A stretch of 40,783 nucleotides of DNA from a virus. Location of the stretch: IMG/VR virus record IMGVR_UViG_3300047563_000061, positions 1 to 40,783 of that record, one strand, 5' to 3'. A program made the position numbers and the translations under genes. Shown here one piece after another: positions 1 to 40,783 of this stretch; the stretch's first letter is position 1; each line of letters starts with the position of its first letter. Below the pieces are notes generated by a model that worked only from the letters and a program-made list of their open reading frames with translations, searched no databases and had not been told where the DNA came from.

Positions 1-1
1 T

Positions 2-2184
2 AGTCTCAAAGACAAAGACATTGATAAAGCCATGGTTGATACCATGGACATCGATGCACAGTTAGCTACTTTGGATGAAGATATCAAAGTTCTGGACGAT
101 GTCTCTAAGCGTAAGATGAAGGAACGTGGCGTTCATATTGAGAAGAACGGAGAAGTCCAAGTAGAAGCCACTAGCCCTGTCGAACTTCAGTTACATGAGA
201 TCCAGCAGAAAGTATATGCCTCTAGCAACGCTGAGACGGTACTTCGTGAACAAGTGGAAGCTCAAGTAGACTACGGACTGTTGTCTGCTAGTGACTATCG
301 TAACTTCGTGAGGGATATTGAGGCATTTAAGACGTCTAAGGATCCTTACGGAAGCGGCGTATCTGTCCTTGAAGCTAAGGAAATCTCTACAGAGGTCTTA
401 CAGCTTAACGAGGAGAAGACTAAGATTGTAGCGTCTGACATTGTCCAAGACAAGTCTATGCTTCAGTCTAGTTTGCAGTCCTTTGATCATGACTACGTGA
501 ACAACGTCTTGAAGAAAGACATGCTCTCCATGGTCTATGAGTTGCAACGCTCTGGTATCGCTATTCGTAAACATAACGTTGAAGTAGAGCATTCTGCTTT
601 AGGTAGCTACGAATCCCATACTTTGGAATTCAAACCCGTTGATGGTCAGGTCAGTACCGTTCGCTTTAAGGTTCCCGTTATCAATGAAGACGGTACTTTC
701 TTGGCTAACTCGAATAAGACGGTCATGCGTAAACAGCGTGTTGACTTACCTATTCGCAAGATCAAGCCTACTGAAGTTGCATTGACCAGCTACTACGGTA
801 AGACTTTCGTTAAGTTGAATCCAAAGAAATCCAATAGTTCTTTGGAATGGATTGTCAAGGAACTTAATATCGAAGGTATGAGCGGTGAAGGTTTCATTAA
901 ACGTGTAAACCCTGCTAAGGTCTTTGATAACAACTTCAAGGCTCCGTTTATCTACAATGCGCTTGCAGATAACTACAAGTCTATCGTAACTGAGAAGTTT
1001 ACATTGACGTTTGATCACACTGAACGCAGTAAGATGGTCAATGAAGTAGCTTTGACAAGTCTTGAGAAGAACGGCTCCCGTGTAGTAGGTTTGACCAACC
1101 AACGTTTACCTATCGTCGTCGACACCAAGAACCATTTCAGTGTTGTCAACCAAAATGGTGAACTTACTCCTATTGGCGATATCTTTGAGGTACTTCACTT
1201 AGACGCGGCAAGAGCACCTGTTGATTTCACTGAAGTTAACATCTTTAGTAAGTCAGTCCCTGTAGCTTTTGTTCTTGGGTTTAGCTTAGGGTTTAAGAAC
1301 CTTCTTAAACTTCTGCAAGTGAAATACCGTACTACGGAAGGTCGTCAGAATAAGAACTTGATGCCTCATGAGTTTGCTATTCAGTTCAAAGACTATAGCT
1401 ATATTTTCTCTAGGAAAGATACGGTAGCTTCCATGATTCTTGCAGGTTTTAATGACTTTGACAAACAAATCAAGGTCTACGAAGCTGCTGAGTTTGATCA
1501 GAAGAACGTCTACTTAAACCTCTTGGAGTCTAAGGGTCTAAGCGCTATTTACATGCGCGAATTGCAATTGATGCAGCAGTTGTTTGTCGATCCGATCACT
1601 CGTGGTATCTTGCAACAGATGAACGAGCCTCTTACCTTCAATGGTTTGTTGATTCGCTCTACTGAAATGCTTCAGACGTACCATCATCCAGATAGTCAAG
1701 ACATGTCTTGTATGCGGATCCGTGGATATGAGCGTATCCCAGGTGCTGTGTACAAAGAGATGGTGATTGCTATTCGCCAATACCGTAACAAGAACATTGC
1801 CGGTAGGTCCAAGGTAGATATCTCCCCGTATCAGGTTTGGAGTTCGATCATTAAAGATCCAGCTATGAAACTGGTTGAAGATATCAACCCGATTCAGAAC
1901 TTGAAAGAGACTGAAATCGTAACCTACGCTGGTGAAGGTGGTCGCGGTAAAGACTCTATGAATAAAGCGTCTCGTGCTTATCATGAGAACGACATGGGCA
2001 TCGTCTCTGAAGCAACCGTAGATAGTTCGGACGTAGGTGTGAACGCTTACCTAAGTGCTAACCCTAAGTTCAAGGATCTTCGCGGCATTCCGTTGATTGA
2101 TAAGAAAGCTATCTCTGCGAGTAGTTTGATTTCTACGTCAGCTTTGTTAGCTCCAGGTTCCGATAGTGATGATATAAAACGGGT
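2..2184 (+). CDS. RNA polymerase beta subunit, exon 1 (5' end outside window)
   Basis: N-terminal and central part of a phage multisubunit RNA polymerase beta subunit. The frame is open from base 2, so the true start lies upstream of the window; an internal ATG at 32 has no convincing ribosome site. Near residues 630-675 (counted from 32) AGEGGRGKDSMNKASRAYH and the following DVGVNAYLSA align with the bacterial beta segment GGLTRERAGFEVRDVH...PEGPNIGLINSL. The exon ends inside a valine codon at T2184, before group I intron sequence; the frame resumes at 2709. Joined exons give 3291 nt, an exact 1097 codons. phiKZ-like phages carry a virion and a nonvirion polymerase; the head cassette next door suggests the virion enzyme (phiKZ gp178 region, from memory). 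The naive open frame runs on to 2221, but its last codons are intron. Confidence 0.85.
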
Positions 2185-2708
2185 AAAACTTGTATTAAAC
2201 TATATTTCATACTTTATATAGCAATCCAATATGTGGAGTCTTAATAATGTTTGAACGCTATAAAGAATTGGGAAACTTTGCCATAGTACCATTAACGGCA
2301 AATCGTTACCGAGGCGTTATTAATGAAGTTGATCCAATTCTTAAGCAAATGTTTAATTTGCCCCATTTACCAGAGATGGTAAAATGAAAACTTCTCTAAT
2401 TGCTGGAAACCCTCGTTAAGCTATACTACCAAAACGGAGTACGAAAGTGCAAACGTCATGGTTTAAAAAATGTATAGATAGAGGCAATCAGCAGCGAAGC
2501 TCCCCTGGCATGAGCCGAGGAGTGTGCTCAACGGCCATCGAACGGCAGCTGTAAAGCTGAACCTAGTAGAGTAGGATACCAAGCGGATCCGAAACGAGAA
2601 GCACCCTACCCTAAGGTTACGGGTGAAGATATGGTCTGATCCACATAGAGATATGTGGCAGGTGTCGAAGCACACCGGGTCTAGGAAGCGTCTAGACTGG
2701 ACAATATG
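2185..2708 (+). ncRNA. Group I self-splicing intron in RNA polymerase beta gene
   Basis: A 524-nt group I intron. The upstream exon ends in T (2184) and the intron ends in G (2708), the class rule; joining restores VNFVSIQQGHTIA, the homologue of the conserved beta segment ANMQRQAVP. Readable pairings: P1 = 2181-2184 with 2360-2363 (terminal U.G plus three G-C); P10 = 2355-2359 with exon bases 2709-2713 (five pairs, directly beside P1); P2 hairpin 2367-2382 with GAGA loop; P4 = 2401-2405 with 2489-2493; P6-like hairpin near 2502-2520; P7 = 2533-2538 with 2631-2636; P9 = 2641-2647 with 2652-2658 (GAGA loop); P9.1 = 2661-2665 with 2672-2676; P9.2 = 2679-2684 with 2692-2697. Conserved core strings AATTGCTGGAAAC (2398-2410) and GAAGATATGGTC are present. 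P3 and P8 were not resolved. No homing endonuclease is encoded, only a 46-codon frame. Confidence 0.92.
2247..2387 (+). CDS. Small 46-aa ORF inside the intron P1 loop
   Basis: ATG at 2247 follows a GGAG (2235-2238) at good spacing and opens a 46-residue frame (MFERYKELGNFAIVPL...). It resembles no homing endonuclease motif (no LAGLIDADG, GIY-YIG or HNH). It lies in the terminal loop of P1, and its last codons overlap the internal guide sequence and P2 (2355-2382), so translation would unfold the splice-site helix. It may be a real small protein, the remnant of a longer intron ORF, or chance. Confidence 0.4.
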   Translation: MFERYKELGNFAIVPLTANRYRGVINEVDPILKQMFNLPHLPEMVK

Positions 2709-3816
2709 AAATTTTGTCAGTATTCAGCAAGGACACACAATCGCAGCGGACGGTTACCATCAACCTGTAGTCCGTACCGGTTACGAGTATGTGATCGCTA
2801 ACCGCACTACAGAGATGTTTGCTTATTGCGCAAAGCAAGATGGTAAGGTAGTCTCTGTAGATCAGAACGGTATCATTGTTGAGTACAAAGACGGTACTAC
2901 CAAAGGTGTTACTTTAGGTCGCGCTTACGGTAAGGCTGAAGGTAGCGTATATCCGCACGATATTGTCACAGAGTTAAAAGTAGGACAAAAGTTTACCAAG
3001 GGTACAACAATTGCTTACAATACAGGATTCTTTGAGAAAGACATGCTTGATCCTACTAAGATTATCATGAAGAACTCAAGGTTAACTAAAGTGGTTCTGT
3101 ATGAATCTGCTCAGACCCATGAAGACTCTTGTGCAATCAGCCCTAAGATGTCTCTTGACCTGAAAGCTAAGACCACTAAGCTCAAGTCCTTTGTCATTGA
3201 TTTCAAACAAAACCTTATCAATATTGTCAAACCAGGTCAAGCGGTTAACCCTAAGACTTTGTTGATGATTATTGAGGATGAGATCACTGCCGGGAATGGA
3301 GCTTTCGATGAAGAGTCACTGCAAGCTTTGAAACGATTGTCCAACCAAGCTCCTAAGGCTAGTTATTTAGGAACAGTAGATAAGATTGAAGTCTTCTACA
3401 ACGGTGACAAGAGCGATATGAGTAGCGGACTGCGTGCGTTAGCAGATCGCAGCGATAAACAAATGGTTGATTCCTGTAAAGCCAGTGCTAAACCCATTGT
3501 GAACGGTCTTGTCAATGCGGACTACCGTGTAGCAGGTACTCCACTTACAATGGACAAAGCAGAGGTTCGTTTCTATATCACCGTAGAAACAACTAGCGGA
3601 ACAGGCGATAAGGTAGTTGCCGCCAATCAAATGAAGTCTGTTATTGGTGAAGTCATGGATTACACCATGACCACAGAGGACGGTACTGAAATTGAAATGG
3701 TGTTCGGAACTCGTTCCGTGATGGCGCGGATTGTCACTAGCCCTTTTGTCATTGGCACCACCGCAACCTTGTTGAATGTTGTTGCTAAGAAAGCTGCACA
3801 GATCTATCGGTCTTAA
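2709..3816 (+). CDS. RNA polymerase beta subunit, exon 2 (C-terminal part)
   Basis: C-terminal part of the same beta subunit. The first base completes the split valine codon, then NFVSIQQGHTIAADG (NMQRQAVP region) and VRTGYE (bacterial GTGxE) follow. Near 3118 HEDSCAIS matches bacterial FEDSIVIS; near 3604 GDKVVAANQMKSVIG matches GDKMAGRHGNKGVIS and keeps both lysines known to lie in the active centre. There is no start signal at 2709; an in-frame GTG at 2791 lacks a ribosome site, so this is an exon and not a separate gene. In phiKZ the beta subunit is made as two proteins (from memory); here both halves are one frame once spliced. A terminator hairpin follows at 3824. Confidence 0.88.
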
Positions 3817-3823
3817 AGTTGTG

Positions 3824-3868
3824 GATCCAAGGAGGCGTAAAGCTTCCTTGGATTTACCTTTGTTTTTG
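3824..3868 (+). terminator. Terminator after RNA polymerase beta gene
   Basis: Perfect 9-bp stem (3825-3833 with 3845-3853), followed by a T-rich stretch with five consecutive T. Confidence 0.7.
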
Positions 3869-3898
3869 TATTAATCCAATGAACGGCCACTTCTTACT

Positions 3899-3919
3899 AG
3901 AAGGGCATCACTCCCTTCT
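3899..3919 (+). promoter_or_regulatory. Leader hairpin before the 66-aa gene
   Basis: AGAAGGG and CCCTTCT form a 7-bp hairpin (3899-3905 with 3913-3919), 23 bases before the ATG at 3943. It is too weak and lacks a clear T tract for a confident terminator, so a leader structure or an RNA processing site is possible. Confidence 0.35.
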
Positions 3920-3942
3920 TGTTATTTAAAGGAATTTCCACC

Positions 3943-4143
3943 ATGGCTTTTGAAGATGTCAACCAAGTTAAACAAAACCAATCTGCTCTTGTCTTGGCTA
4001 ACGCCGCAGCAGTGGTCAGCGGTGTTGTTCGCCAAATCGCAGGTAACGACATTGCTACAAGTTTGAACGGTACCAAAGCTAGCAGCGCTCTGATTGAGAG
4101 TTTGGCGGTTCAGCGCATGCTCAAAACCAAAGACGTCAAGTAA
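3943..4143 (+). CDS. Small unknown protein, 66 aa (head cassette)
   Basis: Start chosen at ATG 3943 because AAAGGA lies just upstream; an earlier in-frame start near 3919 falls in the leader hairpin. The product (MAFEDVNQVKQNQSALVLA...) is rich in Ala, Val, Ser and Asn with no transmembrane segment or known motif. It is followed after 27 bases by a larger head-cassette protein, so a capsid or assembly role is likely from context only. Confidence 0.75.
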   Translation: MAFEDVNQVKQNQSALVLANAAAVVSGVVRQIAGNDIATSLNGTKASSALIESLAVQRMLKTKDVK

Positions 4144-4170
4144 CTCTCTATCTATAACACGGGGTCATAC

Positions 4171-5655
4171 ATGTTAAAAACCGCAACCTTTCAGACCGCT
4201 ACAGGCGCAGCTGCTGCTGTAGCTTCCCTTGGTAAAGTCATCACTACCAATCCAGGTACACCTTTGAGTGAACTGGTTCGCTTGTCTAGCCCTATCTTCA
4301 CTTTGGGTGCAGACGGTAAGATCGCTAACACCACTGCTCAGAATCCTGATCCAACCAACGTCATGGATGATAACCAGTTCTTTGGTTTCATGGCAGAAGC
4401 TGCAACTACTGGCACTATTGACAATCCTAGCCAACATAGCTTGGAATTAGATGGTCTGATTAAAGACCTCTCTACCGTTGTAGGTGCTCACGTTTCCCAT
4501 GCGCGTAATGTAGTTCGTCCTTTGGTACAAGAGTTGGCAGTTGCTTTCACTAAGCATTTGACTGAAGCTAAGCCTGATGAAGCTGCCGACAACGCAACCA
4601 TCACTACACTGCGTCTGCCTGCTTTGTTGCGTGATGTTAGTTTCTTGGATACTCTGTCAGCATTCAAAGACAAAGCTATTCTGACTCCTGATCAAGCTTT
4701 CGGCCTGCCAGCCATCTCTAAGGAAGAGTTGGATGGTTTGTTGACTATCGGACATGACCGTAGCGACAAATTGATCGTTGAATGGTTGTCTCATTTGCCT
4801 GAAGGTTTTGCTTTCAACGTTTGGAACACCTTCTTCATGGTGCAAGGTCGTGCAGGCTTTGAGTTGCAAGTTGACGCTATCGCTCGACTGAATCCTTTCA
4901 GTAAAGCTGACGTTGCATTGGCTATCCTCTTGATCTCCCGTAAGCTCGAAGCTAACGTGATGACCGTGGACTCCATGAACCTGAACACCTATAACAAGGT
5001 TTGTGCTCAATACGTGGAATACGCAAGCACTTTGCTGATCAATACACTGACCCGTGTAGAAGCTCTGACACGCGGTAAGGTCTTGGTAGTTGACAAAGAC
5101 CCACTGAAGATGCAAATCGCTGTGAACGGTGAACTCTATGGCGCTTGGCTGGAAGCTGGCGGTACTCCTGAAGTGATCCTGGGCGTTATGATCACTGAAG
5201 GTTCACCTGTTAGTATGTTGCTGATCGATGAGAAGAAAGACGAGTACCTGGCTCAATGGAACTCTTACTCGGTGTTCTACCGTGCACGTTCTGTGAACAA
5301 CAGTTTTGGCCGTGCTTTGAGTCAACTCGAAGTCTTGTTTGTAACAGGTCTGCAAGAGATGGGTGAAGAAGAGCGTGCAGTTCTGTCGACTCCTGCTTTG
5401 ATTGAAGCAGTGGTTGCTGAGGCTAACGCGTATATCCGCACCCAAATCAAACCTGACGATCTCAAAGATCCTTACATGATCGCGTTGATGCTGATTGCTA
5501 AGATTCGATTCAAGTACACATCTGCTTACCAGATCTTGAACGATATCGTAGAAGCCAGTAAGGTGAACGCTGGTGTTGATGTTCGTGAAGCAGCATTGCT
5601 TGCTGTGATCAATTACATCTCCGACTACTTTGCAGGTCAGATCAGCATTCAGTAA
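4171..5655 (+). CDS. Putative virion protein, 494 aa (phiKZ gp177 position)
   Basis: ATG at 4171 follows an ACGGGG ribosome site. The protein is mostly helical, with an Ala/Thr-rich start and no catalytic motif I can recognise. Codon use is smooth and strongly biased, as in the sheath and tube genes, which fits an abundant product. It sits between RNA polymerase beta and the prohead protease; in phiKZ the genes between gp178 and the protease gp175 encode virion proteins (from memory), so gp177 is the positional match. This is synteny inference, not demonstrated homology. Confidence 0.75.
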   Translation: MLKTATFQTATGAAAAVASLGKVITTNPGTPLSELVRLSSPIFTLGADGKIANTTAQNPDPTNVMDDNQFFGFMAEAATTGTIDNPSQHSLELDGLIKDLSTVVGAHVSHARNVVRPLVQELAVAFTKHLTEAKPDEAADNATITTLRLPALLRDVSFLDTLSAFKDKAILTPDQAFGLPAISKEELDGLLTIGHDRSDKLIVEWLSHLPEGFAFNVWNTFFMVQGRAGFELQVDAIARLNPFSKADVALAILLISRKLEANVMTVDSMNLNTYNKVCAQYVEYASTLLINTLTRVEALTRGKVLVVDKDPLKMQIAVNGELYGAWLEAGGTPEVILGVMITEGSPVSMLLIDEKKDEYLAQWNSYSVFYRARSVNNSFGRALSQLEVLFVTGLQEMGEEERAVLSTPALIEAVVAEANAYIRTQIKPDDLKDPYMIALMLIAKIRFKYTSAYQILNDIVEASKVNAGVDVREAALLAVINYISDYFAGQISIQ

Positions 5656-5657
5656 CA

Positions 5658-6377
5658 ATGGCTAAATATAAGAGAGACGCAAATGCTGCACTCTCTTATC
5701 TCACCGAGAACACAGCGGGTCAAGTTCTTACAAAGAAAGCTTGTAAGATCCAGATCCCTGTGCGCTTTACTGAGATAGGTTTGGGTGAAGTTGGTATCAA
5801 CACGTTCAGCTATGGGTTCTTTCCCATTATCTTTGATACTAACGAGTACACCGTACTGAGCGCTTGCGCTATGGTGGAACTCAATCCTTATAAGTTAACA
5901 ACCGTCACGATTGATGAAACTGATTACTATGAGTTTTACTTTGACCCAGGTCAAGTAGTTATTAAAGCTACCGATTTGGTGAAGAAAGAAACTCTGATGT
6001 ATAACGTTTTTGACGAGTTCATCTTTAAGGGTAAGCTGCCGTGGTACGCTGAGTATGAAGACGTGGGTACACTTTTTGATACAGCACTTTACCATGCTGG
6101 CTCAAAGGTTGCTCAAAATTTGGAAGTTGTTGAGTTTGTAGCTTCCATGATTTCACGTTCTAAGGATGATCGTACGAAGTATATTCGTACTGTTGCTAAT
6201 GCTTACTCTGACGTTCGGTTAGAGAAAGTAGACTTTGTACCACTCAAGAGTGTGTTCTATTCGGTCAATAGCACGTTAAACAAGATAGCCGGTAGTTACT
6301 TCAATGATGGCGTAACTAGCGCACTTGTTCAGCCATCTGAAAACGTCGAGAAGATTGAGGCTATCATTCGTCGCTGA
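5658..6377 (+). CDS. Putative head protein, 239 aa (phiKZ gp176 position)
   Basis: Starts two bases after the preceding stop (TAACAATGG), a coupled arrangement, and ends 8 bases before the protease gene. The product starts MAKYKRDANAALSYL, is a mixed alpha/beta soluble protein with many aromatic residues (DYYEFYFDPG), and has no known motif. Context places it in the head morphogenesis unit; by position it corresponds to phiKZ gp176. Confidence 0.75.
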   Translation: MAKYKRDANAALSYLTENTAGQVLTKKACKIQIPVRFTEIGLGEVGINTFSYGFFPIIFDTNEYTVLSACAMVELNPYKLTTVTIDETDYYEFYFDPGQVVIKATDLVKKETLMYNVFDEFIFKGKLPWYAEYEDVGTLFDTALYHAGSKVAQNLEVVEFVASMISRSKDDRTKYIRTVANAYSDVRLEKVDFVPLKSVFYSVNSTLNKIAGSYFNDGVTSALVQPSENVEKIEAIIRR

Positions 6378-6385
6378 GAGGTTTT

Positions 6386-7135
6386 ATGACTAATGCGGTT
6401 TATACTGCCACTAAGTTAGCCGTTGGGAAGAAAGGCCTTTTGCCTCCTGACGCTAACGGTTACTACACGATGCCTGTAGGTGCTTTGAATGTCTTTAACA
6501 GTGTAGGTCAATACTACACGTTAGATGGCGCCAAGCATCTGTTTGATGAATCGTCGATTTTTCAACGCCGTATTGCTAACGGTTGCTTGAAGGGTGAGTT
6601 GGGTCATCCCAAACGCGGTGAGAACATGAGCATGGATGATTACATGACTCGTATCCTCACTATCGAGGAAACCAATGTTTGCTGCCATTTCCGCAAGATC
6701 TGGTTGGATTACGACTTTGGTAAGAAGAATCCTCAGTTCAAGAATCCTAACATGATTGCCATTATGGCTGAGGTTAAACCCTCTGGTCCTAAAGGTCAGT
6801 CGTTGAAGGAATCCTTTGACAACCCTGATGAGAACGTGTGCTTTAGTATTCGTTCTTTGACACGCGACTACTACCAACGTGGTCAGTGTATGCGGGTGTT
6901 GCAACAAATCGTGGGCTTCGATGCAGTGACTGAACCTGGTTTGACATTGGCCACTATGTGGTCTGCTCCTGCTTTGGAATCTATGGTGGAGACCGTAGTG
7001 ACTAAACGCGATGTTCAGTCTGTCGTTGATCATGTTCCAGCAATGGTCGGTATGGAGAGTACCCTAGAGATGGCTAATGAGGCTCTAGCGGTCTTTAGTG
7101 ACAATTTGCAAGTTCCACTATACGCTAAGTGGTAA
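6386..7135 (+). CDS. Prohead protease (T4 gp21/phiKZ gp175-like serine protease)
   Basis: Predicted head maturation protease that cleaves scaffold and capsid proteins inside the prohead. Near residue 70 CLKGELGHPKRG matches the catalytic-His motif of phage prohead proteases (xxGHP), and near residue 155 NVCFSIRSLTRDYY matches the catalytic-Ser segment (hSxRhL). The length of 249 aa fits the family. An AGAGG ribosome site precedes ATG 6386. It closes the head cassette; a strong terminator follows at 7138. phiKZ gp175 is the recognised counterpart. Confidence 0.8.
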   Translation: MTNAVYTATKLAVGKKGLLPPDANGYYTMPVGALNVFNSVGQYYTLDGAKHLFDESSIFQRRIANGCLKGELGHPKRGENMSMDDYMTRILTIEETNVCCHFRKIWLDYDFGKKNPQFKNPNMIAIMAEVKPSGPKGQSLKESFDNPDENVCFSIRSLTRDYYQRGQCMRVLQQIVGFDAVTEPGLTLATMWSAPALESMVETVVTKRDVQSVVDHVPAMVGMESTLEMANEALAVFSDNLQVPLYAKW

Positions 7136-7137
7136 AA

Positions 7138-7188
7138 CATACCAGGAGCCTTCTAAGGGCTCCTGGTATGCATATGCTTTTTATTTTC
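7138..7188 (+). terminator. Terminator after prohead protease
   Basis: Perfect 13-bp stem (7138-7150 with 7158-7170), then CTTTTTATTTT. Confidence 0.85.
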
Positions 7189-7256
7189 CTACTATCATCC
7201 TGTGGTATAGATGATTTATAATCCTGTTAGACTTCAATGTTCTTTAAAAACAAATA

Positions 7257-7284
7257 ACTGTACAACTTTGGCACAGTGTACAGT
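7257..7284. promoter_or_regulatory. Inverted repeat in leader of the 7305 gene
   Basis: ACTGTACA (7257-7264) and TGTACAGT (7277-7284) are perfect 8-bp arms around a 12-base spacer, ending 20 bases before the ATG. It could be a leader hairpin or a protein operator. Confidence 0.4.
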
Positions 7285-7304
7285 CTTATACATAGGTGCA
7301 CCAA

Positions 7305-7832
7305 ATGTACGTCATATCTCAACTTCTTAGCTATTACGAGATTGTCAGTAATAACCTTGACAAAGACCCCGGGACTATCTTTAACTATGTTCTAGAAGAA
7401 GAACGTGGACTGATGGTCTTTGCTGAAGCTATCGCCAGAACACGTAAACGCGGTATCGTGAGCTTCTTCATCCCTACTAGTTCTGTAGCTGGTATCTATA
7501 TCACACCTGGTACCAAATTGAACTATGGCTTCAAGATTGAGAAGAAGCTAGAGAAGATCTACAAGGAAGGTCATTACCTTCTTTGCATGCAACTTGAGGA
7601 CGAATTAGAGAGTGGTAACTTCATTGTATTGAAAACAGATGAACAATGTAAGAGTATCTCTATCTATAACGTCTCTACCAATAAAGGTACACCGTTACCT
7701 GTGACAACCTTGATGATGGACTTTGAAGACGGAGTAGGTGAGGAACTTGCTCGTCTCTATAAAGTCTGCACCTCTGAGATCGTCATGCAAATCGGTAAAC
7801 CAAAGTCCAGTGTCTTTGGTATCTTAATGTAA
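7305..7832 (+). CDS. Unknown protein, 175 aa
   Basis: Start chosen at ATG 7305 (MYVISQLLSYYEIV) behind AGGTG; the frame can be extended to a GTG at 7296 but that would bury the ribosome site. It is a soluble alpha/beta protein with a helical N-terminus (EERGLMVFAEAIARTRKRG). No recognised family. It is isolated between a terminator and the promoter at 7858. Confidence 0.7.
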   Translation: MYVISQLLSYYEIVSNNLDKDPGTIFNYVLEEERGLMVFAEAIARTRKRGIVSFFIPTSSVAGIYITPGTKLNYGFKIEKKLEKIYKEGHYLLCMQLEDELESGNFIVLKTDEQCKSISIYNVSTNKGTPLPVTTLMMDFEDGVGEELARLYKVCTSEIVMQIGKPKSSVFGILM

Positions 7833-7857
7833 CCCTTTTGTAAATGTAAGTGGCGAC

Positions 7858-7875
7858 ATATACTTTACATGTAAC
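7858..7875 (+). promoter_or_regulatory. Early-type phage promoter, copy 1
   Basis: ATATACTTTACATGTAAC core, preceded by CCCTTTTGTAAAT about 25 bases upstream; drives the gene at 7892. Confidence 0.6.
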
Positions 7876-7891
7876 GATACAAAGGTATTTT

Positions 7892-8386
7892 ATGTCAGAT
7901 GAAATAGTAAGGCTCTCCCTGGGTTCAACCATGAGTCCAGTTCTTAGGGCCGTAGGGCTGTTGTTTGATTCGGAGTGTAATCGAGATGTCACCAGCATAG
8001 CTATAGAGTTTGGTAGCGATCCATACGCTAACAATGAGAATCTTTACAGACATAAACAGTCGATGCGTAAGGTGATCGATGAGGTTCTAGCATCTGCAGA
8101 AGTGATGACACCCTTACGTATCAGTCCTTTTGCAGAACCACTAATTGATAAGTTCCTCAATGAGTTAGAGGTCGATGAGTATGTAGCCATCCTACGCAGC
8201 CCTAGGGTTACGATAGAACCCCAACATTTCTTTGTCCAGATGCTCATTATCTATGACCGCGTCATGCAAGGTTTATTTGTTGAGTTCCGTCAGTTCTTTC
8301 GAGAGATCAATATCGAAGGTGATAGTCGCGATATCAAGATCTGCAACACAACCATTGTGCTCAGTCATATAGAAAGTAAAAACTAA
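7892..8386 (+). CDS. Unknown small protein, 164 aa
   Basis: ATG 7892 is preferred to the extended upstream frame because AAAGG lies before it and the promoter core is at 7858. The C-terminal part has an amphipathic helix followed by a beta hairpin (FVEFRQFFREINIEGDSRD then KICNTTIVLSHIE). The same layout is seen in the proteins at 29465, 30978 and 31334, suggesting a diverged paralogue family. Function unknown. Confidence 0.7.
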   Translation: MSDEIVRLSLGSTMSPVLRAVGLLFDSECNRDVTSIAIEFGSDPYANNENLYRHKQSMRKVIDEVLASAEVMTPLRISPFAEPLIDKFLNELEVDEYVAILRSPRVTIEPQHFFVQMLIIYDRVMQGLFVEFRQFFREINIEGDSRDIKICNTTIVLSHIESKN

Positions 8387-8418
8387 GAAGAAGATGTGGA
8401 TATCCACATCTTCTTCTT
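8385..8418. terminator. Perfect 34-base palindrome after the 164-aa gene
   Basis: A 17+17 perfect palindrome starting in the stop codon of the preceding gene. In RNA it folds to a long hairpin with a short loop. No run of T follows, but TTATGTTGTC does, so it may be a terminator, processing site or boundary element. Confidence 0.6.
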
Positions 8419-8426
8419 ATGTTGTC
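8417..8426 (+). promoter_or_regulatory. TATG-type late promoter candidate
   Basis: TTATGTTGTC follows the palindrome; the identical 10-mer follows the terminator at 36307-36339. phiKZ late promoters are reported to carry a short TATG motif. Weak evidence, because the motif is short. Confidence 0.25.
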
Positions 8427-8442
8427 CACAAAGGAGATTACT

Positions 8443-9132
8443 GTGAGTGATAATCCACTAATGCGTCCCACGTATGTTGGGGACTACTTCACCTTGTCCT
8501 TTAGCAATTGGGATGACAGTGAATATAAGAAATACAACGGGGAAGTTGTTAAGCTCCTAGGGTTTAAACCTAAGATTAAAACAGTGTTTCCCCATGAAGT
8601 TAACAGGATGACACCGCAACCCGGTTACTACCAAGTCATAGGCGACCCTGTTGTTAAGCATAACGTTCATGGTTTCTTTCAAGTACCTATCATTAACTTG
8701 GTACCCTGTAACTATAGGTTTACAGATAGTTTACCTAAGAATTACAATTACATCCAAGAGACACGTAAGTTCACTTACCTAGGACCTCTTCCCCATATTC
8801 CTTACAATATCGGAGATAAAGTCCTAGTAGGTGCACACTATCCTTTTGATGACGACTTCTTTAGTCAGATAATGGATGTCCAAATACGTGCAGTAGGTAT
8901 TTTCTTTCTTATGGAGTATAAGGAAGATGTGGTTGCTGTTCAGAACGACAAGATCATTGATGTTCTTGAACACGGTGAGTTCAGTGACATCGAACGCTTT
9001 GGGATGCTTCAGAAAACCTACGAAGCATTGAATGGTAAACGTATCAGCCTTCAACGTCACCACGATGAAGAGAATGCACTAGACATAGAACACGAGACAT
9101 TTATACAGAAGGAAATCGACAATGGATTTTAG
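8443..9132 (+). CDS. Unknown protein, 229 aa, GTG start
   Basis: GTG 8443 is chosen because AAAGGAGA precedes it at ideal spacing; the in-frame ATG at 8419 overlaps the palindrome and TATG element. The protein (MSDNPLMRPTYVGDYF...) is rich in beta and aromatic residues with an acidic, charged C-terminal tail. No known domain recognised. It overlaps the next gene by 11 bases, so the two are translationally coupled. Confidence 0.75.
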   Translation: MSDNPLMRPTYVGDYFTLSFSNWDDSEYKKYNGEVVKLLGFKPKIKTVFPHEVNRMTPQPGYYQVIGDPVVKHNVHGFFQVPIINLVPCNYRFTDSLPKNYNYIQETRKFTYLGPLPHIPYNIGDKVLVGAHYPFDDDFFSQIMDVQIRAVGIFFLMEYKEDVVAVQNDKIIDVLEHGEFSDIERFGMLQKTYEALNGKRISLQRHHDEENALDIEHETFIQKEIDNGF

Positions 9133-9424
9133 TAAGGCTATCTCTCAGATCAAATTAAGTGCCGACCTTCTGAATGCACTTATAGCTCAAATAGACTCCA
9201 AACTTAATAACAAAGTTTGGATGGAGCAAAACAATAACTTCTCTGGGAATGGCTTAGGTCTAACCATGGTAAGAATAGAGGTTCCTAAACAGAACAATCA
9301 TTTTGTTAATTTTGCAGTGAAAGAACACTACGCTGAACGGGGTTGGACTGTGAATGTTGAGAACACTGGTAATCAACTTACCTTTGTACTCTCTAGAAGT
9401 ACACCTTATCCAAGGGCAATGTAG
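9122..9424 (+). CDS. Unknown small protein, 100 aa
   Basis: ATG 9122 lies inside the end of the preceding gene. The product has an N-terminal helix (SKAISQIKLSADLLNALIA) and an alpha/beta C-terminus with HYAERGW and ending VLSRSTPYPRAM. The next gene's product carries a similar segment (VIVSRSAEYPNP), so the two may be distant paralogues. No function recognised. Confidence 0.7.
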   Translation: MDFSKAISQIKLSADLLNALIAQIDSKLNNKVWMEQNNNFSGNGLGLTMVRIEVPKQNNHFVNFAVKEHYAERGWTVNVENTGNQLTFVLSRSTPYPRAM

Positions 9425-9498
9425 GTGTTAAATATTTAGTAGCTCTACGCTATAGTTTGGTGTAACTATAATCCCCTTCCTAAAAGGAATATGGTTAC

Positions 9499-9514
9499 AT
9501 ATACTTTAGTTGAG
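9499..9514 (+). promoter_or_regulatory. Early-type phage promoter, copy 2
   Basis: ATATACTTTAGTTGAG, a perfect match to the window consensus, 58 bases before the ATG at 9572. Confidence 0.7.
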
Positions 9515-9571
9515 ATATACTGGAATATTACGGTTATCTTATCTCTTTTATTAATTCTCCGGAGAATCCAA

Positions 9572-10036
9572 ATGGCTATCAATGAAAAGACTTCTGCAAT
9601 CGCAGCGCAAATCAAAGGCAACCTGTCCATCGAAAAAGGTACAAACATCATCAGCGAAAAGGAAGGTACGTTCTACTCGACACTTCCTGAAAACTTGACA
9701 GAAGAACTTGTCACTGCTGTTGACGAACACCGCACTATCTATACTGCAGCTGGTACACTGGCTGCCGGTGAAATCGCTGTTGAAGCCATGAAGAAAGACC
9801 CTAAGTTGACAGAAGTCAAAGGTTCTTTGTCTTTGGGCGGCACTACCAACATGAACGTCATTGTGTCCCGCAGTGCCGAGTATCCTAACCCCAAGGATCA
9901 TTCTGGTGAAAAGATCGTGAAGTTCGGCGCTACTCGCACCGAATACGATTTCAACGGTGCACACGGTAAGAGCGGTCAATTGAAAGCTGCCCGTGCACAG
10001 ATTTCTGAGCTGGCAGCACAGCAGCTCAAAGGTTAA
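9572..10036 (+). CDS. Unknown, probably abundant protein, 154 aa
   Basis: ATG 9572 follows CCGGAGAA; the upstream in-frame extension contains the promoter core, so it cannot be coding. The product (MAINEKTSAIAAQIKGNL...) is soluble, Ala/Lys-rich, with no cysteine. Its C- and G-ending codon choice resembles the sheath and tube genes, which suggests high expression. A strong terminator follows, making a monocistronic unit. Possible paralogue of the gene at 9122 through SRSAEYP. Function unknown. Confidence 0.8.
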   Translation: MAINEKTSAIAAQIKGNLSIEKGTNIISEKEGTFYSTLPENLTEELVTAVDEHRTIYTAAGTLAAGEIAVEAMKKDPKLTEVKGSLSLGGTTNMNVIVSRSAEYPNPKDHSGEKIVKFGATRTEYDFNGAHGKSGQLKAARAQISELAAQQLKG

Positions 10037-10056
10037 GTAGAACTTAACAACAGAAG

Positions 10057-10102
10057 TATCAGCTACTAGGCTTCTACCTAGTAGCTGATACATTTCTTTT
10101 TT
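10057..10102 (+). terminator. Terminator after the 154-aa gene
   Basis: Perfect 14-bp stem (10057-10070 with 10077-10090), then TTTCTTTTTT. Confidence 0.9.
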
Positions 10103-10123
10103 GTCTGTTCATTGAAAGTCGTT

Positions 10124-10621
10124 ATGCGAATCCGAACAAAGACCCTTTCCAAGATCGTGGACAATCGAACACTGTGCGATATCGTGGACGCACTGTCTGA
10201 CATCACCCCATCGGACTCAGAGTTCAAACCTGAGTATCAAAGCGATGTACGTGATATAGAAGAACATATTCGCTCTCTCAAGGAACGTGTTGCCAGTAAG
10301 GGAGCTAAAGATAGCGCATCTTACGAGAGTCTCATCCGTGTTCAAAAGGAAGAGATTGAATACATCCTGAACAAGCACGAAAATGTTATTGACAGATTTG
10401 ACGGCATCTTAGAGATATCTTTGAAAACCATGGTCAAGGAAGGTGATTCTTTTGACTCAGATTTTGCTAAGGCAAATAACATCTCGTTTAAACATTTCCC
10501 CAATGACTTCGAGTGTGTAAACATTGGGTATACCGTGCAAGCTAAATGTTTGTCTGTTCTTTTCAATATGCGCGCAGGTTTAGAGTATCGCCGCATACGG
10601 TGCAACCTGATCTTTAAGTAA
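10124..10621 (+). CDS. Unknown protein, 165 aa
   Basis: ATG 10124 (MRIRTKTLSKIVDNRTLC) is preferred over a TTG-type start at 10112; the ribosome site is weak (TTGAAAG). The middle (residues about 45-90) is charged and helical, probably a short coiled coil, followed by a small alpha/beta segment. It ends at a hairpin shared with the converging tail tube gene. Confidence 0.65.
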   Translation: MRIRTKTLSKIVDNRTLCDIVDALSDITPSDSEFKPEYQSDVRDIEEHIRSLKERVASKGAKDSASYESLIRVQKEEIEYILNKHENVIDRFDGILEISLKTMVKEGDSFDSDFAKANNISFKHFPNDFECVNIGYTVQAKCLSVLFNMRAGLEYRRIRCNLIFK

Positions 10622-10628
10622 ACAACAT

Positions 10629-10680
10629 AGACTCCAGATGGCATCAAAGCCATCTGGAGTCTTATGAAGCTTTATTTTTT
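10629..10680. terminator. Shared terminator between converging genes
   Basis: Perfect 14-bp stem (10629-10642 with 10649-10662), with a TTTATTTTTT tract on the plus side. It separates the plus gene ending at 10621 from the minus tail tube gene ending at 10692. Confidence 0.85.
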
Positions 10681-10691
10681 AATTAAAGCGA

Positions 10692-11561
10692 TTAACGTAG
10701 ACCAGGAACTGCACCAGCTCCGAGGCTAGCCACTTCCGAAGCATAACCCTTAGACGAAGCTCCAACCTTAGCATCAACGCCCTGAATGAACGAAGGACGC
10801 AGATAGGGGTTAGCATTGTTCATGTTGATGCTATCCAAGATGCTTTGAGCAAAGATATTGGTACCCAAGTTGAATTGAGCGATACCAGTGAATTGCACCG
10901 AGAGGGTGTTGATTTCACCAGCAGCTGTCAACTCACGTTTACCAACAATGTCGCCAGTACCGAAAGGCATCATGTTCGTCACGACCCAAGACTTCACCAC
11001 ACGTTTGTGTTGTGGGTCTGGTTCCATGAAGAGCATAGAAGCAGTGTATTGATCGGGCAACATGTCTTCTGGTTTGTCACCAGTCAATGTGTTAGCCAGA
11101 GCAAACTTGGTATCGGGATCCATGATACCGTAAGTGATCCACTGGTACAGGAATGTCTGGATAGGCATACCGTACTTTTCAACGAAGGTGAACACAGGCT
11201 CAGAGCGTGCGCGCTTAGAGTCGGTTACTTCTTGTTGAACTTCACCGCCACCGCCGATAGGGTGCTCGTCGAACTCAAGAGTCAGACCAGCGTTCAAACC
11301 TTCGATGCTACGGGGATGAAGTTCCACCAAGGACTTCAAGGTGTCGATCCATTTTTGGGATTCAGGCATCTGCTGAAAGAAGCGAGGAGCTTCAAGCAAC
11401 ACACAGATCAGGTTCTTACGAACATAAGCTGCGTTCGATGTCCATTCAGCCAGGTTCGGTGCATATCCTTGTTGACCGCCAAAGGTGGCATCCAACATAG
11501 GTTGGTTAGAACCGCGACCGAACGCTTTTTGGTTAAGAATTGCGTCAGTTACACGTGACAT
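10692..11561 (-). CDS. Tail tube protein (phiKZ gp30-like)
   Basis: Predicted inner tube of the contractile tail. 289 aa starting MSRVTDAILNQKAFGRG, with a beta-rich C-terminal part (SVQFTGIAQFNLGTNIFAQ) typical of tail tube folds and a QWITYGIMDP segment in the middle. It lies immediately downstream of the sheath gene in the same orientation, as gp30 follows gp29 in phiKZ. Codon use is strongly biased, fitting an abundant structural protein. GGAG lies upstream of the start. Homology is inferred from position, size and composition. Confidence 0.75.
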   Translation of the reverse strand: MSRVTDAILNQKAFGRGSNQPMLDATFGGQQGYAPNLAEWTSNAAYVRKNLICVLLEAPRFFQQMPESQKWIDTLKSLVELHPRSIEGLNAGLTLEFDEHPIGGGGEVQQEVTDSKRARSEPVFTFVEKYGMPIQTFLYQWITYGIMDPDTKFALANTLTGDKPEDMLPDQYTASMLFMEPDPQHKRVVKSWVVTNMMPFGTGDIVGKRELTAAGEINTLSVQFTGIAQFNLGTNIFAQSILDSINMNNANPYLRPSFIQGVDAKVGASSKGYASEVASLGAGAVPGLR

Positions 11562-11588
11562 TTAATTAGACTCCTAAATATTCAAGGA

Positions 11589-11614
11589 TACCTGGGTACT
11601 TCGGTACCCAGGTA
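11589..11614 (-). promoter_or_regulatory. Hairpin between sheath and tube genes
   Basis: Perfect 11-bp stem (11589-11599 with 11604-11614) with a 4-base loop (CGAA on the transcribed strand). No U tract follows on the minus strand, so it probably sets the sheath/tube mRNA ratio by processing or partial termination. Confidence 0.55.
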
Positions 11615-11632
11615 ACGGGGGCTTACTGGTGA

Positions 11633-13714
11633 TTACTGCGAAGTCAAGTCCGACATACGGAAGGCCTTGGTGTACGTAGTCATCACGGTCTTCTGGTTGT
11701 TGGCGTACAACTTGATAGGCAGAGTCCAAGAGAAGCCGCGCAGCAAGTCCATGTCGGTGAATTGAGCCTGAGGAACAATCACATAACGGCCATCAAACTT
11801 GTCCTTGACCTTAGCCAGAACAAAGTTGTCAACGTCTTGAGCCAACACAGCGTTAGGCAAGTGATCCACACCAGAGAACTGACGCCATGCAGCGTGCGAG
11901 ATCTTGTTGAGTTGACCAATAGCCAAAGCCACAGTGTAGCTGTTGAGCACAGAAGTGTCGTCATCGTACACGGTCTTCAGCGCAGGGAAGAAGTAAGAGC
12001 GGCGATCAAACGCTTGCACCCAGTTCAGACCCACGTCCCAGTTACGGTTACGCACCGAGGCAGGAACCCAGGTGATGCTGATGTCGGTCATGTATTCCAA
12101 CACAGAACCAGGAGCGCCATCAAAGTGAGCACCGTTCTTCCAAGCACCGTTAGACGCACCCATGTATGCAGCGGACTTCAAAGCCACTTCATAAGTCAGA
12201 GGAGTTTCCTTGGTGTACAGGCTATCACGGATCTTACCAGAGCGACCCACGATCATAGCACGCATCACAGGAGTACCGAAGTAATCGGATTCAGGATACA
12301 TCTGAGCACGAGTGCGCAGAGCAATAGCGATCGAGTGTTCTTCGGAAGCTTCCAGGGTACGCTCACCAGCTGTATATGTAGACAGGGTAGTGAAGGTATC
12401 TTTACGCAGTGCAATGAAATTCAGCAAGCTGTACTTCACATCGATAGGGAAGCCAGTGTCGTAGATTTCAGATTCCACGTTAACAGCAACTTCTTGCACT
12501 GGACTGTTAGGATCCAAGTAGTCTTCCATGGCAGCTTTCACCAAAGCGGAGAAAGTGTCATTGTTCATGGTACCGTCAGTTGCACCATTGGCAAACACGT
12601 TGGTGTACTCAGTGAAGCGAACGGTGTTGGTGCTATCCACGAACACGAAGCTATGGTACACGATACCTTGCGAGGACATACCGCTCACCACGTTGAAGAG
12701 GTGTTTGTCGTCCACGGAAGAACCGAAGTCCGAAGTACTATCCAAGAAAGGAACTTCAGCAGCTTGGAAACGCTCAAGCAATTGTTCCAAGTTGTCGTTA
12801 TAGACATGCAGGGTACCGAAGTCGCCGTACTGCTTAGGATAACGCAGATCGGTCAGGTTCTGGTACGATTGGATGAACGTGTCACCCATGTACAGACGCT
12901 TCTCGGTCAATGGGTCTACAGTATCTTGCTTCAGGGTAACCATCAGCTTCTGTTCACCGAACAAAGTCTCGACTTGTTTAGCTGTTGCTTGTGCCGAGGA
13001 CTTACGGATCACAGAGATAAAGTACGGATATGCTTTATCAGTTGCCATCATCTTGGTAGGCATAGCAGACACGGACTTCACAGTAGGTGCCCACAGACGA
13101 ATACCAGAGAGGTTACCAGCAGAGCCCAAAGAAGAAGCTTTCACTTCAAAGATAGGGTAACGCTGAGACTGAGTACCAGCAGCCGCATCCACTTGGTCAC
13201 CAGGTTTGATAGCCAATTGACCAAACTGACGAGCAGCGATAACGTCAGTGTAGCTAGAGATAACCCACTTGACCTTAAAGCCAGGTGTTTGTCCTACGAT
13301 AGTAGGTTCACCCAAGGTGTTGGTCTTGATAGAACCATCACTGTTGCGTTGATACAAATCAACTTGGGTTGGCAACACATCGAGCCAGGCTACAATAGTA
13401 GCTTCAGGTCCAATGTCGTCAGGCACCACGCGTTGAATCATCACAGCGTTTGCCTTAGCAATCACACCAGCAATGAAAGGAGTTGCGTGAGTTGTGAACT
13501 TACCACGCAGGTTGAAGGTTTCATCGCCATAAATCCGTGCAGCTTCTGCACCTGAGACCAAGTTGCTATTCAGATCGCCCTTTTGGGCAAATGTAAAGAA
13601 CTTCGGTAGATGTTGTGGGATCGCTTCTGCTTCGCGGGGCAATTGAGTGGTGCTCAAATCTTGAGTACCGTACTCGATCACCATCGGAGCACCGTTAACA
13701 ATTGAATTTGACAT
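11633..13714 (-). CDS. Contractile tail sheath protein (phiKZ gp29-like)
   Basis: Predicted tail sheath, polymerised around the tube and contracting at infection. 693 aa, almost the size of phiKZ gp29 (about 695). It starts MSNSIVNGAPMVIEYGTQD, has the sheath-like sequence GDLNSNLVSGAEAARIYGDE near residue 50, and a C-terminal region with LRGFSWTLPIKLYANNQ close to the domain that packs on the tube. AAGAGGAAG lies before the ATG. A long antisense frame (11762-13555) is a codon-bias shadow. A divergent gene starts 57 bases away at 13772. Confidence 0.85.
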   Translation of the reverse strand: MSNSIVNGAPMVIEYGTQDLSTTQLPREAEAIPQHLPKFFTFAQKGDLNSNLVSGAEAARIYGDETFNLRGKFTTHATPFIAGVIAKANAVMIQRVVPDDIGPEATIVAWLDVLPTQVDLYQRNSDGSIKTNTLGEPTIVGQTPGFKVKWVISSYTDVIAARQFGQLAIKPGDQVDAAAGTQSQRYPIFEVKASSLGSAGNLSGIRLWAPTVKSVSAMPTKMMATDKAYPYFISVIRKSSAQATAKQVETLFGEQKLMVTLKQDTVDPLTEKRLYMGDTFIQSYQNLTDLRYPKQYGDFGTLHVYNDNLEQLLERFQAAEVPFLDSTSDFGSSVDDKHLFNVVSGMSSQGIVYHSFVFVDSTNTVRFTEYTNVFANGATDGTMNNDTFSALVKAAMEDYLDPNSPVQEVAVNVESEIYDTGFPIDVKYSLLNFIALRKDTFTTLSTYTAGERTLEASEEHSIAIALRTRAQMYPESDYFGTPVMRAMIVGRSGKIRDSLYTKETPLTYEVALKSAAYMGASNGAWKNGAHFDGAPGSVLEYMTDISITWVPASVRNRNWDVGLNWVQAFDRRSYFFPALKTVYDDDTSVLNSYTVALAIGQLNKISHAAWRQFSGVDHLPNAVLAQDVDNFVLAKVKDKFDGRYVIVPQAQFTDMDLLRGFSWTLPIKLYANNQKTVMTTYTKAFRMSDLTSQ

Positions 13715-13771
13715 CTTTTCTTCCTCTGGAAAAAGTAACTACAGACCAACACATTTTGAGATTTGTCAATA

Positions 13772-14725
13772 ATGACTATATACAACGATTGCTACGATAC
13801 AACAGTAGGTTCTGCAGTGCCTACAAAACCCATTGAGATCGCCATCAAAGAGGCTATTATTAAGGACGGACTAGCTCATAGGAACTACCGCATCCGGGAT
13901 GTTGGTTCTATTAAACCAATATTAATTACTGGAAGTTCGGATAGCGAGACACAAATCCCACTATTCGCTCATCCAATTACGATAAAGAACTCACACAGTG
14001 AGCAGTATATGTGTGCTGATGCAAGGTTCTTCGTGAGGAAAGATACCCCACTTGATATCATTGAAAAAAGCATCAAGAACAGTACTGAATTCAATTTGAC
14101 CGTAAGTCGCTTGGTTCTGAGCATGCTTTGGCAAGATAACCAGACTCAGCGCTTGAAGAATGGTTTACAGTTTGCAGGTATTGTCTACGCTGCTTGGTTG
14201 AGTGAGAGTATCTCTAAGAATTTTGCTTTGGACTATAAAGACCAAACCGTTTTGAATGTTTTGACTCATTTCTTCTACCAGACTCTCTTTATCCAAGAGG
14301 AGGCTTTGGATCAAGACATGCGTGACCGTATTGCAGCGCAGACTATCAAAGCGACAAAGGTACCTGCTGAATTCGTGATGTCCGTCATTGACAAAGCGGG
14401 TTCTATGACCAACATCGAGCAATACTGCGTAGCAGTGTCTAACGTGTTGGAAAACGTTCGTTTGAAGAGCTTCAACACAGCGGTTCTTTTGACCATCGTG
14501 AAGAACTCTTGGTACGGTACCAACGGCAAGGAAATCATTGCTGTAGCACTGGAGCATCCTCCTACATGGATTGCTGTAGTCTGGGCAGCTACTAACGAGC
14601 GCACCTTTAGTAACTCTTTGATTGCTCGACTCTGTGATCGTTTTGGTAAACGCGGAGCTGCTGATGAATTCAACAGCGCATACCGCAGCATTATCAACGA
14701 ACACATTGAACAGGCGTCAAACTAA
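13772..14725 (+). CDS. Putative virion/tail protein, 317 aa (phiKZ gp28 position)
   Basis: ATG 13772 (MTIYNDCYDTTVGS) is chosen over a TTG at 13763; no strong ribosome site is visible. The C-terminal two thirds are helical. It is divergent from the sheath and 30 bases upstream of a large structural gene. In phiKZ genes 26-28 lie between terminase (25) and sheath (29); the order here agrees, making this the gp28 position. That is inference from order. Confidence 0.75.
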   Translation: MTIYNDCYDTTVGSAVPTKPIEIAIKEAIIKDGLAHRNYRIRDVGSIKPILITGSSDSETQIPLFAHPITIKNSHSEQYMCADARFFVRKDTPLDIIEKSIKNSTEFNLTVSRLVLSMLWQDNQTQRLKNGLQFAGIVYAAWLSESISKNFALDYKDQTVLNVLTHFFYQTLFIQEEALDQDMRDRIAAQTIKATKVPAEFVMSVIDKAGSMTNIEQYCVAVSNVLENVRLKSFNTAVLLTIVKNSWYGTNGKEIIAVALEHPPTWIAVVWAATNERTFSNSLIARLCDRFGKRGAADEFNSAYRSIINEHIEQASN

Positions 14726-14755
14726 GATTGTTTGATACAAACAGCAAGGACACCT

Positions 14756-17353
14756 ATGCAGAGGTTTCTTATCGACCATGCGTTGAAGAACGTGTGGTGT
14801 AACCCGCAGCAAGATAACCAAATGGTGATTGCTGCTACACGTCTTACAAGGGACAACGGTGAACTCAACCGTTTTACCTTGATGAATAGACAGGTGAGTC
14901 TGCCTTTGGCCGGTAAACGCTACCATGTTTACCAGATAGGGCAGATCCTTCCTGTTGCACTTGGACTCAAACCCATTTCCGGTGAATGGGTTCCACAACA
15001 ATGGATCAAGTTCAGTGACGCTATGAGTGAGAGAAAGCTCATAGCCAATCTTTATACCGCTAAGGGTATCAATCTTCCACGGTATAGTTCTTACTATATG
15101 TTCAGCGAAGATCGTAACTTGGTCTTTGCTGTAGAGATCGATCCAGTGTTACCGGTGAGTTTCAATACTGAACAGATCTTTTTACGACTGTACAGTAACG
15201 CTTACTACCAAAGTGCTGAAGGTAATGCGGTTGAAGATAACCTGGTTTGCAATGGTAAGAGAATGGGTTCTGTTCAGGACATCATTAACTTGCAGGCTGA
15301 AGTTGCTTCTTGGCGTACTAAGCCAGGATCCGTTACTTGCTACGTCAACGGCTTTGTAGTCAACGACATCAGTCCAGTTACCGCAACAGTAGGTAATACC
15401 GCTGAGTACGTCTATGACAGTTCTGTCAAACGTACAGTAACCTTTAGCGTCGCAAGTCTTTTGACCTTTACTAGTATCTTGGATAGCAAGTACAAATACT
15501 TGCTACATCATATCCTTGGTGACAACTCTGAGATCGACTACCAGGACGACATCGATGTTAACATCATCCATGTTAATACAGGTAATGTGGTTAAAGGCGT
15601 CTACTACCATCGTAACAATCCTGACAGTCACCGTATGGTGACACATCGGGATTACAGTATCGTTGTAGACTATTTGGAATACTTAAGCACTGTACTGATT
15701 GCTCAGGTGGGCGGTAACATCACATCCAGAGACTTGAAGGTTCAGGTAACCGTTCGTAACTCCGGTTATGAGCGTCCTTTGATTTATGATGACAACCGCG
15801 TATTTGAACTCTACAAGTTACCAGATGAAAAGATCCTAGCAGCCATGGTTGGCTTAAACGCTACACTACCTGTCTGGAAAGCTGAGAACTTAGAGAACAG
15901 TGCATATACTGCGTTAATGCGTAGTAAGGACAGTGCGATTAACATGTCGCTGGTTCAGTCTGCCTACGGTTATAACTCTATCAGTAAAGTGATCGGGGAC
16001 AGCCCTATCAAGACAGTGAGCAATACGGGTTCTCAATTGGCGTCGTTTCCGATTGGCTTGCAGAATAACAGTACCGTCTACGAATACGACAGTGAAGGTG
16101 TCCTCTTAGGTTACCATTACCACTTGAAAGGTTCTCAGTACTTAGCAAGTAACCCTCTTACCAGAATGGTTGAGGTTGTCTCAGGTAAAGGTACTAAAAG
16201 AACCAATACGGTCTTTGGTACTAACAACATCAGTGTTCCTGTCAATAGTAACTACCGTGTGTACATGTGTTTCAATAACAACGGTGTACCTAACAATGTC
16301 TGGATGGACGTAACAGGTACAGACCAGTACACGGTGACTAACGGTAAGATTGTTTGGACAAACCACCAGTACGACCAGTTCTTGATGGTTCGCAGTGACA
16401 GTACCTTCTTAGCGTATGACGTAGATTTGGTAAGTGTAGACGGGACATTGTCTTTAGTCTTGATGGAAGAAGAAGACCGTGGTAACGGTTTCTTGGAATA
16501 TAACCTTCCTGTACCTATGGGTGAGATCGATCTTTATCTGAACGGTAAAGCTTTGATCAATGGACTCGACTACGTGGTGAAGTTCCCCAAGGTTCATATC
16601 TTGAATAAGACCTACCTGAATCAACCTGCTGCTTCTGAGGTTCAAAAGGTCCATGTTCGGTTTACAGGTTTCTGTCCATCTGACCTGACTATGACTGACC
16701 CTGACGACTTTGGGTTTATTCAACATGGATTGTTGTCTAACAATAACCGTTTTGATATCCGGGACGACAAGGTGTTACGTATTACTGTAGATGGAAGTGT
16801 TCGACATCGTTCCGATGTTTCATTCTCCGAGGAGAGTGACGCTATCTCTATCGTGAACGTCAGCAACGGTAAACCTTATCAGATCAAGGACGTGGTTGTA
16901 CCTTTGTACGGTCTTGTTGATGACAATACCTATACGCTTCGGGATAAGTCCTTAGCAATCGACAAAGCAGTCTCCGACTACCTGACAGTGAAGTTACCTC
17001 AAAACAACCGTGGTAACTTGATGGCTATTGCTAACAAGTACAAGATTGTGAGTCCGTTCATTAGCCGCATTATTAATGCACTACAGAACAAAGAAATCCT
17101 AGACGAAGTTGTTGAGAGCAATCTTAACGATAACCAAGTCTTAGAGATCTGCTCGCAGTTTGAATATCTGTTAGCCTTTGATCCTATCAACACTGACAAT
17201 AAGTTTGACTTGACGTATGTAGGTATCATTCCTCACCGTAACAACACGGTTATTACGTTGTCGATCTATCAATATCGGCTATTGGTTCGCATTGTGAAGA
17301 TGTACGCTGATGGTTTGATTGACTTGTCTTCTTTTGTTAACTTCAATAGTTAA
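14756..17353 (+). CDS. Putative virion structural protein, 865 aa (phiKZ gp27 position)
   Basis: ATG 14756 follows CAAGGA. This is a large beta-rich protein with repeated short Asn/Gly turns (VNGFVVNDISP, LYLNGKALINGLDY), as in baseplate, tail-fibre or connector proteins. No enzymatic motif or transmembrane segment is visible. It runs directly into the next gene after 11 bases. The role in the tail or baseplate is inferred from neighbourhood with sheath and tube. Confidence 0.75.
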   Translation: MQRFLIDHALKNVWCNPQQDNQMVIAATRLTRDNGELNRFTLMNRQVSLPLAGKRYHVYQIGQILPVALGLKPISGEWVPQQWIKFSDAMSERKLIANLYTAKGINLPRYSSYYMFSEDRNLVFAVEIDPVLPVSFNTEQIFLRLYSNAYYQSAEGNAVEDNLVCNGKRMGSVQDIINLQAEVASWRTKPGSVTCYVNGFVVNDISPVTATVGNTAEYVYDSSVKRTVTFSVASLLTFTSILDSKYKYLLHHILGDNSEIDYQDDIDVNIIHVNTGNVVKGVYYHRNNPDSHRMVTHRDYSIVVDYLEYLSTVLIAQVGGNITSRDLKVQVTVRNSGYERPLIYDDNRVFELYKLPDEKILAAMVGLNATLPVWKAENLENSAYTALMRSKDSAINMSLVQSAYGYNSISKVIGDSPIKTVSNTGSQLASFPIGLQNNSTVYEYDSEGVLLGYHYHLKGSQYLASNPLTRMVEVVSGKGTKRTNTVFGTNNISVPVNSNYRVYMCFNNNGVPNNVWMDVTGTDQYTVTNGKIVWTNHQYDQFLMVRSDSTFLAYDVDLVSVDGTLSLVLMEEEDRGNGFLEYNLPVPMGEIDLYLNGKALINGLDYVVKFPKVHILNKTYLNQPAASEVQKVHVRFTGFCPSDLTMTDPDDFGFIQHGLLSNNNRFDIRDDKVLRITVDGSVRHRSDVSFSEESDAISIVNVSNGKPYQIKDVVVPLYGLVDDNTYTLRDKSLAIDKAVSDYLTVKLPQNNRGNLMAIANKYKIVSPFISRIINALQNKEILDEVVESNLNDNQVLEICSQFEYLLAFDPINTDNKFDLTYVGIIPHRNNTVITLSIYQYRLLVRIVKMYADGLIDLSSFVNFNS

Positions 17354-17364
17354 AGGAATGTTTC

Positions 17365-19032
17365 ATGCCTAGTACTACATTGGGGGTCGTAGGTACTGAC
17401 GGGAAAGTTCCCGTTTATGAACCTAACGGCCGCTGGTGTCTGTGGTCTATAACTGAAATCTACCGTGGTCTTGCTGCGGAGAATACCTTTGTTCCTAAGA
17501 TCAAAGATTACGTTATTGATCCTGATACCTATACAACGTATATCGTCGACGACTTGGATACCGTGACGTTGATCCCGACCTTACGGGAGATCCGTCCTGC
17601 TAATATGAGCTTTAGTTTCACTGAGACTGATGTTCTGTTTGGTGTGGGTCCTGGTACTCAGTCTGATACTTACCGTGTTTATCTAGATACTTCCGTACTG
17701 CCGCATGTGTTGGCAGTGGATGAACGCTTGAGGGTAGGCGGCTCCATGACCAGCTATGCCAAGATCTTCAAAGGATCTTCCGTAGGCGGTACTGGTGAAG
17801 TCATCTCTAAGACTTACGACAGCGCAGGACAGTTTGTCTCTGAGAGCATAGGTCTTGAGTTGGCAGCTATCGATAGTCACAACAATCACACCATCAAAAC
17901 GGTGAAGGTCTGTCATTGCACAGAGCAATTACTTGATGGTGAAGTGGTAACTATCGTGTTCTACAGTGACTCGGGTCACGTAGTCTCTAAACGACAGCTC
18001 TTGGTAGAGAATACCGCATTCATCCGTGGTGTGAATCGTTCACTGAAATATGTGACACATATCAGCATGGATAGTCCTTTCATGTCACCGACCTTGGATA
18101 AGACCATTCAGTACCCACTGAACATTCCTATTAATGCGTTGAACTTGGTAGGTACGGTGCACTACTCCAATGGTGAGACTCTGAAGCTACCTGTAGATGG
18201 TACTAAGTTCCGTATCTTCGGACTGGAACAATACACCTCTACGATCATTGGTCAGAAAATGGATCTGGTATTGTCCTATAGTTTGTCGCCTAACGAGACT
18301 GCGTATGGTGCAGTGGGTGCAAACAACAAGATGATCACGGAGCCTTATGAGCTGATCACGGTCAATCCTAATAACAGCTACACCGTTAAGTTGTTTGGAT
18401 ATCCGTTCTGGGTCAACAGTGCAACAGGTTACCAGATGCGTTGGTGGTTGTTTAACTTGGATCGTAACGTCTTCTTTGAAGTTACTAACCAGGTGAGCTT
18501 TAACCAAAACACCAATGCGTATGATCCTAAGGCCTACGGATACATGCAACGTAAGAGCGTGAGCTTGAACCTGCGTGATGTCTCTGGCGCCTTTAAACCA
18601 TTTGTGCATACTCAGACCGTTGAGATCGTTCTGAATGGTGAACCTCAGACAGATGCCACCTCCTGGACTATGTCACATGAATCCAATGGCAGTCGTCCGT
18701 CCTATGGTCGTGACCTCTTTGCTAAGAAGATCTCTGCAACGAGTATCAACCTAGGAAGTGCTCTGGCTGATCTGGAAACTTGGAAGACACGTGTCTATAA
18801 GGAAACCTTCCCATTGGTAAACCCCAATACGGAAGTTGGACCTTTGGATCCTACACACTTTGCAGTAACCTTCAACAACGTTACAACAGAGTATCCTATC
18901 AGTGAATGGAATACCAACCTGACTGTGACGGGTACTGTAACTGTGTTCAGTACTGCTTTAGTGCGTTTCATTAAGCGCACCGCATCCGGTGACTTGATGC
19001 TGAGTATCTCGGCATTGATTGTTCGTCCATAA
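17365..19032 (+). CDS. Putative virion structural protein, 555 aa (phiKZ gp26 position)
   Basis: ATG 17365 follows AAAGGAATG at normal spacing. It is a beta-rich protein with sandwich-like stretches (YELITVNPNNSYTVKLFGY, VTGTVTVFSTALV). The style resembles the preceding 865-aa protein, so both probably belong to the same virion substructure. It ends at a strong terminator, closing the structural block 13772-19032. No functional motif recognised. Confidence 0.75.
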   Translation: MPSTTLGVVGTDGKVPVYEPNGRWCLWSITEIYRGLAAENTFVPKIKDYVIDPDTYTTYIVDDLDTVTLIPTLREIRPANMSFSFTETDVLFGVGPGTQSDTYRVYLDTSVLPHVLAVDERLRVGGSMTSYAKIFKGSSVGGTGEVISKTYDSAGQFVSESIGLELAAIDSHNNHTIKTVKVCHCTEQLLDGEVVTIVFYSDSGHVVSKRQLLVENTAFIRGVNRSLKYVTHISMDSPFMSPTLDKTIQYPLNIPINALNLVGTVHYSNGETLKLPVDGTKFRIFGLEQYTSTIIGQKMDLVLSYSLSPNETAYGAVGANNKMITEPYELITVNPNNSYTVKLFGYPFWVNSATGYQMRWWLFNLDRNVFFEVTNQVSFNQNTNAYDPKAYGYMQRKSVSLNLRDVSGAFKPFVHTQTVEIVLNGEPQTDATSWTMSHESNGSRPSYGRDLFAKKISATSINLGSALADLETWKTRVYKETFPLVNPNTEVGPLDPTHFAVTFNNVTTEYPISEWNTNLTVTGTVTVFSTALVRFIKRTASGDLMLSISALIVRP

Positions 19033-19034
19033 AC

Positions 19035-19069
19035 CATAAGGGAAGAGGCATAGCGCCTCTTCCCTTATG
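19035..19069 (+). terminator. Terminator after the structural block
   Basis: Perfect 15-bp stem (19035-19049 with 19055-19069). Only a weak T run follows (CCCGTGTTTAAACTTTTT). Confidence 0.75.
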
Positions 19070-19095
19070 TCCCGTGTTTAAACTTTTTCAGTAAT

Positions 19096-19112
19096 ATATA
19101 CTCTACTTGGAT
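19096..19112 (+). promoter_or_regulatory. Early-type phage promoter, copy 3
   Basis: ATATACTCTACTTGGAT core, preceded by CAGTA as in copy 5 (27762). About 40 bases before the start of the 19151 gene. Confidence 0.6.
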
Positions 19113-19150
19113 AACAATACCGTTATCTTTAATTACCGAGAGAGGTTATT

Positions 19151-20206
19151 ATGAAAACAGTTACTAAGAAATGCATACACTGGAGTGAGAAAAACTGGAT
19201 GTCTTTTGTGTACGCATTAAAGACAAAGTATCCAAAGATTGAGGACTTCATAGCGGCTAAAGGGAGTCGCATAAAAGAAATTAAGAAGGCACAAGAGCGT
19301 GCACTCCCTGGCGAACTTCACCATGCCGCCAGTACGTTTTCCTCTGTCAATCTGATCAATCCAAGCCGCGAGTTCACTAAACTGAAGGAAGTGTACAAGC
19401 ACTTGGAAGAAATCGAGAAGACCAAGATCAACGTAGAAGAGAAGAAGGTGGAAAAGCCTTTCAAGGAACTTCCCTTGATGCCCAAGACATTCTTGGAAGA
19501 TCTACTGGTTAATTGTCCATCGCTTGCATCGCGTTTCCCAAAACCAGTGCATCCTCAAATGCACATACCACCGCAACAACCATCGCCGCAAGCCGCATGG
19601 AATGAGCACCTACGTGCAACAGGGTATAAAGGATTCTATGCAGACCCGATGCATAAACCCAGTCAACCTAAGCAACCGATGTTTGCTTTTAATCCAAGTT
19701 TACATCAGCACATTACATCTGCGGTACAGAACGCCTCTATCGGTGTGTTTGAGAGTATTAAAATACACTTTGACCAACAGATCCAGCGTGAGGTTGATCA
19801 ACTGTATCAACAAGCCGTGGCTACATTTGCTAATCCGGCATATGTTGAACAGCGGGTTAAGCAAGTAATTGCTGAGCGTTTGGCCACGTTACCTGTAGTG
19901 AAAGCCGAGAAGCCAAAAGAGCCTAAGAAAGACAAGAAGAACGTTGTTATCTTGGGTTTGATTGGTGCGCAGGCTAATCTGGTGCGGGAAACTGTTGGTT
20001 CGGATCTGAATGTAACGTTCCTTGCAAGTGATGTACCGGTGCAACAAATGCGCTCTACATGCCGTTCTGCTGACTATACGTTTGCTATGGTGAAGTTTAT
20101 CTCCCATAAACACACCGATGCACTGAAGGCTGATAATCCTTCGGCACTGCGTTATGTCAATGGCGGCATTACCGAACTCGTTAACAAGCTTGCAGAAGTT
20201 TGCTAA
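19151..20206 (+). CDS. DUF2325-like protein with helical N-terminal domain, 351 aa
   Basis: Three parts are visible. Residues 1-95: a basic helical region beginning WSEKNWMSFVYAL, of the kind that could bind nucleic acid. Residues about 120-200: a Pro/Gln/His-rich linker (HIPPQQPSPQ). Residues about 265-351: a compact Rossmann-like domain starting KNVVILGLIGAQANLV, with ADYTFAMVKFISHKHTDALK and VNGGITELVNKLAEV, which reads like the C-terminal DUF2325 pattern (acidic position, then a SH motif, then a terminal helix). Biochemical role unknown. A promoter lies directly upstream and a hairpin follows, so it is a single-gene early unit. AGAGAGG precedes the ATG. Confidence 0.7.
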   Translation: MKTVTKKCIHWSEKNWMSFVYALKTKYPKIEDFIAAKGSRIKEIKKAQERALPGELHHAASTFSSVNLINPSREFTKLKEVYKHLEEIEKTKINVEEKKVEKPFKELPLMPKTFLEDLLVNCPSLASRFPKPVHPQMHIPPQQPSPQAAWNEHLRATGYKGFYADPMHKPSQPKQPMFAFNPSLHQHITSAVQNASIGVFESIKIHFDQQIQREVDQLYQQAVATFANPAYVEQRVKQVIAERLATLPVVKAEKPKEPKKDKKNVVILGLIGAQANLVRETVGSDLNVTFLASDVPVQQMRSTCRSADYTFAMVKFISHKHTDALKADNPSALRYVNGGITELVNKLAEVC

Positions 20207-20218
20207 CCTGTCGATCTA

Positions 20219-20250
20219 CCTACCTAGGGAACTAGGTAGGGTTCTTTAAT
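20219..20250 (+). terminator. Hairpin after the DUF2325-like gene
   Basis: 9-bp stem (20219-20227 with 20232-20240) with a GGAA loop; only a weak T run follows. Confidence 0.6.
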
Positions 20251-20273
20251 ATCCATTTAGGAAGAGACCTCAC

Positions 20274-21095
20274 ATGGAAACCCAATCCCCCGTCACCGCC
20301 ATTGTTTACAATCGTCTCAATATCGAGGCGGTCATAGCGACGGCTATGATTCTGTCTGTTACACCAGAAGCTCAAGCTTTCGACGTGACACAGGATGCTC
20401 CATTAGGAAGCAACAACTACTACTGGGTAGGCGTAGACCCAAGTACAGTTCCTGGTTTCTACCAGACATTGCACGGACGTGAACATAAGGTCTTCGTAAC
20501 AGAAGCACCTATTCGTCCTTTGAACTTTCAGTTGAATCCTTTCAAAACCAAGTTCCCACCTCTCCCAGAGGAAACTCACGATGATTTCGTGAACCGGGCA
20601 CCTGGTATCATTGACAAGGTCATTGAAGCCTTTGAGTTGCAAGATCCGATGTGTCAGACTCTGGCGTTTCACGCAGCGCACTTCTATGACCGTGACAACC
20701 ACTACGCAACTGCAAGCGATCAGATGCAATGGTTGGCTTATGTCTACAAAAACGTGCGCCATGCAGAACATTGCATTCAAGATCATGAAGACTTTGAAGT
20801 CCAGCACTTTGTCCACTCGGATACCGAGCGCTACTTTAATGACATTCGCAAGGTCAAAAATGTATTCAGTTCTGCCTATCGCCATGTTTCTGTAACTGAC
20901 GGTAACGTGGTACGTAAAGCGGTTCAGACCAGTATCTCTGATCCGCATGTGTTCCATCTTGCTAAGCGTTTGGCGTTGTTAGTTCATACTAACTTCATCA
21001 ACAGCACCATGGGTCTGTCAGGCCCTATCGTGTACAGCAATATGCGTCACGTGCAAATGGATCGTCTCTACGGTTCTCCTTTGCTGCTGAACTAA
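20274..21095 (+). CDS. Unknown protein, 273 aa; possible degenerate DHH-fold protein
   Basis: ATG 20274 follows AAGAGA. The N-terminus, AIVYNRLNIEAVIATAMIL then YYWVGVDPSTVPGF, has the layout of DHH phosphoesterases (compare LYHNDSDGLASAAAAYAV then ILYIVDFSYP in the gene at 32186), but the metal-binding Asp and His residues are missing. Later FHAAHFYDRDNHY resembles the QLVGDRDLW motif. If correct it is an inactive DHH-like protein, perhaps binding or structural. The similarity is weak and judged by eye. A terminator follows. Confidence 0.7.
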   Translation: METQSPVTAIVYNRLNIEAVIATAMILSVTPEAQAFDVTQDAPLGSNNYYWVGVDPSTVPGFYQTLHGREHKVFVTEAPIRPLNFQLNPFKTKFPPLPEETHDDFVNRAPGIIDKVIEAFELQDPMCQTLAFHAAHFYDRDNHYATASDQMQWLAYVYKNVRHAEHCIQDHEDFEVQHFVHSDTERYFNDIRKVKNVFSSAYRHVSVTDGNVVRKAVQTSISDPHVFHLAKRLALLVHTNFINSTMGLSGPIVYSNMRHVQMDRLYGSPLLLN

Positions 21096-21103
21096 CGACA
21101 TAG

Positions 21104-21145
21104 ACAAGAGACAGGGGCAACCCTGTCTCTTGTTGTGTTTCTTTT
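21104..21145 (+). terminator. Terminator between the 273-aa gene and terminase
   Basis: 13-bp stem (21104-21116 with 21121-21133) with GCAA loop, then TGTTTCTTTTTTTTT. The terminase gene converges and ends at 21149. Confidence 0.9.
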
Positions 21146-21148
21146 TTT

Positions 21149-23281
21149 TTATCTCGATTGAACCAAATGACGTTTACTACGATCGTCACGGAGTTTGAGT
21201 AAGAGGTCGTCCACAGACAGAATCTTGCGATCTTCATCAGTCAAGTCCATTGATATCGAACGTATCTTCTGTTCAAGTCGCTGAACAATAAAGGTATCGC
21301 GTTCTCTCTTCAACTCATCCACCAACACTTCGATGAGGTTACGGTAATGGTTCTGACGCGCAGAATTATACAGTACCACAGGGTTATTGATTTCCTGGTT
21401 GACCTTGTTATCGATCAATACCATCTTAGAGTTGATGCCATAATGGTGAAGGTTCCTTCCTTGGATGAGTAACCATCCTGAGAGTAGCCAACTTACCACG
21501 TGGTCATCGTTACCTCCCGGCGGGTGATCTACGCGGCCGTTACGAATGATCAAAGAGAGGATCTGATTGATCGTCTTCACGTCGTGGACTTTATCGGCAG
21601 TCAGTTTAGCGATTTGCTGAAACGTATTACCATAGAGTTCACTGCGACTTGTAGCACCTGTACCAGAAGTAGCCCATCCAAACATCTTCTTGTACTTCAC
21701 GTAGATATCATTTCCACGACTATACATCGGTTTACTGATTTCCTTGTAACGGTCAGGAAACTCTTCAGCATCTTGAACACAACGGTTATAGATGCGTTTG
21801 AAAGGATCGATGTTACGTGTTGGAAGCATCAATAACAGATAGTCAAGAATACTCGCACCAGTAGAACGACGTTCTATGATCAATACAAAGTGTTCGTACT
21901 TGACAAACCACTCTACTAACCACTCACAAAAGGTGATGATGTTGGTCTCATTGAAGGTACCTGCCCCTGTGATACCGCCTGTCTTTACATTACGCAAAGA
22001 CATCGCCATATCGTCAAGACCTACTGCATCACTAGAGTCGATTGACATGATGTGAAATTCATTACGCATCACATGTTCGACTTGGTTCTCATCCACAAAC
22101 CAACGCGTAGCGTAACCATGGTTACCCGTGAGCTGGATATGCGGATCAAGACGCTGGCTATCCCGGATCCTGGCAAGTAACTGAACCGACAAAGGAGATA
22201 CTTGACTACCAGATGTCCACACGTTACCAAAGTCACGGTCAGCATCTTCACCTTTGGCGTTCGCTTCTTCAATAGCGCGTTTCAACCATTCATCGGTAAA
22301 ACCAAGTTGTCGGTGGTTAAAGGTGCAGTTAACACGGAGTTCCCCTTTAGGAGAGTTAGCACGAACGATGCGTTGGAGTTCATCGTTGTTCTTAGCGTCC
22401 ATGAACTTCTCACTCCAGATAGCAGAGTTCTGAACCATCTCGTAAGCATACGCTCCGTCCGGGTCATCCTTCTTACCTGCGGTTGTTGTGAAGATAGTTC
22501 CAAAGGGTTCACCTAAACGCCTAGCTCTATCGCGTTCAGCAGTACCAGCTGCCAGTGCCGCAGGAAGAGAGATCGCAATATTAAAGATAAATGCAATTTC
22601 GTCAATCTGGAAGATCGGACTAGTCAAACCCCGACCAACGTTAAGCGCCATCTTAGGGGACTTATTAGGCACGTGACCGCGATAACGGTTACCTAAGGAC
22701 TTCACAGACAACTCTTCCGTGTTACTGATATCACCACGGTGTTTCTGTTTGATGTAGAAGGGAAGCTCTGATTGAATGTTCTTTAAACGTTCCAAGTTGG
22801 CTGCACGAAGTGTATCATCCTTTGTTAAAAGGTTAATTTCAGTCTTCTTGCAACGAACGTTCAAGAGATACGTCATCAACGTATCTGTAGAGAACGATTT
22901 ACCTGTCTGACGAATCTGAATTAGAAAGGTCGTAATGTGGTTAAAGAATAACCAGAAGAGCGCCATGTTACCACGGTTAGCTCTGAAGATGATTGGTTCA
23001 TCAGGAGTTCCCTTAGGGTCACGGGAAATCTCTCGAAAGAAATACATCGGGTTCTCATGACACTCCAAGGAGATGAGCATCATCTGCTCAGTGCTCAAGT
23101 TAGGATCAAAAGGATCCACTCCTTGGAGTTCCTTGTTCATCAAGACTAAAGGCCATAGGTTGTTCTTTACACCCATGGACTTCAGAAGCGCGGCATAACG
23201 GATGAAACTGGTATTCTTGGTTTTATCGTCAACGATAGCGTAAGGATACTCTTCACGCCATTGATCGTGGAATAATAGCAT
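21149..23281 (-). CDS. terL: Terminase large subunit (phiKZ gp25-like)
   Basis: DNA-packaging motor ATPase and headful nuclease. The start is set at 23281 (MLLFHDQWREEYPY), where AAGGAAAG precedes the ATG; the open frame extends to 23350 but through the intergenic hairpin. Visible motifs: Walker A-like QIRQTGKSFS, Walker B PIFQIDEIAF, a coupling-type TTTAGKKDDPDG, and a C-terminal RNase H-fold nuclease with IMSIDSSDAVGLDD and VLIIERRSTG. The length of 710 aa suits phiKZ-like terminases. It lies on the minus strand with three upstream unknown genes. Confidence 0.9.
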   Translation of the reverse strand: MLLFHDQWREEYPYAIVDDKTKNTSFIRYAALLKSMGVKNNLWPLVLMNKELQGVDPFDPNLSTEQMMLISLECHENPMYFFREISRDPKGTPDEPIIFRANRGNMALFWLFFNHITTFLIQIRQTGKSFSTDTLMTYLLNVRCKKTEINLLTKDDTLRAANLERLKNIQSELPFYIKQKHRGDISNTEELSVKSLGNRYRGHVPNKSPKMALNVGRGLTSPIFQIDEIAFIFNIAISLPAALAAGTAERDRARRLGEPFGTIFTTTAGKKDDPDGAYAYEMVQNSAIWSEKFMDAKNNDELQRIVRANSPKGELRVNCTFNHRQLGFTDEWLKRAIEEANAKGEDADRDFGNVWTSGSQVSPLSVQLLARIRDSQRLDPHIQLTGNHGYATRWFVDENQVEHVMRNEFHIMSIDSSDAVGLDDMAMSLRNVKTGGITGAGTFNETNIITFCEWLVEWFVKYEHFVLIIERRSTGASILDYLLLMLPTRNIDPFKRIYNRCVQDAEEFPDRYKEISKPMYSRGNDIYVKYKKMFGWATSGTGATSRSELYGNTFQQIAKLTADKVHDVKTINQILSLIIRNGRVDHPPGGNDDHVVSWLLSGWLLIQGRNLHHYGINSKMVLIDNKVNQEINNPVVLYNSARQNHYRNLIEVLVDELKRERDTFIVQRLEQKIRSISMDLTDEDRKILSVDDLLLKLRDDRSKRHLVQSR

Positions 23282-23327
23282 ATCTTTCCTTATGAGAAGG
23301 TCACATAATAACCATAGAACATCAAAA

Positions 23328-23358
23328 CATCCACAGTGGCTTGTGACCACTGTGGATG
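23328..23358 (-). terminator. Hairpin between the 126-aa gene and terminase
   Basis: Perfect 12-bp stem (23328-23339 with 23347-23358), with no clear U tract on the minus strand. Probably attenuation or RNA processing inside the operon. Confidence 0.55.
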
Positions 23359-23367
23359 TATGATTGA

Positions 23368-23748
23368 CTAACCCTGCTTCAGATCAGCTTTAAGAAAATC
23401 TAAATAGATATTCAACAACGTCTCACAGATCGCATTATCGTCTTTGAGAATCCAGTTCTTACTATTGAAGAAGAATTTGAGATTGTTATACTTACTCAGT
23501 CGCTCAGGGAGTTCCTGGTCTAACGTTGCTTGTATGACGTACCCTATGAACTTTTCAGATTTGATACGACCTTGTTTGTAGATAAGATCTTCGCAGGTTT
23601 CCTTGTAAAAGTGAAACTCTACTTTAAGATTACCTACGGTTTGGAAAACTGCTGTCCGAAACTGAGGAGTGTTTGGTGTCGCATCAGTTCTATAGAACCT
23701 TATACCTTTATGAAAAAGGTATAACTTAAATAGGAACCTTTTTAACAT
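23368..23748 (-). CDS. Unknown protein, 126 aa
   Basis: ATG at 23748 follows AAGGA on the minus strand. It is a basic, aromatic-rich small protein (MLKRFLFKLYLFHKGIRFYR), mixed alpha/beta, with no transmembrane helix I would trust and no known motif. It lies between a 409-aa protein and terminase in one transcription direction. Confidence 0.7.
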   Translation of the reverse strand: MLKRFLFKLYLFHKGIRFYRTDATPNTPQFRTAVFQTVGNLKVEFHFYKETCEDLIYKQGRIKSEKFIGYVIQATLDQELPERLSKYNNLKFFFNSKNWILKDDNAICETLLNIYLDFLKADLKQG

Positions 23749-23781
23749 ATCCGGTCCTTGTGTTAGATAGCTTCCACAGGA

Positions 23782-25011
23782 TCAGAGATTACTGCTTTGA
23801 CCAACTAAAGCGCGTAGTGTTAAATACAGGATGATACTGGTGCGAGTGGCGAATGCTAAGGCATCACTGATACCCTTACCGTTAGCCTCATGGATGATCT
23901 TAATCCCTAGTTCACGGATACGTTCGATCTCAGGATCTGTCGTACGCGTAGAGAGATAGAGGCTCTTCAATGTAACCAAGATGTAAGGGTAATCTCGAAG
24001 ATGCTTACTGTCCATGTTGTTTTGAACCATGAACATACTTTGCACTACAGTGAGACTCACAAACTCATCCACTAGCTTACTATGCTTAGCACTTCCTGCG
24101 TTGTCAGACAACCAAGCAATCGTATTCTTAACGATTCTAAAGCTAGTATTAGCGTTGATGTTAAGAACGATATTAATCAAGTCTTCTTTTAAGAAGGTGC
24201 GTTTATCAGAAACGATGTTACGCATATACGCAACATAAGCTTCAACAGACTTGGTTTTCTCTTTGATAGTCTCTTCACCATCCGCATCCATGTAGGTTCC
24301 GGAAGTGCTAGTGATAGTTTCACCAGATACTCGTACCGCCTCAAAGACTGCATAGTAGTTCTTGATCAAATCGCGAATACGACCTTGTGAGTCACTGATA
24401 GCGTAAATGGTTACGTCATCGTCCTTGAAGGTCAGCAGGTTCTTGTAATGGATCGCTTTCTTATCCGTTAAGTCCTTAGCACGGTAATCCATGACTTTAT
24501 GCCAAGATCCCAACTTCTTAATCAGGAACTTATTGGACAGGTTAGCATACGCCATCTGTGCAATCTTAGGATCTGACGGGTACTTGAAGAAGTAACTGAT
24601 CAAAGCCGCTGCACAACGATAGAAGAAGATCAATGCAGTATCGTAGGCTGCACGGTCCCTAGCATCCCCGCTCATTGTGTCCGACGATAAGAACCGATGG
24701 ATCACGTACATCAATGTCAGGTTAAGGATATCTCCTGTGACTTTCCATTCATGGTTGATAGAGTCTAACTTACGAATATCGGCAGACAGGTCAATAAAGT
24801 CTACATCCAACACTTCGTTATAGAACCTGCTGACATCACTGTCTTTAAAGCGTACCACATGCACGCCTAACAAGTTACTACCAAAGAACTGAATATGCTC
24901 ATGGTTACTATTGACATACCCTATTTGGAACTGGTAGATAGCCTTGGCTAACTTACTGTCAAACTTCACATGAGAGAAGTGTTCATCGAATACAACTTTC
25001 AATGTACTCAT
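23782..25011 (-). CDS. Unknown protein, 409 aa
   Basis: The start at 25011 overlaps the region of the upstream gene's stop (25013), so the two are coupled. Largely helical protein (MSTLKVVFDEHFSHVKFDSKL...), with an acidic loop GTYMDADGEETIKEK near the middle and no recognised motif. By location beside terminase it may be a virion or packaging protein; this is only context. Confidence 0.7.
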   Translation of the reverse strand: MSTLKVVFDEHFSHVKFDSKLAKAIYQFQIGYVNSNHEHIQFFGSNLLGVHVVRFKDSDVSRFYNEVLDVDFIDLSADIRKLDSINHEWKVTGDILNLTLMYVIHRFLSSDTMSGDARDRAAYDTALIFFYRCAAALISYFFKYPSDPKIAQMAYANLSNKFLIKKLGSWHKVMDYRAKDLTDKKAIHYKNLLTFKDDDVTIYAISDSQGRIRDLIKNYYAVFEAVRVSGETITSTSGTYMDADGEETIKEKTKSVEAYVAYMRNIVSDKRTFLKEDLINIVLNINANTSFRIVKNTIAWLSDNAGSAKHSKLVDEFVSLTVVQSMFMVQNNMDSKHLRDYPYILVTLKSLYLSTRTTDPEIERIRELGIKIIHEANGKGISDALAFATRTSIILYLTLRALVGQSSNL

Positions 25012-25012
25012 C

Positions 25013-25546
25013 TTACACCTTCTTTAAAGCGCCTACCATGCCCTCTAAGGCACGATCACGACTCAAATAGACCTTGACCCCCATAACCCCAGCCATCTCG
25101 CATAAGAGCTGCATCTTAGACGTAACAACTCGACCAGACTCAACGGCCAACATCATCTTCTTGAACTTACCGCTCTTACTAGCCACACGGATACTCTCCA
25201 TACCCTTATTCAAGGTATTCATATCCAAGTCATCCCCATGGATACAATAGACATAAGAGCTATCGTCTTCAGTGACATCGTCGCCTTTGATATCTCCTGC
25301 TAACTGCATCTGGTAAGCAACAGCTGCTGTCAATGACATACCTTCATTGGCATATGCTAAATTTAATGCTTCCGTATAGATCCGACTAAGTGGACCATCC
25401 AATACGATCGTCTTCACCTCAGGACCATTAGCTTCACCACTATCAGTCACAGGTGTAGTACTCATAGCAACGGGTGTCTGCTCTACTGGAGTACTCTCTT
25501 TGACCTCATCATTACCCACTAACTGACCTAAATTGTAAACTCCCAT
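25013..25546 (-). CDS. Unknown protein, 177 aa
   Basis: ATG at 25546 follows AAGGAGAA at ideal spacing. The N-terminal 45 residues are Thr/Pro/Glu-rich and probably disordered (VEQTPVAMSTTPVTDSG); the rest is a small alpha/beta domain (YVYCIHGDDLDMNTLNKG). It is the first gene of the minus operon leading to terminase. No function recognised. Confidence 0.7.
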   Translation of the reverse strand: MGVYNLGQLVGNDEVKESTPVEQTPVAMSTTPVTDSGEANGPEVKTIVLDGPLSRIYTEALNLAYANEGMSLTAAVAYQMQLAGDIKGDDVTEDDSSYVYCIHGDDLDMNTLNKGMESIRVASKSGKFKKMMLAVESGRVVTSKMQLLCEMAGVMGVKVYLSRDRALEGMVGALKKV

Positions 25547-25623
25547 GGAGTTCTCCTTCCGTATCTATAGATGTTTATCATTGATCATACTATCCGTCTA
25601 ACTAACCTAACGGACACAAACCC

Positions 25624-25681
25624 CTATACTAAGGGAAGTACCGAACTTTGCAGTACTTCCCTTAGTATAGTAGGTCTTTTT
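25624..25681 (+). terminator. 18-bp hairpin with T tract, rightward
   Basis: Perfect 18-bp stem (25624-25641 with 25653-25670) followed by TAGGTCTTTTT on the plus strand only. No plus-strand gene lies upstream, so it would stop an antisense or leader transcript; on the minus strand it lies in the leader of the 25546 gene. Confidence 0.65.
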
Positions 25682-26074
25682 CATCAAAAATGTAGGGTTT
25701 CCCTAGGGTTTCTCTGCTAAAATAATAAAAAAAGAAATATTCCTATAGTATGATTATTGGGTGTTTCTATAAGGGTACCTTATGTAGTAACGTCTCCTTC
25801 TAAAATGGTGTTTTCAGAGGTATACAGTTTGGTACATAAACAGTAGGTATCAACAGTGATAGATAACTAGTTCGTTACACTCAAGAGTAGGAAGGTGGAC
25901 TGATTACGTTCACTTCGTTCTCTCCATCAGGTTTTTCTTCAAAGTAAAAGAACTTAAAGGAAAAACCTTGCCCATATACATATAACAGTTGATAATAAAA
26001 AAACAATCAAAAGACCAACCGTTATATATGGCGCGCGTTTCTCACCATTCCTTTCTTAAATATCCCTTGGTCAC

Positions 26075-26091
26075 ATATACTGTACTTGATA
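26075..26091 (+). promoter_or_regulatory. Early-type phage promoter, copy 4
   Basis: ATATACTGTACTTGATA with upstream CCTTTCTTAAATA. It precedes the transglycosylase-PhuZ operon with an approximately 100-base leader. Confidence 0.65.
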
Positions 26092-26184
26092 GGTAGACTC
26101 CCTCTATCTGCTATGAAGGTCTAAAGGAAAAGAGTTCCTGTAACCCCTTTATCTTGTGCAGCTATAACTGAAAGGTTCGTATTG

Positions 26185-26694
26185 ATGAATTTAAACTTTA
26201 AACGAATGTGTCTAGGTTCGCTACTGATGTTTGCGGTTCTATTCTTTAGTCTACCCCTTACTGCTAAGGGACTTGACGAAAACGAGGAACTGACTGACTA
26301 TATCTCGAAGGTCTGTAAACGCAACTGTGTAGATCCACAGTTACTCTTGATGGTAGTGCAAGCTGCATCCTTGGAGTACAATGTATCGCCTAAACAGATA
26401 TTGGCGATCATGCGTGTAGAGTCTTCCTTTGTAGTCAAGGCAAAGAACAGCCGTAGCGTAGGGTTAATGCAAGTTAACCTGAAATACCATGCCAAGAGTT
26501 TTAGAGCAAGTCCTTATGACGTATTTGAGAACGTGGATACTGGGACAAGTATTTATAACGCTTGTCTGAAGAAGAAACGTGGTGATGTACCTAAGGCCTT
26601 ACGATGTTACAACGGCGAAGGTAAACAAAACGTAGCTTACTCCAATAAGGTACTCAAAGCGTTATCAGAACTCAAGAGCATCTCCATCATTTAA
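26185..26694 (+). CDS. Exported lytic transglycosylase (SLT family)
   Basis: Predicted peptidoglycan-cleaving enzyme acting in the periplasm. Residues 1-29 form a signal peptide or N-terminal anchor (basic FKR, then a hydrophobic GSLLMFAVLFFSLPL, then TAKG). The catalytic domain has ILAIMRVESSF with the catalytic Glu, then SVGLMQVNLKYH, and LRCYNGEG near the end, all standard SLT motifs. 169 aa is short, so it is a minimal single-domain enzyme. ATG 26185 is used; a TTG sits just before it. The PhuZ gene follows after 26 bases under the same promoter, unusual company for a lysis enzyme. Confidence 0.85.
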   Translation: MNLNFKRMCLGSLLMFAVLFFSLPLTAKGLDENEELTDYISKVCKRNCVDPQLLLMVVQAASLEYNVSPKQILAIMRVESSFVVKAKNSRSVGLMQVNLKYHAKSFRASPYDVFENVDTGTSIYNACLKKKRGDVPKALRCYNGEGKQNVAYSNKVLKALSELKSISII

Positions 26695-26720
26695 CCCCAA
26701 CCCGAAAGAAAGTAACCTGT

Positions 26721-27692
26721 ATGCGATCCCTGAAAATCTATGCCGCTGGCGGTGCCGGCTGTAACCTAGGATCTTCGATCCTCAAAGGTCTCAAAGACCA
26801 ACAACACGGACTGCCCGCTATTGATGCAGTCTTTATCGATACTTCGCGTTCTAACCTGAACCCAAGTATCCCCAGTAACAAGACTTACCTCTTCGATAAC
26901 CTCGATGGTTCCGGTAAGCTGCGTGCATCCAACTATCAAGTTCTCAATGAATACTCACGAGAGATCCTCCTCCAGCACAAGCCTGGTGACATCAATATTA
27001 TCCTCTCCTCTGGTGGTGGTGGTTCTGGTAGCGTTATTGCTCCTATTTTGACATCCGAACTCTTGAATCGTGGTGAACATGTGATCGTGATAACGATCGG
27101 CTCTACCTCCAGTCGCATTGAGACAGAGAACACCTTGAAGACCCTTCAATCTTACGAGATGATCTCTCAGAAGCGTAACCAGCCTGTGATCATGGCTTAC
27201 CGTGAGAACTCCGCTGAGCGTCCACGGTCTTACGTAGACTTGGAAGTCCAAGAACTTGTTCTGATGCTCGCTATCATCTTCTCGGGTAACAACCGTGAAC
27301 TCGATATGTCTGATCTTCGTAACTTCCTGAACTACCATAAGGTTACCAGCTTCCATTCCAAACTCTCCTATCTGGGAGTGAGTTCCTCCAGTATCAAACT
27401 GGACAAGGGTCAAGCTCTAGTGTCTTTAGTAACTTTGACTGATGAGAAGACTTCTAGTGAACCTAACGTACTGGCAGCTTACCAAGCAGTCGGATACTTG
27501 CCTGAAGGTACTAAGGAACTCATCCGTGGCGATATGCCCCTGCATGCCACCGTGATTAGCGGTTACTACAACTCTGTCGTAGAGCAACTTGAATCCAAGA
27601 TCAAGTCCTATGACGATGTCCGTAGTGCCGTGATTGAGAAATCGATCGTATCTCGCGGTATGGACACTACTGACGACGGAATCGTTCTGTAA
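26721..27692 (+). CDS. phuZ: PhuZ, phage tubulin/FtsZ-like GTPase
   Basis: Phage tubulin that forms the bipolar spindle centring the phage nucleus and carrying capsids in phiKZ-like phages. 323 aa, close to phiKZ PhuZ (about 315). N-terminal nucleotide-binding loop AAGGAGCNLGSSI (residues 8-20), the tubulin signature SSGGGGSGSVIAP (about residues 95-107, corresponding to GGGTGS), and a charged C-terminal tail (SRGMDTTDDGIVL), as in the tail that makes filament contacts. AAAGAAAG precedes the ATG. It is second in an operon with the transglycosylase, and closed by a 17-bp terminator. Confidence 0.92.
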   Translation: MRSLKIYAAGGAGCNLGSSILKGLKDQQHGLPAIDAVFIDTSRSNLNPSIPSNKTYLFDNLDGSGKLRASNYQVLNEYSREILLQHKPGDINIILSSGGGGSGSVIAPILTSELLNRGEHVIVITIGSTSSRIETENTLKTLQSYEMISQKRNQPVIMAYRENSAERPRSYVDLEVQELVLMLAIIFSGNNRELDMSDLRNFLNYHKVTSFHSKLSYLGVSSSSIKLDKGQALVSLVTLTDEKTSSEPNVLAAYQAVGYLPEGTKELIRGDMPLHATVISGYYNSVVEQLESKIKSYDDVRSAVIEKSIVSRGMDTTDDGIVL

Positions 27693-27698
27693 ACAAAA

Positions 27699-27737
27699 CA
27701 TATAAGGACTACGGGATTACCCCGTAGTCCTTATATG
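27699..27737 (+). terminator. Terminator after phuZ
   Basis: Perfect 17-bp stem (27699-27715 with 27721-27737); the following CCCCTTGTGTATTTTTT supplies a late T tract. Confidence 0.8.
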
Positions 27738-27761
27738 CCCCTTGTGTATTTTTTCAGTAAT

Positions 27762-27779
27762 ATATACTTCACTTGAGGA
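27762..27779 (+). promoter_or_regulatory. Early-type phage promoter, copy 5
   Basis: ATATACTTCACTTGAGGA, preceded by CAGTA as in copy 3; 55 bases before the 27823 start. Confidence 0.65.
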
Positions 27780-27822
27780 TACATGTCGTATCTTTATAAC
27801 GTTCATTGAAGGAGAGACTAAT

Positions 27823-28269
27823 ATGAACAAGGTCAATAAGATCTTCACTGCTGCTTGGGACCGCACTACACGGTCCATCCCCTACAACCCTGCATGGTCT
27901 AACGGTGGTGGCCAATATGACTATGCCATCTACGGAGAGCACGCTGCAAAGATCCCGGTGGGTGAAATGGTACGTTCTTCTACTAACGGTGGGCGACGTA
28001 TGCTTCTCATTGGTACTCGTCTGGGTAACATGATCATCTATGACCGCTTTACTCAACAAGGACCAGGACAGAAGGACGAAGACCGCGCAGTCTTCTTCTA
28101 CAACGCGCCTACCAAGATGTCAATAGGTGCTTGGTTTGGTCGTACCTACCTTGATGAGTTCGATATGTCCATTGCCGTGGGTGATGAGGTTGAACCTCAT
28201 ATTGGCTGGCGTATCAATCAACTCTGGGCAGCTTTCAAAGAAACACTGACAGAAAAGGCAGTAGCATGA
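27823..28269 (+). CDS. Unknown protein, 148 aa
   Basis: ATG 27823 follows AAGGAGAG; the upstream extension of the frame runs through the promoter and is not coding. Soluble protein rich in Gly, Trp and Tyr (SIPYNPAWSNGGGQYDYAIYG), beta-rich in the middle, helical C-terminus. It overlaps the next gene by four bases (ATGA), so the two are coupled. No family recognised. Confidence 0.75.
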   Translation: MNKVNKIFTAAWDRTTRSIPYNPAWSNGGGQYDYAIYGEHAAKIPVGEMVRSSTNGGRRMLLIGTRLGNMIIYDRFTQQGPGQKDEDRAVFFYNAPTKMSIGAWFGRTYLDEFDMSIAVGDEVEPHIGWRINQLWAAFKETLTEKAVA

Positions 28270-29300
28270 GCAATACTAAAACAGAACTGTTGAAGCAACT
28301 CCAAAACTTTAGCGGTCTAGGTAAGGGTCTACTCACTACTGAGGAAGCCCGGGAGTTCTGTGACAATAGCCGTGGTCGCATTACTACTATCTCAATTTGG
28401 ACCAAAGATGATGATCGCTACTGGTTTTACAGTAGCGATCATTTGTTTGGTTACAAGGTGCTGTCTTCTTCATGGGTACCAGGTTCTTCAACGTTGCCTA
28501 TGTACGTGGCCAAGCGTGAAGGGTTAGAAGACGGGGTTATCTCCACTGTGGAACAGTATGCATTTGTCTTTCACAGTAGTAAAGAACATCAGATCACCAC
28601 CTTGGAGGAATTGGTTGATTTGGAGATCCGGCTCAATGAAGAGAATCTCAAGTTCGAACGAGACCTCAAAGAGAAAGAATTGAAGCATTGGAACAGATTG
28701 AAGAAGTATAATGCTTCTTTCTTCCCGGAAGGTACAGTTGTAAAGGTCTCTAATTATCTGTCTGACAGGGAAGGGGATCTATACACTGTTGATTCTGTGA
28801 TGCCGCGTGGTCCACGTAACATACTTCTTCAAATGAAGGAGACACAGTTATTGACTGACCCTTTCTCAGGTAAACCTTCCGTTAGTCTGCATGTCTTCAA
28901 TTCTTGCCATGTTACTGAAATCGTAAAGCGTGGCCGTGGTCGCGTTAATATCGAAGAATATAGTTCATGGAATCTTGAGTTGGAGAAGTACTATGTCGAC
29001 GGTCAACACGATGTTCGCAGTAAAGGTAGCTATCGTTACAAACCGTTTGACATAGCGTACCATCTTATCTTCGGTCTGAAGTTACCTTATGACCAATATG
29101 TCGATATTGACCGCTTGGCTTATGAACTTAACAAAGCGTTGGGTAAACGTAAGCTTGGTAGCGATGTCGTGACTTTTCATAAGAAGAAGTGTAAACAGTG
29201 GGTCAAACGGAACTACAGTAAGTTCCTGATGTCCAACAAAGCACTTTACAAAGATTATCTTGAAGAGCAGAAAGCACTCGACGATATCATGAACGATTGA
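28266..29300 (+). CDS. Unknown protein, 344 aa
   Basis: Second gene of the unit, starting in the ATGA overlap. N-terminal alpha/beta part, a central coiled-coil-like charged stretch (residues about 120-160, NEENLKFERDLKEKELKHW), and a basic C-terminal part (HKKKCKQWVKRNYSKF) that could contact nucleic acid. No known motif. Ends at a terminator. Confidence 0.75.
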   Translation: MSNTKTELLKQLQNFSGLGKGLLTTEEAREFCDNSRGRITTISIWTKDDDRYWFYSSDHLFGYKVLSSSWVPGSSTLPMYVAKREGLEDGVISTVEQYAFVFHSSKEHQITTLEELVDLEIRLNEENLKFERDLKEKELKHWNRLKKYNASFFPEGTVVKVSNYLSDREGDLYTVDSVMPRGPRNILLQMKETQLLTDPFSGKPSVSLHVFNSCHVTEIVKRGRGRVNIEEYSSWNLELEKYYVDGQHDVRSKGSYRYKPFDIAYHLIFGLKLPYDQYVDIDRLAYELNKALGKRKLGSDVVTFHKKKCKQWVKRNYSKFLMSNKALYKDYLEEQKALDDIMND

Positions 29301-29312
29301 TCTCAAAGAGTC

Positions 29313-29361
29313 ATCTAAGGAGCCATGGGTAACACCTTGGCTCCTTAGATACTTTCTTTTT
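29313..29361 (+). terminator. Terminator after the 344-aa gene
   Basis: Perfect 13-bp stem (29313-29325 with 29338-29350), then TTTCTTTTTT. Confidence 0.9.
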
Positions 29362-29390
29362 TGTACCTTTTCTAAATACCCGTGAATCAC

Positions 29391-29408
29391 ATATACTTAA
29401 GGTGTATA
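29391..29408 (+). promoter_or_regulatory. Early-type phage promoter, copy 6
   Basis: ATATACTTAAGGTGTATA with the upstream box CCTTTTCTAAATACC; the TTGAG part is degenerate. Confidence 0.55.
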
Positions 29409-29464
29409 GTTACGGTAAGTAATTATTAAACTGAGCGCCAATATCATGTGACTTATAAGGGGAC

Positions 29465-29920
29465 ATGATGCCGCTTGTTGCTACAAATAACATCCGAAAA
29501 CCCAAACCTATGAAACCTGTAGGTAGAACTGTTCACTACGAATATCCTCATCACGGATACTCTCATTACGTAACAACGATCATCAGTATCGCTAGTCTTC
29601 GTAATCATTTTCTAACCTATGTCAATCAGATCAAGGTAGACTATAAGCTTCACGACGACCAAGAAGAGCATCTCTTTGATTGGTTGATCTCAGAAGCTGT
29701 CAACCGCTCTATTGATAAACTCTATAGTGCAACCCTCGTGGGTCACTACCGTCATGATGTGTATAAACTTGTCTATGAGAGCTTAGACACCAATTACGCA
29801 ATTCATGTTCAACATCTTCTGCAAAGCTATCAGTTCCATCTTCAACCTGGCCAACAGGTAAAGCTTCTAGTAGCGGGCGATATCATTATCTTAGTTAAGG
29901 GATCTATACCAAATGTCTGA
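29465..29920 (+). CDS. Unknown small protein, 151 aa
   Basis: Two adjacent ATGs (29465, 29468) follow AAGGGGAC; either may be used. First of five closely packed genes to 31759. Helical, ending in a beta pair (GQQVKLLVAGDIIILVKG), the same C-terminal layout as the products at 7892 and 31334. Overlaps the next gene by 8 bases. Function unknown. Confidence 0.7.
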   Translation: MMPLVATNNIRKPKPMKPVGRTVHYEYPHHGYSHYVTTIISIASLRNHFLTYVNQIKVDYKLHDDQEEHLFDWLISEAVNRSIDKLYSATLVGHYRHDVYKLVYESLDTNYAIHVQHLLQSYQFHLQPGQQVKLLVAGDIIILVKGSIPNV

Positions 29921-30617
29921 TTTTAGAAACATGACCGAGGTCTTGAATCATGTCGAGAAAACAATCGTTATTGACTTGATTCCACATGTTGTTGCTCTGG
30001 ATAGTGATCCTCGTTTGATCGAAGCGCTCTATGAACCTGACCAAGGTATCTACTTGATCGGAAGCGTAGAACCCTTGGTACGTTTGACAGGTACCTATTT
30101 CACCCGTCGCGAATGGGAGAGTACCCGTCGTCCTATCCAACAGAAGGATACCGTTGAAGATCTGCTAGCTCTTCAAGACGATATCTTGGACTACAAGGGC
30201 GACATCCTGATCACACTGAAAGACCTGACCTTGAAACGTCGGTTCTTCAAGAACCAACCCACCGTACCTTCGATTGGTATCAAAGCGGCTATCTGTGTTA
30301 TCGAACAATACCTTGTGAGTGTGTCTCGTCATAGTAACCGCTTCCATCCGTGTTATCGTCTTGAGAAACTGGTTGATCCTTCTAAGGGTAGCAAGTTGAT
30401 TGAGACCGACGAATATATGCATGGGTTTGAGCGTTTACTCGATATTGTCACAGAGTTTGTAAACGGTAACCATTGGAACCTTTACTTTACCCATCTGCGA
30501 GGTACCAGCTTGGTTATCCAGCAAGGTATCGATTATCGTATCTTCAAATACTATCAGGATCAGTTCAAAGACGCTGACGAAGATGGTGAACAAGAGGAAA
30601 TCAATAAATGCAGCTAG
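29913..30617 (+). CDS. Unknown protein, 234 aa
   Basis: ATG 29913 lies within the end of the preceding gene, so translation is coupled. Mixed helical protein (MSDFRNMTEVLNHVEK...) with an acidic C-terminal tail (KDADEDGEQEEINK). No motif recognised. It overlaps the next gene by 10 bases. Confidence 0.7.
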   Translation: MSDFRNMTEVLNHVEKTIVIDLIPHVVALDSDPRLIEALYEPDQGIYLIGSVEPLVRLTGTYFTRREWESTRRPIQQKDTVEDLLALQDDILDYKGDILITLKDLTLKRRFFKNQPTVPSIGIKAAICVIEQYLVSVSRHSNRFHPCYRLEKLVDPSKGSKLIETDEYMHGFERLLDIVTEFVNGNHWNLYFTHLRGTSLVIQQGIDYRIFKYYQDQFKDADEDGEQEEINKCS

Positions 30618-31054
30618 AAGACTCTCCAAGATTCTTCATCGTAGATATACGTGATGTCTTGAACGGTTTTGCTACACGACGTCAGATGTTCCCTGTGTAT
30701 AAGCGTTTTCCTCTACAGGACATGATCACTTGTGTCTTGAGTGTAAACGCTTTCAGTGACTCTGACGAAGTATTTTGGAACGAGCTAGAGTGCCGGTACA
30801 GTCACAATGACTCAGCTGAAGTTCTCAACTACGACACGATAGCTATGTTCTACGAACTCCTATGTTCATATGTGGACGAGTACATCCGTCTTAAGGTACC
30901 TCCTAGTATCGATACATGTGAATATGTGTTTGATCGCTGGCTGGGTTATAGTTCAATCATAATGCAAAGGGATGACAATGCAAGAGCGTGTAACCGTTCT
31001 TTGTCGCCTGAATACGGTCAGTATAGATACATCCATCCTAGCTCAGCTTTTTAA
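30608..31054 (+). CDS. Unknown small protein, 148 aa
   Basis: Starts at ATG 30608 within the end of the previous gene. Acidic and aromatic-rich (MQLEDSPRFFIVDIRDVL). Its last 25 codons overlap the start of the next frame, and a terminator-like hairpin begins 8 bases after its stop. No family recognised. Confidence 0.65.
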   Translation: MQLEDSPRFFIVDIRDVLNGFATRRQMFPVYKRFPLQDMITCVLSVNAFSDSDEVFWNELECRYSHNDSAEVLNYDTIAMFYELLCSYVDEYIRLKVPPSIDTCEYVFDRWLGYSSIIMQRDDNARACNRSLSPEYGQYRYIHPSSAF

Positions 31055-31337
31055 AGATTACGGTCTACCCCTGGAAGTCCTGGGGGTAGACCTTTTAAAC
31101 GTCTTTAAGAACCCGACCACTGGACACCTCTATTATCAAGCCATCTTCGTGGATATCATGGAGATGTGTAGAGATACCGCATCAGACGTCACGTTTGAAG
31201 AGTACATCGATGAGTTAAATATGTTTGTCTCAGAGATTGCCTACCACCTAAGCTATGTCAACGTTGACAATAGTAAACTGATTAACATTCAGTTCCATGG
31301 TAAGGTAACTCTTGTCTTGGAGTTTTTAAGACTATGA
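30978..31337 (+). CDS. Unknown small protein, 119 aa, containing an internal hairpin
   Basis: ATG 30978 (MQERVTVLCRLNTV) is chosen because AAAGGG at 30967-30972 is too close to the alternative ATG at 30972. It overlaps the previous gene by 77 bases and the next by 4. A GC-rich terminator-like hairpin lies inside the coding sequence (31062-31096). Helical with a beta-rich C-terminal end (INIQFHGKVTLVLEF), like the neighbouring small proteins. Confidence 0.6.
   Translation: MQERVTVLCRLNTVSIDTSILAQLFKDYGLPLEVLGVDLLNVFKNPTTGHLYYQAIFVDIMEMCRDTASDVTFEEYIDELNMFVSEIAYHLSYVNVDNSKLINIQFHGKVTLVLEFLRL
31062..31096 (+). terminator. Terminator-like hairpin inside a coding sequence
   Basis: 10-bp perfect GC-rich stem (31062-31071 with 31083-31092) then TTTT, 8 bases after the stop of the 148-aa gene but inside the overlapping 119-aa frame. 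Confidence 0.55.
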
Positions 31338-31759
31338 GAGCTATTATAGGACTTGAAGGTGCAGGACGTGCCTTCCGATCAGAAATGGCAAGATTAGGTA
31401 TTGGTCATAATCCAGTTCAGACGTTTGACTCGAGGATCACGGAGATAAACTTTGTCTACAATGAATCCACGTCTCAGATACTGATGGCATATACCCCTGA
31501 TCAACAGCAGTTCCTCAGGAATCTTCTGACCATCCCAGACTTCGCAACTTTAGGGTTTGTGGAAGCTTTCAGTAACCCGCAGGTTCGGGATGTCTTCACC
31601 GAGATCTTTAGAATATATGCCATGGCGTTGATCTTTCAGATTAATCGTTTCCTAGGATTCAAAGCCAATGCTGACTATCTTCTGGAATCGATTGCTGATG
31701 ACTACATTGTACTGTATGTCCAAGAAGCAGTCATGACAGATACACTCAAGTACCAGTAA
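31334..31759 (+). CDS. Unknown small protein, 141 aa
   Basis: ATG 31334 overlaps the preceding stop (ATGA). Helical protein with a C-terminal helix then a strand (FQINRFLGFKANADY, DDYIVLYVQE), similar in layout to the product at 29465. No known motif. The next gene starts 16 bases later with its own AAGGAAAG site. Confidence 0.7.
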   Translation: MRAIIGLEGAGRAFRSEMARLGIGHNPVQTFDSRITEINFVYNESTSQILMAYTPDQQQFLRNLLTIPDFATLGFVEAFSNPQVRDVFTEIFRIYAMALIFQINRFLGFKANADYLLESIADDYIVLYVQEAVMTDTLKYQ

Positions 31760-31775
31760 TTATTCAAGGAAAGCC

Positions 31776-32174
31776 ATGACAACCCCTTTGCAACTCAACA
31801 AGATCTACACGTTTAATACCCTAGCTCCCGCTATCCTTGGTGCACAGATCAAGAACGCTAAGCTCTTGGGTATCGTAGATTACAGCACCGCGCTGAACTA
31901 TGACAACGTAGATTTGCGTTTCCGTCAGATCTATCCGGTTCTGCCTGCAAACACCCCTAACCAACCAACCCTTTGCACGTACTATCGTTTCCAATCGGAG
32001 TCCGGTGAGAAGATCATTCTTGCAGACCAGTGGATCGACATGAACACGGTGACAGTGGTTGAACACGTGAACCTTCAGGTCACGTTCAGCAACGCTAAGC
32101 TGGAAGACGTTACGACTATCCGTGACGCCCTGAACGCTTTGGGATTCACCAACTTTGAAATCAAACAAGTCTAA
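31776..32174 (+). CDS. Predicted SH3-like beta-barrel protein, 132 aa
   Basis: ATG 31776 follows AAGGAAAG. The pattern LNKIYTFNTLAPAILGAQIK, then KLLGIVDYSTALN, then GEKIILADQWID, resembles small phage proteins predicted as SH3-like barrels of unknown role. Recognition is by general resemblance only. It lies 11 bases before the DHH phosphoesterase. Confidence 0.65.
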   Translation: MTTPLQLNKIYTFNTLAPAILGAQIKNAKLLGIVDYSTALNYDNVDLRFRQIYPVLPANTPNQPTLCTYYRFQSESGEKIILADQWIDMNTVTVVEHVNLQVTFSNAKLEDVTTIRDALNALGFTNFEIKQV

Positions 32175-32185
32175 AGAGGACTATC

Positions 32186-33049
32186 TTGACTAAATACGTT
32201 GTTCTGTATCACAATGATTCTGATGGCTTAGCATCCGCCGCTGCCGCTTACGCTGTACTGGGAACTAAAGCTGTCTACCATCCTGTTCAGTATAACCAAC
32301 CTGTACCAGATGTTACGCTGGATAAAGATACCATCCTCTATATCGTGGACTTCTCGTATCCCTTGAAAACCTTGCAAGACCTAACGTCTAAGGTCAAGGA
32401 GATTATGGTGATCGATCACCACGAGACCGCAATGAAAGACTTAGAGTCCTTCGAGTTCTGCGTTTACAATATGGAACTATCAGGCGCTGAGCTTACCTGG
32501 AACTACTTCCACCCAGGAAAACCTGTTCCTCGAATGATTCAGCTAGTAGGTGACCGTGATCTGTGGAACTTCAATTACGCAGATAGTAAACCCTTTGAAG
32601 CCGGTATCCGTTCTTCAGGACGTTATGGTGAGGTCGCATACTGGGCTCAACTCTTAGAAGACGAAGGGGCGCTAGATATTATCCTCGCTAACGGATGGAC
32701 TCAGCTTAAACCTATTAACGAGTACATCAACAGTTTTGTTAAGAGTGACAAGTACACTATAGTGAAGTTTAGAGGTCATCGCTGTGCTGTCTACAACACA
32801 ACGTATCTGATCTCGGACTTAGCTGAAGGCATTTACTCAAGCACTGACCAGATCGCCGATATGACGATGTCGTACTTCATCACCTCTGATCTGAAGATGG
32901 TTTTCTCACTTCGTGCGAGTAAGCATAACGATGTAGACGTAGGCTCCATCGCTAAGTCGCTAGGCGGAGGAGGTCATCGTAAAGCTTCAGGTGTTGCTAT
33001 GTCTATCACTGACGGCGCTGCTTTCCTCAAAGGTCTCGTTGAGACTTAA
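32186..33049 (+). CDS. DHH/DHHA1 family phosphoesterase, TTG start
   Basis: Predicted metal-dependent phosphoesterase of the nanoRNase/NrnA and cyclic-dinucleotide phosphodiesterase superfamily. Motifs in order: HNDSDGLASA (residues 9-18), VDFSYP (about 52), IDHHETA (about 75), VGDRDLW (about 121), and the DHHA1 substrate-binding GGGGHRKASG (about 262). All metal ligands are present, so it should be active. Initiation is at TTG 32186 behind AAAGAGGA. Likely roles are degradation of short oligonucleotides or of cyclic nucleotide signals, including those used by host defence; the sequence does not decide. Ends at a 15-bp terminator. Confidence 0.88.
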   Translation: MTKYVVLYHNDSDGLASAAAAYAVLGTKAVYHPVQYNQPVPDVTLDKDTILYIVDFSYPLKTLQDLTSKVKEIMVIDHHETAMKDLESFEFCVYNMELSGAELTWNYFHPGKPVPRMIQLVGDRDLWNFNYADSKPFEAGIRSSGRYGEVAYWAQLLEDEGALDIILANGWTQLKPINEYINSFVKSDKYTIVKFRGHRCAVYNTTYLISDLAEGIYSSTDQIADMTMSYFITSDLKMVFSLRASKHNDVDVGSIAKSLGGGGHRKASGVAMSITDGAAFLKGLVET

Positions 33050-33057
33050 ACAACCGT

Positions 33058-33097
33058 AGAAGACACAGAAGCGTAAAGCTTCTGTGTCTTCTTTTAT
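33058..33097 (+). terminator. Terminator after the DHH gene
   Basis: Perfect 15-bp stem (33058-33072 with 33078-33092), then TTTTA. Confidence 0.85.
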
Positions 33098-33119
33098 TCA
33101 TGTTAACTTAAGGATAGTT

Positions 33120-33527
33120 ATGACAGAGCAAGTAAAGGCATTTGAAGATCTGATGATGATCTTAGTTACGCATCCCGACTTTGACAAAGCGTTAGTAAGA
33201 GTCGACACAGATGGTCAGGAGTTATTGACTCCGTGTCTTATCGATCCAAACATTATTGACGATGTTCCAACCGTAACAGAGTGTAAGGATCTTGTACTGA
33301 TTGTTCTTAAAGTCTATCAGTTCTTAGATCAATATTTCATTGATGTCAAAGGTCAATGTTCACGACTTTTCTACAACGTCAAACAAGCAGGCTTTAGAAC
33401 ACGCATCACAGAGCGTGATAGTTTTGGCCCTTTGGGATCTTGTGTATCTGTCCCTAAACTTGACAACAATGTATTTATCCGCACTGGCAGTATCGACGAT
33501 AAATGGTTTGAAATCTACTACGGGTAA
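33120..33527 (+). CDS. Unknown protein, 135 aa
   Basis: ATG 33120 (MTEQVKAFEDLMMILV) follows AAGGA; an upstream start at 33084 lies in the terminator. Soluble acidic protein, helix-rich N-terminus and beta-rich C-terminus ending IDDKWFEIYYG. No known family. Ends just before a terminator and the long noncoding tract. Confidence 0.7.
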   Translation: MTEQVKAFEDLMMILVTHPDFDKALVRVDTDGQELLTPCLIDPNIIDDVPTVTECKDLVLIVLKVYQFLDQYFIDVKGQCSRLFYNVKQAGFRTRITERDSFGPLGSCVSVPKLDNNVFIRTGSIDDKWFEIYYG

Positions 33528-33532
33528 AACAG

Positions 33533-33569
33533 AAAAGACACTTTTTTCAAGGTGTCTTTTTTTTTGTGT
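33533..33569 (+). terminator. Terminator after the 135-aa gene
   Basis: 9-bp stem (33533-33541 with 33552-33560) merging into a run of T. Confidence 0.85.
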
Positions 33570-33902
33570 ACTTCTCTATATGTTATGACGAACCACGTCG
33601 TAGATACTTAATTTGTTACGGTGTACATGCCGTTACATATTTCCCACCTGAACGACGCTGTTTATCAAGTGCTTGGTATCACTTAAATCATGACAAGTAT
33701 CATTGTACTGCGATTACCTAATCGCTTGCGATGACGCGATCGCTGCACTAATTAACTACGCGAAACTTGATCGCATGGGCCTAAACTTTCATTACCTTAG
33801 CACCATGATCAACGCTTAAGTGAAGTTACTTAGATAGAATGGAGGTCAACTCTTTGTCTTAAGAGATAGGTAGAGGGCTGACTTCCATCGCGATTTCTTT
33901 TT
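33570..33902 (+). other. Noncoding structured segment A
   Basis: No gene. Several hairpins: near 33709-33725 (GCGAT with ATCGC), a long pairing of TTGATC..ATGG near 33767 with CCATGATCAA near 33803, and a 10-bp stem at 33839-33848 with 33879-33888 followed by ATTTCTTTTT, resembling a terminator. Could be a separate RNA or the 5' part of the next. Confidence 0.35.
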
Positions 33903-33904
33903 AA

Positions 33905-34530
33905 CCCAGAATTCAAAAATCTCTCTGGAAAACTTGTAACCTGGTTCACAAACACTTTTGTGGTTTAAGCTCTTTTAAGAAATGATGATGGTGAGTTTCT
34001 TAAAGGGATATAACGGCTTAGATAGTGAATGGTTATGAAGTCTTTTGTTTATAAGCACTTAGCTTCACTTTCACGAGTGGAGGCGTTTCGGGAATTTCGC
34101 TTGTGCCTATAGATAGAAGTTGGACTCCTAGTGAGACATGTAGACCAAGGCCTGGGAACCAAGGTTTGCATAATGAGTCCACGTCACGAGGTATCTATAG
34201 GCCAGATCATCCATTGGAGATCATAGTGTCTATTCCTACCGAAAGCGAAAGCTACGTGGCATATGAGGCTAGTCTGATCAGCCTGACTTTATAAACCCTG
34301 TAGCATCAGAGTAACAGGACAAAAAGCTTAGAGTAGCTAGGATGAAAGACCTAGTGCAGCCCGTGAGGTGCTTGCGTAATGACTCCTGAAGTAGGTCTAT
34401 TTGACCCGCGACATATGTCCGTGTGGATTCACCTAGAGTAGTTGCAGCTTGTTGTAAGCTCCTACTCTAGGCATATGTTTAAACCTTACACTCAGATCCA
34501 GATACCGGTTTACCGGTATCTGGATCTTTT
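33905..34530 (+). ncRNA. Candidate large structured RNA B
   Basis: About 620 bases without a credible gene but with nested helices: a bulged 10-bp stem 33972-34005; an 11-bp helix 34105-34115 with 34192-34202 enclosing a 6-bp helix 34122-34127 with 34175-34180; hairpins near 34267-34285, 34298-34319 and 34337-34353; and a 7-bp helix (34411-34417 with 34472-34478) enclosing a 10-bp helix (34432-34441 with 34462-34471). It ends in a 16-bp terminator (34494-34530). Its own promoter is not evident. A 63-codon frame (34103-34294) overlaps the helices and is not believed. Confidence 0.45.
34494..34530 (+). terminator. Terminator after structured RNA B
   Basis: 16-bp stem (34494-34509 with 34512-34527), then TTTT. 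Confidence 0.85.
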
Positions 34531-34557
34531 GTACCCTTTGTAAAAAATACTAGACAC

Positions 34558-34573
34558 ATATACATTAATTGAG
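34558..34573 (+). promoter_or_regulatory. Early-type phage promoter, copy 7
   Basis: ATATACATTAATTGAG with upstream CCCTTTGTAAAAAATA. No coding gene follows for 600 bases, only the structured RNA. Confidence 0.65.
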
Positions 34574-35160
34574 AACACTAGCAATAGTGAACTTAACGTA
34601 CGGTAAGAGGCCTGCCGTTATAGGACCAATGCGAAATCCGACAAATTCACCACGTACGCTCGATAGAGGTTAGTGGTCTATGCGTTTGACATGTAGTAAG
34701 TTCTAGGCTGGAAGAGTGACACTCCCGGCCATATTAACTATAACGTGATAAACGTAAGTTGTATGGCGCCCTTCACTATGGCTTACCATAGTGATTCTCT
34801 CGGGATATGGGACCGGTATAGCCAGATACTGGTTTCAGAGTTTAAACCTGGACCCTCACGTTTGAGAAAGAACTAGCGGAGTGACTAAACCTAATAAGCG
34901 GTTCGCCGCAGGGGAAGTTGCATTGATGCAATAAGAGGTGCCGTGAAAGCTTCGTGATTAAGCTGGAGAGTCAGTGCATGACTATCGTAATAGATCAAGG
35001 TTGTTGGTTACACGACCGATGCATAGTAACAAGTAAGAGTCGACGCTTGCCTGTAGGGAATTGACGTTACGAGTTAGTTCCTTATGGAGAAACGTTTTTC
35101 CTCCCTGGCGCAACAGTGCGCTTTAAGACATCCAAGCTTCAAAACTTGGATGTCATTTTT
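34570..35160 (+). ncRNA. Candidate large structured noncoding RNA C
   Basis: About 590 bases bounded by an early-type promoter and an intrinsic terminator, with no credible open frame. Readable hairpins: 34706-34730 (6 plus 4 bp); 34774-34793 (perfect 8 bp, CTTA loop); 34812-34833 (8 bp); 34898-34909 (4 bp closing a TTCG loop); 34918-34931 (6 bp); 34969-34983 (5 bp); 35108-35121 (5 bp); plus a longer-range pairing near 34621-34628 with 34674-34680. Size and architecture recall the ornate large RNAs of phages (GOLLD, ROOL), but I cannot assign it to a family. It is not a tRNA cluster and has no riboswitch signature I recognise. Confidence 0.6.
35127..35160 (+). terminator. Terminator after structured RNA C
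   Basis: 10-bp stem (35127-35136 with 35145-35154), then ATTTTTT. Confidence 0.85.
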
Positions 35161-35175
35161 TATACCCTCAACATC

Positions 35176-35460
35176 ATGAATAAAACTGAACCCACTAAGG
35201 TAACGGAAGAACCCGTGATGTCCGATATCTTCTCCGGTAGTCAAATAGTCAAACAAGTAACTACGGTTAGCCCTGCTTATAACGGTTGGAACTTCTGCTC
35301 TAACCTTGTGTCAGCTATCGTAGGTATCTTCATGCTAGTTGCTTGGTTAACGGGTTTTGTCATTGCCAAAGGTTTCTGGAGTACTTTTGCATGTATGTTT
35401 CCTTTCTATGCCTGGTATCTAACCTTAGAACATTTCTTGGTAAAGTATTCCTTAGTCTAG
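35176..35460 (+). CDS. Small membrane protein, 94 aa
   Basis: ATG 35176 (MNKTEPTKVTEEPVMSD) is preferred over a start at 35116, which lies inside RNA C and its terminator. No strong ribosome site. A hydrophilic N-terminus of about 35 residues precedes two transmembrane stretches (LVSAIVGIFMLVAWLTGFVI; then WSTFACMFPFYAWYLTLEHF). A second membrane-type frame overlaps its end at 35391-35588. Function unknown. Confidence 0.6.
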   Translation: MNKTEPTKVTEEPVMSDIFSGSQIVKQVTTVSPAYNGWNFCSNLVSAIVGIFMLVAWLTGFVIAKGFWSTFACMFPFYAWYLTLEHFLVKYSLV

Positions 35461-35588
35461 ATAAAGGTTTAGATTACTTCCTGGATAACGTGGTAGTTCC
35501 TGTAGCACTCGTATACTGCGTCTATGCAGTATGGTCTATTGTGATAGCTGTTTTCTGGTTTACGTTTAGCACACTTCTCACACACTAA
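35391..35588 (+). CDS. Overlapping small membrane frame, 65 aa
   Basis: Open frame in another phase, overlapping the 94-aa gene by 70 bases. ATG 35391 has TGGAG at 35377-35381. The C-terminal half is clearly hydrophobic (VVVPVALVYCVYAVWSIVI). It may be a separate overlapping gene, or the true C-terminus of the preceding protein reached by a frameshift. Confidence 0.4.
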   Translation: MYVSFLCLVSNLRTFLGKVFLSLDKGLDYFLDNVVVPVALVYCVYAVWSIVIAVFWFTFSTLLTH

Positions 35589-35646
35589 CGCCTGTTCTAG
35601 CCCAAGTGCTTTATGGTTGCGGTTAGAGGAGTGTGCGCCTATGATG

Positions 35647-35696
35647 TATAAGAACGATGACGAGTGATGTCATCGTTCTTATACTCTTTCTTTTTT
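35647..35696 (+). terminator. Terminator after the membrane genes
   Basis: Perfect 15-bp stem (35647-35661 with 35669-35683), then CTCTTTCTTTTTT. Confidence 0.9.
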
Positions 35697-35738
35697 GCCG
35701 TTGATTTATCAAAGCACCTTATAAAGTATTTCAGTCAC

Positions 35739-35754
35739 ATATACTTTAGTTGAG
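35739..35754 (+). promoter_or_regulatory. Early-type phage promoter, copy 8
   Basis: ATATACTTTAGTTGAG, perfect consensus; upstream CCTTATAAAGTATTTCA is nearly the same as in copy 9. Confidence 0.75.
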
Positions 35755-36008
35755 CATTGGGCTCTAATTTTACTCACCCTTATACACCATAAAGTTATTT
35801 AAACATAACTATCATCCTATGATGGGTAGTTGACACGACAGGGCGAAGAACGCTGCGTAAGCTGCGAGAAGCGATTCCTTCTTGTCAACTACTCGTTATT
35901 GTCGCGCCAGGGAGAACGGACAAGAGGAGAGGTATAAGAGTATACCTTAACATAATTTCTAATGAACGGGCTCTTCATTAGAACAACCAACTGCAAAATC
36001 TGTCACAA
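35755..36008 (+). promoter_or_regulatory. Long structured leader of the 97-aa gene
   Basis: About 250 bases between promoter and ATG without a gene. Contains a 10-bp stem (35826-35835 with 35883-35892) enclosing smaller hairpins, a 6-bp hairpin at 35931-35946, and a 9-bp hairpin at 35958-35983. Either a regulatory 5' leader or another small RNA. Confidence 0.45.
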
Positions 36009-36302
36009 ATGTCTGCTAAGACCGTAGAACTATCTGTACTGTTGTCTCTCTTTAATGGGTATGAGGTCCTAGATGTTACGCCGCAAGATGTAACCGAGGT
36101 GGTCTCCCATGTTCATGGTATCCCTAAGGAAGGGGTTACAGGAGACTTGGTTGAACAAGCCATTGAGTACATTGAGCAAAAGCATCCCAAGGTAGCTGAA
36201 GCTGCAAGACTTGTAGCGCATCTGCCTCCTGATGAAGGTCGGTATAACAAACTTATCGACCTGTTCCGTAAATGGTTTCACATCGAACCAATGATCGCCT
36301 AA
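36009..36302 (+). CDS. Unknown small protein, 97 aa
   Basis: ATG 36009 with no visible Shine-Dalgarno, unusual here and consistent with control by the structured leader. Soluble, acidic, mostly helical (VTGDLVEQAIEYIEQKHPKV), ending FRKWFHIEPMIA. No family recognised. Monocistronic, between promoter copy 8 and a terminator. Confidence 0.7.
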   Translation: MSAKTVELSVLLSLFNGYEVLDVTPQDVTEVVSHVHGIPKEGVTGDLVEQAIEYIEQKHPKVAEAARLVAHLPPDEGRYNKLIDLFRKWFHIEPMIA

Positions 36303-36306
36303 ATAC

Positions 36307-36343
36307 AAGACCAGAACTCCTTCACTGGGGTTCTGGTCTTTAT
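36307..36343 (+). terminator. Terminator after the 97-aa gene
   Basis: 10-bp stem (36308-36317 with 36330-36339), then a short T run leading into TTATGTTGTC. Confidence 0.7.
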
Positions 36344-36349
36344 GTTGTC
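36340..36349 (+). promoter_or_regulatory. TATG-type late promoter candidate, second copy
   Basis: TTATGTTGTC, identical to 8417-8426 and likewise between a hairpin and the next ribosome site. Short motif, weak evidence. Confidence 0.25.
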
Positions 36350-36374
36350 AATTCCCAACCCTAAGGAGTTTCTT

Positions 36375-36686
36375 ATGATCCGTCGTGGTAGTGTAGTCAC
36401 ATGTCAGTTTGGTCTTTACGGTCAACCTGGTTACAAGAAGTCGGTACCTGTAAAGGTAGTTGATATTAAAGTTGGTAAGCATCAAGTGCGTGAGTACTGG
36501 GTGCGCGTGTTAGGTCTACTGGTGATTGGTGTAGCTAAGGTAAGTCCTGAGGCTAAGCGAACCAAGAAAACTGACCTATATTGCCCATCAGGTAAGTTCG
36601 TTGGTTGCCATGGTCAGATGCCACATATCTCTAATGTGGTTAACGAGTCCGATGCATTGGCATACCTCGGATATTCGTTTGAGTAA
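36375..36686 (+). CDS. Unknown small protein, 103 aa
   Basis: ATG 36375 (MIRRGSVVTCQFGLYGQ) follows TAAGGAG. Small basic, beta-rich N-terminus (VPVKVVDIKVGKHQVREYWVR) that could form an SH3/KOW-like barrel, with three Cys (TCQ, LYC, GCH), two of them close together (YCPSGKFVGCHG), perhaps binding metal. No family assigned. Confidence 0.65.
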   Translation: MIRRGSVVTCQFGLYGQPGYKKSVPVKVVDIKVGKHQVREYWVRVLGLLVIGVAKVSPEAKRTKKTDLYCPSGKFVGCHGQMPHISNVVNESDALAYLGYSFE

Positions 36687-36692
36687 GCGGTT

Positions 36693-36739
36693 TACAGGAG
36701 TAGGGGTAACCTTACTCCTGTAGATCTATTTTTCTTTTT
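36693..36739 (+). terminator. Terminator after the 103-aa gene
   Basis: About 13-bp stem with one wobble (36693-36705 with 36710-36722), then TTTTTCTTTTTG. Confidence 0.8.
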
Positions 36740-36776
36740 GTCCATTTTATGAACTCAACAAATAACCTTAACCATT

Positions 36777-37355
36777 ATGACCAATAAACCCAGTATCTCC
36801 AAGGAAGCCTATGAAGACGAGATGACTACCGTTTTCAATAACCGTCGTCAACGTCACCGTGTCGAAGTCATCGCGATTGGACCAGACCGTACTATCCTTG
36901 CGACTCCAATGGAAATCAAGGGTTATATTGAACTCCCGGGCGGCGGTGTCAATAAAGGTGAAAGCTACGAAGCAGCTGCTGTCCGTGAAAACGAAGAAGA
37001 AGCAGGATGGCTGGTAGAGAATCCTGTAATCATTCATGTTCCCGGTAACTGGACCCATAGTGCACCAGATGGCTCTTGGCTGAAAGAGAACGGATACGAT
37101 GAAGAAGTTAACATTGTCGTAGGATGTAACGCCATTGAGTTCAAACCTAAAGAAAACTTCATGGCTGAGGGTGATGGACGTGTTCATAAGCTTCTTCCTA
37201 TCGGTCAAGTCATCAGTGAGACTTTGATTGGTATGAGTCAAAGTACTGATCCACGAATCATTAACTTAGGTAAGCTTCGTATTGAAGCTATCCGTAAGGT
37301 CTGTAATCTCGTAGGTATTGCAACTGAATCTGCGCCTTTGTATACAAAATGGTAG
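36777..37355 (+). CDS. Nudix hydrolase, 192 aa
   Basis: Predicted hydrolase of nucleoside diphosphate-linked compounds. A full Nudix box (GX5EX7REUXEEXGU) is seen at residues about 57-81: GGGVNKGESYEAAAVREN then EEEAGW, with all catalytic Glu residues. The substrate cannot be told; candidates include dNTP pools, NAD-type cofactors or capped RNA 5' ends. ATG 36777 with a weak ribosome site. Ends at a strong terminator just upstream of the DNA polymerase gene. Confidence 0.88.
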   Translation: MTNKPSISKEAYEDEMTTVFNNRRQRHRVEVIAIGPDRTILATPMEIKGYIELPGGGVNKGESYEAAAVRENEEEAGWLVENPVIIHVPGNWTHSAPDGSWLKENGYDEEVNIVVGCNAIEFKPKENFMAEGDGRVHKLLPIGQVISETLIGMSQSTDPRIINLGKLRIEAIRKVCNLVGIATESAPLYTKW

Positions 37356-37396
37356 ATAGAAGAAGGCGTGAAGCCTTCTTCTATCTCTTTCTTTTT
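37354..37396 (+). terminator. Terminator after the Nudix gene
   Basis: 14-bp stem (37354-37367 with 37373-37386), then CTTTCTTTTTT. Confidence 0.9.
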
Positions 37397-37439
37397 TATT
37401 TTGTCAAGGATGATAAGTTGAATACAGAGGAAAAAATAC

Positions 37440-39566
37440 ATGTCCGAGAATCTATTTCTAAAACCAGAAGAATACTATCAGAGAAAGATTAATCCGCTTG
37501 CCCAGTACGTAGAACAGACAGGCTTTTACTTGTCTAAAATGACAGGTCAAGATGTCACAGTTTGCAGACAGCGTGTTCGTGATGGTATCAAAGCACGGGC
37601 TTTCCCACAGCAAACCGATCCTATTGTTACGTACTTTGAACGCGATGATAACCAAGACCGCACGAAAGAACAGATTCGTTTGAGTCAGTACATCGGTCAA
37701 GTGGTAGCCAATGAAGAGATCCTAGTTCCCACGTTCACTAGTTACTTACCTACTAAAGTACGTAAGTCCATCCTTGTGGGTTTCATCGATAACAACGTGA
37801 AACTGCGTAGTGCCGCTAAGAAGGCAGCTTTTGTAGCTGAAGCTGAGAAACGTACTGACGACTACATCATGTTGAACAATGAGCAAACTAACCGTAAGCT
37901 CTATAACAACTCGATGTCGGGAGCCTTTGCGGCTGGTGGTTCTATTGTGAACAATCCTACAGGTCACAATACGTTAACCTCTATGACGCGGACAGTTAGT
38001 TCCATGGGTAACTCCTCTAACGAGAAGATTATCATGGGTAACCGTCATTATCATAGTCCAGACGTCACGCTCTTTAATATCATCAGCATTACCAATGGCT
38101 TAGTGCGTGAAGAGTTAGAACCTGTGATGCAGAAGTATGGTTTAGTCTATCCTACTGTTCAACAGACGCTGGATTGCATTACCTACTCGTCGGATCTATA
38201 TTGGAAAGATATCAAAGCTTTCAAAAAGATCCAAGACTTTGTAGAACATTTAGACCCGTTAGAGCGCGCAGCCTTTGTCTATTGCGGGGATTTCTTCCAC
38301 ATACGCAAATACAACGAAGACTTCACACGTAAGTTCCTGGGCACTTTGATGAGTAAAGTTAAAGGTGTTCCTGTTGAAGAACCCTTGAAACGTATCCATC
38401 AGTTCGATGAACAGATCGTGAACTATGCGCACCAGATCTGTATGAAGGAACTCCGTGGAGCTGGTAAGGCCTATGAGAAGCTTCCGATTGAAGATCTTTA
38501 TACCTTGATTGCCACCTGTCAAAACATCGAAGACTTTGTGATCCGTCATAAGGACTTCATCAATGCTATCTTCTTGACCGATAACGTACCAGGGTCTACT
38601 GCTTACATTACGAACATGATCCGTAGAACCGTGGTTCTCTCGGATACAGATAGTACGATGTTCGCTATTGATGATTGGGTTATCTGGCATCGTGGACAAC
38701 TTGTCTTTGACGATGAAGCCTATGCGCTTGCAGGCGCGATGATGTTCATTGCAACACAGTGTATCGCTCACTGCTTGGCTATCTTCTCCGCTAACATGGG
38801 CGTTGAGCGTAAGAAACTCTTCATGTTGGCAATGAAACCTGAGTATGTGTTTCCTCTACATTGTCAGACATCGGTAGCTAAACATTACTTTGCATCCATG
38901 GCAGTGAAAGAAGGTAACGTCTACCCGGAGCATAAAAGTGAGATCAAAGGCGTAGGTTTAAAGAACAGCGCAGCGCCTAAGGACCTTATTAAGGATTCTC
39001 AGGCTAAGATGGTAGAGATCATGAAAATCATCCATGACGGTGGAAAGATCTCTTTGGTCAATGAGTTAACGCGTGTAGCTAATATCGAGCGTAAGATCCG
39101 AGACTCTTTGCTTGACGGTAACGTTGAGTACTATAAGCAGTCTAAGATCAAAGACGCTGAGGCGTATGCAAGGTCGGCTACAGAGAGTCCTTACATGTAT
39201 CACATGTTTTGGGAAACTGTATTTGCACCTAAGTACAATTCAATGGCGGCTCCACCTTACTCAGTGATCAAGATTCCATTGATGACTGACAATCCTACCA
39301 AGCTTAGTAATTGGATCAATGGAATAGCAGATAAAGAACTCTCTAAGCGTTTGCTTGATTTTCTAGTTCAGCATAAGAAGAAAGCCCTTGGTACTTTCTA
39401 CATCTCCTCACAGTACGTGAAGTCCTTTGGTATCCCTGAGGAGTTCAAACCTGTGATTAACGTGAAGAAGATTGCTTTGGACTTGACATCTCAGGACCGT
39501 ATGGTCTTGGAAACTTTGGGGTTTTATCCAAAGGTTGACTGGTTAATTAGTGAACAAGGTTATTAA
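37440..39566 (+). CDS. Family B DNA polymerase, C-terminal (palm/thumb) part
   Basis: Part of the phage replicative polymerase. Near residue 150 TNRKLYNNSMSGAF fits PolB motif B (KxxxNSxxG), and near residue 403 VVLSDTDSTMFAIDDW is motif C (DTDS), holding one catalytic Asp pair. No motif A (DxxSLYPS-like) and no 3'-5' exonuclease motifs are present in the 708 residues, so the N-terminal half must be encoded elsewhere: a split polymerase. The upstream gene is Nudix, so the partner is not adjacent. The start at 37440 follows AGAGGA. The upstream frame is closed by the terminator at 37354, so this is not a cut-off larger gene. Confidence 0.8.
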   Translation: MSENLFLKPEEYYQRKINPLAQYVEQTGFYLSKMTGQDVTVCRQRVRDGIKARAFPQQTDPIVTYFERDDNQDRTKEQIRLSQYIGQVVANEEILVPTFTSYLPTKVRKSILVGFIDNNVKLRSAAKKAAFVAEAEKRTDDYIMLNNEQTNRKLYNNSMSGAFAAGGSIVNNPTGHNTLTSMTRTVSSMGNSSNEKIIMGNRHYHSPDVTLFNIISITNGLVREELEPVMQKYGLVYPTVQQTLDCITYSSDLYWKDIKAFKKIQDFVEHLDPLERAAFVYCGDFFHIRKYNEDFTRKFLGTLMSKVKGVPVEEPLKRIHQFDEQIVNYAHQICMKELRGAGKAYEKLPIEDLYTLIATCQNIEDFVIRHKDFINAIFLTDNVPGSTAYITNMIRRTVVLSDTDSTMFAIDDWVIWHRGQLVFDDEAYALAGAMMFIATQCIAHCLAIFSANMGVERKKLFMLAMKPEYVFPLHCQTSVAKHYFASMAVKEGNVYPEHKSEIKGVGLKNSAAPKDLIKDSQAKMVEIMKIIHDGGKISLVNELTRVANIERKIRDSLLDGNVEYYKQSKIKDAEAYARSATESPYMYHMFWETVFAPKYNSMAAPPYSVIKIPLMTDNPTKLSNWINGIADKELSKRLLDFLVQHKKKALGTFYISSQYVKSFGIPEEFKPVINVKKIALDLTSQDRMVLETLGFYPKVDWLISEQGY

Positions 39567-39573
39567 CATTCAT

Positions 39574-39601
39574 CTTACCTAGGAGGGAACTCCTAGGTAA
39601 G
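39574..39601 (+). terminator. Hairpin after the DNA polymerase gene
   Basis: 12-bp perfect stem (39574-39585 with 39590-39601) with GGAA loop; only TATGTTTTG follows. Confidence 0.65.
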
Positions 39602-39665
39602 TATGTTTTGAAACCCTTATTAAGTAGTGGATTCTTCATTGACCTTTCTAAAGTATTTCACCCAT

Positions 39666-39683
39666 ATATACTTTAGTTGAGGA
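39666..39683 (+). promoter_or_regulatory. Early-type phage promoter, copy 9
   Basis: ATATACTTTAGTTGAGGA with upstream CCTTTCTAAAGTATTTCA, nearly the same as copy 8. Confidence 0.75.
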
Positions 39684-39752
39684 CATTCACCAAAAGTTCT
39701 AGAGACAGTTCTTTTATCCTCATTCCATCGTTTATTTCAAAGAGAAATCAAA

Positions 39753-40370
39753 ATGAATCAAAAAGTAAATTCCCTGTCTGATTTGGCTACACTCAATGTA
39801 GCTACTAAACCTCAACAAGCTGGTGAGCAAGTTGAACAGGTTAAGAACGCTCCGCGTCCTAAGACTGTACCTAAGTCCACTGTGACTCCAGGTGGCGTCA
39901 AGCTCTCTGGTCACAACAAGGTGTACCTGGCAGAACAGTGTCGTAATCCCCAGAACGGCCGTGAAGCTAACCCCTACGCTTCTCAGTTGGTTCGCAAGAT
40001 GGACGGTTTCTTGGATATGTTCAGTGGTATGCGTGATAGTCTCCAGGCTATCGCTCGTGACATTGACAACCAAGGATTGCTGATTCCTCCTTTGGAGGAT
40101 TATATCCTGGCGCTCCAAGATCACAAGTTCTCAGTCACTTTTACAGTGATTGGACAGATCGAAGAGTTTTCAGCTGCCATTGAACGGGAAGCTCTCTTCA
40201 TTGACACTGCCCGTCGCGGCGGTGCTCCTTACCGTGTCGCGTTGATGACGTATATGCAAAAGGCAGCCCATCCGCAGCCTAAGCCTGTTCATCAGAAACG
40301 CGTACTACCTGAAGCTGAGGTGACACCTCAACCTGACGCACCTGTCGAAGAAGGAACAAGTGATGAGTGA
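39753..40370 (+). CDS. Unknown protein, 205 aa, first gene of SspB-like operon
   Basis: ATG 39753 follows AAAGAG. The first 50 residues and last 35 are Pro/Lys/Gln-rich and probably disordered (PRPKTVPKSTVTPGGVK; PQPDAPVEEGTSDE). The central part is helical and compact (LVRKMDGFLDMFSGMRD). It overlaps the SspB-like gene by 8 bases, so the products are co-made under promoter copy 9. No family recognised. Confidence 0.75.
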   Translation: MNQKVNSLSDLATLNVATKPQQAGEQVEQVKNAPRPKTVPKSTVTPGGVKLSGHNKVYLAEQCRNPQNGREANPYASQLVRKMDGFLDMFSGMRDSLQAIARDIDNQGLLIPPLEDYILALQDHKFSVTFTVIGQIEEFSAAIEREALFIDTARRGGAPYRVALMTYMQKAAHPQPKPVHQKRVLPEAEVTPQPDAPVEEGTSDE

Positions 40371-40783
40371 GAAGACTTTTCAACCCACTGACATCAAGCC
40401 GCATATGGTGCGGGCGATGTATAACTGGATATCTGAAAACGATACCAAGACTTACATTACGTTTGTCTATGACCACAATGTATCGGTTGACATACCAGTA
40501 CCTCCTGCTGCTTTGGTCAAACAAGACATCACAGTCTTGACTAGCGATGTGGAAGGACTCAGTATCCGTGCTTTGGACACAATTACGATTAACACGCATC
40601 CTGATGCTGTTTTGAATTTCTGTGAGACAGATGACGGATATAGTTTCAAATGTCGCTTCAATGGTAACGTAGCATCTTGTTACGTGCCGTTTGTGAACAT
40701 TGTCGGTATCAGTGGTCAACACACTGGACTCTCGCTTCAGATTCCTTACAGTGTACCAGGGGATACTCGGGTTCCTGTAGAAC
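40363..40783 (+). CDS. SspB-like ClpXP adaptor (cut by window end)
   Basis: N-terminal 140 residues read like the host adaptor SspB, which delivers ssrA-tagged and other substrates to ClpXP. Early KPHMVRAMYNWISEND matches SspB RPYLLRAxYxWLxDN; then VSVDIPVPP (SspB GVQVPxEY); then ITINTHPDAVLNF (SspB IVLNIAPRAVGNL); then YSFKCRFNGNVASCYVPF (SspB RFNARFGGxxxxxxVPxxAV); then VGISGQHTGLSLQIPY (SspB IYAxExGxGM). A short insertion is seen before ITIN. The C-terminal tail, which carries the ClpX-docking segment in host SspB, lies outside the window. Start at ATG 40363, 8 bases inside the preceding gene, with AAGGA upstream. Confidence 0.75.
   Translation, partial: MSEKTFQPTDIKPHMVRAMYNWISENDTKTYITFVYDHNVSVDIPVPPAALVKQDITVLTSDVEGLSIRALDTITINTHPDAVLNFCETDDGYSFKCRFNGNVASCYVPFVNIVGISGQHTGLSLQIPYSVPGDTRVPVE

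Follow-up and report, generated by a model that had tools for sequence, protein, structure and literature searches.

Several large noncoding RNAs of phages offer parallels to the locus described here. ROOL (659 nt) and GOLLD (often >800 nt) are large, ornate RNAs encoded by phages and prophages, often near tRNA islands; no function is described for them (PMC12286853). A review also states that phiKZ expresses noncoding RNAs (PMC13282480), and in a candidate source for that statement, PMC10914614, the words non-coding, noncoding, ncRNA and sRNA are absent. With respect to transcription, PMC7598289 indicates that the late promoters of phiKZ follow a TATG rule and that the early motifs of RNA polymerase-encoding jumbo phages, AT-rich and near position -10, are specific to each phage. 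Against this background, we analyzed a 40,783-base stretch of DNA from an IMG/VR virus record (hereafter the window), in which a region, RNA B, lies upstream of a second such region, RNA C (Table 1). Like ROOL and GOLLD, B is phage encoded and of similar size; unlike them, it lacks a covariance-model match and appears as a stand-alone unit beside the DNA polymerase of a phiKZ-like phage. The parallel with the phiKZ RNAs is one of description rather than sequence, B and C being predicted noncoding transcripts of a probably nucleus-forming phage; Phabio, a Pseudomonas relative, has an interval of only 120 nt upstream of its polymerase. On balance, we consider it probable, with considerable room for doubt, that in this phiKZ-like jumbo phage B is a stand-alone gene for a structured noncoding RNA, situated in the interval between the phrog_3235 gene and the DNA polymerase and followed by the unrelated C gene.

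At the level of PHROGs and Rfam annotation, the window encodes pieces of an RNA polymerase beta subunit, a tail sheath protein, a terminase and a DNA polymerase, in addition to a tubulin/FtsZ-family protein. The two beta gene pieces are split by a group I intron, the sole Rfam Intron_gpI match (2337-2658), with none in the region of B and C. This gene content, with a tubulin and a multisubunit RNA polymerase, suggests a phiKZ-like jumbo phage, and one that is probably nucleus forming, although we identified no shell gene in the window. The DNA polymerase shares 39.5% identity with its counterpart in Burkholderia phage FLC9 and 53% with that of its best IMG/VR relative, locus L008 (L numbers denote the relative loci collected). 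A small protein encoded at 35176-35460, whose C-terminal half matches phrog_16613, is similar to short proteins encoded by Vibrio and Acinetobacter phages.

Table 1. Features of the locus in window coordinates
Feature	Position	Strand	Remarks
phrog_3235 gene, function not known; left landmark of the locus	31776..32174	+	PHROGs 1.2e-26
Terminator of the upstream gene (33120-33527)	33531..33562	+	14-pair stem and T run
Weak candidate for a late-type TATG start of B	33577..33587	+	11-mer TATATGTTATG; site with the same letters at the beginning of the L022 interval
RNA B, probable full extent, putative 5' end	33587..34535	+	Fold of 33587-34488, z -4.4; helix probabilities rise
RNA B, limits of the original prediction	33905..34535	+	z -6.6 with terminator, -3.0 without
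11-bp helix (34105-34115/34192-34202) with nested 7-bp helix (34121-34127/34175-34181)	34105..34202	+	
7-bp helix (34411-34417/34472-34478; poorly supported) around 10-bp helix (34432-34441/34462-34471)	34411..34478	+	
Terminator of B	34494..34531	+	16-bp hairpin 34494-34527 (arms 34494-34509/34512-34527), then CTTTTG
Putative early-type phage promoter of C	34538..34573	+	36-nt repeat at 35719-35754; seven-site window motif; also in L008 and L013
RNA C, predicted separate structured RNA	34573..35165	+	z -4.2 with terminator (34536-35170), -3.2 without
C segment complementary to 35897-35914	35101..35118	+	
Terminator of C	35127..35160	+	10-pair stem and T run
Putative early-type promoter for the transcript that follows (leader D, gene 36009)	35719..35754	+	Repeat and motif
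Structured leader D, including 35897-35914 complementary to C	35755..36008	+	z -2.8
DNA polymerase, right landmark of the locus	37440..39566	+	PHROGs 4.1e-205

The original prediction, made from the sequence of the window, placed a structured RNA at 33905-34530, with an 11-bp helix around a 6-bp one, a 7-bp helix enclosing a 10-bp one, and a 16-bp terminator. This structural observation is confirmed: the 11-bp helix, the 10-bp helix and the terminator are all present, as is the nested helix, albeit with 7 rather than 6 bp. The outer 7-bp helix can also be traced in the sequence, but the ensemble of folds gives it no support. In the fold of 33905-34535, the ensemble probabilities are 0.78 for the 11-bp helix, 0.62 for the nested helix, 0.67 for the 10-bp helix, 0.13 for the outer 7-bp helix and 0.99 for the terminator; when the 5' end is moved to 33587, the values become 0.98, 0.78, 0.93, 0.10 and 0.99, respectively. 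With the terminator left out and only Watson-Crick pairs and loops of at most 100 counted, 33905-34490 contains two helices of 10 bp or more, versus a mean of 0.035 in dinucleotide shuffles, none of which (0/200) reaches two. The folding energy is a weaker line of support than this helix count. Without the terminator, B has a z of -3.0 on both the plus and the minus strands, and among 25 coding segments of its length (mean z -1.5), six fold at least as well as B, which scored -3.27 in that script. The region is apparently noncoding: it falls in the longest gap of the window (33528-35175; 1,648 nt), which holds no wholly internal plus-strand open reading frame (ORF) of more than 63 aa, and the longest such ORF within 33905-34535 is a 63-aa frame with a GTG start.

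As to the limits of B, the terminator and the adjoining unit are real, while the 5' boundary at 33905 is probably misplaced. The signals in the sequence suggest that B probably starts farther upstream, near the TATG site at 33587, a weak site that ranks only tenth of the ten window TATG sites at or above its score. The early-type promoter motif of C is absent from B. That motif belongs to a 36-nt element that starts eleven bases past the hairpin of B and recurs, with 75% identity, ahead of leader D. Its core scores highly at seven window sites, all on the plus strand, with a matrix built from those same seven sites; across the window and its relatives, 16 of the 25 sites above threshold are intergenic, where intergenic DNA makes up 13% of the sequence. 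Five of the sites are in L008 and four in L013, all on the plus strand. The motif, which we read as a probable early-type promoter, fits the published AT-rich early motifs of RNA polymerase-encoding jumbo phages. Given that C has its own phage promoter and terminator and B its own terminator, the two are best regarded as separate adjacent units, and the tandem arrangement, with B directly upstream of C, is real as judged by these signals. The reading of B as a leader of C was discarded, as a terminator and a promoter stand between them.

The further interpretation of the tandem, as a duplication or a two-RNA system, is only partly supported. Within 33528-36010, B and C have a single direct repeat in common, of 14 nt, and a forced alignment of B against C yields no similar block, which argues against duplication. 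The best complementarity of B to C is no better than chance, with 135 of 300 shuffles equaling it, and pairing of B with leader D was likewise rejected (213/300). C itself might pair with leader D of the following transcript: the complementarity between its 3' segment and leader D is equaled by 5/1000 and 3/1000 shuffles, counts that precede correction for the several RNA pairs tested, and by none of 60 in an ungapped test. Each of the two segments is about half unpaired in the predicted folds. The interest of the finding lies in the locus.

The phrog_3235 gene, which gave tblastn matches in 75 of the relative loci collected at that stage, lies upstream of the polymerase on the same strand in 80 of 93 loci examined; removal by eye of 12 near-copies left 68 relatives. 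The interval between the two genes is at most 350 nt in 16 of these, 400-900 nt in 40 and >900 nt in 12. Some of the 400-900-nt intervals look coding, with ORFs of 141 to 234 aa in L009, L029, L060 and L087, which are among the 18 that have a plus-strand ORF of at least 60 aa; the other 22 have none. These 22 have a median folding z of -5.3, versus -1.5 for controls from the polymerase gene, with z at or below -3 in 16/22 versus 1/22; with the last 135 nt removed, the medians are -3.5 and -1.0 and the counts 14/22 and 1/22. Many relatives thus probably keep a structured RNA, roughly 400-600 nt long, in this interval. Rfam at the gathering threshold, run over 13 whole loci, detected no RNA at this interval, its only hits being group I introns elsewhere; the literature searched, with preprints and most subscription papers outside its scope, contained no description of such a pre-polymerase RNA. 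A general pairing of these RNAs with the polymerase leader was rejected (0/28 at or below 1/25 shuffles), in a test that omitted the last 125 nt of each RNA and hence the 3' segment of the FLC9-clade RNA considered below.

The clearest case is the FLC9 clade, for which we aligned six sequences (L003, L033, L024, L045, L041 and L038; two are 97% alike). The structure has 112 consensus pairs with 98.1% of cells paired, and 26 pairs show changes on both sides, against a shuffled mean of 15.3 (0/500 shuffles reach 26); sliding the partner reduces the double-sided changes to 2-6, although the structure was derived from that same alignment, which favors it over the slid versions. Covariation is clear, and the family is absent from Rfam. 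Its 3' segment has an 11-pair complementarity to the polymerase leader (helix 20) that never varies, and the alignment shows two nearly invariant segments with CCTCC, one of them the loop GGGGTTTCCTCCTTGTTTCCCC; it is conceivable that such loops pair with ribosome binding sites. A second conserved, noncoding-looking RNA of this clade is seen at 6940-7625 of L003, with homologues in L033, L037-L039, L041 and L042; 30 of its 203 predicted pairs covary, it has a terminator, and a small basic ORF of ~84 aa, conserved and recognized by eye, overlaps the 5' part of the RNA.

Like the FLC9-clade RNA, B sits between the phrog_3235 gene and the polymerase, lacks a long conserved ORF and ends in a terminator; unlike it, B is longer and farther from the polymerase, and the two have no common sequence. 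Position by itself is a loose guide for B, since the interval in the window is 5.3 kb and includes other inserted genes. Two models of the relatives' RNA, one of a motif (R1) and one of a domain (R2), fail to find B, and blastn gives no link from B to the pre-polymerase RNAs. This failure is not decisive, since the class evolves too fast and R2 also misses other groups within it. Hits from one search with these models are mostly plain hairpins, many on both strands. Also set aside was a likeness of 34149-34175 to the AAGGG...CCGGWTTGC of L030 and L048, which R1 does not recover. Broader searches likewise recovered no convincing relative of B or C: there was no such sequence match in named phages or 85 phage loci, and the best E value against 50 whole IMG/VR records was 0.05, some of those matches (query ~969-1008) falling on the promoter of C. 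Two pattern scans of viral contigs were without matches, and the 14 stretches from a third were dismissed as chance (alignment to C of at most 24 nt in every one). A search of genome contigs gave eight loci with short matches only, and a search for relative loci seeded with the window DNA polymerase alone was unproductive. Homology of B to the pre-polymerase class is thus not shown. The best reading is that B belongs by position, as an orphan, to a previously undescribed noncoding RNA locus of nucleus-forming jumbo phages.

The absence of a homologue, the weak promoter and the modest folding energy without the terminator are also what would be expected if B were simply a long spacer or untranslated RNA, with low-level read-through into a terminator, chance helices and no function as an RNA. 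We regard this as unlikely, though the most serious of the alternatives, because two long nonterminator helices are beyond the reach of the shuffles, a 0.9-kb gene-free gap is out of place in a gene-dense phage, and the same interval holds structured RNAs in relatives. B might also be what is left of a decayed tRNA or intron island, as suggested by the tRNA genes in the same interval of L008 and by tRNAs in gaps upstream of the polymerase in L059, L060 and L049. Yet ARAGORN, with or without introns, calls no tRNA in B, a relaxed threshold gives only low-scoring candidates spread across both strands, a T-arm motif pattern is not found, and Rfam has no match of any kind in 33500-36100 at E up to 5. 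These results led us to reject B as a tRNA, tmRNA or intron, and they make a remnant quite improbable. Least likely of all, B might be a ROOL- or GOLLD-like RNA that has diverged strongly and assembles into homo-oligomeric cages of RNA; size, phage origin and the tRNA island in a relative's interval are in its favor. Rfam 15 contains both families, in keeping with the account given above, and their covariance models match neither the window at the gathering threshold nor 33500-36100 at E up to 5.

The case for a noncoding RNA gene at B accordingly draws on the helices beyond chance, the terminator, the 1,648-nt gap without a long ORF, the promoter motif that C has in common with relatives, the folded intervals of those relatives and the covariation in the FLC9 clade; the missing homologue, the weak promoter, the mismatch to R1 and R2, the loose position, the coding controls that fold equally well and the likeness of the two strands weigh against it. 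If B is such a gene, a phage RNA polymerase would probably transcribe it from near 33587, transcription would end at the terminator hairpin, and the unrelated C gene would follow from its own putative early-type promoter. The folded product, were it stable, might then act in trans on translation or the ribosome during infection, a doubtful proposal that draws on the relatives and C, not on B itself. Slightly less speculative, though still tentative, is the idea that nucleus-forming jumbo phages have in common, beside the polymerase, an old and rapidly evolving gene for a structured RNA, absent from Rfam, whose version in the window has expanded into two separately timed RNAs, a late-type B and an early-type C, with C pairing with the next early leader. 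If true, the polymerase-adjacent RNA, including that of the clade to which the cultured Burkholderia phage FLC9 belongs, would be a testable model, and RNA would join a phage biology told mostly through proteins.

Other stretches of the window and its relatives deserve mention in their own right. L048 has two tandem group I introns at 18281-18929. In L008, two halves of an apparent tRNA-Leu(UAA), recognized by eye, lie about 600 nt apart at 5650-6331, with another tRNA-like sequence between them at about 5741-5829; neither ARAGORN with introns nor Rfam calls the split tRNA, which is possibly interrupted by a group I-like intron with a tRNA of its own inside. At 13780-13945 of the same locus, ~130 nt with no evident gene separate an early-type promoter from a terminator, possibly marking a small RNA. 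Another RNA may lie in the 635-nt gap between divergent genes at 25547-26181 of the window, where there is an 18-bp hairpin at 25624-25670, the TATG-type site at 25752 is the best in the window, and an early-type promoter is present at 26074.

What the first reader, a model, noticed from the sequence alone, without database searches (positions are those of the whole stretch)
34570..35160. Large structured noncoding RNA with its own promoter and terminator
A 590-base transcription unit carries no gene, but at least eight clean hairpins including a TTCG tetraloop. An independent early-type promoter and an intrinsic terminator bound it. This is the size class of ornate phage RNAs (GOLLD, ROOL) that assemble into cages, and I know of none described for a nucleus-forming phage. 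It could be a new family.
Basis: partly seen in the sequence, partly recalled or inferred. Interest (0 to 1): 0.85.

Follow-up and report, generated by a model that had tools for sequence, protein, structure and literature searches.

The report
Orphan noncoding RNA in giant phage
Next to the DNA-polymerase gene of a giant, probably nucleus-forming phage lies a 585-base unit with its own promoter and terminator and no gene, almost certainly transcribed as a folded noncoding RNA; it has no detectable relative of its own, but related phages carry demonstrably structured, undescribed RNAs at the matching place.

Summary
The described unit is real. It has a promoter motif at 34555-34573 (the motif occurs 5 times in the window; 0.07 expected), no ORF over 43 codons, 9 clean hairpins (2.9 in shuffles) including a UUCG loop, and an intrinsic terminator at 35127-35154. 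Overall folding energy is not unusual for this phage (z -2.8 without the terminator; coding segments average -2.3), so the 'ornate structure' rests on hairpin count only. It matches no Rfam family, ROOL and GOLLD included. No homolog turned up in phage records, in 80 related IMG/VR loci or with two covariance models, so covariation, the decisive test, cannot be run on it.

A second noncoding unit lies directly upstream (about 33577-34535). In many phiKZ-like relatives the same interval, between a conserved small gene and DNA polymerase, is a 430-850 nt noncoding unit with its own start motif and terminator. In the FLC9 clade that RNA is proven structured by covariation (30 pairs changed on both sides, 20.2 expected). 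A second, ~690-nt RNA lies 5 kb upstream. Neither has an Rfam match. Homology of the window RNA to them is by position only.

Verdict: credible new noncoding RNA; membership of any family unproven; the cage idea untested.

The parts
34555..34573 (+). early-promoter motif CACATATACATTAATTGAG of the RNA
   Evidence: 5 copies of the motif in the window versus 0.07 expected; type of promoter inferred from PMC7598289
34575..35160 (+). noncoding RNA 'RNA-B' (the finding), inferred transcript about 585 nt
   Evidence: no ORF over 43 codons; 9 hairpins versus 2.9 in shuffles; promoter and terminator bound it
34576..34589 (+). hairpin CACTA-GCAA-TAGTG at the inferred 5' end
   Evidence: sequence
34773..34794 (+). 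9-bp hairpin TCACTATGG-CTTA-CCATAGTGA
34898..34909 (+). UUCG tetraloop hairpin GCGG-UUCG-CCGC
35095..35106 (+). pyrimidine tract UUUUUCCUCCCU (anti-Shine-Dalgarno-like), the one strong match in RNA-B to the tract enriched in D-RNAs of relatives; not significant on its own
35127..35154 (+). intrinsic terminator of RNA-B
33577..34535 (+). second noncoding unit 'RNA-A' directly upstream (extent inferred; 33577-33587 TATATGTTATG resembles the start motif of D-RNAs in relatives)
   Evidence: no long ORF; z -4.5 without terminator; start motif by sequence comparison
34494..34527 (+). terminator of RNA-A (15 perfect pairs)
35176..35460 (+). small membrane-protein gene (phrog_16613, unknown function) starting 22 nt after the terminator stem; would be controlled by read-through in the leader model
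31776..32174 (+). conserved small gene 'h', upstream border of the noncoding interval
   Evidence: 75 homologs among the relatives' loci
37440..39566 (+). phiKZ-type DNA polymerase, downstream border of the interval

Best explanation
RNA-B is an independent, early-transcribed noncoding RNA of about 585 nt. Inferred steps: the phage's early (virion) RNA polymerase starts at about 34575 from the motif at 34555-34573, and transcription ends at the hairpin at 35127-35154. A hairpin at each end and many short internal hairpins would protect the RNA, so that it accumulates and acts in trans as a folded RNA. The most likely target is the host's translation machinery or an RNA-binding protein: in relatives, the RNAs at the matching locus display pyrimidine (CCUCC-type) sequences in loops that are complementary to Shine-Dalgarno sites, and RNA-B keeps one such tract. 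The transcription unit is well supported by sequence. Trans action and target are inference; I put the translation target at about 0.15.
For: Promoter motif 5 copies versus 0.07 expected. Terminator. No coding capacity. 9 hairpins versus 2.9, 0 of 200 shuffles. Position: across diverse relatives the interval between gene h and DNA polymerase is often a noncoding unit. Among 42 relatives, TATG lies in the first 50 nt of the interval in 21 (5.9 expected) and a terminator lies before the polymerase in 20 (1.6 expected). In the FLC9 clade this RNA is structured: 96.3% of cells paired, 30 pairs changed on both sides against 20.2 +/- 2.4 in shuffles and at most 10 when slid. A second ~690-nt RNA in that clade has 203 predicted pairs, 28 with two-sided change. 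Pyrimidine tracts in the intervals: 3.27 per kb sense, 0.87 antisense, 0.45 elsewhere.
Against: No homolog of RNA-B itself, so no covariation. D-RNA and U-RNA covariance models do not match the window. Global folding energy is within the coding background and hairpin density is matched by a few other stretches. The pyrimidine tract occurs once, not more than chance in RNA-B. Gene 35176 has no obvious promoter of its own, which favours a leader role. No transcript data.
Confidence: 0.58

Rival explanations
1. RNA-B is the 5' leader of the membrane-protein gene at 35176-35460. The terminator is an attenuator, and folding of the leader decides how much transcription reads through into the gene (cis-regulation).
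For: The gene starts 22 nt after the terminator stem, leaving no room for a promoter of its own. Another copy of the early promoter motif, at 35736, also precedes a long, structured leader (z -2.8) of gene 36009. phiKZ has a 5'-UTR-derived ncRNA proposed to end by premature termination (PMC8545117).
Against: The leader would be twice the length of its 285-nt gene. The gene has no Shine-Dalgarno sequence at its start. In relatives the equivalent unit is followed at once by TTTATGCC, which resembles the phiKZ late start site T(-3)ATG(+1) and suggests that units there are separate.
Confidence: 0.25
2. The unit is a transcribed but non-functional intergenic remnant (decayed genes) whose hairpins have no role.
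For: No sequence conservation at all. Global folding energy is ordinary. Patches just upstream (33566-33819) look like broken small ORFs.
Against: Hairpin excess over shuffles and coding, clean promoter and terminator, and a recurring noncoding unit at the matching place in relatives.
Confidence: 0.12
3. The hairpin-rich stretch next to DNA polymerase acts as DNA, for instance as a replication origin.
For: It lies near DNA polymerase; two noncoding units are in tandem.
Against: No skew turning point at the site, no iterons seen by eye, and the elements are oriented as one-strand transcription units with promoter and terminator.
Confidence: 0.04

Closest known systems
D-RNA: noncoding RNA between gene h and DNA polymerase in FLC9 (LC667451.1) and IMG/VR relatives (named here; no Rfam match, unannotated in FLC9)
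   Same: Same interval between the same two genes, similar length (430-850 nt), own start motif and terminator, no ORF, pyrimidine tract
   Different: No sequence or model match to the window. The conserved 5' hairpin AAGGGnnUGGCAnnCCC is absent from the window. Start motif is of late type, whereas RNA-B has an early-type promoter
ROOL RNA
   Same: Size class (~600 nt), phage-encoded, folded, no protein; such RNAs often lie near tRNA islands, and related phages have tRNAs at the equivalent loci (L007, L048)
   Different: No Rfam match at gathering or relaxed threshold; no tRNA in the window; oligomerisation unknown
GOLLD RNA
   Same: Phage-encoded large RNA; GOLLD can carry tRNAs in its linker, and L007 has tRNAs inside its noncoding array
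   Different: No Rfam match; GOLLD members often exceed 800 nt, RNA-B is 585 nt
phiKZ ncRNAs found by Grad-seq (3' UTR of PHIKZ298, 5' UTR of p40)
   Same: Noncoding RNAs of a nucleus-forming phage (PMC8545117)
   Different: About 100 and 180 nt, UTR-derived, two stem-loops; RNA-B is 585 nt with its own promoter

Membership tests
ROOL (Rfam) | match to the ROOL covariance model | tested here: not met
   no match at gathering score over the window or at E<=10 over 33500-36020
ROOL (Rfam) | assembly into an RNA-only nanocage | not testable with these tools
   needs cryo-EM or native gels
GOLLD (Rfam) | match to the GOLLD covariance model (conserved 3' region) | tested here: not met
ROOL/GOLLD context | proximity to tRNA genes | tested here: inconclusive
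   no tRNA in the window, but tRNAs in the syntenic interval of the closest relative L007 and beside a noncoding unit in L048
D-RNA (h-polymerase interval RNA) | location between gene h and DNA polymerase | tested here: met
D-RNA (h-polymerase interval RNA) | conserved 5' domain (hairpin AAGGGnnUGGCAnnCCC) | tested here: not met
   motif search and covariance model R1, best 2.4 bits in the window
D-RNA (h-polymerase interval RNA) | several pyrimidine-rich hairpin loops | tested here: inconclusive
   one tract at 35095-35106, predicted partly paired
U-RNA (FLC9 clade, ~690 nt) | conserved central domain | tested here: not met
   covariance model R2, best 6.7 bits in the region, E 0.44
structured noncoding RNA in general | compensatory base changes in homologs | not testable with these tools
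   no homolog of RNA-B found
tRNA / intron-containing tRNA | tRNA fold, with or without an anticodon-loop intron | tested here: not met
   ARAGORN with introns up to 1200 nt finds none in 33500-36050

The most novel reading that the evidence does not exclude
Nucleus-forming (phiKZ-like) phages carry large structured noncoding RNAs at fixed loci around their DNA-polymerase region: D-RNA just upstream of the polymerase and U-RNA about 5 kb further upstream, exchanging with or flanked by tRNA islands. RNA-A and RNA-B of the window would be fast-evolving members. This would be a previously undescribed class of RNA, comparable in size and context to ROOL and GOLLD.
Probability: 0.35. Interest if true: 0.85.

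Novelty: new variant of a known kind. Interest (0 to 1): 0.57.

Why it matters
The published noncoding RNAs of a nucleus-forming phage that I found are two short UTR fragments. A ~585-nt autonomous early RNA, and covariation-proven 480-690 nt RNAs at the equivalent places in related phages such as the cultured FLC9, would make it directly testable whether these phages use large folded RNAs during takeover, and whether RNA assemblies like ROOL and GOLLD cages extend to them. FLC9 gives an isolate in which the RNAs can be probed at once.

Tried and rejected
Rfam at gathering and relaxed thresholds: nothing in the interval. blastn of the locus against phage records: none. Sensitive blastn of RNA-A and RNA-B against 1.5 Mb of related loci: nothing significant; the neighbouring stretch 35590-36020 matched only through the promoter motif. 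Single-protein searches for closer relatives: none useful. A search of bacterial and archaeal genome contigs gave 8 further polymerase loci, none with RNA-A or RNA-B. tRNA with intron: rejected for the window. Covariance models of the D-RNA 5' domain (R1) and the U-RNA centre (R2): no match in the window; outside the FLC9 clade R1 finds only the syntenic L063 (14.9 bits, E 0.52) and R2 nothing convincing. Single-sequence energy z-score as evidence of structure: set aside, because coding segments of the same phage score nearly as low. A first sliding-window z-score run hit the time limit; a lighter rerun put 33.6-35.8 kb among the most structured stretches on average, with many single windows elsewhere as low. 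Conservation of all large gaps upstream of the polymerase: partly an artefact of my simple gene finder, so only the h-polymerase interval and the FLC9-clade U gap were used.

Full report
The window is a 40,783-base IMG/VR record of a phiKZ-like jumbo phage. It carries a PhuZ tubulin gene (26721-27692, phrog_4733), a DNA polymerase closest to Burkholderia phage FLC9 (39.5% identity) and a multisubunit RNA polymerase gene interrupted by a group I intron (2337-2658). That it forms a nucleus is inferred from this kinship.

Observation. The motif CACATATACWTTARTTGAG occurs five times (up to 3 mismatches), all on the + strand; four copies stand before genes, with inferred leaders of roughly 55-255 nt, and the fifth stands before RNA-B. 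Jumbo phages that encode RNA polymerases have one conserved AT-rich motif at early promoters (PMC7598289), so 'early-type' is a fair reading. The hairpin count is significant against shuffles and above the mean of coding segments, but not unique in the window. The folding energy is not significant against coding segments of the same phage: 'large structured RNA' is therefore suggested, not shown, by this sequence alone.

Neighbourhood. The unit is not alone. Between the terminator at 33531-33562 and the promoter at 34555 lies another gene-poor stretch that ends in a terminator of 15 perfect pairs (34494-34527). I call it RNA-A. Its start is inferred at TATATGTTATG, 33577-33587, from resemblance to the start motif of relatives.

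Related loci. The DNA polymerase alignment brought in 80 IMG/VR loci. In most of them a homolog of window gene 31776-32174 ('h') stands upstream of the polymerase, usually within a few hundred bases. In many, that interval is a 430-850 nt noncoding unit, which I call D-RNA. Among 42 intervals of 250-1300 nt, near-identical ones removed, TATG lies in the first 50 nt in 21 (5.9 expected) and a terminator lies before the polymerase in 20 (1.6 expected). TATG is the phiKZ late start motif. Distant members share a 5' hairpin of the form AAGGGnnUGGCAnnCCC and pyrimidine-rich loops. Tracts of the type UUCC(U/C)n occur 3.27 per kb in the intervals, against 0.87 on the other strand and 0.45 elsewhere. 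The intervals of the two relatives at 46-47% polymerase identity (L008, L010) appear to hold no D-RNA, so its presence is patchy.

Proof of structure in one clade. In FLC9 and seven relatives (alignment A5) 96.3% of cells pair, and 30 pairs change on both sides, against 20.2 +/- 2.4 in shuffles (0 of 500) and 3-10 when the partners are slid. The structure was derived from these sequences, so the shuffle control matters most; the eight sequences are also closely related in two groups. The same clade has a second RNA, about 690 nt, 5 kb upstream (U-RNA; 203 predicted pairs, 28 with two-sided change; no shuffle control was run on it). Neither is annotated in FLC9 and neither matches Rfam.

tRNAs. 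The closest relative, L007 (53% polymerase identity), has a 2-kb noncoding array with tRNAs in the interval between h and polymerase. L048 has about 750 nt of noncoding sequence ending in a terminator, followed at once by eight tRNAs. ROOL and GOLLD are often found near tRNA islands (PMC12286853). This is a parallel in context, not a test of membership.

Is the window RNA one of these? By position and architecture, yes; by sequence, no. Model R1 (D-RNA 5' domain) and model R2 (U-RNA centre) do not match it, and outside the FLC9 clade R1 reaches only the syntenic L063, at E 0.52. These RNAs evolve so fast that lack of a match is weak evidence against kinship, but kinship is not shown.

Mechanism. 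Shown: a unit with promoter, no gene, hairpins, terminator. Inferred: early transcription, stability, trans action. The only sequence clue to a target is the pyrimidine (anti-Shine-Dalgarno-like) loops in relatives; RNA-B has one such tract, about what chance gives. The main rival is a cis-acting leader of the membrane-protein gene that starts 22 nt after the terminator stem.

Verdict. The finding is sound as an observation and credible as a new noncoding RNA. The stronger discovery is in its relatives: covariation-supported, undescribed RNAs at fixed places around the DNA polymerase of phiKZ-like phages.

Noticed in passing
window 2337-2658: Group I intron (Rfam RF00028, 85.3 bits) inside the gene for an RNA polymerase subunit.
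   Followed up: no
L002 2914-3640 and 7459-7945 (Burkholderia phage FLC9, LC667451.1): Two large unannotated structured RNAs with covariation support, about 690 and 480 nt, upstream of DNA polymerase.
   Followed up: yes
L007 4428-6432: Noncoding array with tRNA-Arg and tRNA-Met genes and what look by eye like tRNA halves far apart (5' half near 5656, matching 3' half near 6330). ARAGORN did not accept them as intron-containing tRNAs.
   Followed up: partly
541 terminator-like sites in the related loci: Terminator hairpins are often followed directly by TTTATGCC (TTTATG 24-fold, TATGCC 18-fold enriched), possibly a late promoter T(-3)ATG(+1) placed right after a terminator, or part of a phage-specific terminator.
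   Followed up: partly
window 33566-33819: Two short overlapping ORFs that look like one small protein broken by a frameshift, or chance reading of noncoding sequence.
   Followed up: no
window 25547-26075, minus strand: Gene-free 530 nt between divergent genes with a 20-bp hairpin and z -4.2 on the minus strand; strong GC skew of -0.21.
   Followed up: partly
window 35755-36008: Leader of gene 36009 behind another copy of the early promoter motif; folds with a long stem (z -2.8).
   Followed up: no
L048 4559-4636: tRNA-like gene with a four-base anticodon (cgaa) according to ARAGORN, in an island of eight tRNAs.
   Followed up: no
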